Shown here: positions 1-64,000 of the stretch, one piece after another | How positions within the stretch are numbered: the stretch's first letter is position 1 | Layout: each line of letters begins with the position of its first letter | DNA from: Apostichopus japonicus | Lineage: Eukaryota > Echinodermata > Holothuroidea > Aspidochirotida > Stichopodidae | Length of the DNA stretch: 64,000 nt | NCBI RefSeq assembly: GCF_037975245.1 | Contig: NC_092577.1 | Coordinates: forward strand, 13,633,013 to 13,697,012 | Reading direction: 5' to 3' | Notes under the pieces: model-generated | Told to the model about the DNA's origin: nothing | Databases searched by the model: none | The model's input: the letters and a program-made list of their open reading frames with translations, nothing else | Made by a program: the position numbers and the translations under genes

Positions 1-2095
1 TGTTTTACGATTAAGACATAAAAAGCTCAGTGTAGTAAGATCTATCCAACAGGAGAACCAACTCAGCACGAATCTTTCACCTAACTTTGTATATAGTCTA
101 AGCGATCGCCGAATCAAGGTGACCTATTTATGATATGTGACCATTACTTTCTGACCAATGAAACCCTCACTCACACACACACACATACACACACACGCAC
201 ACACACGCACACGCGCACACACACCCACGCCAACCTGACTACATAGGTTCCTTTTGCTAAAGCAAGGAACCAAAAACAATATCATTTGCCCGGAACGGGG
301 GCAACACATATCCGATTTGATATGGAATAAAAATAGGGAAAAACAATAAAGGTTTTTCGTTCAAGCGTAAATTCGTCGTAAAATATGTAATCGTTGTCGA
401 GTCGTTGAATATCGTAATCCAAGTCGTAGTCGTAAGTAGCTATATCTTCTTTCACTGTGTGAAAGATTTCGCTTATCGTTCGTCAGAAATTAAACTATCC
501 ATTGTTTTATCGAAACCAATGTCTCTTGACCCAGTATGAGTCATGACATTGATGAAGTTATTATTGAGCGTAATTAATCTTCTGAAAGTGAGGGCGTGTA
601 GTGACCGCACTGCAAGCGAGCCTATATATTCCCTCTCGCAAAGTGGAACAGCCTACTTATTTTGTTTATAGACATTCTGTCGCCCAACTTTCTTGCTTAT
701 CTCCACTCCCATTTATAGTAAACTTGAACAAAGAGGACCAGTGTCCAACGAGAGAAAGTTTGGGGGTCATAAGTTCAAGTGTAGAGCGACATATTTTATC
801 AGCCACTTGGTTCAGTGAATCAGTCAGCGAAGGTTGTTCTCTAAGCCGTAATATTATTTTAGCACTACGAAATATACCATCTCCTACACCACAGCGAAAG
901 CTGGCTAAATTAATTCGTTTATTCTTCGTATAATCTTCGGGAATCCACCGGAAATTTTATGTGTGGGATGTAGCAATGCAACCCACCTAATTACTAGCGC
1001 TTCGGATTCAGTTATACATTTATTCATTTATAAGGATTTTTATTATACGGATCTATCTTGGAACTGGCAGATCAAGTTCCCTGGACCCACCCAAGGAGGG
1101 TTAAACTAGACAGAACTATTATTAGAGGTTAGTAGTATTTACAAGACCTCTAAAGGCGCACTTCCGATTTAATAAAAGTGAAGTCCTCTACATATGCAGT
1201 TGTCAGTTCAATGTTAATGTTACAAAGTGGGTAGTAGCCTGTTTTCCTAGTAAATTGTGAGTGATAAGCCCAGGACATCATAACCGTCATCCCATGTTAT
1301 TCAAGCATGTGGACCTATCGTTAGGGATACAGTTTGAAGTAAAATGAGGTGGTAAATAATGTTTGTCATTAGGCTTTAGTCATATCGCATCCGAAAGGAC
1401 AGCAGTAGTCGGTCTGGAGGCCTAGGCTAACTATATCCAGGGTCCAGTGAATAACAATACAGTAGCTGAGCAGACCATACTAGTAGAGTAATTAGATTCT
1501 GAATCTGAACGGGTTAAGTCGGCAAATGTCCTACAAGAGGATATAAACGCCAAACGAGCGTTACAAAGTATGAGCAAGAGTTATAAGTCATTAGATAACA
1601 CAACAAGAGTTAGTTAGCTTGTCTTTGAAACATCCTAGACTAGAATAGATGGATGCATAAAACAATGTCTGATGACAAAGCTATCCAGATTCTTATGAAA
1701 TTGCTTCTACTGTCGCTTCCTGTAAGGATTACCTGTAAAACTTACAGTGCGCTGCCACATTTTTGACGATTTTGGCAGCCAAATGCGACACACCAAAATA
1801 GGGGCGCCCTTGTAGAAAACAAAAATGGAATTGTCAGTGGCTTCAAAACATTGCTGCAAATTCCCATCTAGTTATTTCGCCATGTACAACATATGAAGAT
1901 CATTGGTCAAGTACTCTGTGTGGGATGTGCTGTCGTAAAGGTCTCTTCGATCACTTGAAAACTTTCATAATAGAATGGCTTGAAGTTGCTGTCAGAACGG
2001 TCTGATAAACCATACTGTAGAGATTATTTCATGTCGAATAGACATTACTTGTATCCTTGTGTTTGCCTTTGTAAAAGACTTTTCGTAACTTCAAC
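1..2095. other. Upstream sequence of SNX17, no gene seen
   Basis: A CA-type microsatellite lies at 173-228. I see no conserved domain; an open stretch at 604-933 has no recognisable motif and is probably chance. Promoter and 5' UTR must lie in here, but I cannot place the transcription start from sequence alone. Confidence 0.4.
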
Positions 2096-2155
2096 ATGCA
2101 TTTTTCCATACCTGACACCGAAGAGTGTAAGGATGACAGGGGCTCTTCCTTTACC
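2096..2155 (+). CDS. SNX17: SNX17 exon 1 (residues 1-20)
   Basis: Encodes MHFSIPDTEECKDDRGSSFT, closely like the start of vertebrate SNX17 (MHFSIPET). The ATG is the only one that gives the family N-terminus. Donor is ACC|GTAAGT and the phase is 0, which matches exon 2. It is short, so it would be missed by an open-frame search. Confidence 0.93.
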
Positions 2156-5100
2156 GTAAGTCCCTGTTACCTGCTACTGTGGGCATTATTATAGCCTAGG
2201 CTAGGCCTAATGTAGCATACAGTAGGCTGTGTGACTTTGAACTTAGTACCTAGACTAAAGACTAGCGTATTTAGAGGCCTCTAGAGGCTATTGTGAGTCT
2301 AGGTAGGGTACCTGTCCTTATTTTGATAACGTAATCCTAACGTTAGACACCAACCGGCTGGCTTTGGCGGTAGCCTACAACATACTTTTGACTGAAGTGT
2401 TGTAGCCTTGGCCTGTACCCCCCCCCCCCCCATCAAGTTAGTGATTGCCATGGCTTTGGAGGACAGTTGAGTCTTGACAAATGGGTGGTTATCACAGAAT
2501 AAATAAACTTGCATAGCTGGAGGCAAACAAGACCTTGTGTACTAAAGTATTTAGTACACAAACAATACTGTGGTTCGCGTTTAGTCGAAAGAGACAGAAC
2601 TTTATTTAGAGAAATTTGATGTCAAAGTTAGCAGATTCTCACTGACCAGAAGCGTATAAGCTCATAAACATACAGGTCACCGTGTGACGTCATTCTGCGT
2701 AGTGTACCGCAAGCGCGAAACAATAACAATGGACCATTGCGTTCCACGTACCGTACTTCTCGAATGAAACTGAAGAATTTATTAACTTCACTCTTCCAAT
2801 AAACATGCAGTTACAATCTGAGAAAGAAATGAATGTAAGAATTGTTCACACATTTGTTGACTCATTTTGGGTAGCAATTCTTCAATTAAAGTAAATTATG
2901 GTTAATAAAACTTCCAAATGTCTGGTGATATTTCGTAAGATTCGCTGCTATTAATATTATAGGCCAGTATACATACTGTGCCGTACGATATCGAGGTTTT
3001 GGCGAACGCAATTGAAATGCCTACCTTGTGAAATATGTTGACATTTCTTTTTTTCTTCTTTTATTTTGCAATTAATCGTGTTTGCAGTTAGTGGATGCAA
3101 TATTTATCAAATCCATTTATATACCTGTATTTACCTGTACCCTCCGCTTCTCAGCAGATGATAGGCGGAGGATGACGGAGCAGGGAGCCTTAATGGCTCA
3201 TATGAGCTCCCACATTACTTCTCAGGAATTTGTCGAGCTGGCTCTTAAAAACGTTGACAGTGCTCGCTAATACAGCTCTGGCAGGAAGGCCATTCCAAAT
3301 GTCAATTACTCTTTGTGAAAAAAAGAACTTTCTAATATTCAGCCTACAGTGCTGTTTGTAAATCTTGAAAGGATGGCCTCTCGTAACAGTGTCACTGAAT
3401 ATAAAGAAATCGCTGGCTTGAATGTCCTCAAATCCTTTAATAATTTTAAATACCTCAATCATGTCACCACGAATACGTCTTGTCTCAAGTGAAGTGAGAT
3501 TCAACTTCTTAAGTCGTTGCTCGTATGAAATCCACGAAATATAAAGCTTTGGGTACATGTATACATGTCTCAGTCTCGCTGCCATAATGTAAGGCTTTCA
3601 GAAAGTCACAACTCTACGAAAACAGATAGACAAGGGTAGGGAACACCAGTGTAAACAAAAAAGCGCCCTATAGATTCCATATTCCATACAAGTTAAAAAA
3701 TTTGAAAACTTTTACTGTCTCACAATATGCCTGCAAGACATATCGTCCATATGTGTTAGTGTGCATCACTTTAGAAGTTAGCTTTGTGCCTAGTTTCGTT
3801 GGTTCTGCTAAAGAGAACTACTGTAAGTCACACAGGGCCTTTTGTACAGTGTACTCTTTTGTAAAATGATCTTTTTTTTACCTTCAACTGTGGGGTAAAT
3901 CATGGCTGAAGATAAACAATTGAGTATGCACATTAGAATAATGGTGCAATTGTGGCTAATGAGTTAGGCATATAGGGAGACATTACCTTTGAGGGCCTCT
4001 GCGTAGACAATACTGCCTATAATACATGTTTGTGTGAAGTGCGCTGAACCATGGAGTTTCCATAGCAACTCCCTGGCTGAACATATATTTGCCTGTAGAC
4101 GGTGGGAAACCCCCGGAGCGAGAAATTCTTGCGGGAGCTACTTACAACATTAATCCAAAACCTGCGAAGTTTATCGTTGGTTTGATAACTGGGAAACGAA
4201 AAGAAACTTAAATTTTGATTTTCAGAAGTGTTTTTGCAACCTCCTTCTACACAATTTGTTGGTATTTTGATTTTAACAGTATGACAAGTGTCGCATCGGT
4301 GTAATGTTAGTGCTGAAGTGAATAGCTTGATCGAAATTTTTCCTCAACCAACTCAGCAAATGTACGTCACAGGGTGACCTGCAGTCACGTGAGCGCTTAG
4401 GAATTTTTGCCAAAAGAGCAAAAAATTCCTTGTCCAAAATTACTAGGTTTGATCAAGTTTTACTGAGTCCAAAAAGAAAATAATACAAGTGTAAATATTC
4501 AATGTAACATAAATTTGAACGGATTAGAAGATGTTACAGAAGTTTTTCTCGCTTCAATCGTTTTGGCTCGAAACTGTAAAAAGTATGAATGTCATTCTGG
4601 TCAAATCTGATTAAGTCATGCATAGAGTCATATAGGCTAAATGAAGGAGACAGCAACTAGGCCTACTGTAAACCACACACTGAGATATCATCATTGTTGT
4701 ATTCTAAAAAAAATTGGTTTGATTTGATTTATTTCACACCAAAATGTAAAAGACAATGTGTACATGTTGTAGGGATAACACGGAAAAAGTCTTTCCAGCA
4801 GACTTATTTCCACTGTGGTCCCTCTACTGTACATACAAAAAAACAACAAATAGAGAGAAAACTCTTTTAGCATCACAGAATTACTGACTACCTTCCTATA
4901 CCTATACCAACCTGTATGGGCATGTGAAGTCTGCTATATAGTGATTCAGTCCAGATATATACCGTTAGCTGCTTTTGAAGTTAGCCTGTGGCTAGGCACT
5001 TAAATATTAATTAGGAAAACTTTAAATTGGTATTAGCTAGGGTCACTGTACATATTTATGAGTTGTAATTATTGATGAGCAGTCTCAGTGATCACAAATC

Positions 5101-8100
5101 TTTCTGGCCAGAGCTGCGTTCTTTAAGTAAAGTGGAACTATTTGGAATGGAATATTTGGGAGTGCAATAAAAGCATCCATGTGGTTACTAGTTTGGGAAT
5201 CCTGAAGCAATCTTTGTTCGGGATAGTGAGCATATACTATGGTAGGGGGTTGCTTTGGACAGGAAATTGTGTAACTAAATGAAAATCACACCTTAAAAGT
5301 AAATGTGCACATTGATACAGACTAAATTTTCTGATATATGCAGGACGTATATAGGCTCACTGAATTCACAAAGACAAGCCAAGTTATCAAAACAGGAACT
5401 CAGCATGTTAAATCGAACGTGGTTGGCCTACTTTACTTTGCAGAGCGTGTCATCAAATTATATTCCTCAAGCTTCTGCATTGTGTTGTGTCTATGCCTAA
5501 CAGTGGTCAACAGGTCTTGTTTTTGTGCATAGCACAACCAAAGTGTTCCAAGGTCAGTGCAAGTGAAAGGGAAAGTCATGCAATGTTCAAGTGAAGAGGA
5601 ATGCACTACACACCAGACCTCTTTATCAGGAAACATCAGCTTTCATGTCTTGTAAGGACTGTGGTTGACTTTCCGTCAATGTGTGCAATCCTTAGGCAGC
5701 TTGTACAGTACAGTACGTCCTTGTACATGTATCCTTGTACAGGCTTGTACGTCCTTGAACAGCAGTGCACCTAAATTTTGTTGTCTTTTTCATATCAAAT
5801 AAAGTAATTAATGTTTTAACTAAAAATCAATTGATGCCACTGGTATTAAACAGATGAAGGATTGACATTTTAAATAACAACAATTCTATACATGAAATCA
5901 AAGAATATAATAACACTGATATGTCAGCATTGGTAGACTTATATCTTATCCACCTGAATAGGTAACTTTATTTCAAGTTTGAAGTTCATTTCTACCATTT
6001 CACAACACACACAGAATTTATGTTTCATAACTATTTTGTGAACGTGCATAGATAAGACATTGAATCGTTTGCTCAGACTGACAACAATGTAGGATTAACA
6101 AAAGATGAAGTGATTGGTAGAGGAACCAGAATTAGCATAATCTGGTCCCTCCCCCTCCCCCAAAAATAATAAATAAGAAGGATCAGCAAATGACCACAAC
6201 AGAGAAAGAACAAAGAACAGATAGTTCAAGAGAAAAATTGAAAAAAAAGATTGTGGAACAATTGAAACCTAAATACATGCCTATTCTGACTTCCTTGACA
6301 TTCATAAATGTACATACACGTCACCACTAATGCAAATACACAAAAAGGTGTAAACATGTACACACATAGCATTAAACATACACATACATACACACATACA
6401 GTATATGTGTAGCAATTTTTTGTTTTCTTTTACAACAAAATATGTGGAGGCTTCATTTAGGAGAATAACATGACATTGACTGGTGCAGTTTGATTATTTT
6501 ACAACCAACCTTATTTGTCCGGCCAGGGATCAAAACCACTACCTCCCAGATACTGGGTTTCATTGCTTTCTAATGCCACCACCTTTATCCTCTCGACCTT
6601 GGCAAATGGAATAATTTATCTTAGCTAGATCTAAGGTATACAAGTACAACTCCCTACCTCCATTTAATTATTCATGCACTGTTTATATCGAATTACAACA
6701 TGTCAATGATAACTGTAGAATTTACTTCTAAAACCAAGAAGTTTTTCATAAGACCATTTTTCACTCATTCAGTGTCAAATCTCGGATGGTTGTTGCTGGA
6801 CCCTCTCCAAAAATGACCACCCTCATTTGCATGATTATTGCACCATGATATATGCATCTGAAAATTTCAGTTACATTGCTTCAGAAATGGCAGAATCACA
6901 CTGTGGCTGAGTGGATAAAGGCAGTGCCATTTTAAGCAAGTAGGCTTAGCAATCAGTGCTGGTTCCGGGTTTGATACCCAGCTGGATCATAGTGAATTAG
7001 GTTTCTCAATTTGAAAAGATCGCAAATTTGAGTTAAATTGTTGAATTGGAAGCCACCCATCGTGTAAGTTGTAAGCCATACTGCACTACCTTTAATACTG
7101 TACACATGTACACATGGTATATGTATGTACTGATTGACATTCATTTTATAGTAAAGTCTTTTATTTAAACTGGTGAATTAAACCAGAAGCTGACAGTTTA
7201 TTGCAAATATTACATGATATTGAAAGCTGCACAGTATTGAAATGAGTGACCTTGAAGTACAATACTCAGGCTCAATAACATGTGGAACAGCAACACACAC
7301 AAAAAAATTCTTTTTGTTAAAACCCAGACTTTGAGGATTTTTTTCATTTAAGCATAAGGCAAAATCCCCTCCAGATATTGTTTAGTGCAAGCAAGGTGGT
7401 ACTACGTCTATCTCTTCAGATTGTAAATATTTTTTCAAAATGTCACGTTTTGAGTTATTGGCTGTCAAAGGCGACCACTGTTGTGTACACAGCAGAGCCA
7501 CTGTACAACCTCATAAATTAATTTTTTAGAAAAGCTAGAACCCTGAAATTTGGTAAGTTGGAAGAACTTTATTGGTATATATAATTAGTGAAAAAAAATC
7601 CTCACGGCTATCATATGGATATGTTGGTAAAAAATTGCCATCAAACCCCCTTCCTCAAGCTGAATCGCGGTATGAAATAGCAAATTAAAAGCTGCACAAC
7701 TTGCAAATGTACTGTATTACCGGAAAAAAGTGTATAATCTTTACTTTGTATTTTCTGGACTGGACATGTAACCTCTGTAAGAATCAAGTACCTTGAAGCA
7801 ATAGTTTAGGAGTAATATATCACTAATAATAGTACATTTTTTTAGCGTAAAATACCAACATTGAATATTTTGACACTTTTATGTTGACCTAACTCCACAA
7901 GAGAATGCTTTTTATAGCCTTATTGTTTTATTTTCTATTCTGTGGGATTATACTGTAGCTCAGTCTATACTGTAGGCTTCTGTAATAGAAAGGTAGTAGG
8001 AAATTGTAACTTCATCAAGTATATGTGTACTACAGGTATACTATATATCGAATGATGTCTAAATTAAACAGTTAAACTGCATAATTTATTTAAATACAAA

Positions 8101-11100
8101 GACATTTTTTCATAAGGCCATTTTTCACATGATATATTTCTGTTTATAAATATTATATGTGAATATAAATTATATGTTAGCTCGGTGGTTAATGCTGGTG
8201 CCTTTCAATCATAAGGTTCGAGTCACTCCAAGATTAATTAATGTAATATGTCGTCCAGTTACAGAGTTGTTGACAATTGAAAATTCATAATCATGGGCGT
8301 TAAATATGAATCTAAGAGACTGACTTCGGTCAGCTTGTGGCTTTGATAAGCCAATGATGGCTTCTTCGCGAGTTCCTGCTTGCAGGAGGATCTAAAATAC
8401 ATGCAAATACATACATAAACCTTTCACTGAAGTGTTGTACTGTACGTAGCCATGAAAAAAGAAAACTGATCTCTTCATACTCCTCATATGATGTCCTTTC
8501 CTTTTGACAGAGTTACAACCTTCATGTCAACGGTGTCTTTCACTGCTCGGTGCGGTACTCGCAGTTCCACGACTTCCACGAACAGCTCAAGAAGGAGAGT
8601 GGGAATTCATTTTATGGCTCCGACCGGTTCCCTCCCAAGAAACTCCTCCCTCTCACATCTGTACAGAAGAAGGAGAGGAGAGAGAGATTAGAAAAATACA
8701 TTCAAGCAGGTGAGTTCACCCGGCTGGTTGTGTCTTCAAGCTAAAGTCTCCCGTTGTGCTAGTCAGCCAAGATAATATATGCAGTTGTTCCGAGGATAAG
8801 TGAAAAATTTTGAGAACTTATACGGTCACATAAATTGCAAAATTAATTTTTGTAGACCGTGAAACAACGGTCTAACAATCCAGGTTGTATTAAGTTATGA
8901 CCTTCAGTTCAATCTGAGAAATGATCCTGTGAACATCTGTGGCTGATCAATTCAAATGGCTGGACTATTTTAGTAAGACTATTATGCCAGTCAGATGCAA
9001 CAAGAACAACTGAAAATGGGGAACGAACTACTGTCATAGCTTCAGATTAAATGTTGACGAAAAATACCTTACAAACCTTTGGATGAAAGTGTTTCATGCT
9101 AGAGTAATCATGAAACACTTAATGGTTAACGATTCATCAGTTCCATATCATATTACTGTATTATCACAGACTTTACTGTAACGAGATACTGTATGTGTAA
9201 CACACTTCCTACTCCACATACATACACTATCGTACACAAAACAAGAACATTTCATTTGTATACTACTTTCCTAAGTTGGAGGTGCAGATAATTGGGTGCT
9301 GCAGGTGTTACTAATTGCCTTTAGGTTTGCGCTACCCATATTTAGGGATTTTAACTGGCTGGGATGAAGTTACCAATGCTTTATCCATCAGTTTCGGTAA
9401 AAGAGAAGTACTTGAATTTAAACTGTTACACTTGTACTGTACAGTACAGGCTGTATATAGTGTAGTGGAGTAACTTCATCTAATCTAAGAAAAAGAACCG
9501 GACTGAAGATACATGTTGTATTAATGTTACAAGTTTACAACTCTGACACTGTAGGAGTCATATATTAAAATTTAATTTGAGAAGAAAATAATTTCAGTCA
9601 CTCAAACAGGATAGATTGCTCAGATTGCGCCAAACTTCTGCAGTTCGTAGACTAACAGCATCGTCATCAGGGAGTGTACTGTAGCTTAAACAGCTAGAAC
9701 TGTTGAACACTGTTTAATAGTTGCACTGTTTCCTTTTAAATGTACTGTACAGCAAGTAAGGAAGTATTGTGTGCCAGGTCTGTTATGTTTATTTAAACTT
9801 CATATATAGTAATACTTAGTTGACCATATATAGCAACTTAATCTTCACAAAGGCCCTTGGAAAATAACATTAAATACTGAAAAGGAAAATATGAGAAGAG
9901 GAAATCTAGCATGCCACAAATGTTGTAGGTGTTCACCAGGCTGCTGCTTTTGTTGTCTTGTGGTGCCAGTGGCGAAGGGTCGGATTACTTCTGTGAGCCA
10001 CCTGGACGGGTGTCCTTCGATGCTCCCGAGAACGGTGCTCGGAGTAGGATGAACAAAGATGTCGTTGTTCCTCACATACTGTAACTTCTGTCCTTTGAGA
10101 TACCATTTGAGTGCCCTAACTGGGCACCACAGCTTGTCCTCGGTGAAGGAAGGACAGTGTCTTGATCTCAGGGATAAAGATGTCTCCCGGTAGGAAAGTT
10201 TGATCCAATACCATTCTCACGGCATGGTTCTCGAACCTGATGAGGGGGTGTAGACAACTTCTCCTCCTCGCTGACGCCACTGCAATGAGGAACAGTGTCA
10301 TTTTGGTGAGAGCCGCCAATGAGGCCGAAGACATTGGTTCGTTTGGTGGTCTCAACAAAGCTTGTAATACTGCCGACAACCTCCATGAAGGTGCCAGTCG
10401 TCTGCCTGATGGCCGTCTGTTGGCCATGCCTCTGATCAGCTGGGCTATGTCCCTGTTGGAGCCCACTGTGGAGCCATCTGGGAAGCCGTCGTGGACTGCG
10501 GCCATCTCCAACCTACAGTATAATTCTTGATTGGGTTTTCTTTTCAATGATTTTTGGCGTTTTGTCTTGCTCATATATTGCACTTAAAGACCAAATATGG
10601 AGGCAATTTTTGTTGTTGAGATTTTCCATTAATTTAGGAGTTTACATAACCATAATCAACATGTGTAAAAAATAATCTTCGAAAACCTACTATAACCCAT
10701 CAAAAACGACCACGAAAATGGACATTTTGGGTAGTCACGTGACATGAACCTCTGGAATGTCTGAAAACAGAGATTGACCCAAAGGAGCCTCTGGTCACCG
10801 TGTGACGTCAAAGTTTGTATACCGCGAAAATCAAACGCTGATATAGGCACTGCTTGTACACAGATAGCGAACAATTGTACTGTTTTTGACTTCCAATTTC
10901 GAGCGTTTGAAAAGCTGTTAGCTTAAAACAAGAACACATGAAGGTTAACAACAAGTTTTAAGACAATTATAAGCAGAAATTTTAGTTAAATTGCTTATTT
11001 TATTAGCAAAATTTCCACTCAAATGGAGGCATCTTTTACATAGAGTAGCGTCAATAGGTCCGTACGGTACAATATATTTACATAGTACTTACTCGTTTTA

Positions 11101-14100
11101 ATATCCAAAAGTATACAAACACAGAAAAAGTATCCTGTCAATAAACAAATTTAGCAGTGAATATCCTAATCCACGTTTCTTGTTCAATCCTGGGCGAAAA
11201 ACTACCGTGAGTAATTCCATAGAGTTAGGTCTAGTTGGAACAGGCCTTGACCAGTACTAACATCCCACAATCACAAGACAGTCATTAACGAAATAAAACG
11301 TCCGATCGCTACATACTACCGTTTTTATTCAACTCCTTGGACCATGCAGATGTCGGAATAAACAGAACGGACAATATTACACATGTATCACGAACTCACG
11401 ATACTGGAATACAACAAATGAAATAGATAAATCCTAACATGGCTATTTACACATGCTGTGAGCCAACGCCGGCGAGAGTTGTAACTAACTACCGTACATG
11501 TACTAACAATGCTATACCCTTGGCACGGTATATATATACGGTCATCTCTTACAGTAAATATATTACTGTCAATTGCGTGATATAATGTTACATGTAAGGA
11601 CGTCCAGGGCGTGTTTACGGTCAATTTCACATTAGCTATGTCCGACCATGGTCCGACACAGCTATCGACAGTATATAATTTTCACAGAATGAGACATTTG
11701 CAGCATACACAGAAGCAGGGTCATGCATGTGGACTCATGGGCATGAGATACTCCGGGTGCTGAAAAATCTTTCCGCGTGGATCTCAAAAAATTGATCCAA
11801 AGTCTGCGGCGTTTTACGTCGGTTCTTTTACTCGGAAATCTTAAAAAGCTGATGCTTTTGTTGGATGAGGTATAACTGCAACCTCCAACAACACAGAATT
11901 GTGGCATTTTGAGGAAAAAGGAGTAATATCGTTGATGTTTTTGGCAGCTCAAGTATACGACTTTACACACTAAAAGTATAGTTGTGAGTGAGGTATACAA
12001 ACGTTGACGTCACATGGTCACCTGATGTCTTAGGAATGTTTCAGGAATGTCTGAAATAGATGCTGACTTTTCGTCCCATTTTTCACTTATCTAACGTCCG
12101 AAATTGGTAAAGTTAATTACAGCAATGTAATTGGAGTCAGTTAAGGATTACATACATGAAAAATGGTGGGATTTTATGTTCATCGAAAAGTCTCCATAGT
12201 TGGTCTTTAACAATGGACAAGTGTAAAATTTCTAGCGTAAATATCACGATTTCATGTTTAAAAGAGTTCTTTCCATGTATGTAACTTTTCATGTGCAGTC
12301 AGTCAGGATGGCCGTATCGTCAACGGCGACCTATTCAAGGGGTTCCTCTTAAGTGCGCAGAAGGAAACGAGACGAGAAGAACCGAGAGATGAATCACTCA
12401 ATGTTTATCTGATGAATGGGAATAAAGTTACCATCGATATCAAATCTACAGACCAAACGGATGACGTTACCGAGGTACGGTGAAAGTAATCGGATCAGGA
12501 TTTTATTTCTAGGTTAGACCGAGGTTAGAGTACTTAATAATCAGGCATGAGCTTTTTCTGCGAATTCGCGGAATATCTGTGATTTCTTTTCTACCTCGGG
12601 ACACAAATTATTATCCTAACACACTGTAGCATAGGCAAACTGGAGCCTATACCGCAATTTTTGCAAAATTCTGTGATTTTTTTTCCCCCAGTCTCATCCC
12701 TGTTAATAGTCTTTTAGATGGTGTTGATTTTCTAACAAACCTGAACAGAACAACAAAACTTTCTGTTTCTTCTCTCCATAACCATAGTGCCTTCCAATTT
12801 GAAAATAAAGGGGGGAGGGGCAGAAGTATTTTTCTCCCACCTTTTCTTTTGAATGAGAGAAGCACTCCAGCTAGGGTAATGTTAAAACCATCAGCTTCAT
12901 CCCAAATTTGAATAGCAAAAGTGAAAAATAATACAATCTAATAGGGGAATCTACAGTAACTTTTCAATTTGTGTTTTCCTTGAAATTTTGACCAAAAGGA
13001 ATTTGTACAGGTAACAAAACAAAAAAAACTTGGGCATAAAACATTCACAAATTTTCAATGTCCCACCAGAACATAGTCTGCAAAACTCAAAACACTTGTG
13101 AAGACCCCAAGCCCTACCGGTTTTCTCCCCAGTCACCTTTTGATAGCCTCCCTATGCCTCTGATAATATTTCAAAAATTGTTTGTCCCCAGAGGAAAAAA
13201 CAATATTTCCACAAACACCATTGCAATTTGATGAGATTTTACGTATCAGAAAACGTCGACAGCTACCTGTATATAAAGCAAACTTTCAAAAGATATCACA
13301 TTTCAATGGATAAATCAACAAGAAGATTCATTATGATATCTTAAGTAAATATAATACATTGAAGAAACTTTTAAAAGCAAAACTTGCTAGATATCATTCA
13401 TATCAGTCATAAGACACAAAATCTCAATCCAAAATTTTTCACTAACGACTCACGAAATTGTTGAAATATGACACCGAGAAACGGATAAAATGAGGAAAGA
13501 ACAAACCCAGCTGGGTGATGCGTGATTGAACTTGTGTTATCCAGGCTGTGTTATATTAAGTTGGTGAATGGCATCTGAATTTCATCTTGGCTGTCTCCCA
13601 GAAGTTTCTAATATTTGCCTTTTTTTGTAAAACACATGTGAGGTGATGGACAAGGAAGGCATGGAATCGAAGAAACATTAGGATGTTTCTTCATGCTTTA
13701 CTCTAGACAAGAAGAAGTGACATCTAATCTGATATAATATTCTGATATAGCATTAATAAACATGCCCCCCGATTATTTGTGTAAATGTTTACCAAGCGTG
13801 TGTCGTCATACCCTATAAGAAGTATATCTGCTACAACTTTAAACGTTCCCGCCACCTGCACAAAACAGTTTGGCAACCTTGTATTTTCTGTAACAGGGGC
13901 CAGGCTGTGGAACGACTTGCTGTCTTCGGTTGCTAATCAATCCACATTTCTTTAGCTTTCAAAAAAGCTCTGAAGACAGTTCTCTTTAATAAGGCCTTTA
14001 AGTAATCCTCTTTTTTCTTTTTTCTTTTTTCTGTCTTGCTGCTATTTTTGTTCATTTGTATGCTTTATTTTTTCCTTGTAAAGCGCCATAGAATATCGTT

Positions 14101-17100
14101 TTAGTTATGGCGCTATATAAATGCCTTATTTATATTATATATTCAATGTAACCCATGAAAATGTTACTGGTAAGCAGTGAGTTCAACCTACTGTACCGTA
14201 GGTTCTCAAAATTGCATCCTTTGTTGACTTTTGCCAAAACACACTCTCAGAGCTGCAGGAGTGAACTGGGTGGGTCCATGCAAACTCAACTTATTGATGC
14301 ATATCTTTGCAATTTTTTAAGTTTCAAACGAAAGAGGCACTTTTGAAATTTAATAAAAAAAGTGTAATTTGGCTTAAAACAGTAGCAAAAGGGCAAAATT
14401 TGTCACAAGAAAATGGCAAATTTGAGGTTACCAGAAAACTTGTACAGTAGGGCACATATTCTCCCCTGTACTCTCTGGTTCCACTGCACTGCCCTGTTTC
14501 TAAGGTAACATGATCGCATTTTTGGAGATGGGCTACATGTATTGTATCTTGCCATTAATATTTTTAGCTTTATTTAATATTTACAATTTTATGACTATTT
14601 CTTTCCCCTATTTTAATTGTCATAACTTTTTTTTTCAGGCTGCTGCAGCAAAAATAGGACTTCCAGACGATCTGGTCTATTTCTTTGCCTTATTCATAAT
14701 GAAGGAAACGAAAGAAAAACATGCAGAAAGTAAGTATATGATCAACTCCTGATAGCATCTAGGCTGCCAGTTACACATTCATGTTAATCCATTAATGTTA
14801 ATCCGTTAACGTTAACCCATTGTTTTATCAGTATTAACAATGTTACTGAAGCATGTCCGTGTGAACACCAATGCAGCATCCATGGATGATGTCGACATCA
14901 TTTTAAACTTGATACGTTTGTAAAATTAAATTGTAAAAATGTCATTAACGGCCATAAAACTCTTACATTATCTTTTAGTTTTGTATTGTATCTGAAGAAC
15001 TGACCTAATGGTCTCTGTTTTAGACTTCATATTGTATTGTCCAGTCACTTTAACTGATGTACCTCAACTGTTCAAAGGGTCATTTCTTCCAACTTATAAG
15101 TATCCGAGAAATACAGCCTGGACTGGTAGCATTTTGTTTTTTTTCAACAGTCAACATCATATCAAAATTTATGTTGTATCTAATGTGCCTAAAGTCACCC
15201 CAGTTGCTTCAATGTAAACTAATTGTCGACCCGCATCTGGGTGACCCTTGACCTCAATTTGACCTCTGGTGACCTTTAAGTGTTTTGGGGATTTTTACAG
15301 TTTTGATGCTATTTCAGATGTCAAAGGTACCTTCCGATCATACATATCAATAGGTTGACCCCTGTGTGACCTTTGTGTGTGAAGTTATATGAGGTCAAAG
15401 TTAATTTTCAGACATTTAGTGCAATAGCTCCCAGTGCCAAGGTGTGACACGGTTGACATTTTGGGACAAGTTGCAAATGGTATAGGGGAATATTTTCAAA
15501 CTTAACGGACATGTGATCCAAGGTCACCGAAGGTCAATTAATGTTAAAAAAATAGTATTTTGGGGGAGAAAATGGGCAAAGAACAAATATTTGAACTTTT
15601 ACAGTTTTTGTTGCTCTATTTAGTTCTCATCAATCAAAAATGTCAATGGGTTGACCCCCAGATGACCTTTGTGTGTGAAGTTATGCAAGTTCAAAGTTAA
15701 TATTTAGACATTTCATGCAATTAACTCCCAGTGCCAAGGTGTGACATGGTTGATATTTTGGGACAAGTTGTGAATGGGGTGGTGGAACATTTTCAAACTG
15801 AACAGTCATGTGATCTGAGGTCACCAATGTTATCAAATCTGTTGACCCGCTTGTAGGTGACCTTATATTTCTTACATTTTCGACGCCATATTCAGATCTC
15901 AAAAGTGCCTTCCAATCAAAATCCGATCACAATTTGTGATCACAAAAATGTTGGCTATAGTATTGGTTACTTTATGGGTACATGTAGGACCACAATTACT
16001 TGGACTATTTGAGCCCAATCTTGCTATGATAATATTATGTGTATTGTCATATACCCCTACGCAAGGAACCACAGTGCCCTTGGGCTCTTGTACTTGTTGT
16101 GTAGTGGGAGGACATGTTGGTGCAATTGTGAAAATTTGTAAGTCGCTAAGATTAATCCATGCTGTTATAATTTCATAAAAATTGTCTGTGAAATTTAATT
16201 TTAGGAAGCTTTTGACAAACTACTGTTCTTGTTTTCTTTTCATGTATTTGTCCAGTTGTCAGAAGACTTCAGGATTTTGAATCTCCATACATCTCCCTAA
16301 ACAGTGCCGAAGGAAGGAACAAACTTGTCTTCCGAAGATGGTATGTCTTTTCCTTTTAAATAATACCTTTATATTTTTATTTATTTCTATATGTATTCCT
16401 TATGAAATAGTCTCTTAGTATATTTATATGTAAACTACTGATGGTCTGTAGTATATATGCAGAATGTTATGATTACTATTAAGATGACGAAACAGACTAC
16501 GTTGATGGTTAATAAAGTGTGTTTTACCCAAAGAGACTCACCTTAAAGGGATTGTGACCTCTGGCACAAAGTTAAGTTTTACTTTGGTGACTGTTGAAAA
16601 CCAACTTCCATCAATCAAGGTTGTATTTCTATAACCACTTAACATATAAGATTCAGGGCAAAGTCTGGTAATCTTGCTAAATGGTACTTAGACTAATTTC
16701 CTGTTGATGACATTTTCTGGAACAAGGAAAAGTACTGTACCTCCTATCATAGGCATAGGAGCCCAATTTGATTTGGGGGGGGGGGGGGAGGGGGGCTGTC
16801 TCGACTTACCCGAAAAATATAACCAAATTTTTTTCGCGCGTTCAACATGTTAATGTACATATCATATAGGCATGTATCGGTTATTACACCGCATGCCAAT
16901 TACATACAATCATTTGCTGTGATAATACCAATTTGTGGGGAAGTCATTACAATAATAATGATGATAATAAGTTTAACCATTGAAAAACAAATTGCAATTT
17001 ATTTTTCTTCAGTTGGTGCCCGAAAAATTCTCAGCACGTTGCCCGAATTTTCACAAAAATATTTGATTGGGGGGGGGCCTGCAATCTCCCAGCCCCCTAC

Positions 17101-20100
17101 GGCTATGCCTCTTATCAAACTGCTGATATAGGACATTGTCTGGTTCACCTATTCATAACATAAATTATATTAGACTGTACTAATAGGTATTAATTTAATA
17201 ACTGGTGACCGATGTTGGTTGCCATGCAAAAATTGCAGAGCATTTTTGGTATCTTAACAGTCCAAACTACATCCTCATAACTGCAAAGATGTATTATTTT
17301 TTTTTTTTTTTCATTTTTTGTAAATTATGCATCTGGCAACAGTAGAATCAATGGTCACCATGTCACTTCAGCTGAAAATGTCTTTGTTTTTCTGTCCTTT
17401 TTTTTTTCCACCGAGGAAAAAACAAAAAGAGAAATTCTAACTGCAGAGAAAACATATTGCTTCAGGTTTCAAGGATAAATACAATGAGGATTATGATAGA
17501 CTCAGTAAAGTTTTGGACCAGATGACATCATATACGGCAGGTCCAAGCTATTTGCACTGTGAAGTACGGGACATTTCAGAGACTTAAATGTGTCTAAAAG
17601 TTATAAAAAATCTATTTTCCAGAAACTTTTTCAGGTTTTCATATATTTTATTGCTGCTACTATATTACAAACTCATGAAGATTTCCTACACTTGCTTTAA
17701 TTAGGTCCCATCTTAATTAATGTACAGTGTGACGTACGGGACAAGAGAATTTTGTGTTTTTTTTTACTAAAGAGCAAAGCTGAAACCCCTCTGAAATTAG
17801 GGTAGTCCCCTTCCTGGAGTAGTGAAAGGTTTAGCCAGTCAAAATAGGTTATAATCAATCGCCTGTTAAGGACAAGAAAGGGGTTTCAACTAACAGTGAA
17901 GAATATGTTTGTCTCTATTATTTGCGACCCCTTTTATGAGGTAGGAAACTTGTGGCATTAGAGTGTTCTAAGATTAGAAATGAAACAGAAATAACCTGCT
18001 TCCTTTTTTATTTTCTTCTCTCCAGCTATTGGGATCCTATATTTGATGAGGAAGTAATGAGCAATAGAGTGGCCTTACAGTTATTATACATACAGGTAAA
18101 AATAGTCCCACTCCCTGCAGGAATAATAGAGTGGCCTTACAGATATAAAACATACAGGTAAAAATAGTCCCACTCCCCGCAGGAAAAATAGAGTGGCCTT
18201 ACAGCTATTATACATAGATGTAGAAATAGTCCCACTCCTTGCAGGAACAATAAAGTGGCCTTACAGCTATTATACATACAGGTAAAAATAGTCCCACTCC
18301 CTGCAGGAATAATAGAGTGGCCTTACAGATATAAAACATACAGGTAAAAATAGTCCCACTCCCCGCAGGAAAAATAGAGTGGCCTTACAGCTATTATACA
18401 TAGATGTAGAAATAGTCCCACTCCCTGCAGGAACAGTAGAGTGGCCTTACAGCTATTATACATACATGTAAAAATAGTCCCACTCCCTGCAGGAACAGTA
18501 GAGTGGCCTTACAGCTATTATACATAGATGTAGAAATAGTATCACTCCTTGCAGGAATTATAGAGTGGCCTACAGCTATAAAACATACAGGTAAAAATAG
18601 TCCCACTCCCTGCAGGAACAGAGTGGCCTTACAGCTATTATACATACAGGTAACAATAGTCCCACTCGCTGCAGGAACAATAGAGTGGCCTTACAGCTAT
18701 TATACATACAGGTAAAAATAGTCCCACTCCCTGCAGGAACAGTAGAGTGGCCTTACAGCTATTATACATACAGGTAAAAATAGTCCCACTCCCTGCAGGA
18801 ATAATAGAGTGGCCTTACAGCTATAAAACATACAGGTAAAAATAGTCTTACTCCCTGCAGGAACAGTAGAGTGGCCTTACAGCTATTATACATAGATGTA
18901 GAAATAGTCCCACTCCCTGCAGGAACAGTAGAGTGGCCTTACAGCTATTATACATACAGGTAAAAATAGTCCCACTCCCTGCAGGAACAGTAGAGTGGCC
19001 TTACAGCTATTATACATAGATGTAGAAATAGTATCACTCCTTGCAGGAATTATAGAGTGGCCTACAGCTATAAAACATACAGGTAAAAATAGTCCCACTC
19101 CCTGCAGGAACAGAGTGGCCTTACAGCTATTATACATACAGGTAACAATAGTCCCACTCGCTGCAGGAACAATAGAGTGGCCTTACAGCTATTATACATA
19201 CAGGTAAAAATAGTCCCACTCCCTGCAGGAACAGTAGAGTGGCCTTACAGCTATTATACATACAGGTAAAAATAGTCCCACTCTCTGCAGGAACAGTAGA
19301 GTGGCCTTACAGCTATTATACATAGATGTAGAAATAGTATCACTCCTTGCAGGAATTATAGAGTGGCCTACAGCTATAAAACATACAGGTAAAGATAGTC
19401 CCACTCCCTGCAGGAACAGTAGAGTGGTGGTACAGCTATTATACTGTACATACAGGTAAAAATAGTCCCACTCCCTGCAGGAATTATAGAGTGGCCTATA
19501 GCTATAAAACGTACCGGTACAAAATAGTCCCACTCCCCGCAGGAACAGTAGAGTGGCCTTACAGCTATTATACATACAGGTAAAAATAGTCCCACTCTCT
19601 GCAGGAACAGTAGAGTGGCCCTACAGCTATCATACATACAGGTAAAGATAGTCCCACTCCCTGCAGGAACAGTAGAGTGGTGGTACAGCTATTATACTGT
19701 ACATACAGGTAAAAATAGTCCCACTCCCTGCAGGAATAAAGTATTGGATACTGCAAAATCATTTAAAAGCAAAGTCAGGAATCAGAAATATACTCTATTC
19801 AGGTAGAGGTGGTAATAGGGTCAGAAATATACCTCTATTCAGGTAGAGGTAGTACTGGGGTCAGATATATACCTCTGTTCTGCAAGAAATGTCAGCTTGC
19901 CCTGTCGTCGCTGCTTTCAAATCCTTCCCTCAGATGTTTTCTTTTCTTTTAATTTTTACTGTTTTTCTTTTGTTAACTTCCAGACGGTGCAAGAAGTGCA
20001 ACAAGGTTGGTTGTCTGGTACCAAGGAACAGTTTAAGAGGCTAGATGCTCTGAGGACCAAAAATTCCAGGCGAGAGGTAAGTATAATTTCTAAATGGTAG

Positions 20101-23100
20101 CATAAAACCAAGCATTCCTTTATAAGACTGGTTTTAGTTGCGTAAAACTTGCCTACACAATTGTATTATCATTTGCACATTTACTATCCTTCTTTAGTTA
20201 CTGTTTTTTGTTTGTGGAATCGACTCGATACGTCTGTAACGTGGTTACTTACTCACAAAATGCTTCCTGAAAACTGTAGTATTCCTAATTTTGTTGTAAC
20301 TTGGTAGTTATTAATTATCAAGCCACGTGATATTCAAACATATTTAGATACACCTCAGGGGTTAATACAAACCTTTATTGATCTCATACGTAACTAATTT
20401 ATTTTCCATTTATTACATTAGAGAAAAGTTTGTGTCCCACAAAAATTTTATGAATATTTCTATTGCATTGTAACGTTTGAAATTGATGCCTATCTTCATG
20501 TTCCCTGGTGCCATTCAGGTGGACCCAGTTTGCTCATTGCATTGTTAAAAAATTCCCCTTTTTTATTGTTTTTTTGTGTTTTTTTGTCTCTTTTTACAAA
20601 ATATTTCCTCTTGTCAGTATTTACAATTTGCAAAGACAATGAAGTATTACGGCCACATCATATTCAAGCCTTGCATAGTGGATTACCCGGAGCCGGACAC
20701 CAAAGTCACAATATCAGCAGGAAACAAAGAACTTTACTTCAGAGTCAAGGAAGAGGGCAAGGACAAGGAGGGTGTCTTCCGAATCACGAGAATACGATGC
20801 TGGAGGATTTCACTGCTGGTAAAGGGCTAATCATTCTATTATATAACCTGTGGTGAATCTCACTGTGTAGGCCTGGTGGGGGGCGGAGCCTAAGGCCTTA
20901 AGGGTACACACTTTTACACACTCACTATACCTAGATTGAGCTATATGCAGGGTAGGCCTGGTGGTATGGCCAAGCCTAAGGCCTTAAGGGTACACATCTA
21001 TACACACTCACTATACCTAGATTGAGCTATGTGCAGGGTAGGCCTGGTGGCATGGCCGAGCCTAAGGCCTCATGTTACTAGCTATGTATTGAGCTATTAA
21101 AACGATTTAAGAATAAACGCTCGCAAACCTTCATTGGCACTGCAGTTAATAGCTATAGGGCGAAGGTCGTTCATACAAGAGATGACAGAACATTTTGGCA
21201 CTGGGATAATACTGGATTGTTTCCATAGATGAGGCACCTCCCCAGTTTTGAAGGACAAATTGTAAATTACAGTAAAAATGTGAGCCAGCTCTATTGTACA
21301 ATACTTCAAAACCTTAGGTTGGACATTATCGGGTCCAGCGGCCTTAGATGGGGTTAACCTGGAGAACTGCTGTCGAACGTCCCCCTCGGACACCACTAAG
21401 TCACAAGTAAAATTTGTCAATAAGGTTTGAAGCTTACTATATTCATCTGTAAAATCTTGCTGGTCAAAACGGTTATAAAAGTGATTCAAATCATTGGCAT
21501 AGTCAGGGCTCATTTCTGGTAAGTGGCGAGAACTAGAGCAAGTCCAGGGTTGCAGCTTTGCGGGTGGCACACTTGACTTGTTGATAATAATGCACACTGC
21601 TTCGTCTGAGATTACAATGGTTAAAATCACCGTTGATTATAGTGAGAGCATCCGGCGCGGAGGTTTCAAATTTATCAATAATGTCAATGAGTTCCATTGC
21701 CGCTGATTTGGCAACATTGCGATGTGGAACATAGACAGTGAAAACTCCCGTGGCAAGTAATTAGGGCGACATGTGACAGTTAAAATCTCGATATTGGGGG
21801 AACATGAGTGACGTTTAATATGGGAATTATTCGGGTGGCACCAGTTCTGATTCACGTATATGCACACCCCACCCCCTTTTCCTTTCCCGGATTGAGTTGT
21901 CCGATCCCCTCTTAATAGTGTAAATCCTTCTATCGAGGCATGGGAGTCAGTATGGTGTTCGGTAAGCCAGGTCTCGGTGAATGATAGTATACTTGGATTC
22001 CGAAATTCCTGCAGAAATTTGCAGTTAGCGGAGATCTCATCAATTTTATTAGTTATTGATTGTATGTTACCCATTATGATAGATGGTAGGTAGGGTTTGT
22101 GATTCAATCGCCTGTTCCTCTTCCTCACACCTCCTGCCTTGCCCCGTTTCCGTTTTCGAATTTCCTTGGGAATGCCATTGTCAATGAACAGACGTTGTAA
22201 CTCACTATGTATAGGCTGGCTGCGTAGTGCGTAGAGCTCGGCTGTAGAATATCTCTTGTCGGCGGTCGACTGAAAATCACTGATTTCTCCAAAACAAAGA
22301 GATAATGTCCCAAGAAATACGACCAATATGGTGATCCAGACGATTGGCTTCATCTTGTATGTATGAAAGTAGACGATTATACAAAACGAACATTAAAATG
22401 GACGAAAAACTGGAGAGAACTAGTGCGAGTGTGTCGCCACTAGAGCAGCGCCACCAGATTCCAATCACACACTCACTATACCTAGATTGAGCTATGTGCA
22501 GGGTAGGCCTGTTGGCATGGCCGAGCCTAAGGCCTCAAGGGTACACATCTATACACACTCACTATACCTAGATTGAGCTATGTGCAGGGTAGGCCTGTTG
22601 GCATGGCGGAGCCTAAGGCCTCAAGGGTACACATCTATAGACACTCACTATACCTAGATTGAGCTATGTGCAGGGTAGGCCTGGTTGGCTGTTTTATCAA
22701 TCACCAGGGGAGTCTTATGTTTGGGTAATGTTACGGCCTTAAAAATTGATAGGTCATGACTAGCGTAGGGAAATCACAATATGGGTCTCCACGGAAACAG
22801 TTTGTGAAAGCAGGGCCATAGATCGTCTGCACCTCTAGTTACTTTCATTATCTTTTATTACCCCCTCACAGGGAGAAACCAACCCAACAGGTGACCATAA
22901 GAGTGACAGCCAATTACAACTGTCCTTTGAATATTTAGTATCCAAGAGTAAGCTGCAGTGGATTAATGTTGTGACTGAGGAAGCGATACTGATGAGCCTG
23001 ACCTTGCAGAGTATGGTAGAAGAGCTCCTATTGGTCAAACGAGGTGGGAAGGTCAAACGGGTAAGGCTCTCTTTAAACCTCAACTTGTTGTGCAGTGTTT

Positions 23101-26100
23101 GTGATGGATGAGTATAATTGGAGGAGTAATGGCAGATAACAGGGTGGCCAGGTGTGTTGGGAAGAGAAAAGATAGTATACAGGTGGCCAGGTATGATGGG
23201 AAGAGAAAAGATGGTATACAGGTGGCCAGATATCATGGGAAGAGAATAGATAGTGTACATGTGGCCAGATATCATGGGAAGAGAATAGATAGTGTGCAGG
23301 TGGCCAGATATCATCTGAAGAGAATAGATAGTGTGCAGGTGGCCAGGTATCATGGGAAGAGGAAAGATAGTATACAGGTGGCCAAGTGTGGAGAGAGAGG
23401 ATAATATAAAACAGGTGTCATTGGGAGAGTAAGGATATCATTCAGTTGGCCATGTATCATGGGAAGAAAAGGATAATAAACAGGTGGCCAGATATCATGG
23501 GCAGAGTAGGATAATATACAGGTGGCCAGGTGTCATGCGAAGAGTAAGGATAATATACAGGTTGGCAGGTTTCATGGGAAGAGTGTCGATAGTATACAGG
23601 TGGCCATGTATCTTAGGAAGAGTAAGAATAAATATGCAGGTATCATGGTAAGAGTAAGGAAAAATAAACAGGTGTCATGGGAAGAGTAAGGATATTATAC
23701 ACGTGGCCAGGTTTCATGGGAAGTTAAACAATAGTATACAGGTGGCTAAGAATCGATTTATTCACTAAAAATTTACTTTGTTTTTTTCTCTCTTTCAAGT
23801 TTCATTGCTTTTAACATGTTTTTAATACTAATGTGAAACATAAAGCCAATGGAAATGTTGAGAATTGATAACTTCATATTCATTTTCATTTGATGAAGCT
23901 CTTTAAGAGAGTGTCTGTAACCTGTGCGAGGAAGAGGGCACCCTTCAAGAAATATTACCAGATAGTAATGAACGTACTCAGTCTCCTTCGATCTCCCAAT
24001 ATGTTTTGGCCATATTCGCAACATTTGTGACATTATTAGACGGAATATGTTCTTGGCTGATGCAGTATTATTGATAGGGGAAAGGGGGAGGGGATGTTGT
24101 GCCCCCCCTCCCACCACATCCACCCAGTACAGTATTGTTAAAACTTCAAAAGTGCTCCTTTTCATGAATTGCAAGAGCTCCTTTTTGTTTATGAAAGTGC
24201 AATTTTCCATATTTGTAAAGTAAAAGTACCCTGTGTTTCTTTTAAAAAGTGCCATTTTGACAAAAAATTAATTTCTTGAAAATTTGAAAGAAATATGGTG
24301 TTAAAACTGTGCCATTATGTTGAAGAACATTCAAATTTGTGCTGCAGAATGTATGGAGGATTGATTCTGTTGGCAAGGTCTGAGGGGCTTTTGTGGTCTT
24401 TCCCCTCAAATCAGAGTGATTTGTTCCACTGACCCTCAACGTTTCCCCCACCCCCCTTTCCCTCTCTTTCCCTTACCAAAACCATCATCCTGGTGTTAAG
24501 ACTGTTTCAATAGGGATCTGCTTCAGTATAAACCAATGCAAAAAATAATATATCAGGGTATAAGGGATTCCTACATGCTTGTTTAAATTAATAAGTGTGA
24601 AATGGTATGTTTATGTAAAGTAGCTAATAGCTTAGGAAAATGTCCTAAATTTCCAAGTTATTTTTCTGATGTTCAGAGACTTTGCTTGTGAAACTGTTCT
24701 GCATCAAGATGACAAAAAAATTAAAATAAGTTTGAAGCCAAACAAGAGACACAGTTGTATAACATTTGTTGGTATCATAATAATAATAATTAAAAATAAT
24801 AATGAACAGTTCTTATATAGCGCAACTTACAATAAAGTCTTGCCACGCTGTACTTAACCCTGGTCATTGTTAACTTGTTACACCTACACACCAAAGTGTG
24901 TACAATTCAAACAATCTCTCCTGGGGAACCACAGTGCACCACAACCATGTGTCCCCCAGGGACACTTCCCATAGGGTGCAGCCACTAACCGGCGCATGCA
25001 ACTTTATTTACAAGTCGCCTCGCAAGTCCCCATTTATACACCTGGGTGAAGAGAGGCAATTGAGATAAAGCACCTTGCCCAAGGACACAACGCAATGATC
25101 TGGCCAGGGTTCGAACCTGTAATCTTTAGATCACAAGTCCACTGCCTTAACCACTTGACCACATTCTCTTTGTTTTCTAAGCTGACAAGTACTCCTCCAG
25201 TAGTGTTATTTTCCAGCAGTTTTATAACTTATTTCTCCAAAGGGACTGGTACCAGGAGTTTCGGATTCATGCCTCTGTTCTCGACATAAACGAATCTTTA
25301 CGACACCTGTCATATTGCTGATATAAACTAAAAGTTAATTTTTCCTTATCCCTCTACCCTTCACATCCCTGGCCTCTTAAGAATAAATAATTCTCTTTCC
25401 CTCAATAGTATAACCTTGTCCTCTCTATTTTACTGTATGGTTGAATCATATGCATCATAACCCAAGCAGTTTATTGTTCTCTTCATCAACATTGATCAAG
25501 TGTTTTTGATGGCCGTGATTACATATACACTTGTATTAAAGCTGGCCATGGTATTGTTAACTTGACACCTCTGGATCTGAATGGATGGACCGGGCTGTTC
25601 TGGTTGCACCCGATATTTATGAGGAAACTGTCATGTGCTGATGTAATTGGCAATGTGACCTTGCATTCTGACCTTCCTTTTTCATAATACATGTGCATGT
25701 TAACCTCGTCAGCTGTATGAGACCAGCCGATTCTCATGCTGCTAGTATACAATACTATTGTACTGCAACATTAACAAAAAAGGATTAAAAGTATAAATTG
25801 TTTTCATAATATATATCATTGTACCATGTTATATTATATACAACAGTATTATTACGGATGTTATATATTATTATGATACAATATTATTGTAATATACTAT
25901 GATGAATCGAGTTATACTAAGTTTTTCCCTTTTAAGTTATCATTAAAAAAGGGCACTTATAAATTGATGAAGATGTGCATTTTTGAGACTTTTAATCAAG
26001 CCTGGATGAGAATTGTCCCCCTCCCCCCCCCCCATGTCTCTACCTGCCATGTTTTAACCATTAAAGGATTCGAAATCAGGAAAGTAGACTTTATACTAAT

Positions 26101-29100
26101 GAGCTCTGTTTTATACTCAAAATTGCTTTATAAAATTTGATGTAAAAATTTCAGTGGCATTTTGAAATCAAACTATTATTTCTAATAGTTAAAGATGACT
26201 ATATAACTATATTTGTTTACATTTCAGCCATCAGATCGAATCAAAGGGCCCACCAGGCAGTTTAAGGGACGGGATGGAGGTGTGGTCACATCTGTGTCAT
26301 CAACCACACCTGGTATTCCAGAAGATTCATCTAAAGCATCGGTGATTAAAAAAATATTAGTATTTTATTTTCTCTTTCTGTACGATGAGTAAATTTGTTT
26401 AAATAATTATTGGAACTGTATAAAGCAGAAAATATGTGAGGAAATATTATGAAAGGTTAAGGTTTAAAACGAATGAAATGATTAAAATGTATGGAAGATA
26501 TATGGGGTTTATGGAAGGTATATATGAAAAGTTCAAAATGTACCATGAAAGGTTTAAAATGTATATACTGTGAAGGTTCAAAATTCACTATGAAAGGTTC
26601 AAAATATACTATGAAAGGTTTAAAATGTACTATGAAAGGTTCAAAAGGTACTATGAAAGGTTACAGTTAGTTTCAAATATTTTAAGATAGTGTATGCAAT
26701 CCAAAACAGGATAGCTGTATTTAAATATATGTTAAAAGGTATCCAAATCTGAGTAGATATGTCGTAAAAACAACCAGTAATTAAAGATGTTGATGGAACT
26801 TAAAGATAAACAAATTATTCATTAGAATATGATCACTAAGACAACTGATGAAGGAAGGGGTGTGTGGTGGTGTAGAGGGGAACAAATTTTTGTCGTTAGG
26901 TTTTCAATGTGAAAGGGCACCACAGACAAGTTATCATGTCTAGGTTTTTGATGAGCTATCTTAGTCTACAAAACATGACACCCTATTTAGAGCTACCAAC
27001 AATTACATACTTTGTTGCTTCAATTTGGTATCGGCATGATACAAGCTTTCCCCAAAAAATACCGGAGTTAGAAAGATCTGAAGTAATAAATGGTAAATGG
27101 CTTTGTAAATAAACATCTGCTACTAATGAACAAATTGTAAACTGACCTAATTTGAGTCACCCTGTTAACCAGGCTAATAAATAATTTTCTCGTAGATGTC
27201 TTAAAGTTGTTTTTATCAGTATGTGGTGAACTTGAAGCAAGTTTAAATTGATTGATTGATTTTTGTGAACGACTTATCTCATTGGAATTTAACTGTGTAA
27301 ACTGTTTGGTTCTTTGCACGTGCTGTAACTACAGGAATTTCTCATGTGTGCAGCCTGCGGTCACATACTTCACAGAGCGTTTTCGTTCACTTCGAAATGT
27401 TAAATGGAAATATTGAAAACTTAATATGGCCATTTATAACTGAGAATGTTGTTTGAGTCTCAGGACTTTGTAACATAATAGGATGTAATATAATAGGATG
27501 TAACTTTACTTGTGAAGATGTGACATGACTTGTCGATTCCTTGTCCTATGAAGAGAAGAAGGTTGTTGAAAATGTAGTTGGCCTAGGCTTAGTACTACCA
27601 ACAATAACGTTAAAAAACCAAACTTCATCGGTAGCCATGACAACGTAGCTTTGGCAATGATCAACTTGAAATTTCTTAGACAAATGAAGCAGCAATTGTA
27701 ATGTTATCGAATCTGTAATGTTGCCTTTATTTTTATTCCCCCTCCCCCCAATACCTATTTAAGTTGAATTTCCAAGTGGGCAGCAAAGGCTACAAAATGC
27801 TTCCCAAAGCGCCCAATGTTTAGAGTTAAATAATATTAGTATATAATTGGCTTTGAAGTTCCATGAGCATTGTACCAGTTTCCTCCAATATCAGTAGTTA
27901 CTACAGAAACTACAACCTATGATTATTAGAAGCAAGTCAATGTTTTAAGTTTTTATGAGAAGGATTGTAACTAAATGGCGAGTAGTTCCCAAACTGTTTT
28001 GTTGAAGTCTGCAGATAACGTACCTACTAAATATTTTTGCCAGACTATCAGTTTTGAAGGGAAAAAATAACGCAGAAAGATTCACTATTTGAAATTAGTC
28101 GATGCTGTTTCCTATTGGTCGGCAGCTGTGCTTATCGAGATCCCTTTCTAAGTACTATTACCGTATGAAAATCAAATATTGGCGGCGTAGGGTGACTAGT
28201 CAGGGCTTCAGAAGCCTCCTCACACACATCTGGACGTCTCTCTTTTCATTATTTTTGTTTTTTAGACGCAGCAGTCGGAAGAAGATCCCAAACCCTTGCT
28301 CAGCACAGGGTCTGTCAAGAAAATCACGGTACGTCTAAAATTGAAGCCAGTTATAGGTTGCAAACATTGAAATATTTGCAAAATATTTAGTGACTTTGAA
28401 AAGGAGAGCGGGTTGGCTTAGAAAAATGGACAGAGGAATGAACAATATGAAAAAGAGTCCCCTTAAAGGGTATCTTGTCATGTTTTCTTATTTTATCTTT
28501 ATGTCTGTCTGTTTGTCCATCTGTCTGTCTATCTATCTATTTTAGTATCTATATATATGTCTGTCTGTCTCTCTGTCTGTCTGTTAATGTGGGAACTCAG
28601 TTTCTGTCTCCTGTACCAGTCCAGATGCCAGTGACTTAAGTAGTTCATGGTCTGTCTGTTTGTCCATCCGTCTGTATCTATCTTTTTGTGTATCTATATA
28701 TCTGTCTGTCTGTCTGTTATTGTGGGCACTCAGTGTCTGTGTCCTGTACCTATCCAGATGCCAGTGTCTTCAGTAGTTCGTGCCGATGTAACTCTACAAT
28801 TTTTTCTTTGTCTAAAAACTCGTAGGAAGGTATCGAAGTATGCCAAAACAGAGAATAAAGAACAAAGAAAAGGAATGAAATTGAAATATAACTGATATTC
28901 CTAATAATTAAATTTCTCTCTAAACCCAATGATAATATTTTTACTGTCACCGGGTTAGGGTGAAGTCATGTGTTACATAGATGGCTAGGCTTTAATTTTG
29001 TAGTCTCGGCGCCTTATGTGTTCTGATGTTATATTTCCTCTGAATGACCTTTGAAAGGTGACCCGACCAAACAGCTGATGTACTGTTGTGTAATTTAAGA

Positions 29101-32100
29101 TGGTGTGCGGCTCATGCTTTTGATAGTGCGTTGTTGCCATTCGGTAATTCATCCCAGCAGCAAAATATGAGATGCTATGTGATACCTGTCACTTGATCTT
29201 CAGGACAGTGTACTATTCATTGATCTAAAAACACAAAAAATGGATTGTATAACTTAATGTATCCGTTCTTCCACGTAAATTGTTATTAGCAAGCATTGGA
29301 AAGAGTGCTGGTTGGTTGGGTGGGTGTGTTTGCATCTAATGTAGTTTGGGTTGATAAACCAAAGTTCATTCATACTTAGTAAAGATTCCTAAATCCTATT
29401 GGTCCATTCAGGTCAGCTGACCGTGGTTAATCCTGTGAGTAACGCACAGTAAAATTACGGGGCATCACTTTAATAAATCTTTGGTTATATGTAACCAAAA
29501 ATGTTTTGTTTTATGATTTTTCCCCCACACAAATGGTAGTGTATGAATGAACGGGGTTAATCAACGGTCTAGCGTGCGTTACTCACATGATTAATGCACT
29601 CCGGGTGTTAATGCTATCACTGGATGCACTCAGGCTCCGCCCTCGTGCATCACTTGCATTATCCCCCGATCGTGCATTAATCCTGTGAGTAACGCACGCT
29701 AGACCGTTGATTAACCCCTTATTTTACAACATTGTAGATCCTTGGTCCATGTAGAGAATACACAATGCTATATTGATGGCGCTTAGCATTCATTTAAAAT
29801 GTCTTTGTTTACCTTGGGCTGCACCCTGTATGTGCGTCGTGATCAGCTATAATGCACGTCGCTGGATAAATTTATTCCTGTATGCCCTTACGTACAAGAC
29901 TATAAAGCCAATGCACAGGCATTCGGGCGTCTGCATACCCCCCCCCCCTTGAGATTACTAAACCATTTCCAGACCTCCTTGTAGTAATATTACAAAGATG
30001 GCTTCAATGTAAGGTTTTGTTAAACTGTAGAGCAACTGTCAGCTAACTTAATAAACAAACGTAGAAATATGAAATAGCATGAAATCAGCCAATATTTTTG
30101 AGGAAAGGTTCCAGTAACTTGAGGGAAATTTTAACAAGTCATGTCAAACATTACTAATGATAGTTTATTGCAATTTATGCTAGATTCACAATCTCTTTCC
30201 CTTTGTTTTTCTTCTTCTTTTTCTTCTTATTTTTCCCTTTTTTTACTCCTTTTATAATTTTTTACCTCATTTCTCCCTGTTTATCTCTGTTATTTCCTCT
30301 TGTTTTTTTCACGCTGTTAAATGTTACAGCACGTTGTAAGCGACTTTAAACCTTAACAATACCCCATACAATAGAATTCTTCCCAGGACGTGGTGATTCT
30401 TTAGAAATCACAACCGAGGACCTGGAATTCTTTTGTTCAAGTCCTCGGTCAGAATACAAAACAAACGCACACATACATACATACACACACACATGCAAAA
30501 CACTGACAGCATAATTTCCCAGATATGAAAGTTCTGTATATATAGTTGCACATACATGTTGCAACACTTGTCCACAGCAGATGCTGCTAAATAAAAAATA
30601 AATAAACATAAATTCTATCTATAAAAATTTGTTAAGTAAATTTACCAAGCCCTCATTCAGTCCTGACAGAAATATATGTTAAGGTTTGGCTCGATATTCA
30701 TAGTACGTCATCAATTTCAGTCATCTTTTGGCCATGTAAAGATTATTGTGTGTGAACACCAAATAGACTGGACTGGTTTCACCTGTTAGCTACCACCCAA
30801 AAATCAATAGAAAGATAAAATTGAGAGTCAACATTAAGAGCAAAAATTTGTTTGATTAACAGGGGGGGAGAGAAATCACAGTGAGTTTTATTCCGGTTGC
30901 ATCATTACTTTCTAGTCAGGAAAAGTTAATATGTTTTTTCAAAGCAAATGTCTGAAAGGGAAGTGTGGTTTAAATGCTGCCTTAAATGTACTGTACATGA
31001 AACTAAATGGCATTTTTATTGTATTTCATTGTTGTAACAGAAACGTACGTTTTTTTACGAGCAAGGTGATAGCCACACAACTGTGGTAATTTTTTCCCCC
31101 TATTTTAGTTATATTTTTACTCAGGACATTTTCTGCTCTAACTTGGCAAACGATCTGATGGCTGAAACATGAATACATATGATTATGTGATATATATAGT
31201 TATATGATATATATAGTTATATATTCATCTTTAACTGTTAGAAATTAGTTCGATTTCAAAATGCCACAAAATGCATACTTACGTTTTCTGCTCTAACTTG
31301 GCATACTATCTGATGGCTGAAGCGTGAAACACATATGATTATATGATATATATAGTTATATGATATATATAGTTATATATTCATCTTTAACTGTTAGAAA
31401 TTAGTTTGATTTCAAAATGCCACTGAATTTTATGTGTCAAATTTTAGTATGCAACTTTGATTGAAACAGTATTAAGTTTGGAGAAAGTTGGGTAAGGGAG
31501 GAGGTTAACACTTGACTAAAATGCATGCGATAAAGCATAGCGCTACATGTCCAACAGAACATATGCCGCCTGCGTTGCAGTCTCATGTTTTCAGATTCAG
31601 TACTACTGTGTACTATGGTACAAGTACCCAGTGTTCGATTTTTCCGGTATCGCATCGCAAAATGCGATCCAAAACGACAAACTTGCGAGACGTTTCCAAA
31701 TCAGCATCGCACATTGTGCCGATTTGTGCGATTCAAATTCCTAGTCAGATTTGGGAGCAAACACTCAAACCTTAACTTACGAACTGTCGATCACAATGTA
31801 GAAGTTATAATTTATTGAGTTTTATACTCAATGTACAACTTATTCACTTGACCGTATAGCGAAAAAAAAACCTGAAAAAAATAATATCCTACCATAGTTA
31901 AGTGTAAAGCAAATAGCCTAACCACCTCGGCAGTTACGGATCTCACGTAACTAAAAGGTTCCCTGGCAACGTGCCAAAAAAATGTTAACAAACAGGTGTT
32001 ACACAGGGGATGAGCTCACAGTTGTTGGGAAGGTACCTGGGCAAATTCGCAGCACATGTACCGTGGTACAGTAGTTGGGTATAGGGTTAAACACTGCAGT

Positions 32101-35100
32101 TGTAAAAATGTACGCATAGTGCACGCTATTCATTGTTAGGCAGTCTAGAAACGGGGCTTTGCTGAACGTTGTTTGTTTCATAATATCGGAAGTTTTGTAA
32201 GTTGCACTTTTTAAAGATTGAAAGACAGATTAAATCTCTTTTCATTTTATAACATAATATAGCTACTTTAACTTGTCATTTTAAAATTTTCATCAGTTTT
32301 GTGACAATTTAAATAAAAAAAGTTGTCAGTATTTTGCATCCTCAACTGCGAATTTTTTCATCGCCAGACATCGCAAAAAATGACAATTTTCGGGGGCTTT
32401 CGCCCCCAGGATACCCACGAGGGGTTCTACCCCATGACCCCACCATAGCCCTAAGACGGGCCCCTGGACACCACGCCTTTATGCTCGCACGTTACGCGTG
32501 CTAGGCAGGCGAACACCGGCGGGAAATCGGCAGTGTGTTCGCGGGAAATTGAACAAGATTTTCCAACACTGCTGAACTGTGCAGTTACTGCATGCATCAT
32601 GTTCAAGGTTTTCACGGAGGCCTTTGAGGAAATGAATGGTTAGTACAGTGTATATATGCTGCACTAATGCTGTGTGTAGGCCAAGGTTCACGAAGGTCAT
32701 TGGTTATATTCGCGCGCCGTAGACATGTTTTTAGATGTTACGGAGAGTCAGGTTTCCATGGATATTAATCGAAAATGAATCTGAGTTTAACTGACGCTAA
32801 AGAAATGGATCCTATTGGGCAGATTAACAAATCATTGCAAGTATAAATAAGTACAGGTAGCTCTGCTGTTAAAAAGAAAAGTTCAATATCGGTTTGCTGT
32901 TATTGGCAATTAGGCAAAATTTTACCGATACCGATATGCTGCCGATATTGCAAATATCGGCCGATACCGATATTGAAAACGATTATCGTAGCAACACTAG
33001 TATAAATAATAATAATAAACAAACATTTTCTAGTTAATACATTGATCGCCAACATTTGGTCCGTTTTGTGGTAATTTCAAAACTGCTATTCAATATTGGG
33101 GAACTGCTATGCAACAAAAATATTGTATAGCAATTGTCGAAATTTGTTGCTATGCAATTTTTTGGCCATAAGTCGAACCCTGCAAGTACCTATCTTGCGA
33201 TCTGATGTAACACATACCTGCCGTGCAGGCTAAGGCGTAGATATACCCTGTCATACAGTATAATGATGCACACACCTGTCATGTAGTCATATATTTCTTA
33301 ATACTGTGCTACAGTGTACCATGGTACACATTCCCTGCTGTGCGGGCTAAGGCTTAGATATGCCCTGCCATACAGTATAATGATGCACACACCTGTCATA
33401 TAGTCATATATTTCTTAATACTGTACTACAGTGTACCATGGTACACATTCCCTGCCTTGCAGGCTAAGGCCTAGATATGCCCTGCCATACAGTTTAATGA
33501 TGCACACACCTGTCATGCAGTCTAGTGGTATAAATGCCTGGCTTACAACCCACTGATATATTTAAATTGTATTATGTTTAATAGAACTAGTACTGTCCTT
33601 TTCTAGTTACATTTGGAATGAGACAATCTTTGACAACCAGTGATTATAACGATGAAAATGCCACAAAGTTAGAAATCCATTAGTATACCAGCATTTACTG
33701 TACAGTGTGAAGCACAATTAAATCTTAAACTGCAGAAATGTGGCTAAGTCAACATTTTAAATTTTACAGTTTCCACATTTGTGTCATTTTATTCACGGTC
33801 GATTTGTATCTGTTTTCTGTTTTTTTCGTTCTACCAAATCCTAGTTTTTCTGGTATTTTATATTTGGCTTTATTGAGAGTAGCATGTTATAGTGTTAGTC
33901 CCCTGGGCAAAATTCGGCTACCTATACCATGGAGGTAAAACAGAGCCTATACTTTACTTAACTTCAGTAGGGTGTTGTCTCAAAGCTATAAAAGTCTTGT
34001 ACTGTAGTTGTTGTTTTTTTTCTTTGTCAGGAAGTAGACTCATTAAATGGGTGTGTTACAGTGTAATTGTATCTGGCAGGTATGTCGTTGGTACAAGTCT
34101 GGTGGATATCTTCATTTCTGTAAAATATATATATACCGACACAGTTATAATACGGCTTGCGAGGATATCTTTTAGCATACATACCTACATACATGAGTGT
34201 GGTGGCCAATTGGCTATTGGGCGTCAGACTTGTGATCCAAGGATTGCTGGTTCGATTCCTGCCTAGTTCATTACGTTGTGTCCTTGGGCAAGATGATTTA
34301 TCTCAATTGCCTCTCTCCACCCAGGGGTTAAATGGGTACCTGTGAGGTAACTTGTCATTGGGCGCAGTATATAACTGCCGTCGACTGGAGGGATTGTCTC
34401 TTGGACAGGTTATCATTGACCAGGGGTAATTTAACGTCTGTATAGCGCTTTGAGACCTATTGCTGGTATAAAGTGCTATATAAAAAGCAAATATTAAATA
34501 TTAATATTACATTCATTTGTGTTAATGGTTACTGTTAAATCAGTGCCTCATCAAATATCTAACCATCAAGGTGTACCTTCTCGTGCAGAGAATTGAAGAA
34601 CGATATTATTGAGAAGTCATGGCTCGGAATAATTCTATACGCTGTAGACTGGTACTACGACAGAAGCGAGAAAGTTGCCAAAATCTTATTCAGGAATGTA
34701 CCATTGCTATGTTTATTACTTGCACTGGTGTACGTACAATACCAGATGTATGACAATTGTTGGATATGCTTGCAGGCTGAAATGATTTTAAAGCAGCATT
34801 TTGCGTTGGGTCGCTTTTTTCCACCTTTTTAACATGTGCATCGATTTTTTTACATGTATCAATCATTAAACAGCAAACTAAGATACCATTCAAGTTTCAC
34901 CCTGCCAAGAGCGTTAATTAGCGAGTAATTAACGATTTATGTCGATAATGAGAAGAGTGTCCTCGACAAATTCCACAGTTAAAATTAATCGCATACAATT
35001 CCGCCAAACCCACTAGTTTGAATTCAACCAATCAGAGATGCAGGTTTAGTTATGAGCCGTTGCTAAAAATAGGTTCAAGACTTTGCGTTGGTACAACCAG

Positions 35101-37799
35101 GGAGTTGTTATGCAACTCCCTCGTACAACTGCCATATAGACTGTACACAAATCAAGCGTGGTGTTATATTACGTATTTGTCAATGACGTTCGTAGTGTTT
35201 AAATATTCATATTATGGCCGAGGTTTATTGGGTTCCCAACGGAAAATATCTTGGAGAACAACAAAGTTGAAAGTTGCAAATTTTTCGACTTTTATGCCAC
35301 CATTTGAAGTAAAATATAAATAGATTAGTTAGTTATGTATGTCGTTATGGCAAAGTGGAATCAGTGAGGTTGAGAAAAATCATAGAAAAGGACACAAAAT
35401 GCTGCTTTAATATGTTATCAAAAATTGTCAACATACAGCTGGCTATATGTTAACAGATCCATTATTTAAAAGAACCAAAGCAGTTTTGACAAAAAGAAAA
35501 CAGGTAATAAATGCTAAAATTGAACATTTGCTTAAAAAAAAAAGATGTAAAATTATTGATACAATACTTGACCAGTAAAGGTATTCTTTCATCCATGTCC
35601 AACAATTGTCATGTATGTGGTGCTGTATGTACACCTGAGCAAGTAATAAACGCAAAAACCATGGTTTATGGGAATGGCACTTTGTAAGAAAAACAATTCA
35701 TGTAACTTTTGGTATTTATTAACTCCATTTTGTTGAATAAGAGCTGAATGCTCAGATTTCTTAAAATTAAGTTCTGTTCGAATGCATTTGAATGGTTTCA
35801 TGTTGGTTTGTTTGTTCCTTTTTATCTTCTTATATTTTCTATTTTTTTTATTTTTCTGAGCTATCATACCAGTCATATAGTATTTAGTTACAAGCTTTAT
35901 TGAACAAGTGTAAAAGCTGTGATACAGTGTTTAACATCGTTCATGAAAGGCTTGCTTCGATCTGAGGGAGTGTTTCAGTTTCCACTAGCTAGACAGCAGG
36001 TGTGTCTGTAGTGGTGATGATAAAAGTATAGAAAGTGCTCAGGATTTTGAAAATTTATAACCGGAAGAAGTTTACAATTGGGATCAATAGCTCACAAATG
36101 GCATTGGTCTTCTTTGTTTTCATCTATTAGTGATGGGAGTCTTTATCAAGACCTCCCAACAGGACAACAGTAACCACTGGTAACCTCTTACAACCAGTGG
36201 ACACAATTCAAACAGTCTTTACTCGATCGGGTGCTTTACCCCTACCCCTCAGGGGGGGGGCATCAAATGACATGCATCCACAGTCCAGCACACTGAACTG
36301 TAATTTACTAGTTATTTGATAGCTATGACAGGTCCCCATTGATACACCCCTTCCCTTTGAGAGCTTGGGGGGGGCAATCCAATAGCATTCATCAACAGTC
36401 CAGCACACTGAACTGTAATTTACCAGTTATATGATAGCTATGACAGGTCCCCATTGATTCACTCCTACCCCTCAAAGGGGGGGGGGCATCAAATGACATG
36501 CATCCACAGTCCAGCACACTGAACTGTAATTTACTAGCTATTTGATAGCTATGACAGGTCCCCATTGATACACCCCTTCCCTTTGAGGGGGGTGGGGGGG
36601 AAATCCAATAGCATTCATCAACATTCCAGCACACTGAACTGTAATTTACCAGTTATATGATAGCTATGACAGGTCCCCATTGATACACCCTACCCCTTGA
36701 GGGGGAGGGGGATGGGTGGGCATCCAATAGCATGCATCCACAGCCCAGCACACTGAACTGTAATTTACTAGTTATTTGATAGCTATGACAGGTCCCCATT
36801 GATACACCCCTACCCTTTGAGGGGGAGGGAGATGGGTGAGCATCCAATAGCAAGCATCCACAGCCCAGCACACTGAACTGTAATTAACTAGAGCTGATAG
36901 CCAAGTCAGGTCCCCATTGATACACTTGGGTAAAGCAAGACAATTGACAATTATTTACCACAGGACACAATGTAATTAACTGGCCATTAAGACTCAAAAC
37001 TGGTGAATTTGAAACCAGATTTCTTCAACAAAGAAAGCGTCAAATGGGGACAATTTTCACATGGTTAGAAAGAGAAAAATAAGAACTTTTTGGGACAATG
37101 TATCCAGATCTTTCACCAGACAATTCCATTAAAGCAGCGGTCTGGTGTATTTTTGTGATGTATGAAAGACAGTTCATCTTACATTTCCATAAAACAGGTT
37201 CCACTCTTGATAGCATACATTGTTTAATAACAAACTGTTCACATCGACAAATGAAGTAGTATCAATATAATGCTCTATCTATATGCACTCAGTTAGAGTG
37301 TTCATAAGACCTGTAAGACCTAATCAGAGGGGGTGGGGGTGAGGACCCAAAAGACCTGATGAGAGGGGGAAGTGAGTGGGGACATCCCAGCCCTGTCCCA
37401 GGGTCAGTTACTGCCCTGGAAAATATGGTGCTGGTCCAGAAACATTTGTACTCAGGAGAACAGTTTATTCTTATTTTTCGGGATAATACTTTAGTATACT
37501 GAAGAGTTCAAAGAGTTAGATAGGTGGGGCCTGACTGGGCTCTCAACACACCCCTGTGTGTGTGTCTAACAGTAAGTTACTGACTGGGCTCTCAACACAC
37601 CCCTCTGTGTGTGTCTAACAGCAACTTACCTGGTGATATTAGGCTACAGTATTATGCATTCTATAATCATTAAATCTCATTTCTGTCTCTACTCCAGGAT
37701 ATGTTTCATTCTACGCAGTCTCCGTCTCCCGGCTTCGTCGCGACATCTTCGGTGGAGAATGACATATTTGACGGTGGCATCGGTGAAGAGGATCTGTAA
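2096..37799 (+). CDS. SNX17: Sorting nexin 17 (SNX17), complete 12-exon gene
   Basis: Endosomal cargo adaptor. In the known family the PX domain binds PI3P, the FERM-like module binds NPxY/NxxY motifs of receptors such as LRP1 and integrins, and the C-terminal tail recruits the Retriever complex for recycling to the plasma membrane. I joined the exons 2096-2155, 8511-8709, 12299-12474, 14639-14729, 16256-16340, 18026-18095, 19984-20076, 20618-20818, 22872-23060, 26228-26341, 28266-28328 and 37698-37799 (1443 nt, 480 residues plus stop). All junctions are GT-AG and phases match. The PX domain (about 1-110) shows RYSQ (R35), PPKK (61-64) and RRERLEKYIQA (76-86). The FERM-like part (about 115-390) has LPDDL, a YWDP motif, NRVALQLLYIQ, HYG-like KYYG, and RCWRI (W320). 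The tail ends GIGEEDL, like GIGDEDL of vertebrate SNX17, which separates it from SNX27 and supports SNX17 over SNX31. UTR limits were not determined. Confidence 0.95.
3150..3585 (-). mobile_element. 3' end of a CR1/L2-type LINE (intron 1)
   Basis: An open frame of 131 residues on the minus strand reads YEQRLKKLNLTSLETRRIRG and then GDMIEVFKIIKG, FFSQRVIDIWNGLP and VNVFKSQLDKFL. This is the typical C-terminal end of the reverse-transcriptase protein of CR1, L2 and Rex-like non-LTR retrotransposons. Endonuclease and catalytic RT domains are absent, so it is a 5'-truncated copy. The frame is unbroken, so the insertion may be fairly young. Confidence 0.75.
4095..4275 (-). pseudogene. Decayed THAP-domain exon of a DNA transposon
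   Basis: On the minus strand the frame gives PTNCVEGGCKNTSENQNLSF, then FSFPSYQTNDKLRRFWINVV and SSSRKNFS. This is the C2CH THAP start (C-x4-C, FPS, then W-x-N and RKxF), and it resembles the THAP frame at 11789-11913. The expected initiator is ATA (Ile) here instead of Met. It is flanked by copies of a palindromic motif at 2675-2692 and 4363-4379 in opposite orientation, which suggests a transposon whose ends I could not fix. Confidence 0.6.
4400..6480. other. Intron 1 interior, no gene seen
   Basis: AT-rich, with short open frames only. There is a GTAC-rich patch at 5700-5755 and a CA/TA-rich patch at 6300-6410. I see no domain or element boundaries. Confidence 0.3.
6480..6610 (-). repeat. 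tRNA-like SINE fragment
   Basis: Read on the minus strand it has a tRNA-like head (GGTCGAGAGGATAAAGGTGG) and a B-box-like GGTTTTGATCCC 5' to a short tail. It looks like a decayed tRNA-derived SINE rather than a functional tRNA, since no cloverleaf closes. Confidence 0.4.
6895..7060 (+). repeat. tRNA-derived SINE
   Basis: TGGCTGAGTGGATAAAGGC matches an internal A box and GGGTTTGATACCC a B box, with spacing like a class II tRNA with a long variable arm. The 3' part then runs into non-tRNA sequence, as in a SINE. A true tRNA gene is unlikely because the acceptor stem does not pair. Confidence 0.5.
8172..8405 (+). repeat. tRNA-derived SINE upstream of exon 2
   Basis: A-box-like TAGCTCGGTGGTTAATGC and B-box-like GGTTCGAGTC form the head. 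The body ends with GATAAGCC, a GGCTTCTTCGCGAG motif and a hairpin-like CCTGCTTGCAGG. It ends about 105 bp before exon 2. Confidence 0.5.
8511..8709 (+). CDS. SNX17: SNX17 exon 2, core of the PX domain (residues 21-86)
   Basis: Acceptor is TTTTGACAG|AGT and donor is GCAG|GTGAGT; the exon leaves in phase 1. It carries SYNLHVNG, then VRYSQ with the PI3P-contacting arginine (R35), the FPPKKL loop, and ERRERLEKYIQA, the helix that closes the phosphoinositide pocket in PX domains. These are the best-conserved PX residues of the family, so lipid binding is expected to be intact. Confidence 0.95.
9845..10560 (-). pseudogene. DIRS-type tyrosine recombinase fragment (intron 2)
   Basis: Minus-strand frames read APSWRLSAVLQALLRPPNEP, then LAALTKMTLFLIAVASARRR with the SARRRSxLH motif that carries the first catalytic arginine. 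A frameshift near 10148 moves to TEDKLWCPVRALKWYLKGQK followed by FVHPTPSTVLG. That order is typical of the tyrosine recombinase of DIRS1-like retrotransposons. The RT and RNase H parts are absent. The fragment is broken by at least one frameshift and directly abuts the TTAA element at 10584. Confidence 0.65.
10584..12210 (-). mobile_element. Kolobok-like TTAA transposon with THAP frame (intron 2)
   Basis: Both ends sit at TTAA (10584-10587 and 12207-12210). Terminal inverted repeats follow: AGACCAAATATGGAG on the left and AGACCAACTATGGAG as the complement of the right end. A subterminal palindromic motif is mirrored at 10793-10810 and 12005-12022, followed by matching GTTTGTATAC. TTAA target duplication together with a THAP domain is characteristic of Kolobok elements. 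The THAP frame is on the minus strand (about 11662-11913); no catalytic transposase domain is visible, so the copy is probably non-autonomous. Confidence 0.72.
11662..11913 (-). CDS. THAP-domain reading frame within the Kolobok-like element
   Basis: Begins MPQFCVVGGCSYTSSNKSIS, then FLRFPSKRTDVKRRRLWINF and LRSTRKDFSAPG. It has MPxxC, the second Cys, a FPS motif and the invariant Trp of C2CH THAP zinc fingers. The second half of the motif (CxxHF) is not visible in frame, so it is either the first exon of a spliced transposase or broken. The start was chosen at MPQFC, the usual THAP N-terminus. Confidence 0.55.
   Translation of the reverse strand, partial: LKMPQFCVVGGCSYTSSNKSISFLRFPSKRTDVKRRRLWINFLRSTRKDFSAPGVSHAHESTCMTLLLCMLQMSHSVKIIYCR
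12299..12474 (+). CDS. SNX17: SNX17 exon 3 (residues 87-145, end of PX and start of FERM F1)
   Basis: Acceptor is ATGTGCAG|TCAGTCAGG and donor is GAG|GTACGG. It encodes VSQDGRIVNGDLF onward, then SLNVYLMNGNKVTIDIKSTD, matching the ubiquitin-like F1 start SLEVLLSNGQKV of vertebrate SNX17. A second AG four bases downstream (TCAG) could also be used, but only the first keeps the frame. A TTAA transposon ends 88 bp upstream, close to where the branch site should be. Confidence 0.93.
12475..13830. other. Intron 3, first part, nothing recognised
   Basis: AT-rich sequence with short frames only. No TE ends, tandem repeats or RNA genes are evident. Confidence 0.3.
13830..14130 (+). mobile_element. 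LINE 3' end fragment (intron 3)
   Basis: Plus-strand translation gives FGNLVFSVTGARLWNDLLSS, then a stop and FKKALKTVLF-like remnants. This is the final part of CR1/L2-type RT proteins (xRLWNxLP). The tail GGCGCTATATAAATGCC resembles the 3' end of such elements. It is degenerate and much shorter than a full element. Confidence 0.55.
14639..14729 (+). CDS. SNX17: SNX17 exon 4 (FERM F1, residues 146-175)
   Basis: Acceptor follows a strong T-tract (TTTTTTTTTCAG) and the donor is GAAA|GTAAGT. It encodes AAAAKIGLPDDLVYFFALFI and then MKETKEKHAE. The LPDDL plus aromatic pattern equals LPDDLIGYFSLFLV of vertebrate SNX17. Confidence 0.94.
15230..15910 (+). repeat. 296-bp direct duplication rich in TGACCT/AGGTCA (intron 4)
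   Basis: GACCTTTGTGTGTGAAGTTA recurs at 15368 and 15664, followed in both by CCAGTGCCAAGGTGTGACA, TTTTGGGACAAGTTG and TCATGTGATC-type blocks. The block ends with a third partial unit near 15843. Many TGACC and AGGTCA half-sites occur. Confidence 0.7.
16256..16340 (+). CDS. SNX17: SNX17 exon 5 (residues 176-203)
   Basis: Acceptor is TTTGTCCAG|TT and donor is GATG|GTATGT. Read in the phase left by exon 4 it gives VRRLQDFESPYISLNSAEGR and then NKLVFRR, matching VRKLQEFELPYVSV of vertebrate SNX17. Confidence 0.94.
16341..18025. other. Intron 5, no gene seen
   Basis: Contains a G11-type tract at 16777-16788, another at 17070, and a T-rich run near 17300. The segment 16545-16680 opens with CCTTAAAGGGATTGTGACC, like the start of the TTAA MITEs, but I could not find its other end. 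Confidence 0.35.
18026..18095 (+). CDS. SNX17: SNX17 exon 6 (residues 204-227)
   Basis: Acceptor is CTCTCCAG|CTATTGG and donor is CATACAG|GTAAAA. It encodes CYWDPIFDEEVMS followed by NRVALQLLYIQ, matching YWDSAYDDDVMENRVGLNLLYAQ in length and spacing, so the true donor is this first one. The last 33 bp (18063-18095, NRVALQLLYIQ) are also the first unit of a minisatellite that fills the next intron. Confidence 0.94.
18063..19738 (+). repeat. 62-bp minisatellite derived from SNX17 exon 6 and its donor site
   Basis: About 27 units of roughly 62 bp. The first unit is the last 33 bp of exon 6 (NRVALQLLYIQ) plus 29 bp of intron. Units start at 18063, 18125 and 18187. Each carries GAGTGGCCTTACAG, then a CATACAG|GTAAAA donor in most (some read CATAGATGTAGAAA), and CCCACTCCCTGCAG, which looks like a 3' splice site. 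Units are CTATTATAC where the exon has TTATTATAC. Higher-order duplication: 18394-18715 repeats at 18886-19207, offset 492. Confidence 0.95.
19798..19880 (+). repeat. Short tandem repeat after the exon-6 array
   Basis: Three imperfect copies of TCAGGTAGAGGTGGTAATAG with GGGTCAGAAATATACCTCT, about 40 bp each, just before exon 7. Confidence 0.7.
19984..20076 (+). CDS. SNX17: SNX17 exon 7 (FERM F2, residues 228-258)
   Basis: Acceptor is TTAACTTCCAG|ACG and donor is GAG|GTAAGT. It encodes TVQEVQQGWLSGTKEQFKRL and then DALRTKNSRRE, matching TVSDIERGWILVTKEQHRQL. It lies 246 bp past the end of the exon-derived tandem array. Confidence 0.94.
20618..20818 (+). CDS. SNX17: SNX17 exon 8 (FERM F3, residues 259-325)
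   Basis: Acceptor is CCTCTTGTCAG|TATTTA and donor is CTGCTG|GTAAAG. It encodes YLQFAKTMKYYGHIIFKPC and on through VTISAGNKELYFRVKEEGK to EGVFRITRIRCWRISLL. The ISAGN and RCWR stretches are the PTB-like F3 hallmarks that contact NPxY cargo in SNX17; W320 aligns with the conserved tryptophan. Confidence 0.95.
20866..21072 (+). repeat. 86-bp satellite, left part (intron 8)
   Basis: TAGGCCTGGTGG blocks recur at 20871, 20956 and 21042, each followed by GAGCCTAAGGCCT and ACTCACTATACCTAGATTG. The array stops at 21072 and continues at 22467. Confidence 0.85.
21073..22466 (-). mobile_element. LINE fragment with endonuclease and start of RT (intron 8)
   Basis: Minus-strand frame 22353-21637 opens with a hydrophobic stretch (MKPIVWITILVVFLG), a basic patch (EIRKRKRGKAGG) and the endonuclease motifs SIIMGNIQSITNKIDE, LSFTETWLTE and GKGGGVCIYV. 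A frameshift near 21633 leads to 21630-21097: FSRLTPSKAAGPDNVQPKVL, LWKQSSIIPVPK and LRPIAIN, the first RT blocks. The rest of RT and the 3' end are missing. This is a CR1/L2-like non-LTR element. Losing the 3' end rather than the 5' end is unusual. Confidence 0.8.
22467..22690 (+). repeat. 86-bp satellite, right part
   Basis: Continues the array of 20866-21072: GCCTG at 22507, 22593 and 22679 gives an 86-bp period. The LINE piece separates the two halves, with about 16 bp of the unit (AGGGTACACATCTATA) missing at the junction. Confidence 0.85.
22872..23060 (+). CDS. SNX17: SNX17 exon 9 (end of FERM F3, residues 326-388)
   Basis: Acceptor is CCCCTCACAG|GGAGAA and donor is AAACGG|GTAAGG. It encodes a linker, then LQLSFEYLVSKSKLQWINVV and TEEAILMSLTLQSMVEELL, like FEYLMSKDRLQWVTI and MSICLQSMVDELM in vertebrate SNX17. 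This is the final helix of the FERM-like module. Confidence 0.95.
23135..23745 (+). repeat. About 40-bp minisatellite (intron 9)
   Basis: Roughly 15 copies of a unit with CAGGTGGCCAGRTATCATGG and GAAGAGAAWAGATAGTATA. Later units diverge and vary in length (about 37 to 45 bp). Open frames on both strands here are repeat translations, not genes. Confidence 0.9.
24780..25172 (-). repeat. tRNA-derived SINE (intron 9)
   Basis: On the minus strand it opens TGGTCAAGTGGTTAAGGC (A box) and GGTTCGAACCCTGG (B box), then TGTCCTTGGGCAAGGTGC, CTCAATTGCCTCTCTTCACC and a tail of GCGCTATATAAGAAC with a TAAT-rich end. It is the same family as 34190-34500 (+) and the SINE around the minisatellite at 36140-37000. 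Confidence 0.8.
25985..26215 (-). repeat. Interspersed repeat, inverted relative to the 31.2-31.4 kb copies
   Basis: CAGTGGCATTTTGAAATCAA with TAGTTAAAGATGACTATATA is the complement of sequences at 31205-31275 and 31360-31440. It ends 12 bp before exon 10, so part of the acceptor region of intron 9 lies in the repeat. Confidence 0.6.
26228..26341 (+). CDS. SNX17: SNX17 exon 10 (linker, residues 389-426)
   Basis: Acceptor is TTACATTTCAG|CCATCA. It encodes a low-complexity, Ser/Thr/Pro-rich linker (PSDRIKGPTRQFKGRDGGVV, then TSVSSTTPGIPEDSSKAS) with little family conservation, as expected. The donor TCG|GTGATT is weak (no +5 G). I chose it because it is in phase with exon 11. If the donor is skipped, the frame continues 16 residues to a stop at 26390. 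Confidence 0.82.
26500..26665 (+). repeat. About 22-bp minisatellite (intron 10)
   Basis: Seven or eight imperfect copies of TATGAAAGGTTCAAAATGTA, from about 26500 to 26665. Confidence 0.8.
26665..28265. other. Intron 10 remainder, no gene seen
   Basis: AT-rich; a C-rich run lies at 27738-27750. No TE ends, tandem arrays or domains were recognised. Confidence 0.3.
28266..28328 (+). CDS. SNX17: SNX17 exon 11 (linker, residues 427-447)
   Basis: Acceptor is TTTGTTTTTTAG|ACG and donor is ATCACG|GTACGT. It encodes TQQSEEDPKPLLSTGSVKKI plus T. The exon has little conservation to rely on; support comes from clean splice sites, phase 0 on both sides, and absence of stops. Confidence 0.78.
28495..28785 (+). 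repeat. TCTG/TCTA microsatellite and 135-bp tandem pair (intron 11)
   Basis: TCTGTCTGTCTGTTAATGTGG at 28565 and TCTGTCTGTCTGTTATTGTGG at 28701 each precede CTGTACCWRTCCAGATGCCAG. Two copies, about 135 bp apart, embedded in (TCTG)n/(TCTA)n. Confidence 0.8.
29553..29718. repeat. 166-bp near-perfect hairpin element (intron 11)
   Basis: The left arm starts GGGGTTAATCAACGGTCTAG and the right arm ends with its complement, CTAGACCGTTGATTAACCCC. The arms are 48 bp with about one mismatch in the first 47. The loop has a second, weaker stem (GGTGTTAATGC against GCATTATCCCC). A lone 21-bp piece of the arm (TTAATCCTGTGAGTAACGC) lies upstream at 29427. MITE-like. Confidence 0.85.
30374..30430. repeat. 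Imperfect hairpin bounded by GAATTC
   Basis: GAATTCTTCCCAGG with GTGGTGATTCT pairs with AGAAATCAC and CCTGGAATTC, 57 bp in total. No known function. Confidence 0.5.
31185..31445 (+). repeat. Two tandem copies of an interspersed repeat
   Basis: TTTTCTGCTCTAACTTGGCA at 31129 and 31285, each followed by ATCTGATGGCTGAA and a TATATGATATATATAGTTA block. The copies are about 156 bp apart. Confidence 0.75.
31621..33190. mobile_element. hAT element with exact 8-bp target duplication (intron 11)
   Basis: CAAGTACC stands at 31621-31628 and at 33183-33190. Between them the ends are CAGTGTTCGATTT and, as the complement of the right end, CAGGGTTCGACTT. An 8-bp duplication with CAGNGTTCGA ends is the hAT signature. 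No transposase frame is visible, so the element is non-autonomous. A GGGGGC-rich stretch (32390-32460) and a CGATA/TATCGG-rich block (32880-32995) lie inside; the latter ends GTAGCAACACTAG, which may be the end of a nested hAT-like element. Confidence 0.85.
33218..33515 (+). repeat. 117-bp tandem repeat, 2.5 copies
   Basis: GGCTAAGG recurs at 33228, 33345 and 33462, each with ATGATGCACACACCTGTCAT and GTGTACCATGGTACACA between. Confidence 0.85.
34190..34500 (+). repeat. tRNA-derived SINE (intron 11)
   Basis: Head has CAATTGGCTATTGGGCG and B box GGTTCGATTCC; then TGTCCTTGGGCAAGATG, TCAATTGCCTCTCTCCACCC and the tail GCGCTTTGAGAC with AAAGTGCTATATAAAAAGC. Same family as 24780-25172. Confidence 0.8.
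34711..35653. repeat. Inverted repeat pair, possible MITE (intron 11)
   Basis: TTTATTACTTGCACTGGTG and TATGACAATTGTTGGATAT at 34711-34768 match the complement of 35595-35653, and TTAAAGCAGCATTTTG at 34788-34803 is the complement of 35395-35410. No target duplication was found. Confidence 0.5.
36140..37000 (-). repeat. SINE with interior expanded to a 111-120 bp minisatellite
   Basis: CACTGAACTG marks six units, starting at 36291, 36406, 36517, 36632, 36751 and 36871. Each contains TGACAGGTCCCCATTGATAC and a G-rich run. Left flank ACAATTCAAACAGTCTTTAC and right flank CCATTGATACACTTGGGTAA with GACAATTG match successive parts of the 24780-25172 SINE, so the array lies within a SINE. Confidence 0.75.
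37000..37697. other. End of intron 11
   Basis: A 48-bp tandem pair, TGACTGGGCTCTCAACACAC, lies at 37531 and 37580. Otherwise unremarkable. Confidence 0.4.
37698..37799 (+). CDS. SNX17: SNX17 exon 12, Retriever-binding tail and stop
   Basis: Acceptor is CTCTACTCCAG|GAT. It encodes DMFHSTQSPSPGFVATSSVE and then NDIFDGGIGEEDL followed by TAA. Vertebrate SNX17 ends NFAFEGIGDEDL; the extreme C-terminus of that protein binds VPS26C of Retriever. The preserved GIG(E/D)EDL end argues that the recycling role is kept. Confidence 0.93.
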   Translation, partial: DMFHSTQSPSPGFVATSSVENDIFDGGIGEEDL

Positions 37800-39150
37800 G
37801 AGTAGAGTGCTTCCGTCGTCTTCGAGAGACTACAAAAATCAGGTCAAAGGTCATCCTCTAATGTGACAGCTCTGCATGTAGCAGATATATGGTTTGAAGA
37901 TACTAATAGGCACTAATATTTTAAAGCCCCCCATCCATTACAGATGCTACCGCAATTTGAAGTTAATTCTATCCCTTCAAATTTTCACTTTTTGAATGGC
38001 AAAGTTTGTTTAGCTCAAGTCTGCACCCTGTTGCCATGGAAATGAGTATCTTACCAATTAATCTCTTACATGTGGCTCCAGGCTTTCTCTTTTGCTTACA
38101 TTCTTGTTAATGCTGGTAGACTTCCCTCTATTTTTTACTTTTTTTTTTATTAGTTTTGTATTGATAGTTGTGTTAAATTCAGTGTTGCTTGCAGTAACTG
38201 CCACTTCAAAACTACTTCTCTGAGTAGGCACTGCATTTATTTCACTTGATGGTAACTAGACCAAATGTTTTAGAGCATTAATTTTAGTTTCATGAAACAA
38301 GGTAACTTTAGAGGACATCAAATATACTCTGCCATGTGCCACTGCTTAACATTTCTATGGTGTTGACCATTTCTCTGCTGAATTTTCCCTCTGTGTTACT
38401 TATAGCTTTTTCATAGATAATCACTTCCAAACTGATGTAACTAGACTATATAATACAAAATATCAAACCTTGTGTGATTGATAGTAGCTCCTACTTTTTT
38501 TTTTTTTCTTTTTTTAATTTGCTCAGAAATCATTTTAAATGCTATAAAACATATCATTTTTGTCAGCGAAAAATTCTGAATTTGTTCTGCCTTGTCTAGC
38601 CAATGCCTTAGAATTGTTGTATTCGAAAGAAGAAAAATATGATGAATACTCGAGTTATGTCGTACGGTGCCTGCAAGATACAGCCTTGTAAGCTCAGGGA
38701 ATGAAAGCTACATCATGTACTTTAGTGTCATAACAATCTTTAGTTCTGTTTGAAAGCCCAAGTGAGCTTTTCTTGTTATAGTTAACGTCTCATCTATCTA
38801 GTTGTGGTCTTTCTCTGTGATCAGTCAAGCTCAATTAGTGATGTCTTATTGAGTTGTCATGTTACAATGTGAAAGTACTTTTATGACCAAAGATAATTCA
38901 ACAGCTAGGACAGATTAAAAGTATGAGGATTGTTGGTGTGAGGCTGCAATGGGGGCAGATGGGAAGTTGGTTTTATTTTTGGGAGTGGTGGGTGGGGTGT
39001 CTTTGATTTGCTTTTCCCTTTCTTGGAGGAAGTTGTGCCAAGCAGTTGAAGGAGGCAGCTGCTCATAACAGCTAGTTGGTGTAATCAGTTTCAAAGCTAC
39101 AAACCATTAAAACTAACTTAAAAATTAAAATATAATAATTGAGTACTGCC
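37800..39150 (+). other. 3' UTR or downstream of SNX17
   Basis: Follows the stop codon. An ATTAAA at 38914-38919 is a possible variant polyadenylation signal; I see no closer canonical AATAAA. The transcript end cannot be fixed from sequence. No second gene is visible. Confidence 0.35.
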
Positions 39151-39189
39151 CTCAAATTGTGAAGGAAACTAAAAATGCAAAAGTACTCT

Positions 39190-39385
39190 CATACATGTTC
39201 CTTCCCCTCTCCCACCCTCCCTCCCTTGCCCTCTCCCACCATCCTTTCCCCTCTCCCACCCTGCCTCTGTTCCACTCTCCCTCCATTCTCCTCTCCCACC
39301 TTCCCTACCTTACCCTCTCCCACCCTTCCTTCCTCCCTCTCCCACCCTCCCTTCCCCCTCCCTCCCTCCCTTCCTCTCTTTTAGC
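39190..39385 (+). repeat. Pyrimidine tract (CCCTCCC/CTCTCCCACC)n
   Basis: Almost pure C/T for nearly 200 bp, with CTCTCCCACC recurring. The mirror-like polypyrimidine composition could form triplex DNA. Frames across it are low-complexity and not genes. Confidence 0.85.
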
Positions 39386-39938
39386 TATCCCTCTTTGGAA
39401 AGACAGCTTTGGTGTATTTGAATATAGGAGCATTATGCGCAGATACAAAAACTGCAGCCAAGTTAGGAACACTTTTGGCCATTCAGACGAGCACACAAGT
39501 GAAATTTATTACGATGTATTTTAACAAGGTATATATAACGATAAAATTTACAGAGTTACAACATTCTTTTTTGTACTTTCTAATCAAAAGCAGGGTTTTC
39601 AAATCAACTTACAAATGTAATTAGTTTTTTATCAACTCTCTTATTAAAAGTCTCTTTTGATTTTCTAACAAAATAATTGTATGTGTTTGTGCATCTCTCA
39701 CAGTCGGTGTTAACATTTCATGGTAGAAAGTGTCAAAGATAACCACCAGCCTTTGATAAACACTATGTATGGAATTTGTGTTGAGGTCAAAGGAAAGGGG
39801 GTAGGGGAAGGGGGAGGGGGATAGGTAGAGGAAGGTAGGGGAAAGGGGATGGAGAAGAAGCACATTGATAAAACCTAATATACTCTGGTTTTTGTAACCT
39901 GTTTATGATTGTTACCAGTGGAGACAACACTTAATGGA

Positions 39939-40062
39939 TGACCAAGGCTTGAAGCGAGCAAGATTGTTGGTTTGTAATTTACTTCCAAATGTTATTGGAT
40001 GACTAAGGGTTTGAAGCGAGCAAGATTGTAGTGTTTCTATTGTTATTTTCTTCCAAGTTCTG
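39939..40062 (+). repeat. About 65-bp tandem pair
   Basis: GGATGACYAAGG with TTGAAGCGAGCAAGATTG recurs twice. Confidence 0.6.
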
Positions 40063-40159
40063 TTTCCTTACAGCTGTAAGAGTAATATCCTTTGTTCTAT
40101 TGTGATGTATCACAGACATGTATCTTATCAAATTAGACGAAAGGCTTCCGTCACAAAAT

Positions 40160-40668
40160 GCGGCACGCCATCTGTACCATACTTACGTTGCCGTCGAAGA
40201 AAGAGTACGTTGCCATCGCGGAAACTTCCTTTGTCCAATTTCATTCCGTTGCCCATTTTCATTCCGTTATGGGAGTAGTGACCTGTGATGGTGGGCCCTG
40301 TCCTACTTCTACCAATCAAGTTTTCAATATGATACCCAATTCTATGTGATACACATTTCAATATGATACACCTGAAATTGCAAAACTTGTTGCAACTAAT
40401 TAGTTTCAACAGCAAATTTCCATGATGACAACCTAAGTTTCCATGTTGGTGAAGTAAGTTTCCGGGACAGCAACCTAAGTTTTCCTGACGACAACCTAAG
40501 TTTCCATGACGGCAAAGTAAGTTTCCATGAATACAACCTAAGTTTCCATGACAGCAACCTCAGTTTCCATGACGACAACCTAAGTTTCCATGAAGACAAC
40601 CTAAGGTTCCATGTTGGCGAAGTAAGTTTCTGCGAAGGCAACTTAACGACGGTACAAATGGCGTGCCA
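40160..40668. mobile_element. MULE-like MITE with internal 21-bp repeats
   Basis: GGCACGCCATCTGTACC at 40162 pairs with the complement of the right end, GGCACGCCATTTGTACC. Flanks TCACAAAAT (40151-40159) and TGACAAAAT (40669-40677) are 8/9 identical, a 9-bp target duplication such as MULEs make. Inside, 40415-40635 holds about ten copies of AAGTTTCCATGACGACAACC, and the left arm has inverted remnants of it. Confidence 0.65.
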
Positions 40669-40679
40669 TGACAAAATCT

Positions 40680-41860
40680 GTGATGTATCTTGTGACCAAT
40701 TTCAAGGATTCCCAAACTGTCAGGACCACCACTCAAAGTGAAAAAGGTCTCACGTTGTGTCAGGGTTCGTAGAATTCATATGTAACATTAAGGTAATTCT
40801 TCATATAAGACTTTTTTAATATATATATTTTGCATAATTATCAGTAAACCGCCACATAATCCTCCATCCTTTAACAAATATGAAATGCTTTATGAAGAAG
40901 ATTATAAAATATAATAAACGATATAATTGTTAGAAAAACTATTTTTTGTAAGTAGATGGTGTTGGAAATATGACATACAACAAATTGTGATATTATTAAG
41001 TCAAATTATTAACAGGAGACTTTGGTCACTTTAACACGATATTTAAGTTAAGCCATGCAGGACATTTAATCTTCCTCTTTATGTAACCTATAAAAATTTC
41101 ACCTGCTTCTGTGTCTTAATATTACAACAGATAATTACTTGCGATATTATGGTACCAATCTCATGTTTATACTATGTAATAAAGTTATTACATATAAGAT
41201 TACATAATTATTTTGATACTTGGGTAATATAATATAACAGAAAAGCCAAAACATGTATAAACTTGTTTCGTTTACATGCTACAATTCTGTAATAATACGA
41301 GGGACAGTTACACTCCATACTCATATATATATATCATGCATACTGTGTAATAACGTTATTACATAAGAAATATTACATAAAAATTATGACGAGATTTGAG
41401 TTATGTAACATGGACAGCATAGATACATAACTAGTCTTTGATATAAAGCAAAAGTAGTATTAAATGCTGCAATTCCTGCATATTATTTCAAGCTACGACT
41501 TGCCATACCTTTGCGCTTATCTCATGCAAGGAGTGTAATAAAATTATTTACATATATAGGACGCATGGAATAATTATGATATTTAGGTTTGTAACAAAAA
41601 AGAGCAAAACTTAGACACATGACCAGTTTCTGTGTAGAGGAAGGAACTGTGTGTGACCTGCTGCTACAATACTGTGTTATAACATCATATAATGGTGCAA
41701 GTAATTTGTGAGAGCAAGGAGGACATTCTTGGCTAGAATGTGATTCAAACCATGTGTTATGAGGATTGCAAACATTCCCTGGAGAGAGGGAATGGGAGAG
41801 TGAGGGGATATAAGGGGATAAAACTAAGAAAACAGCAGTGATTGGGTTTTCAGAGAAATT
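40680..41860. other. Intergenic, nothing recognised
   Basis: AT-rich. Recurrent GTAATAAAGTTATTACATA blocks (41178, 41346, and a weaker one near 41535) may mark an old tandem repeat of about 170-190 bp. Confidence 0.35.
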
Positions 41861-41869
41861 TTAAGAGTG

Positions 41870-42418
41870 CACAGCATGAGTACAACAGCATGAGTTGAGT
41901 ACCAGTAAAACATGAGTATGAGTACAACAGCATGAGTATGAGTACAACAACATGAGTACCAGTAAAACAGTATGAGTACAACAACATGAGTATGAGTACA
42001 ACATGAGTATGAGTACAACAGTATGAGTACAACATCATGAGTACCAGTACAACAGTATGAGTACAACAGCATGAGTACCAGTACAACAGCATGATTAGGA
42101 GTACAACAACATGAGTAGGAGTACAACAGTATGAGTACGAGTACAACATGAGTACCAGTAAAACAGTATGAGTACAACAACATGAGTATGAGTACAACAG
42201 TATGAGTACAACATCATGAGTACAACAGCATGAGTACCAGTATAACAGTATGAGTACAACAGCATGAGTACCAGTACAACAGCATGAGTACCAGTACAAC
42301 AGCATGATTAGGAGTACAACAACATGAGTAGGAGTACAACATCATGAGTACAACAGCATGAGTACCAGTACAACAACATGAGTAGGAGTACAACAGTATG
42401 AGTACGAGTACATCAGCA
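41870..42418 (+). repeat. Short-unit minisatellite (CATGAGTACAACAG)n
   Basis: About 550 bp of mixed 13 to 27 bp units built from CATGAGTA, CCAGTA and CAACAG. Frames through it on the minus strand are repeat translations. Confidence 0.95.
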
Positions 42419-43002
42419 AAGTTTTAATCAATACAAGATACAGCTTTGGGAGAACGTGATCTCAACTTATTTCTTGGTCATTATGTGATCACCTGGGTCT
42501 CACAACATGTGGTAGTGTCTCTCGTATTTTTTCTTTGAACTGTACCAATGCTTAGACACATACGCATGCACAGTTTGTTTATATAGTAATGGTAGTTCAA
42601 CTGGTTTGTGTCGGTTCATATAATGTTATATTTTCTTGTTACTAATGATGGTCATAGTTAATATGATATTTTGCTATGGATAGAGGTGCCTTCTATTCAC
42701 TGCCAACAAGTGTATAGGTCTTTAAAATGAAATCTTAGGCATTCTTACCACCCCCACCCCCTCCCTTAAGCATACATTCCCCTCCCCTTACTTTTTTTTC
42801 ATATCAGGATAATATCCATTTGTCAAGCATATAATTTCTTCTATATTATCTTTTGTACCATGTAAAACTACAACAATCTTTTCATCATATTGCTCTTTCG
42901 ACTTTAATTTGAATATAGTCAGAAAACTACATGACATAAAATGATGTCCAGTCCGTGTGTCAATCTTTTAGTCTGTATGTGTTTCCTTGTTTTATATACT
43001 TT

Positions 43003-43026
43003 ATGATATATATATATATATATATG
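43003..43026 (+). repeat. (TA)n microsatellite
   Basis: About 12 TA units. Confidence 0.9.
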
Positions 43027-43132
43027 TTATACTCTGACGATTAAGATAAGTAGTACGGGCTAATGAAAACATGCCAAGATTAGCTTAACGAGATCAGCGG
43101 TGGTGGTGGTGGTGGGGGATGCGGGTGCCATT

Positions 43133-43782
43133 GTATTCCCATGTATACTGTCATAATGTACCCCTATAAGGTGAAGTGTGCCACCTTTTCTTTTTGTATT
43201 CCCTCTTTATATAGTATACTACTTTGATGATGAAGGTAACACAAGCCTAGTCATGTCAGTTGCCCAAAGAAAGGGGTGGCGGGGTTGGGGGCTTGTGCAC
43301 CCCCCACTTTGTTTTATAACCTCAAATGTGGCCCTTGTCATAAGTTTAAAGTGACCTTCTTTGTTATTGAAAAGTACCCCTTATCCATTTTTGTAATGGA
43401 AAAGTGACCTATTGTTGAAAAATCAAACTAATTAGAAAATACCCGATTCGTTGAAACATTAGAGATAAGATTTAAGAACAACTTGTACTAGAACTTGTGG
43501 TACAGCTTACAGAATGCAAAGAGGTTTCATATTATAAAACTACGTCTTGAGGTGATTTGGTCTTGCGAAGTTTGTATCCATCCAACTACCCCTCTTCCCG
43601 CCCCTCCTTCCACGGGCAAACCCTTTTTCGTTGCCTCTTCACTGGGATTTGAAATCTATGTTACGTTTTCATTTATTTTCAGTTGGTATTTTCGATGATG
43701 AAAATAATCGGTACGGGGGGGGGGGGGGGGCGCTGTGCCATTGTATTCCCCAGAGCCGTATATAGAGAGAGTTTGGCCAACC
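43133..43782 (+). repeat. Dispersed TIR repeat, copy A (right end)
   Basis: Shares about 580 bp with 48811-49410, starting GTATTCCCATG and including GATGAAGGTAACACAAGCC, CCCAAAGAAAGGGGTGGCG and GTTGAAACATT. Copy A ends with CAGAGCCGTATATAGAGAGA and GTTTGGCCAAC, the complement of the start of copy B. A run of 16 G lies near 43716. Confidence 0.75.
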
Positions 43783-44334
43783 ATGTAACCGATTTGGATT
43801 GGTCGAGAGGGAAAACGCCCACACAGGGTGGTAAAATAGGTCCACTTGAAAACTTTATAGCAGACGACACGCATACTCACAGTGTATAGACTATCGTTTG
43901 TGTACACGAAAAAAGTACGAAATTATGAAAGAAATGGTGCTGGGGATGCTGCAATCGGTCAGAACATGGATATTGTTGTTTGATTATCCGACTGACCATA
44001 AAAGAAGAGGAATTTTTTGGAAGTAGAAAGAACAAGATGGAGATCTAATGAAAAAAAGTCTGTGTAGCCTAGGCCCATACTAGCCATAGGCCCTAGTGTA
44101 ATACGAGTAATGTACAAGCAATGCGAGAATTTTACGTTCAGACTGGTTTCTGTAATTACATGCATGGCTATTCTCTCTCGTTTTACGATCCACAAATTCG
44201 ATTTCATTATGCCAGCTCTCCTAATCATAGGCATGGCAGTTTCAGTCGCACATATAGTTATCCTAATTCCTAGTTATTGTATGCCTAGGCTATGCCTAGC
44301 CTAAAAAAGTATCACTTTTAGTTTACGAAGTGAT

Positions 44335-45120
44335 TATTCGCAGGGCAGCCCGGCGAATAACGTACACAGACACCTTATTCGCAGGGCTGTGACGATTTTG
44401 AAAATAGGTTTATTATTAGGTTTTGCTATTGATACCAGTCAGTTTAGGGGCCTTGAAAAAGCCAACCTTTTGGGCCCAAGTAGTCTTAGCCACTTCATAA
44501 GCTAAGTTTTGAAGCCCCAGCAGTTCAAGTTTAAAAGTTTATTTTAAGGGAGCTTATCTTGGGATTCCCTAAAAGCCGATATTGCCTGAAAGCCAATATG
44601 GTCAAAGGTGTGACACCCCCCCCCACCTCCCACACCTTTACATGCAAATGAGCAGTCACTCTGCAAAAACAAAGGTGAAAATGATCGAGGGATGACATTT
44701 TTATGTTGGCGGTACTAATGCTAGACTGGTTCAATCTTAAGGCCCTAGGCTCCCAAAACCAATCCTAACAGCATTAAGATAGGAATCCCAAAGGCCAATA
44801 AATTCCTCAAAATATAGAGGCTCCCAATTAAGACTCTCAAAAAGATAGCTGGTGCCCAAAAGCAAACTCGAATAGCCTCAAAAGCAAACTCGAATAGCCC
44901 CAAAAATTACTGAGCCCGTTAACCCAGTCTAAGGCTGCCCTGTGAATAAAGTGTATGTGTCTGGCTATTCGCATGGCAGCCCTGCAAATAAGATGCTTGT
45001 GTCTGGCTATTCACTGGGCTGCCCTGTGAATAAGATGCTTTTGTCCGGCTATTCGCAGGGCTGCCATGTGAATAAGGTGTATGTGTCTGGCTATTCGCAG
45101 GGCTGCCCTGCGAATAAGCC
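44335..45120. repeat. Palindrome-rich block with 60-bp tandem repeat
   Basis: CTATTCGCAGGGCTGCC and related forms recur in four units of about 60 bp at 44945-45115, and singly (inverted) at 44337-44390. The core pairs with itself (TTCGCAGGGC with GCCCTGCGAA). Confidence 0.7.
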
Positions 45121-45129
45121 CCACCTTAA

Positions 45130-46133
45130 TAGTTTAATGTAAAAGGGTGGGCTAGCCTCTAGGCATCAAGTAAAGCCCTAATCCTTAGTTAAGCCCGAAG
45201 CATAAGTTAAGCCTGGGCTTAATTAGACCTGGACCATTCCTTCTATTACTACAACTGTTATAGCACATTACACAGTATATATGGCACAGTATAAGGCCCA
45301 ATTAAACTAGGTCTAAGGAAAACAAAGTAGCCTAGGCCTAAACTAGTTAGGCTAGGTCTATACTCATTGGCAACTTGTGGGTTGTGTACACATACAGGCC
45401 TAATTATATAGACCCTTTTTAGTGTGCCATAAACAAGTGCCCAAATGGTTAAATGATCTTGGTTTGTGTTAATTGTCAGCATTGGCCTAGCCTTTTTAGG
45501 CTAACATGAATTCAGCCTAATTTTTTCTTCTTCAAAAGTATAGCCTAGGCCTTGGTTTAATTTGGATGCAGTCAACTATCATTTATCAAAGTTGCATCAG
45601 TACCTCCTTATTCCCTTAATTGACACCCACATTGATGATTGAAGTTAAAAAAAATCTTTTTAAATTATCTTTAGACAGTAAATTTTAACTCCCTGAATTT
45701 CAGGACTTTTTTTACAAATCAAAGGTGACATGTGCTCTGAAGAAAAACTCCTAACATAAAAAGCCACAGTTAGCAGACTGTGATAATGACAAACCTGGTG
45801 AGTGACTACTAGACTGAAATCCAGTTCCTGCAACCACAGCAATAAAGTCTTTGTTTTAATCAATGCACTTGTGTGTTTGAAACTTTCAAATGGACACTCA
45901 ATGGCAGTTGGTTAAGATATAAGGTTTTACCTTCATCATGGAGAGTTGAAGGGAATCTGCCTCATCATCTGAATAATGGACTCAAGGATAGCAACAAATC
46001 ATGATTGGATAATGATTTTGAGCAAGTAAATATCTGGCAATTTGAAAGTTTGTATTATTTTTTTATATATTATTTAAGCTGTTTAGCTCACACACAAGCA
46101 AATGATCAAGTGACAACAACCGATGCAGTATAT
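45130..46133. other. Intergenic, no gene seen
   Basis: Rich in TAGGCCTA/TTAGGC-type words up to 45560. No domain or element end seen. Confidence 0.3.
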
Positions 46134-46496
46134 TTAAAGGTATTGAAGACTTGCCCTGAACCGCATGCCGCGCTCTGAAAAAGTTTACTTTCCGTTGCTT
46201 GCAAGTGAAGTTTTTTTTGTGTCGCTACAAAATGTAGACAGTAATGAAACCTGATACCTTGTTATCTTTTATCTAGACCTGAGATGTCCACGCTGCTATG
46301 TGCACTGTGTTGTGGGTATTGACTGTGATGTTTGTATTGACTGTACACTAATGTCTATTTACAGATGGTAGCAAGCTGTATGTGTATTTTCTGGGATCAA
46401 TGGTGGTGTCTAACACTTCTGTTACACCGCATTCGAAACTAGGTCAGATAACCGGCATGAGACGTTTCTTTGTGCGGGAGTCTCCACACCCTTTAA
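46134..46496. mobile_element. TTAA MITE
   Basis: TTAA at 46134 and 46493. The left end reads AGGTATTGAAGACT and the complement of the right end AGGGTGTGGAGACT (10 of 14 match). Both arms then carry a CATGCCG motif. No coding capacity. Confidence 0.5.
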
Positions 46497-46499
46497 GGA

Positions 46500-47950
46500 G
46501 AAGTATTTATATCCCATTAATAGAGAAAGAATTATGCTTCAATTGGTAGCATGCAACTTAAAATTTTTGCAAACATTAGATACAATCAAACAATAACAAG
46601 GTTCATTTACAAGGTAATCTACTGCCCTTTATTTCACATTAGTCTGTCACATCAGAAGGTCACAGCTTTCAATAATTATACAAACAAATTCCCTTGATGG
46701 GTGCTTCGTTAGATTCCTGCAATTTTCAAGTTTATCAATGTAATAAGTTCTGAATGTGGCAATGTGGAGAAGCTTTGGGATAATCTGTGGATAAGACTGC
46801 CAGACTATCAACAAGATTCCACATCCATGCAACTCCAACTGCTTCCTTCACCTCCTTGCAGATGTACCACATGTCCAAAAAAAAGTCAGCATTGGTTAAT
46901 GTAATTAATATCTGGCTTCCTCCTGAGCTGGCAAATACACATGAATTGTCAAGTACAGAGGTCAGTGTGAAACCACTGAAAGATCTTCTCAGCTTTCAAG
47001 AAAACAAAGACTTGAAGCCAAATTGACGGAGGCCACACTGATACCATTCCACTCTCATAAGATGAAGGTATAACACACACTTCATTTTGTTTCTGTGATG
47101 CAGTGCCTGGTAGACTGTGAGGGTCACCCAATGGATGTTTTAGCAACTGCCTGGTTTATACAGCTCTGCAACAGATAATTCATCCTAATGTCTAGTCGTC
47201 ATCCTGTCATGGCCTTGAGCAAGTTGAACCCACTTCAACACAAAGCAGCTATTGAATTCTTGTCTAGGTACTGACAAATCCACATCACCATCATTGCTGG
47301 TTCCAGCTACGCTGACCATGATAAAAGAGTACAATGAGGGTTTTTTAATTCACCCAACAGAGCTTGCATTCCAGTACCTTTGGGCAACTGAAAAGATATT
47401 CAGAAATTGTTATATATGAGTGTGTTTGTATGCATGCATATGTGTGATTTTCTTGCTTTACAGAACAGCTCCATTTTGATAAGCTATGTAACGTGGAAAC
47501 CTGCCAATCATATGTTTGAAATAGGACAGGCTGAAACGATTCTTAAATGAAAAGCTTAACGACTTCTTGCATTTTTATACATCACTGTTCAGGTAAGGCC
47601 AGTAAGGGCAGTATGAAGAATAAGTAACAATTAATAATTATCATTATGGCCATTTGCTGTCTGCATAATAACAAACTGAATGATGTCATCAGCCCTGTGC
47701 TCAGTTGACAACACTGACAAGTAGGCACACTATGTCAGTGTGATCCATGAAACCTTATTAAGGACATGACCGTATAGTATATATGTTAATGGAAAATACA
47801 TAAGCTACAACATACACCAGTATTCAGTTGTTGCAGGTTTTTTTTTTTCTCGACAGACCCATTCAATCTGTTGCACCTACTATAGCCTAGTACTACATTC
47901 CTGAGAAATTAACACCACAATATCAGTCTTAGGTTTGCCCACAGACTCCC
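46500..47950. other. Intergenic with possible decayed transposase on minus strand
   Basis: Minus-strand frames in 46647-47350 contain stretches such as FQLPKGTGMQALLGE and GCGILLIVWQSYPQ, interrupted by stops. They look like a decayed coding region but I recognise no family. Confidence 0.25.
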
Positions 47951-47959
47951 AACTATTGC

Positions 47960-48310
47960 TACCTCCTACACTCAAGTATATAGTTTAGTTTAGTAGAAAA
48001 AAAGACCAGGAGAGACATTCAAGTCCCCATTAAGGACCCTAAGGCTATATGAGATGAATAAAACCGAGGACATCAAATGTCATACCCAATTACAATGCTT
48101 AATGTACTCATCCAAAGTATTCTTAAACCCATTCACACTACTTGCAATTCAACCTTCTCAGGCAAACCATTCCATCCATTCACAACCATTGTATAAGTTG
48201 TATTAGACTTTAGAGAAAAAGTTATGCCGAATATTAATCCTACTATGTAACTTCTGGAGTTTAATACAATGACCTCTGGTACAACTACTTTTTGGCAAAC
48301 CTGAAAAGAT
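47960..48310 (-). mobile_element. LINE 3' end fragment
   Basis: Minus-strand reading gives TRGHCIKLQKLHSRINIRHN, NGCEWMEWFA and SSVNGFKNTLDEY with stops between, the C-terminus of CR1/L2-type RT proteins. More decayed than 3150-3585. Confidence 0.5.
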
Positions 48311-48776
48311 CAGTGAAGCATAAATTGTCATTTTATGTGTAGGCCTACTTTATTTAATTGAAGGATCTATTAATGTAGGCCTGATGCTATAGTTGTGCGT
48401 CTGTAATCTAGCCTAGCCAGGACTGTGATGTGTGCTTTTCATTTGTATGACTATAGTAGGACTAGTACTAGTATGAGGCGTAAAATAAAACAAGTGTAAT
48501 GACAGGTTTTCAGCTAGTTTTCTATGCATTTCAGGTGTGAAGATAAACGTAAATGTCATTAACTAACGCATACTCTAATTCATTACCTGATATCCATTTT
48601 GTTCCTCGTATGCCTGTCAAAATCTGACATTCTGAGTCGCTTCGTTTGTTCGCAACGAGCACAGTGTGCAAAGCTGCTATATATTGTGTGTGGTGTTTTT
48701 CGTGTTTCGCGCAACTGGTAACGACAACTGGACCTATTTTGATGCCCATGGTTTGCGTGTGACGTCACAAATCGCC

Positions 48777-49410
48777 AGTTGGCCAAACTCTCTCTATATA
48801 TACGGCTCTGGTATTCCCATGTTTAATGTCATGATGTCCCCTAGCAGGTGAAGTGTGCTACGTTTCCCTTTGATACCGTCTCAAGTTAAAACTAGTTTCA
48901 TGATGAAGGTAACACAAGCCAGGTTTAGTCATGTCAGTCACGGTAGGTTTGCCCAAAGAAAGGGGTGGCGGAGATGGGGGCTTGTGCACCTCGCCCCCCC
49001 CCCCACACACTTTTATAACCTGAAATGTGCCCCTTGTCATAAGTTTAAAGGGCCCTTCTTTGTTATTGAAAAGTACCCCTTTTCCATTTTTGAAATGAAA
49101 AAGTGACCTATGGTTGAAATATCAAACTAATTAGAAAGTACCCGTTTCGTTGAAACATTTAAGTTTTAAGAACAACTTGTACTAGAATTTGTAATACAGA
49201 TTACAGAATGCTCAGAGGTTTCATATTATATAACTACGTATTGAGGTGATTTTGTCTACGAAGTTTGTAAACACCCCACTACCCCCCCCCCCTCCCCGCC
49301 CCTCCTTCCACAGGCAAACCCTTTTCGTTGCCTCTACACTTGGATTTGAAATCTATGTTACGTTTTCATTAATTTTCAATTGATATTTTCGATGATGAAA
49401 ATAAACGGTA
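48777..49410 (+). repeat. Dispersed TIR repeat, copy B (left end)
   Basis: Begins AGTTGGCCAAACTCTCTCTA and ACGGCTCTGG, the complement of the end of copy A, then 600 bp matching 43133-43712. Confidence 0.75.
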
Positions 49411-50815
49411 TGACCCTCATGATCACAGGATAAGATACCAGAGACTAATGTTACCAACTGAAAACATAATTGGCTTCATATGTAGTTATAGCTCCATCAC
49501 AGAGAATATCCAATTAAATTACTTAAATGTGAGATATTCAAACAAATACCGTATCATCGCAATGTTGCTGCTTGCCTCTAGAAATTTATATAATTCCACC
49601 TCAGACGAAAACTGTAGAATACCATTAGTATAGAAAATCTTTGAGAACCTACTATTAGAAACGTACCAAATGCCAAAAATCCAGAATGACGAATATGTGC
49701 GTTCAGCATTCACCGTGATTACCCCCACACCCACTCGTCAAGGCGCAACCACGTATACTTTTGGTGACCTTAATACCCCATAATGAAATCAGGGGATCAT
49801 AAATCCCACCACCCCACACCTGTGATTGGAATGAGTACACTTTAAATCCTTTTAACTAGGATCTACTGGACCCCCCCCCCCCCACCCCTCCAAGGTACAA
49901 GAAAAGTGCCCATCTCCCTGCCTACCTCGCTAAATACAGTCAAACAGAAAGATAGGGTATTGTTGGAAACAATAGGCCAAACAAAATGGTAGATAATATA
50001 CACATATTATTATTTTTTTTTGTAATAGGATGTTATAGTTTCCAATGCTATCGACATACCATCCCCAAAATTCATCGCAATATATGAATGATATTTAAAG
50101 TTTAACAGATCAGTGAACGTTCCTTTTTTTCTTAAATTTGTCTGGTTTTTATTAACTTTTTGTGTTATTTTCGTGATATGTTCGTGATATTTACATCGTC
50201 ATGCAATCATGCTTTTGCCTATCCCTGTAGTACTGCCTACTGCGTGACACCCCAGGTGTATAAACCCACCTTTTTTATGATTAGTAGGATTTAAATTGCT
50301 AAAGTAAACCCTTTTCCACATGACACCTGTCATTTGCAAGGACTTTAATATTTACATTAACTGCCCTACCTTCATCAATAGCTAATAATATACACTAACT
50401 ATAAAGCGGCATCAAGCTGTGTTTTTCGACCTTTTTTTCTTTTTTGGATATACATATGTTTAAAGGAGAGGTGGACATCACGTGTAACCAAAAGAGGGTT
50501 CAGGAAACCGGCCAGGGAATATGCAAAATGGGGACTGGGTGGGCGCACTGTAATTATGAGTAAGCAACAGTTCGAATATACCGTCCACCCACCCCAAAAC
50601 CGCTATAGATAGTCATTAGTGACGTCAAACTTTTTGTCGGGAAAGTCGTCCAACACCACTTTACATCGAAGCAGACGATATATGTAGCTTATCTTACATT
50701 AATGTCCGTTCCCGATACTTCTTTCAACAGACTGTATGATCTTTCTACTTTACCTTCAATTGAATTGTCTAAGGATGTCAAATGCGATTTAGGCCCACTT
50801 TTCAATGACAACGGC
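49411..50815. other. Intergenic, no gene seen
   Basis: Contains a C13 run at 49870 and AT-rich unique sequence. No structure of note. Confidence 0.3.
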
Positions 50816-50816
50816 A

Positions 50817-50946
<130 letters not shown>

Positions 50947-53555
50947 CGGTAAAATGATTGTATGGTAGGCTATTTGTGTTCCATTCGGTTCTCTTCACAG
51001 GATCTCTCCCGAGATCCAACTTTAGACTTCACAAATGGTTTCTGGTTTGACTAACATCATGATTGACTTCTAGAGTAGGTTAAAGACTATATAATCATGC
51101 TTTCAGTGGTTAAATGAAGTTTTAGTTCATTCTCAGAAGACCATTTTATTAATCCATTTACTCGACAGTGGCACTCTGCCTCCCGTTATTTGTATTTTGT
51201 TACCACACATTACATCTACCGTCCATGTCCCAGTATAAGATTTGCCAGCGGCGTGTGCAAGGGGGTGGGAGGGGGCAAGGACACGACCTTGCGTTTAGAC
51301 AAAGTTACAGACCTAGCTTGTAGTCTAAATATAATTCAGAATGCAGCATTAGAACTCTAAACTTTGATTTCTTTCTCGGGAGGACCTCCACACTCCTCTT
51401 TCGTAACATTTTTGATATCCATCTAAAGCCCGTACTTATCGATTCATGCCCCTACCAAAATCGGTCGGGGAAAATGGAAATTGATTGCCCCGGTCCTCTC
51501 CGCTCGACCTTTGAATCCTGTGCACGTCACTGACATAATTCAACATAGTCGACGGAACGGGGGGGGGGGAGGGGGGACCCGTGAATCCCACCCCCTTTTT
51601 TGGGTGATTAAATTGTAGAAAGACACGTTCACTTGTTAACGTAACTGAAGAGGTTGGACGGAACGTTCAAACAATCAATTTCATTTCCGCACGGACGTTA
51701 AAAGGCGTTTCTCGTTTAAATAGCTAATAGATTTCCCCTGATGAAGTCTTTTGGAATTCTATTATGGAATTCTATTTCAGACAGCTATCTGCTGATTACA
51801 AAATCTGATTTCTAATACAAAAACGATACAAAATTTCCGCGTTCGATATATTATGTTGCCAGACGCCATAGGGTAAATGTAACCTTACGGGTACCATTAT
51901 ATACTACAGCATTTGTCCCATATCAATAAGTCTGTTCCATATTTATGTATTTATTTATTTCTCGCAGACGATATAGATATAGGTGGCCTATATATGTTTT
52001 GCCCGTGGCTGACGTGACTGATGTACATAAAGAACACACCTTTTTATGACTTAAAACGAAATGTGGCGTCCTGCCGTGAAGAACGCCCACCGGGATTTGG
52101 TAGTGTGATATGATGTTCTTTTTATATCTTTTCTTTTTCTTATATCACCGACATCCTTTTTACAGTACCGTGATAACTCTGTAAATATGTGTACGTTTTC
52201 ACTCACATTGTACAGGTGAATGTAAGCCTAATTAGAGTCTACATTGCATTACCCTGATCAGGCCATCAGAAACTAGTAATTCGGGGTGATATGAAATAAG
52301 TAACTGCATATAATTTTTACAACGTTTATGAGCGGTTTAGAGAAATGAAACAACTATTTTTCGTCAGTACCTGTTCATATATGACAATTGTATTTATACA
52401 AAGGTCTAACAATGTCGATTTTCATATGTGTTGCTTAACGTTGGCTTTGATATTACAGTATATATATCAGTCATATATACGTAGGCTAGCAGGCAAGCAG
52501 GTTGATGATGCGCTGGCATTAGTGGCGTAGGAAGGTACTTTTGAGTGGGGTGGCTGAAGACTGATGGCCGGCCTGGGGGAGGGATCTAAGGGGAAGTGGT
52601 GTCCCCCTCCCCTTTGGAATTTTTTTTTGCATTTCCAGGTGGTCTCAGATGCAATTTGGTGCAATATAGCACACTTCAACACCCACTCCATTTTGTAAAT
52701 AATTTTGCATTTTCACCTGGCCTCAGATGCAATTTGGTGCTCCAAATGAGATTTTTTTCTACCAAAATGTTCTGAGTAAAATGACGAATGTTGTTATCAT
52801 TTATTGAGAAATGAAAAAAGGGTTTTCTGACTTGCGAAGCGTGGGGGGGGCGGAATGATACTTTCGCCCCCCCCCCCCAAACAACCAAACCAAATCATTA
52901 CTAACGTCGGTTCCATGATGACCCCATTGGCCTTCCATATCACCGCATTCCCCATGATGTGGTGACCACACCCACTGAGAATTCACTGGAATATATTAAC
53001 TGGATAAATTATACGATGGTATAAGCCACCATAGGAGGCACTCAGTGTTACCCTACCGACTGACTCCGTTAATAATGAATATATACAACCGTTAGAGATG
53101 GGGTTTATATTATGCGTGATATTGATAAAAGCTGCAGTGTATGATGTTTATCATTATGTTTGTTATACTGCTATCCTTCCGAAACTGTATTTCAGTCAGC
53201 AAGAAAACTCAATAGATACACACACCGTTAGAGCAGCTCAGCCAAGGGCATGGTGACGTCATGCATATTAGTATTCAGCATCCAAGTAGATTCTGTAAGA
53301 TACAGAATCACGGCTACATTCATCGAATGAAAAGGTTTAGGAACTTATTTTGACACTTGAGCACGTGACAAGTTTAATAATATGAATGATATCCGTTCAT
53401 ACTGAGATTATGTTACATTAGTTATAAACCCCAAGCTAACCAGTTTCCTTCTTTGATGGAGCCTGTGCGTAAATAACATTATCTCTTCACATAATGTTAT
53501 ATATATGATGTCTCGTTCAGGTAAAATGTCTCGAGTAGCACCGTATACTCATTCA
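50947..53555. other. Intergenic, no gene seen
   Basis: Long G or C runs at 51558-51575 and 52868-52878. GGCCTCAGATGCAATTTGG occurs twice (52642, 52719), 77 bp apart. No gene or TE end found. Confidence 0.3.
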
Positions 53556-53564
53556 TTTTAGGCT

Positions 53565-54590
53565 ATATCCATAGCACTGTACTCAATCACACTGTATCCA
53601 TAGCACTGTACTCAATCATACTGTATCCATAGCACCGTACTCATAAACATTATGTCCATATCGCTGTACTCAATCACACTGTATCCATAGCACCGTACTC
53701 ATTAGTAGTATGTCCATATCGCTGTATTCAATCATATTGTATCCATAGCACCGTACTCATTAGTAGTATGTCCATATCGCTGTATTCAATCATATTGTAT
53801 CCATAGCACCGTACTCATTAGTAGTATGTCCATATCGCTGTATTCAATCATATTGTATCCATAGCACCGTACTCATTAGTAGTATGTCCATATCGCTGTA
53901 TTCAATCATATTGTATTCATAGCACTGTACTCAATCATACTGTATCCATAGCACTGTACCCAAACATGATACAACTATAGCACTGTACTCATTAATATTA
54001 TGTCCATATCGCTGTACTCAATCATATTGTATTCATAGCACTGTACTCAATCACACTGTATCCATAGCACTGTACCCAAACATGATACAACTATAGCACT
54101 GTACTCATTAATATTATGTCCATATCGCTGTACTCAATCATGTTGTATCCATAGCACTGTACTCAATCACACTGTATCCATAGCACTGTACCCAAACATG
54201 ATACAACTATAGCACTGTACTCATTAACATTATGTCCATATCGCTGTACTCAATCACACTGTATCCATAGCACTGTACTCAATCATACTGTATCCATAGC
54301 ACTGTACCCAAACATGATACAACTATAGCACTGTATACTCATTAATATTATGTCCATATCGCTGTACTCAATCACACTGTATCCATAGCACTGTACTCAA
54401 TCATACTGTATCCATAGCACTGTACTCATTAATATTATGTCCATATCGCTGTATTCAATCATATTGTATCCATAGCACTGTACTCAATTATAATATAACC
54501 ATAGCACTATCTCATATAATATTATGTCCATATCGCTGTACTCCATACATATTGCATCAATAGCACTGTACTCGATCATACAAACAGTTC
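53565..54590 (+). repeat. About 27-bp minisatellite with higher-order units
   Basis: CATAGCACTGTACTCAATCA units of about 27 bp alternate with CATATCGCTGTATTCAATCA, forming 57-bp repeats (for example 53700-53900) and longer sets with CAAACATGATACAACTATAG. Confidence 0.95.
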
Positions 54591-54879
54591 ACTTTATCTT
54601 TTCAGAATCGGGCACTTCTTGTGACTAAATTGAAACGTGGAAATATATCATAAATTTCTATACTTCTCAAAGAGATAATCTCACAAATATCTTCTAAGAT
54701 GTTAAAGATAATATTATAATATCTATGCTACGAATGCTTCATAGAAATAGGTATAAGTCAACAGACCTCACCGCGGTTTTAAAGCTTCTAAGAAACGGTA
54801 TACCTCAGGACACTACGCCACCCCCAGTTTGAAGCTATGATTTGAGATTTTTTCACACTCAGTAAACGATACACTGCCA

Positions 54880-55545
54880 TCAAAAGGACTTGGACAAAGC
54901 TTGTCTCAAAATCACAGAGAGGTAGAGTAATATAGTGGAAGGTCTGTGAAGGAGGAAGGGGGGGGGGGATAAAAAAAAAACCTGGTACTCAAAGTGGAGG
55001 TCGCCAAAAAAAAAATCGCAAGAAAGAACAAATTTCTTATATTTGTGGAGGGAAAAATTGGACAATGTAAATAAATCAAAGTTGCACAGTGTAACACATT
55101 TTGTAACTATCTTCGTACCCTTGATGATATAAACATTTATCAAAAGTGAGAGGGGGGTATCTCCTCCACCTAGATCCCCTTCACAGGCAACAATGTCCGC
55201 CAATGGAGGATCGATAAGATGAAGAAGGTGAATATTGGGATCACCAGGCAAATCAATTTGAGTATTACCAGGGATGTAACGAATAGAAACACCTCTATTT
55301 ACCACTCTTTCATGTTTGTTTAGAAGTAAGATACAATCTACATGTGGTTGGATACTGAGGGGGGGGGGGGGGGTGGGGGTACACCAAATAGTTTTCACAT
55401 AGCTCGAATCAAATAGTTGAGTTCTCCTTGCCTTGCCTCTGACTAAATGCAATATTGAGGGGTTTTGCAGAAGACCCTTAGTTCCAATGAGGATATTACC
55501 AAAGAATGTGACATTTAGCAAGGCCCTCATTAGCAAAGAGTTCAT
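54880..55545 (-). other. 221-residue open frame, no family recognised
   Basis: Longest open frame outside known features. It begins MNSLLMRALLNVTFFGN and ends LSKSF, passing through a poly-G tract (PTPPPP) and poly-A. I recognise no domain. It may be chance, a decayed retroelement or a novel gene. Confidence 0.15.
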
Positions 55546-55734
55546 CTAACCTCTCTATACCTCATAAACGTCCAAATATTCAAACCATTAAGTGAATATT
55601 GAAAGAAACCTATCATAATGAATAATTAGAAAGGATACTATACTTGAATCATCACACTTGTAAATATTATCTCTTGTATACAAATAAATAACATAAATAA
55701 ATAAGAAAATAAATCAATATAAATCACTTGTAAA

Positions 55735-55754
55735 TATATATATATATATACATA

Positions 55755-55823
<69 letters not shown>
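55735..55823 (+). repeat. (TA)n microsatellite
   Basis: About 44 TA units with CA and GT interruptions near 55750-55761. Confidence 0.95.
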
Positions 55824-55826
<3 letters not shown>

Positions 55827-56223
55827 CAATGATGTAAATATACTCTCAAACAGTACAAACATATGGAATTATAATGTAGGCTCAGTCGTTTTCACATTAT
55901 ATTGATTTTTACAGTTTAGGCTTAATTATAAGTTTAGAAATTAATTATAATATGCATTGTCATGAACAAAGGGATGCTCTTTCTTCGCAAATATTCTTCC
56001 CAAAGAATAAACGTTACTATGGAGATCTGCTAGCGAGGGCGTGATATTTGGCGGGCATCATTTCACCCACATGTGACAATTATTTTTGACTGTATTTTTT
56101 ATGTCAGTCGTACTGGCAGTATGGACAGTATACATATCAAGCTTCTATCAGATTATTGTTAGGAAGTGTTCGTAATATCAGTACGAGTGCTTGGAAACGT
56201 ATATAATAAAAACGTATATAATA

Positions 56224-56826
56224 CAGTGCTGCCAAGTCACCCGCTTTGGGCGGGTGTCACCCGCATTTTTCGGGTCGTCTCCCGCTCACCCGCCCACCTG
56301 TCCGAATCTCCCGCATTTTCCAAAAAACTCCCGCATTTTTGAAGAATCTCCAGCATTGTAGGCCCACAGAGTTTTTCCTGTGAAAGTGTATCATTGCTAG
56401 CGTGAAATTCATTTCATCACACCAAAATGCGAATTATCTCAGAACCGCCAGGATCGGAAATTACTCAAAGCCGATCGTGCTAAATATGACCGGCTGAAAG
56501 CAACGTTACCTATACGATTCGTGAAAAATAATACCGTTACGACACACGTGAACGCTACAGCGTCCGCAAAATTTCAGAGATTTTTTTTATTTCAAGATAT
56601 TTTTTCCTCTGGAATGAAAAAAAAATAGACACAATACATATATGGAGACAGTATAGATTCAGCTTAGATGACCCGGGAAGTGATGTTTCCGGCCATCGTA
56701 AGATCCCAAAATTTTCTTGTACGCTTCGCGCCAACTTATGGTGGCGCTCCGCTTAGATGGTGTACGTAACCAACAGCACCAGACAATTTTCACCCGCCTA
56801 AAAAACATCTGACCTTGGCATCTCTG
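56224..56826. mobile_element. Candidate hAT-like non-autonomous element
   Basis: The left end is CAGTGCTGCCAAGTCACCCG; the complement of the right end is CAGAGATGCCAAGGTCAG. Subterminal CCCGC words recur (TCTCCCGCATTTT). ATAATA flanks both ends but no exact 8-bp duplication exists. Confidence 0.45.
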
Positions 56827-59800
56827 ATAATATGAGAGGGACTGTATTGACTGGTATATGTGTAAGCATTAGAAAATTGTATCAACTTGCTGGTCATTTG
56901 ACAAAAGTTAATCAATATTCATGAGTTTTTTGCAACGTGGAGAAGTTTCGTCATCATAAAACATTGAACAATACCGTTCTTTCCAGTTATTGATGAGTAT
57001 AGCGCCGACATCCGGTCATTACCCACTCTGTGTTATCTAATGTCCAACGAGGGAAGTTCGTTGCGATAATCTTTCTCAATGAAATTTGATATCGAGAAAG
57101 GGGTACTCCTATAGAGAGGGTAATAATGTGAGGGAAAACCGACACCACACGAACGGATGGTTTGTTGAGTCCTAAGTCCCTAATATCGAGATAAATTACA
57201 GACGAGGGTATGGGTAGAGGGCATGGTGGACGAGGGGGGGGGGTGAGGGGCCGAGGGAGGGGTGAGGTTTTGCAGGCTCATACAGACTGCACACGCTACA
57301 CACTATTTTCTCAATCGCTTTCATCTACGGACCGATATGAAAAACAAAGAAATGTTCACATACGTACACACCTAGTATGGAAAAGAATTCATTACTTTAG
57401 GACCAGTACAGTTGTTGCTGAACTTGTGAGAAGACTTCGGATTTATTTGCCCGAGATGGTGTTCTCAAACTTGTTCTTGTTCTGACCGTGGTGATAGTTT
57501 TTATACGTCATGTAAATGGTTACGGATCCCCTCACCCCCCCCCCCCCCCCCCCCATCAAAAGGGATTGCATATCCCAGGTTGAGAAATATGTATTCAAGC
57601 CGACAGGTCACAAAGGGCCTAAAATGACGAAAAACTGAAGTTTGCTGGAAGCCACGTTGCGAGGTTTAATTGGCAGGTTATAGATATGAGGGCGTTACCT
57701 GGATACAGCATACATACCGATGACCCCCCCCCTGCCCCCACTCACATCCCTCCCATACCTCATTGAGTTCGCTGCTATAGCTATACTATTCCGAGGAGTT
57801 AAGACTTATATTGTAGGACGCCATTACTTTATCTCATTTAATCGGTTTACTTGAAGGTTCACAGACAGTTTAATGATACAGACAACGTGTTACAAGATCA
57901 TAAATATACTGCTGATATATTTAACAGCTGGAATACAAAGGAGAGCTACAACGAACAACTTAACTCTAAAGTAACTCCGATCATATCAACATGAACCTTG
58001 GAAGTAATAAGAACTCTCGAACGTACACTAAACCATGGAGCTGTAAACATACTAAAGAGATCATTTTATACATAGATAACACATGGTACCAAGCACACGT
58101 GGAGCCATACACCGTGGTGTCATGGGGCAACGCCAGATAATTTCAATGTCATTTACACTTAATTTTCATGACATTATATATCCTAAACCATCTGTTACGA
58201 ATTCGATTTTCAGGGGAGACCCCTTCCCCTTGAGAATTTTCCCCGGTAAGGTGGCTTAGATTAAGGTGACCAGACGTCCCCGATTGGAGGGGGGGGGGCA
58301 GTCCCTGATTCTGATGTTTCGTTGATTAAGAGGATGATCATAAACTACTGATGGTCTACAAATCTGGAGGATTGAAGGTGATTTCTTGAGTAAAACAAGA
58401 TGATTCCGCAGCGACAGCTGGAAGATGAGATTGGGAGCACTATGATAAACTTTGAGCTCTTCTAGCTCAAAAACTAATAGGTCATGGTGACAAAAGTTGA
58501 ATGTGCTGTGATAACCCAAGCCATTAGATATCATATGGTGGGTAGGACATGTTAGTTGAGAACTTCTATCTATATGTTCTTTCGGCCTTGGAAAGTGACG
58601 AGTTAATAGTGTGTAAGTCAATGGGAGCAATTAGCTGTGGTTGCGCCACCTACAGGCGTGACAGTGTTCCTACGGACATAGAAATAGTGTTACTCCTGTG
58701 CTAACCTATAGGTACACTCTTGATTATGTCATACCTGTGCTTTTCCACTACCAAACTAACACTTTGCGTGTGTGTGTACAACTTTCTTGTGCCTCCCCGC
58801 CCCCCCCCCCCCCTTCGTCCCTGAAACTGTGTGTCCCTCTCCGTGTATCTGGCTTCGCCACTGGTGCGAAGGATAAATTTCTTCTTACTGTTGTTATGTG
58901 TCAATACGGAAGTCTATCATTAAGCCTAGCCTACTACAAGATTGCTATCTGTCAAAAGGCCCACGGTTCATAATGGAACATATATACAAATATCCAATAA
59001 AAACGAATATGTATAAAATCTAATTTTTACAAGACTCCTCCATTTCTTTCTTCTTTTTATCACAAATTGCCATTGGAATACATTAGATAAATTGAGAAGT
59101 TGAAAAAAAAAACGGCACCCTATATTCGTCCCAGAGTCGACCGATGTAAAACGCGACATGCTCTGCTCTGCTGAGTTAACATTTACTAAGACCAATACGG
59201 CTTCACGTTACAACTACGTCACAGTGTGAAGAAATAGTCACCTCTTGAAATTTACCGAGCGATCCCTTATCTTAAACAGTGTAGACTGTATTTATATATA
59301 GCAAACAAACATATCAAGATTAGTTTAATGAGGAAGTTACTACATAACTGAATGACTCTGTAAATTGAACGCCTACTGTTACTTTTGCAACCATTATCTA
59401 GGTTGAATGTGGAACACTTATCGAGTCGGGGGGGGGGGGGGGTTAACCTATTATTATCTCACTTGAAATGTGACTTTTTGAAGGTCACACAGTGGTTCAC
59501 TTTTTATGCCAACTTGACTTGGTGGATGTCTAGTTATATTAATGGTTGTATTAAGGTTGTATATTACTGAATGTTTACTGTTAATACAGTTGTTCATTCA
59601 CATAATTGCCCGTCTGCATTACAGGGATGTAGGGAGAGTCACGATTTCCCCCTCCCCCAAAAAATCGGGAGATCGCCGGGTCCGGAAGGGGGTGGGGGAG
59701 GACAGATTGAATCGTGCAAAAGTGAACTAACACAAGATAGCGAATGAATAGGGTGGGTTGGGGTCCGGTGGTGGTGGGCTGTTGGTCGGGGTGTTGGTGG

Positions 59801-60600
59801 GGGTGGGGGTTTAGGTGGGTTCCCCGGCAAAACCGAGGCAGTTGGTATGTTACCTTCCGTATAACGGAATTCCCTCGGAGAAACCGTCCTATGTAGGTTT
59901 CTCAAATGAACTGGTTGTCACGTGATATTTTCACGAAAAGTTGATTGTTTATTATTATTCTACTTTTGCAATTCACTGATACAAATATTATAATGTTGGA
60001 ATATATTCATCTGCATCCAACCGTTCTTACAAAGAAGACTTGCTTGGTTTTGCTATTTGAAGTTTTTCAGCGAAGCTCGATTGCATTTTTCTTTACAGAT
60101 ACAAATCGACTCATTTTGGGAAGTTATAGATAATGGTTGCAGGGGTGATATGGCTGCGTTGGGATGGGGGCTGGGTGGGGGAGGAGGGGGAGCTATGTAA
60201 AAACTCATAACAAAAAAACTGACGTACGATCGTAATATTGAAGTTTGATTTGGGATATTTAGATTAGTACATTGAGCAATAAGCTATGATGTCACAAAAC
60301 AAGGGAAGGACCCAGGATGTGAAGGGGGAGGGCGGGTGCGGGCTATGGAGGTCGTTGAAGGTGACTCCAATTTAGGCGGGAGGGGATCGTCTGGTGATCC
60401 TCCCCGAGTAACAAACAAATTGAAGAGATATGGTAAATTATGGGCATAATTAAGATATAAATGAGGTTTACACGCATAATTATGCAAATATCTATAATTT
60501 ATATATGTGGATGGAAATAGTAAGGACGGGGTGTGGAGAGGTGTACTTTCCTCACACCCTGGATTTGCTCCAGCCAAATTAATGGACATCCGATTGTCTT
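56827..60600. other. Intergenic, no gene seen
   Basis: Many G or C tracts (57231, 57535-57553, 58285, 58798-58813, 59429-59441, 59795). A GACCAGACGTCCCCGATTGG patch at 58267 resembles a widespread TE end. Nothing coding is supported. Confidence 0.3.
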
Positions 60601-60611
60601 CGTCATTAATT

Positions 60612-60735
60612 GTTTAGCCGGATAGCCGGATGCCGTTTGCCGGTGCCGTTTGCCGGATGCGTTTGCCGATAGCCGGATAACCGGATGCCGCCGGATGCCG
60701 GATAGCCGTTTAGCCGGATAGCCGGATGTTGTTAG
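60612..60735 (+). repeat. GCCGGAT-type short minisatellite
   Basis: Tandem GCCGGATAGCCGGATGCCG-like units of 8 to 20 bp, about 120 bp long. Confidence 0.85.
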
Positions 60736-60739
60736 AAAT

Positions 60740-63490
60740 TCTAGACAGTAAGAACGGCAACCAGTTTCTGAAGTCATCAGTACTGGTCCTAACGATTAGC
60801 GTGTTGAAACTTGTTTTTCAAAATGTATTTCGGAAATTATGCCTTGGCAATAAAATAGACAATTAAATATCTCAGGATGGGTAACAATATACTTTTACAG
60901 TGGTTATTAAAATTTGACCATTTGTGGCCATGACTGGAATTTCTAGCATATATTGGTGCAATAGTGACCACCGTTAAGCTTTATTGAAATATTTACTCAC
61001 ATCGAACTAGCTCCGGCCCGCTACACTCCCCCACCGAAGTCGGCCCGACTTCACCCATCCATCTTGGTATCTATAGCTTTCAATAGCACTGAAGACCCAT
61101 AGCCTGCTTCTAAATACCCTTGCACACTGAACCACTGATGATCACCCTCAATATATTTTCTGCTTACGACCAACGTTCGGTTAGGTCACGTGGTACCACA
61201 TGTCCTGCTGATTGGTTATATTTATTGGACTGTTCAGTTGTTAATCACTGAGGACATTGCCACTCGGAAAAGAAGAAAAACGCTACATGTTCAGTTTGTA
61301 CGACCGAGGCCGAGGTACATAAAACTGGTAAAATCCATGATCAGTCGTAACCAGGGGGGAAGGAAGCTTCCAAAAGTGGGGGGGGGGGCACAACATCAGA
61401 GGGTCGCTTTCTCATTCCACAACCACCACTCGTTATGCTATAAACCAATACACACTGGCCATATCACTTTAATATATATGATGTGTTAGTATGCTATCAA
61501 TACTATTTATTGAGATTATTTATCGTTAACCGTGCTACAAAAAGATATGGGATGCCATTTTAAGAAAAAGCATGTACAGACTAAAAATAAATAATTAAAA
61601 TGAAATATTAAAATTAACAAATGCTTAAGATATCCAAAGACAGTTCTTCATCAAAGAGACACATTTAATTTGCCAGTAGGGCACATTCGTTATTTTGGAT
61701 AAAAGTGGGAATACCCCCAGTGCCCCCCCCCCCCGGCTCCAACCCCCTGGTCGTAACCACACACTGCGCGGCTACCCACGATATTCCACGTCATAAGACG
61801 TTCGAATAGAGAGTTTGGGTGCCTTTCAGTCGGCCTGTGTGAAGCCGGCTTATCACAGAGAGCATACAACCTTCACGGAGTATTGTTTGCAATGATTTCA
61901 CTTTTAAATACATCCAAATATGAACACCTTATGATATAGTCCTCACGTATGAAAATTCATTCTTCCAGATAAAAATGATTAAAATGTTAAGATGCTGACG
62001 CTTTTAAAATGAAACCCAGATTGATATAGGAATAACTAATTGCGTTTCATTTATTAACATTCATGTTATGCTTCAAGTTATCAATTAACGACAATACTCT
62101 TTTTGATGTTGAAATCTGTGGTTTAGTCTCATTTCAGCAATAAATTTTCAATTGTTCAATTTCAGTGTCATTTGCAACGAATATTTTATTAATGATCCCA
62201 TCTGCCACTGGGCAATATAGTCTATAAATTTAAACTTGTCCTCAATTTTGTATTTTCCTATAACCACGTCCACTTGAATTGTTGGAAGTTTGCGCCCATT
62301 GTTTGCTTTATTTCAGTTGATATATGTTTAGACGTCAGATTCCAATGAATGGTCGTTAATGGCAGTTGTCTGCAAACAAAGCTTTTATTTGAAAATGTAG
62401 GACAGAAAATAAATCATGCACCAGCTTCGTTTTATGTATTAAGTTATTATCAATATTTGATGTCTCAATATTTGGTACGAATTAGAAAGGAAATAAATTG
62501 AAAATTATCAGAGGAACGAGGTGGGGGTGGGGGGGGGGGTGAATTCATTAGTCAGTGATGCGTTTTAGTAACTTTACCCCCTCGACTACCCAACTCCCCC
62601 TCTTAGAGAGCACTTCCACGCGCACAGTGCTAAAGGCGCACTTTATGCGCCGTATTCTGTGACTATAGCACTCAAAGGCGATATTTAAAATTGTCAACAT
62701 TTTACCACAATTATTGTGTAAACTTGAGTTCAATCAAATTTGTTTTTTTCTGAAATATTAAAATAAAAGCGAAAAGGAAGTGTCCAACCAGATACTTCTT
62801 TCCATGCGATTTAATTATCAGATTTAATTTGCACTTATATTTTGAATTCAGAATGACATTAATTTCAAGAAATTCGTCATATTTCGAAGTCACTGGTTAT
62901 CATTTTCAGCGACCCTCTCCTCTCGCCATCCCATATTCCATTCTGCTGGACAACACCTTTATGCTCACTTTGTGGAACATTTGGTATTTAATGTCAGCAT
63001 ATCATACGTAAATGTGAAATTGAAACCAACATTCATGAACGTTATTGTATTACTATCTCTGAATAAATCATATATTTTGAAATTATGAAAGCGACAGGAA
63101 GTAATACAACATGTAATAATTTCACAGTCGATTCACGTATATCGGACTAATTTTTTTACCTTTACTTAAACCCAATAAGCATTCCTTGACGGGCAGGAAT
63201 GATCCGGTAATATTTATTGTAGGAGACTCTACTATTGGAAATTGCTAGCTAAACTTTCAAACTAATCATGGAGATTGTGAATACGTACATATGAGGACTG
63301 ATACAATATGTTGTTTTTTCACTGTATCGCCATTTTGGTTTTGAAAAGAGAATGAAAAACACATTTACATTATGTGATCCTGTCGCCGCATACTGAAGAT
63401 GCAAATGTTCCTCGAGTTCAGGTTTGTTTTATCCGAAAATACTTCCATTTCTTCGAATAACCAGGGAGATGTTTCTGGAATAACATTCGA
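60740..63490. other. Intergenic, no gene seen
   Basis: AT-rich, short frames only; G or C runs at 61378, 61724 and 62524-62540. Confidence 0.3.
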
Positions 63491-63496
63491 AATGAA

Positions 63497-63552
63497 TATA
63501 TATATATATATATATATATAAATATATATATGAATTAATAAATATATATATA
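63497..63552 (+). repeat. (TA)n microsatellite, interrupted
   Basis: Two runs, at 63497-63530 and 63540-63552, separated by GAATTAATAA. Confidence 0.9.
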
Positions 63553-64000
63553 CAGAAAAAGAAAGTTCATGTAATGTTCTTCCATTGACTGTATACTGTG
63601 TACAATGATAGGATGTTTAGCCTATACCGGGGCAATAAATCAAGTTACCTCTTTGGCAGTTTGTAGGAGTATGTGTGTTTAGTAAAGTGCAACCAATTTC
63701 AACACCGGGCTTTATCAAAAGCCTATCGTATTAGGATGCAGGTTTTAATCTCCGGAAAAAGGGTCCAGCAGCTGAGTTTGTTTTTATGACAATCACTGTC
63801 ACTTATTAAAAATTAGTAAACGACAGCTGTATTGTTTTATTCTATTGAGTGGTCTGATGTAGAATAAAGATAACACCGTCAGAAGCAGCTCACTTTTGTC
63901 ACGAAAATAATGAAAAAATATTAAACCTCCATTATCTGAATACAATTAAAGATGAAGAGAGGAAACATGTAAAGAAGATAAAGTAAAAACTTCCTGTCTC

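Follow-up and report, generated by a model that had tools for sequence, protein, structure and literature searches.

The window analysed here, a 64,000-nucleotide stretch of the genome of the holothurian Apostichopus japonicus, contains a gene for sorting nexin-17 (SNX17) whose sixth coding exon runs directly into a long tandem array (Table 1). Using tblastn with human SNX17 together with frame-consistent splice sites, we placed nine coding exons that form a single open frame when joined. The joined product contains a PX domain and SNX17-type FERM F1 and F2 lobes, matches the Pfam family SNX17_FERM_C (1.6e-34) and has sorting nexin-17 as its best PDB match (E 1.4e-82). No coding exons beyond the ninth were found by tblastn and a forward-strand motif search, and the gene models of this copy and of the second copy described below are partial. 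The protein runs through the exon 6/7 junction as it does in human SNX17, with the array lying inside the single intron between these exons.

Table 1 Features of the SNX17 exon 6/intron 6 region, in window positions
Feature	Position	Strand	Evidence or score
SNX17 coding exon 6 (sixth coding exon), 70 nt	18026..18095	+	tblastn, splice sites, Pfam and PDB matches of the joined product
Intron 6, 1,888 nt, mostly array	18096..19983	+	
Authentic exon 6 donor CAG/GTAAAA, GT at 18096	18096..18101	+	7.21 bits
62-bp minisatellite, 27 units	18062..19736	+	TRF, manual split
26 decoy units: 18 with an AG/GTAA donor, 8 without (units 3, 6, 7, 8, 14, 16, 21, 24)	18128..19736	+	
Higher-order repeat, 492 bp (8 units)	18376..19235	+	TRF, manual split, unit comparison
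Intron-side array edge GGAATAAAG	19733..19741	+	read from sequence
SNX17 coding exon 7, acceptor partner of the exon 6 donor	19984..20076	+	tblastn and splice sites

The array had been described as 27 copies of a 62-bp unit, and both TRF (period 62, 27.0 copies, score 2509) and a manual split bear this out, with 22 of the 26 unit spacings exactly 62 and the remainder 58, 58, 61 and 67. At 62 bp × 27 it is of minisatellite size (tandem units of roughly 10–100 bp in many copies). Each unit takes in the end of the exon, the donor and then a C/T-rich stretch ending in GCAG, so every new unit brings with it a donor and an acceptor-like site. The original prediction also placed the start of the array inside exon 6; indeed, unit 1 consists of the last 33 nt of that exon, encoding NRVALQLLYIQ, followed by the exon 6 donor. 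The human SNX17 of the PDB match reads NRVGLNLLYAQ at this point, and this conservation marks the exon as the ancestral source and the array as derived. Aligning the exon 6 tail with the unit gave 47 columns, two mismatches and a score of 84, which none of 300 dinucleotide shuffles reached (highest 26), in agreement with exon 6 having been proposed as the source.

For three other minisatellites, located in introns of the gene, an origin from neighbouring exons was tested and rejected, with 107, 83 and 296 of 300 shuffles scoring as high. By score, neither of two repeats carrying donor-like motifs is exon-derived: a 40-bp, 2.5-copy repeat with CAG/GTAGAG that follows the array in intron 6 (window 19782–19880), and a 39-bp, 16-copy minisatellite after exon 9 (window 23143–23746), which has CAG/GT in many units and is also present in the other gene copy.

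We next consider where else the unit occurs. A 60-base unit pattern allowing at most three mismatches, a threshold that misses more diverged units, matched the genome 31 times; all matches lay on contig C17, in two clusters that both coincide with SNX17, and there were none on the reverse strand or in a reversed-pattern control. With 31 of 31 such matches within two SNX17 loci, we ruled out a dispersed element. It had been reasoned beforehand that finding the repeat elsewhere would count against the exon as its source. A second site does exist, but it lies 407 kb upstream in another copy of SNX17, again at exon 6, which leaves the exon-source reading unhurt. This second array has 24 complete units and one truncated unit, compared with 27 units in the window.

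Searching the genome with the exon 8 peptide returned these two copies only. Both are open across all nine exons, with differences between them at 32 of 1,164 nt and, in the protein, at 6 of 388 residues. Their dN of 0.0077 and dS of 0.110 give a dN/dS of about 0.07, which indicates that both array-bearing genes stayed under constraint; the host gene appears to be still functional despite the array. Of the 13,343 sites that align well in introns 1–8, 580 carry substitutions (4.3%; 2.3–9.6% by intron, the highest value coming from intron 6, which is represented by 73 sites at its 3′ end). The neighbourhood is duplicated as well, with window positions 1–50873 corresponding to G000:C17:13222292-13274049, about 410 kb upstream, at about 80–96% identity per collinear BLAST piece. 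Intron 8 is longer in the window (2,053 nt) than in the other copy (589 nt). The additional sequence (window 20867–22689) interrupts an 86-bp minisatellite and contains two minus-strand open reading frames that by eye resemble parts of a non-LTR retrotransposon, with no Pfam family found for them.

The second copy with its array is possibly, though doubtfully, an unpurged second haplotype, the two arrays then being alleles of a single variable-number repeat, and such an arrangement would be compatible with an origin of the array from exon 6. An intron divergence of 4.3% overall, and of 2.3% in one intron, could fit a very diverse marine animal, and the presence of only two copies in the exon 8 search points the same way. 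Against this, a dS of 0.11 is high for alleles, the left flank of the window is present twice at the other SNX17 locus, and among the collinear pieces listed none above 200 bits extends past window position 50,873 (200 kb compared). Genes for Rpb2-type RNA polymerase subunits, of which three groups were found, also speak against it: the groups on contigs C5 and C18 lie at one place each and the group on C16 forms four clusters (G000:C16:25457559-27247446), too many for two haplotypes, and the C16 clusters indicate that local segmental duplication occurs in this assembly.

That the array is an assembly artefact is extremely improbable. Near-identical repeats are prone to collapse or expansion, and the count of 27 is therefore approximate, but the differences among units are ordered, the second locus has the array as well, with a shared order of first units, and no N occurs in the window or the flanks examined. 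Elsewhere in the assembly, COX1 pieces with in-frame TGA occur on G000:C29:14745-31219 in addition to the 16-kb contig C35, perhaps a nuclear or mis-assembled mitochondrial copy. Mitochondrial COX1 translates well with genetic code 9, AAA standing for Asn in the conserved STNHKDIG stretch, as expected of an echinoderm.

Comparing the two arrays unit by unit, leaving aside the truncated unit 25 of the other copy, we found that window units 1, 2 and 3 differ from other-copy units 2, 3 and 4 at 2, 4 and 1 positions, respectively. Two rare types that stand next to each other in the window, ATATAAAAC followed by AGATGTAG with CCTTG, are each present a single time in the other copy, and their order is the same. 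Support from a permutation test of shared unit order is moderate (p 0.009), and several other consensus-like triplets match equally well or better because consensus-like units resemble one another anywhere. The per-site table of this comparison covered 22 units of each array, all of them 62 nt long and beyond unit 1. Exon 6 of both copies has a T within TTATTATAC, whereas most units of both arrays have C; the T occurs in 1 of the 27 window units, and the second array, with its 24 complete units, has it in units 1, 2 and 20. This difference being common to both copies, the two types separated before the copies did and, taken with the shared order of the first units, it indicates that the array is older than the split between the copies. 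The idea that the array has evolved as a pool separate from the exon accordingly holds for the most part at this site, but the separation is incomplete: unit 2 of the other copy is of the exon type, which suggests one further copying of such a unit in that array. A related expectation, that the copies keep CTATTATAC, holds for 18 of the 26 non-exonic window units and not for all. Within the window, the array later grew by block duplication: units 6–11 (18376–18743) and units 14–19 (18868–19235) differ at one base in total, and this block duplication is therefore recent.

The edges of the array offer a possible route to its first duplication. The intron-side edge GGAATAAAG and the exon-side sequence GCAATAGAG (18061–18069) are alike at seven of nine positions and could represent the founding microhomology, a proposal read from the array edges. 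The second array breaks off within unit 25 at its 3′ edge, and so the proposal cannot be checked there. We propose that the exon 6/intron 6 boundary was tandemly duplicated between these two similar sequences, the exonic GCAATAGAG and the intronic GGAATAAAG, which lie 62 bp apart, and that the duplicated boundary would then have grown into a minisatellite by slippage or unequal exchange.

To gauge how far the units imitate the real splice site, we scored donors with a donor matrix and by pairing with the U1 5′ end. The exon 6 donor ranks sixth among the gene's nine donors by matrix and fourth by U1 pairing energy. The prediction of many decoy donors is supported: 18 of the 26 window decoys retain a donor, 16 scoring at least 7.21 bits and two 6.94, and eight are broken. 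Of the 18 intact decoys, 14 have the same 11-nt donor sequence, and the preceding 30-odd nucleotides are much alike. The other copy retains the donor in 21 of its 23 complete decoy units. By comparison, plus-strand donors this strong occur at 1.16 per kb in the 200 kb around the other copy.

Use of any decoy would be unproductive. Reading past exon 6, the first in-frame stop starts 63 nt on in both copies, so every decoy donor beyond the first is unproductive; stops were modelled singly for the nearest five decoy donors per copy, the rest following from the position of this stop. The first decoy donor (+62) shifts the frame, and a stop follows about 41 codons on in the window and about 31 in the copy. 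As had been predicted for pseudo-exon inclusion, all modelled pseudo-exons, each taken as the stretch between an acceptor-like site and the first intact donor after it, carry a stop (26 of 26 in the window and 22 of 22 in the other copy; the last acceptor-like site of each array has no downstream donor), and their inclusion would introduce a premature stop in the manner of a poison exon. The further claim that each unit is a pseudo-exon is not borne out in that form. Units with an intact donor give pseudo-exons of 37 nt, and loss of the donor makes them longer, for example 99 or 222 nt; the intron between neighbouring units would be 25 nt, shorter than metazoan splicing is known to handle. Given these 25-nt introns, the eight of 26 units without a donor and acceptor-like sites that are predicted to be buried, the likelier hazard is a downstream alternative donor rather than a 37-nt exon.

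The retention of donors in 18 of 26 decoys could alternatively reflect a role. One such role would be a regulated splicing switch, in which splicing turns to decoy donors or pseudo-exons with a fixed frequency, yielding unproductive SNX17 mRNA, and repeat number tunes the protein level. We regard this as unlikely: stops in all modelled outcomes, decoy donors equal to the real one and the presence of the array in both SNX17 copies are what it would predict, but the donor is lost in eight of 26 window decoys, the acceptor-like sites are predicted to be buried and the array interiors differ between the copies. Quite unlikely, too, is a length-tunable rheostat, in which 18 U1-pairable decoy donors following a middling real donor would set the share of productive SNX17 splicing; if it operated, repeat number would change SNX17 dose between alleles or copies. 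We also considered whether U1 sites guard against premature polyadenylation, for which AATAAA counts gave no support: AATAAA occurs twice in intron 6 of the window, neither AATAAA nor ATTAAA occurs in intron 6 of the other copy, and the AATAAA background is 1.0 per kb.

The burial of acceptor-like sites comes from RNA folding predictions. Four two-unit stretches that we selected all have more stable folds than their shuffles (z −3.03, −3.56, −3.03 and −2.74, the first and third being identical in sequence), and the mean fold energy of 124-nt array stretches is −30.4 kcal/mol, compared with −23.2 and −16.9 kcal/mol in two other intron stretches. The 27 acceptor-like 8-mers have unpaired probabilities of 0–0.0108, compared with 0.0027–0.1828 for the gene's eight acceptors, the ranges overlapping at the low end. 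The acceptor-like sites are thus predicted to be more buried than the gene's own acceptors, and the donors are not. The better folding of the array and the burial of its acceptor-like sites would be expected if selection had retained the units for a common RNA hairpin concealing splice-like sites, a reading that we nevertheless judge very unlikely. For exon 6 together with its donor the predicted fold is poorer than in shuffles (z +1.46), and the inverted repeat is already present in unit 1, so copying explains the hairpin in the other units. Nor was there covariation of hairpin pairs beyond shuffles in an alignment of 44 of the 52 units (30 distinct; window units 9, 17, 22, 23, 24 and 27 and copy units 2 and 25 excluded), in which 96.9% of cells were paired compared with 96.7% after shuffling and one cell had changed on both sides; on this ground we rejected the hairpin as a selected structure. 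The predicted hiding of acceptors may instead be an accident of the founding sequence.

A hairpin was also ruled out as the reason for the first donor to win, the predicted accessibility of this donor and the decoys being alike: 0.067 for exon 6 and a median of 0.092 for the decoys, 0.092 and 0.134, and 0.061 and 0.062 at three span settings (13 of the 18 decoys). As modelled, folding would give no account of how the real donor wins.

Together, these results favour a slippage-born minisatellite derived from the SNX17 exon 6/intron 6 boundary, tolerated since exon definition probably favours the first donor, and we consider this account probable. Under exon definition, the spliceosome would most probably pair the first donor with the acceptor of exon 6. 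Donor 1 alone is directly preceded by the exon 6 acceptor and by an upstream 37 nt of real exon containing the purine-rich GATGAGGAAG, which by analogy we guess to be an enhancer. Mistaken use of a decoy would give a frameshift or stop and probably a decayed mRNA, at a modest cost, and the array may therefore be close to neutral.

Arrays of this general kind are known. A splice-donor minisatellite in IFI6 reportedly has a 12-bp unit that adds whole codons and yields in-frame isoforms. It resembles the SNX17 array as a minisatellite supplying multiple donors, 18 of 26 decoys here keeping AG/GTAA, but the SNX17 unit is 62 bp long, not a multiple of three (remainder 2), carries an acceptor-like site too and leads to stops when a decoy is used. 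Introns can also be gained when a segment bearing AGGT is tandemly duplicated (the Rogers model; ATP2A1, a fission-yeast 24-bp tandem and potato RdRp; PMC4974935). There, as in SNX17, tandem copies of an AG/GT segment supply donor and acceptor sites; in SNX17, however, an existing intron was lengthened and the protein is unchanged, with no sign of a new intron. Internal tandem repeats of human genes in segmental duplications average 30-bp units repeated four times and alter gene structure (PMC2812944). Among them, too, are minisatellites that differ from one duplicated gene copy to another, in some cases at an exon–intron boundary, whereas the SNX17 array comprises 27 units of 62 bp, seen here in genomic DNA. 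No paper combining SNX17 and a minisatellite was found in the literature searched. As far as these searches show, the kind is known, and what is new is that a conserved gene carries a unit which is long, out of frame and equipped with both a donor and an acceptor-like site.

The locus amounts to a natural experiment on donor choice, with one real donor followed by 18 decoys in a constrained gene and a built-in comparison between two SNX17 copies with 18 and 21 decoys. If donor 1 alone is used, as we infer, position and upstream exon context, not donor sequence, must decide. The array is also a case in which the end of a coding exon gave rise to a minisatellite, and this may be a stage on the way to new exons or introns.
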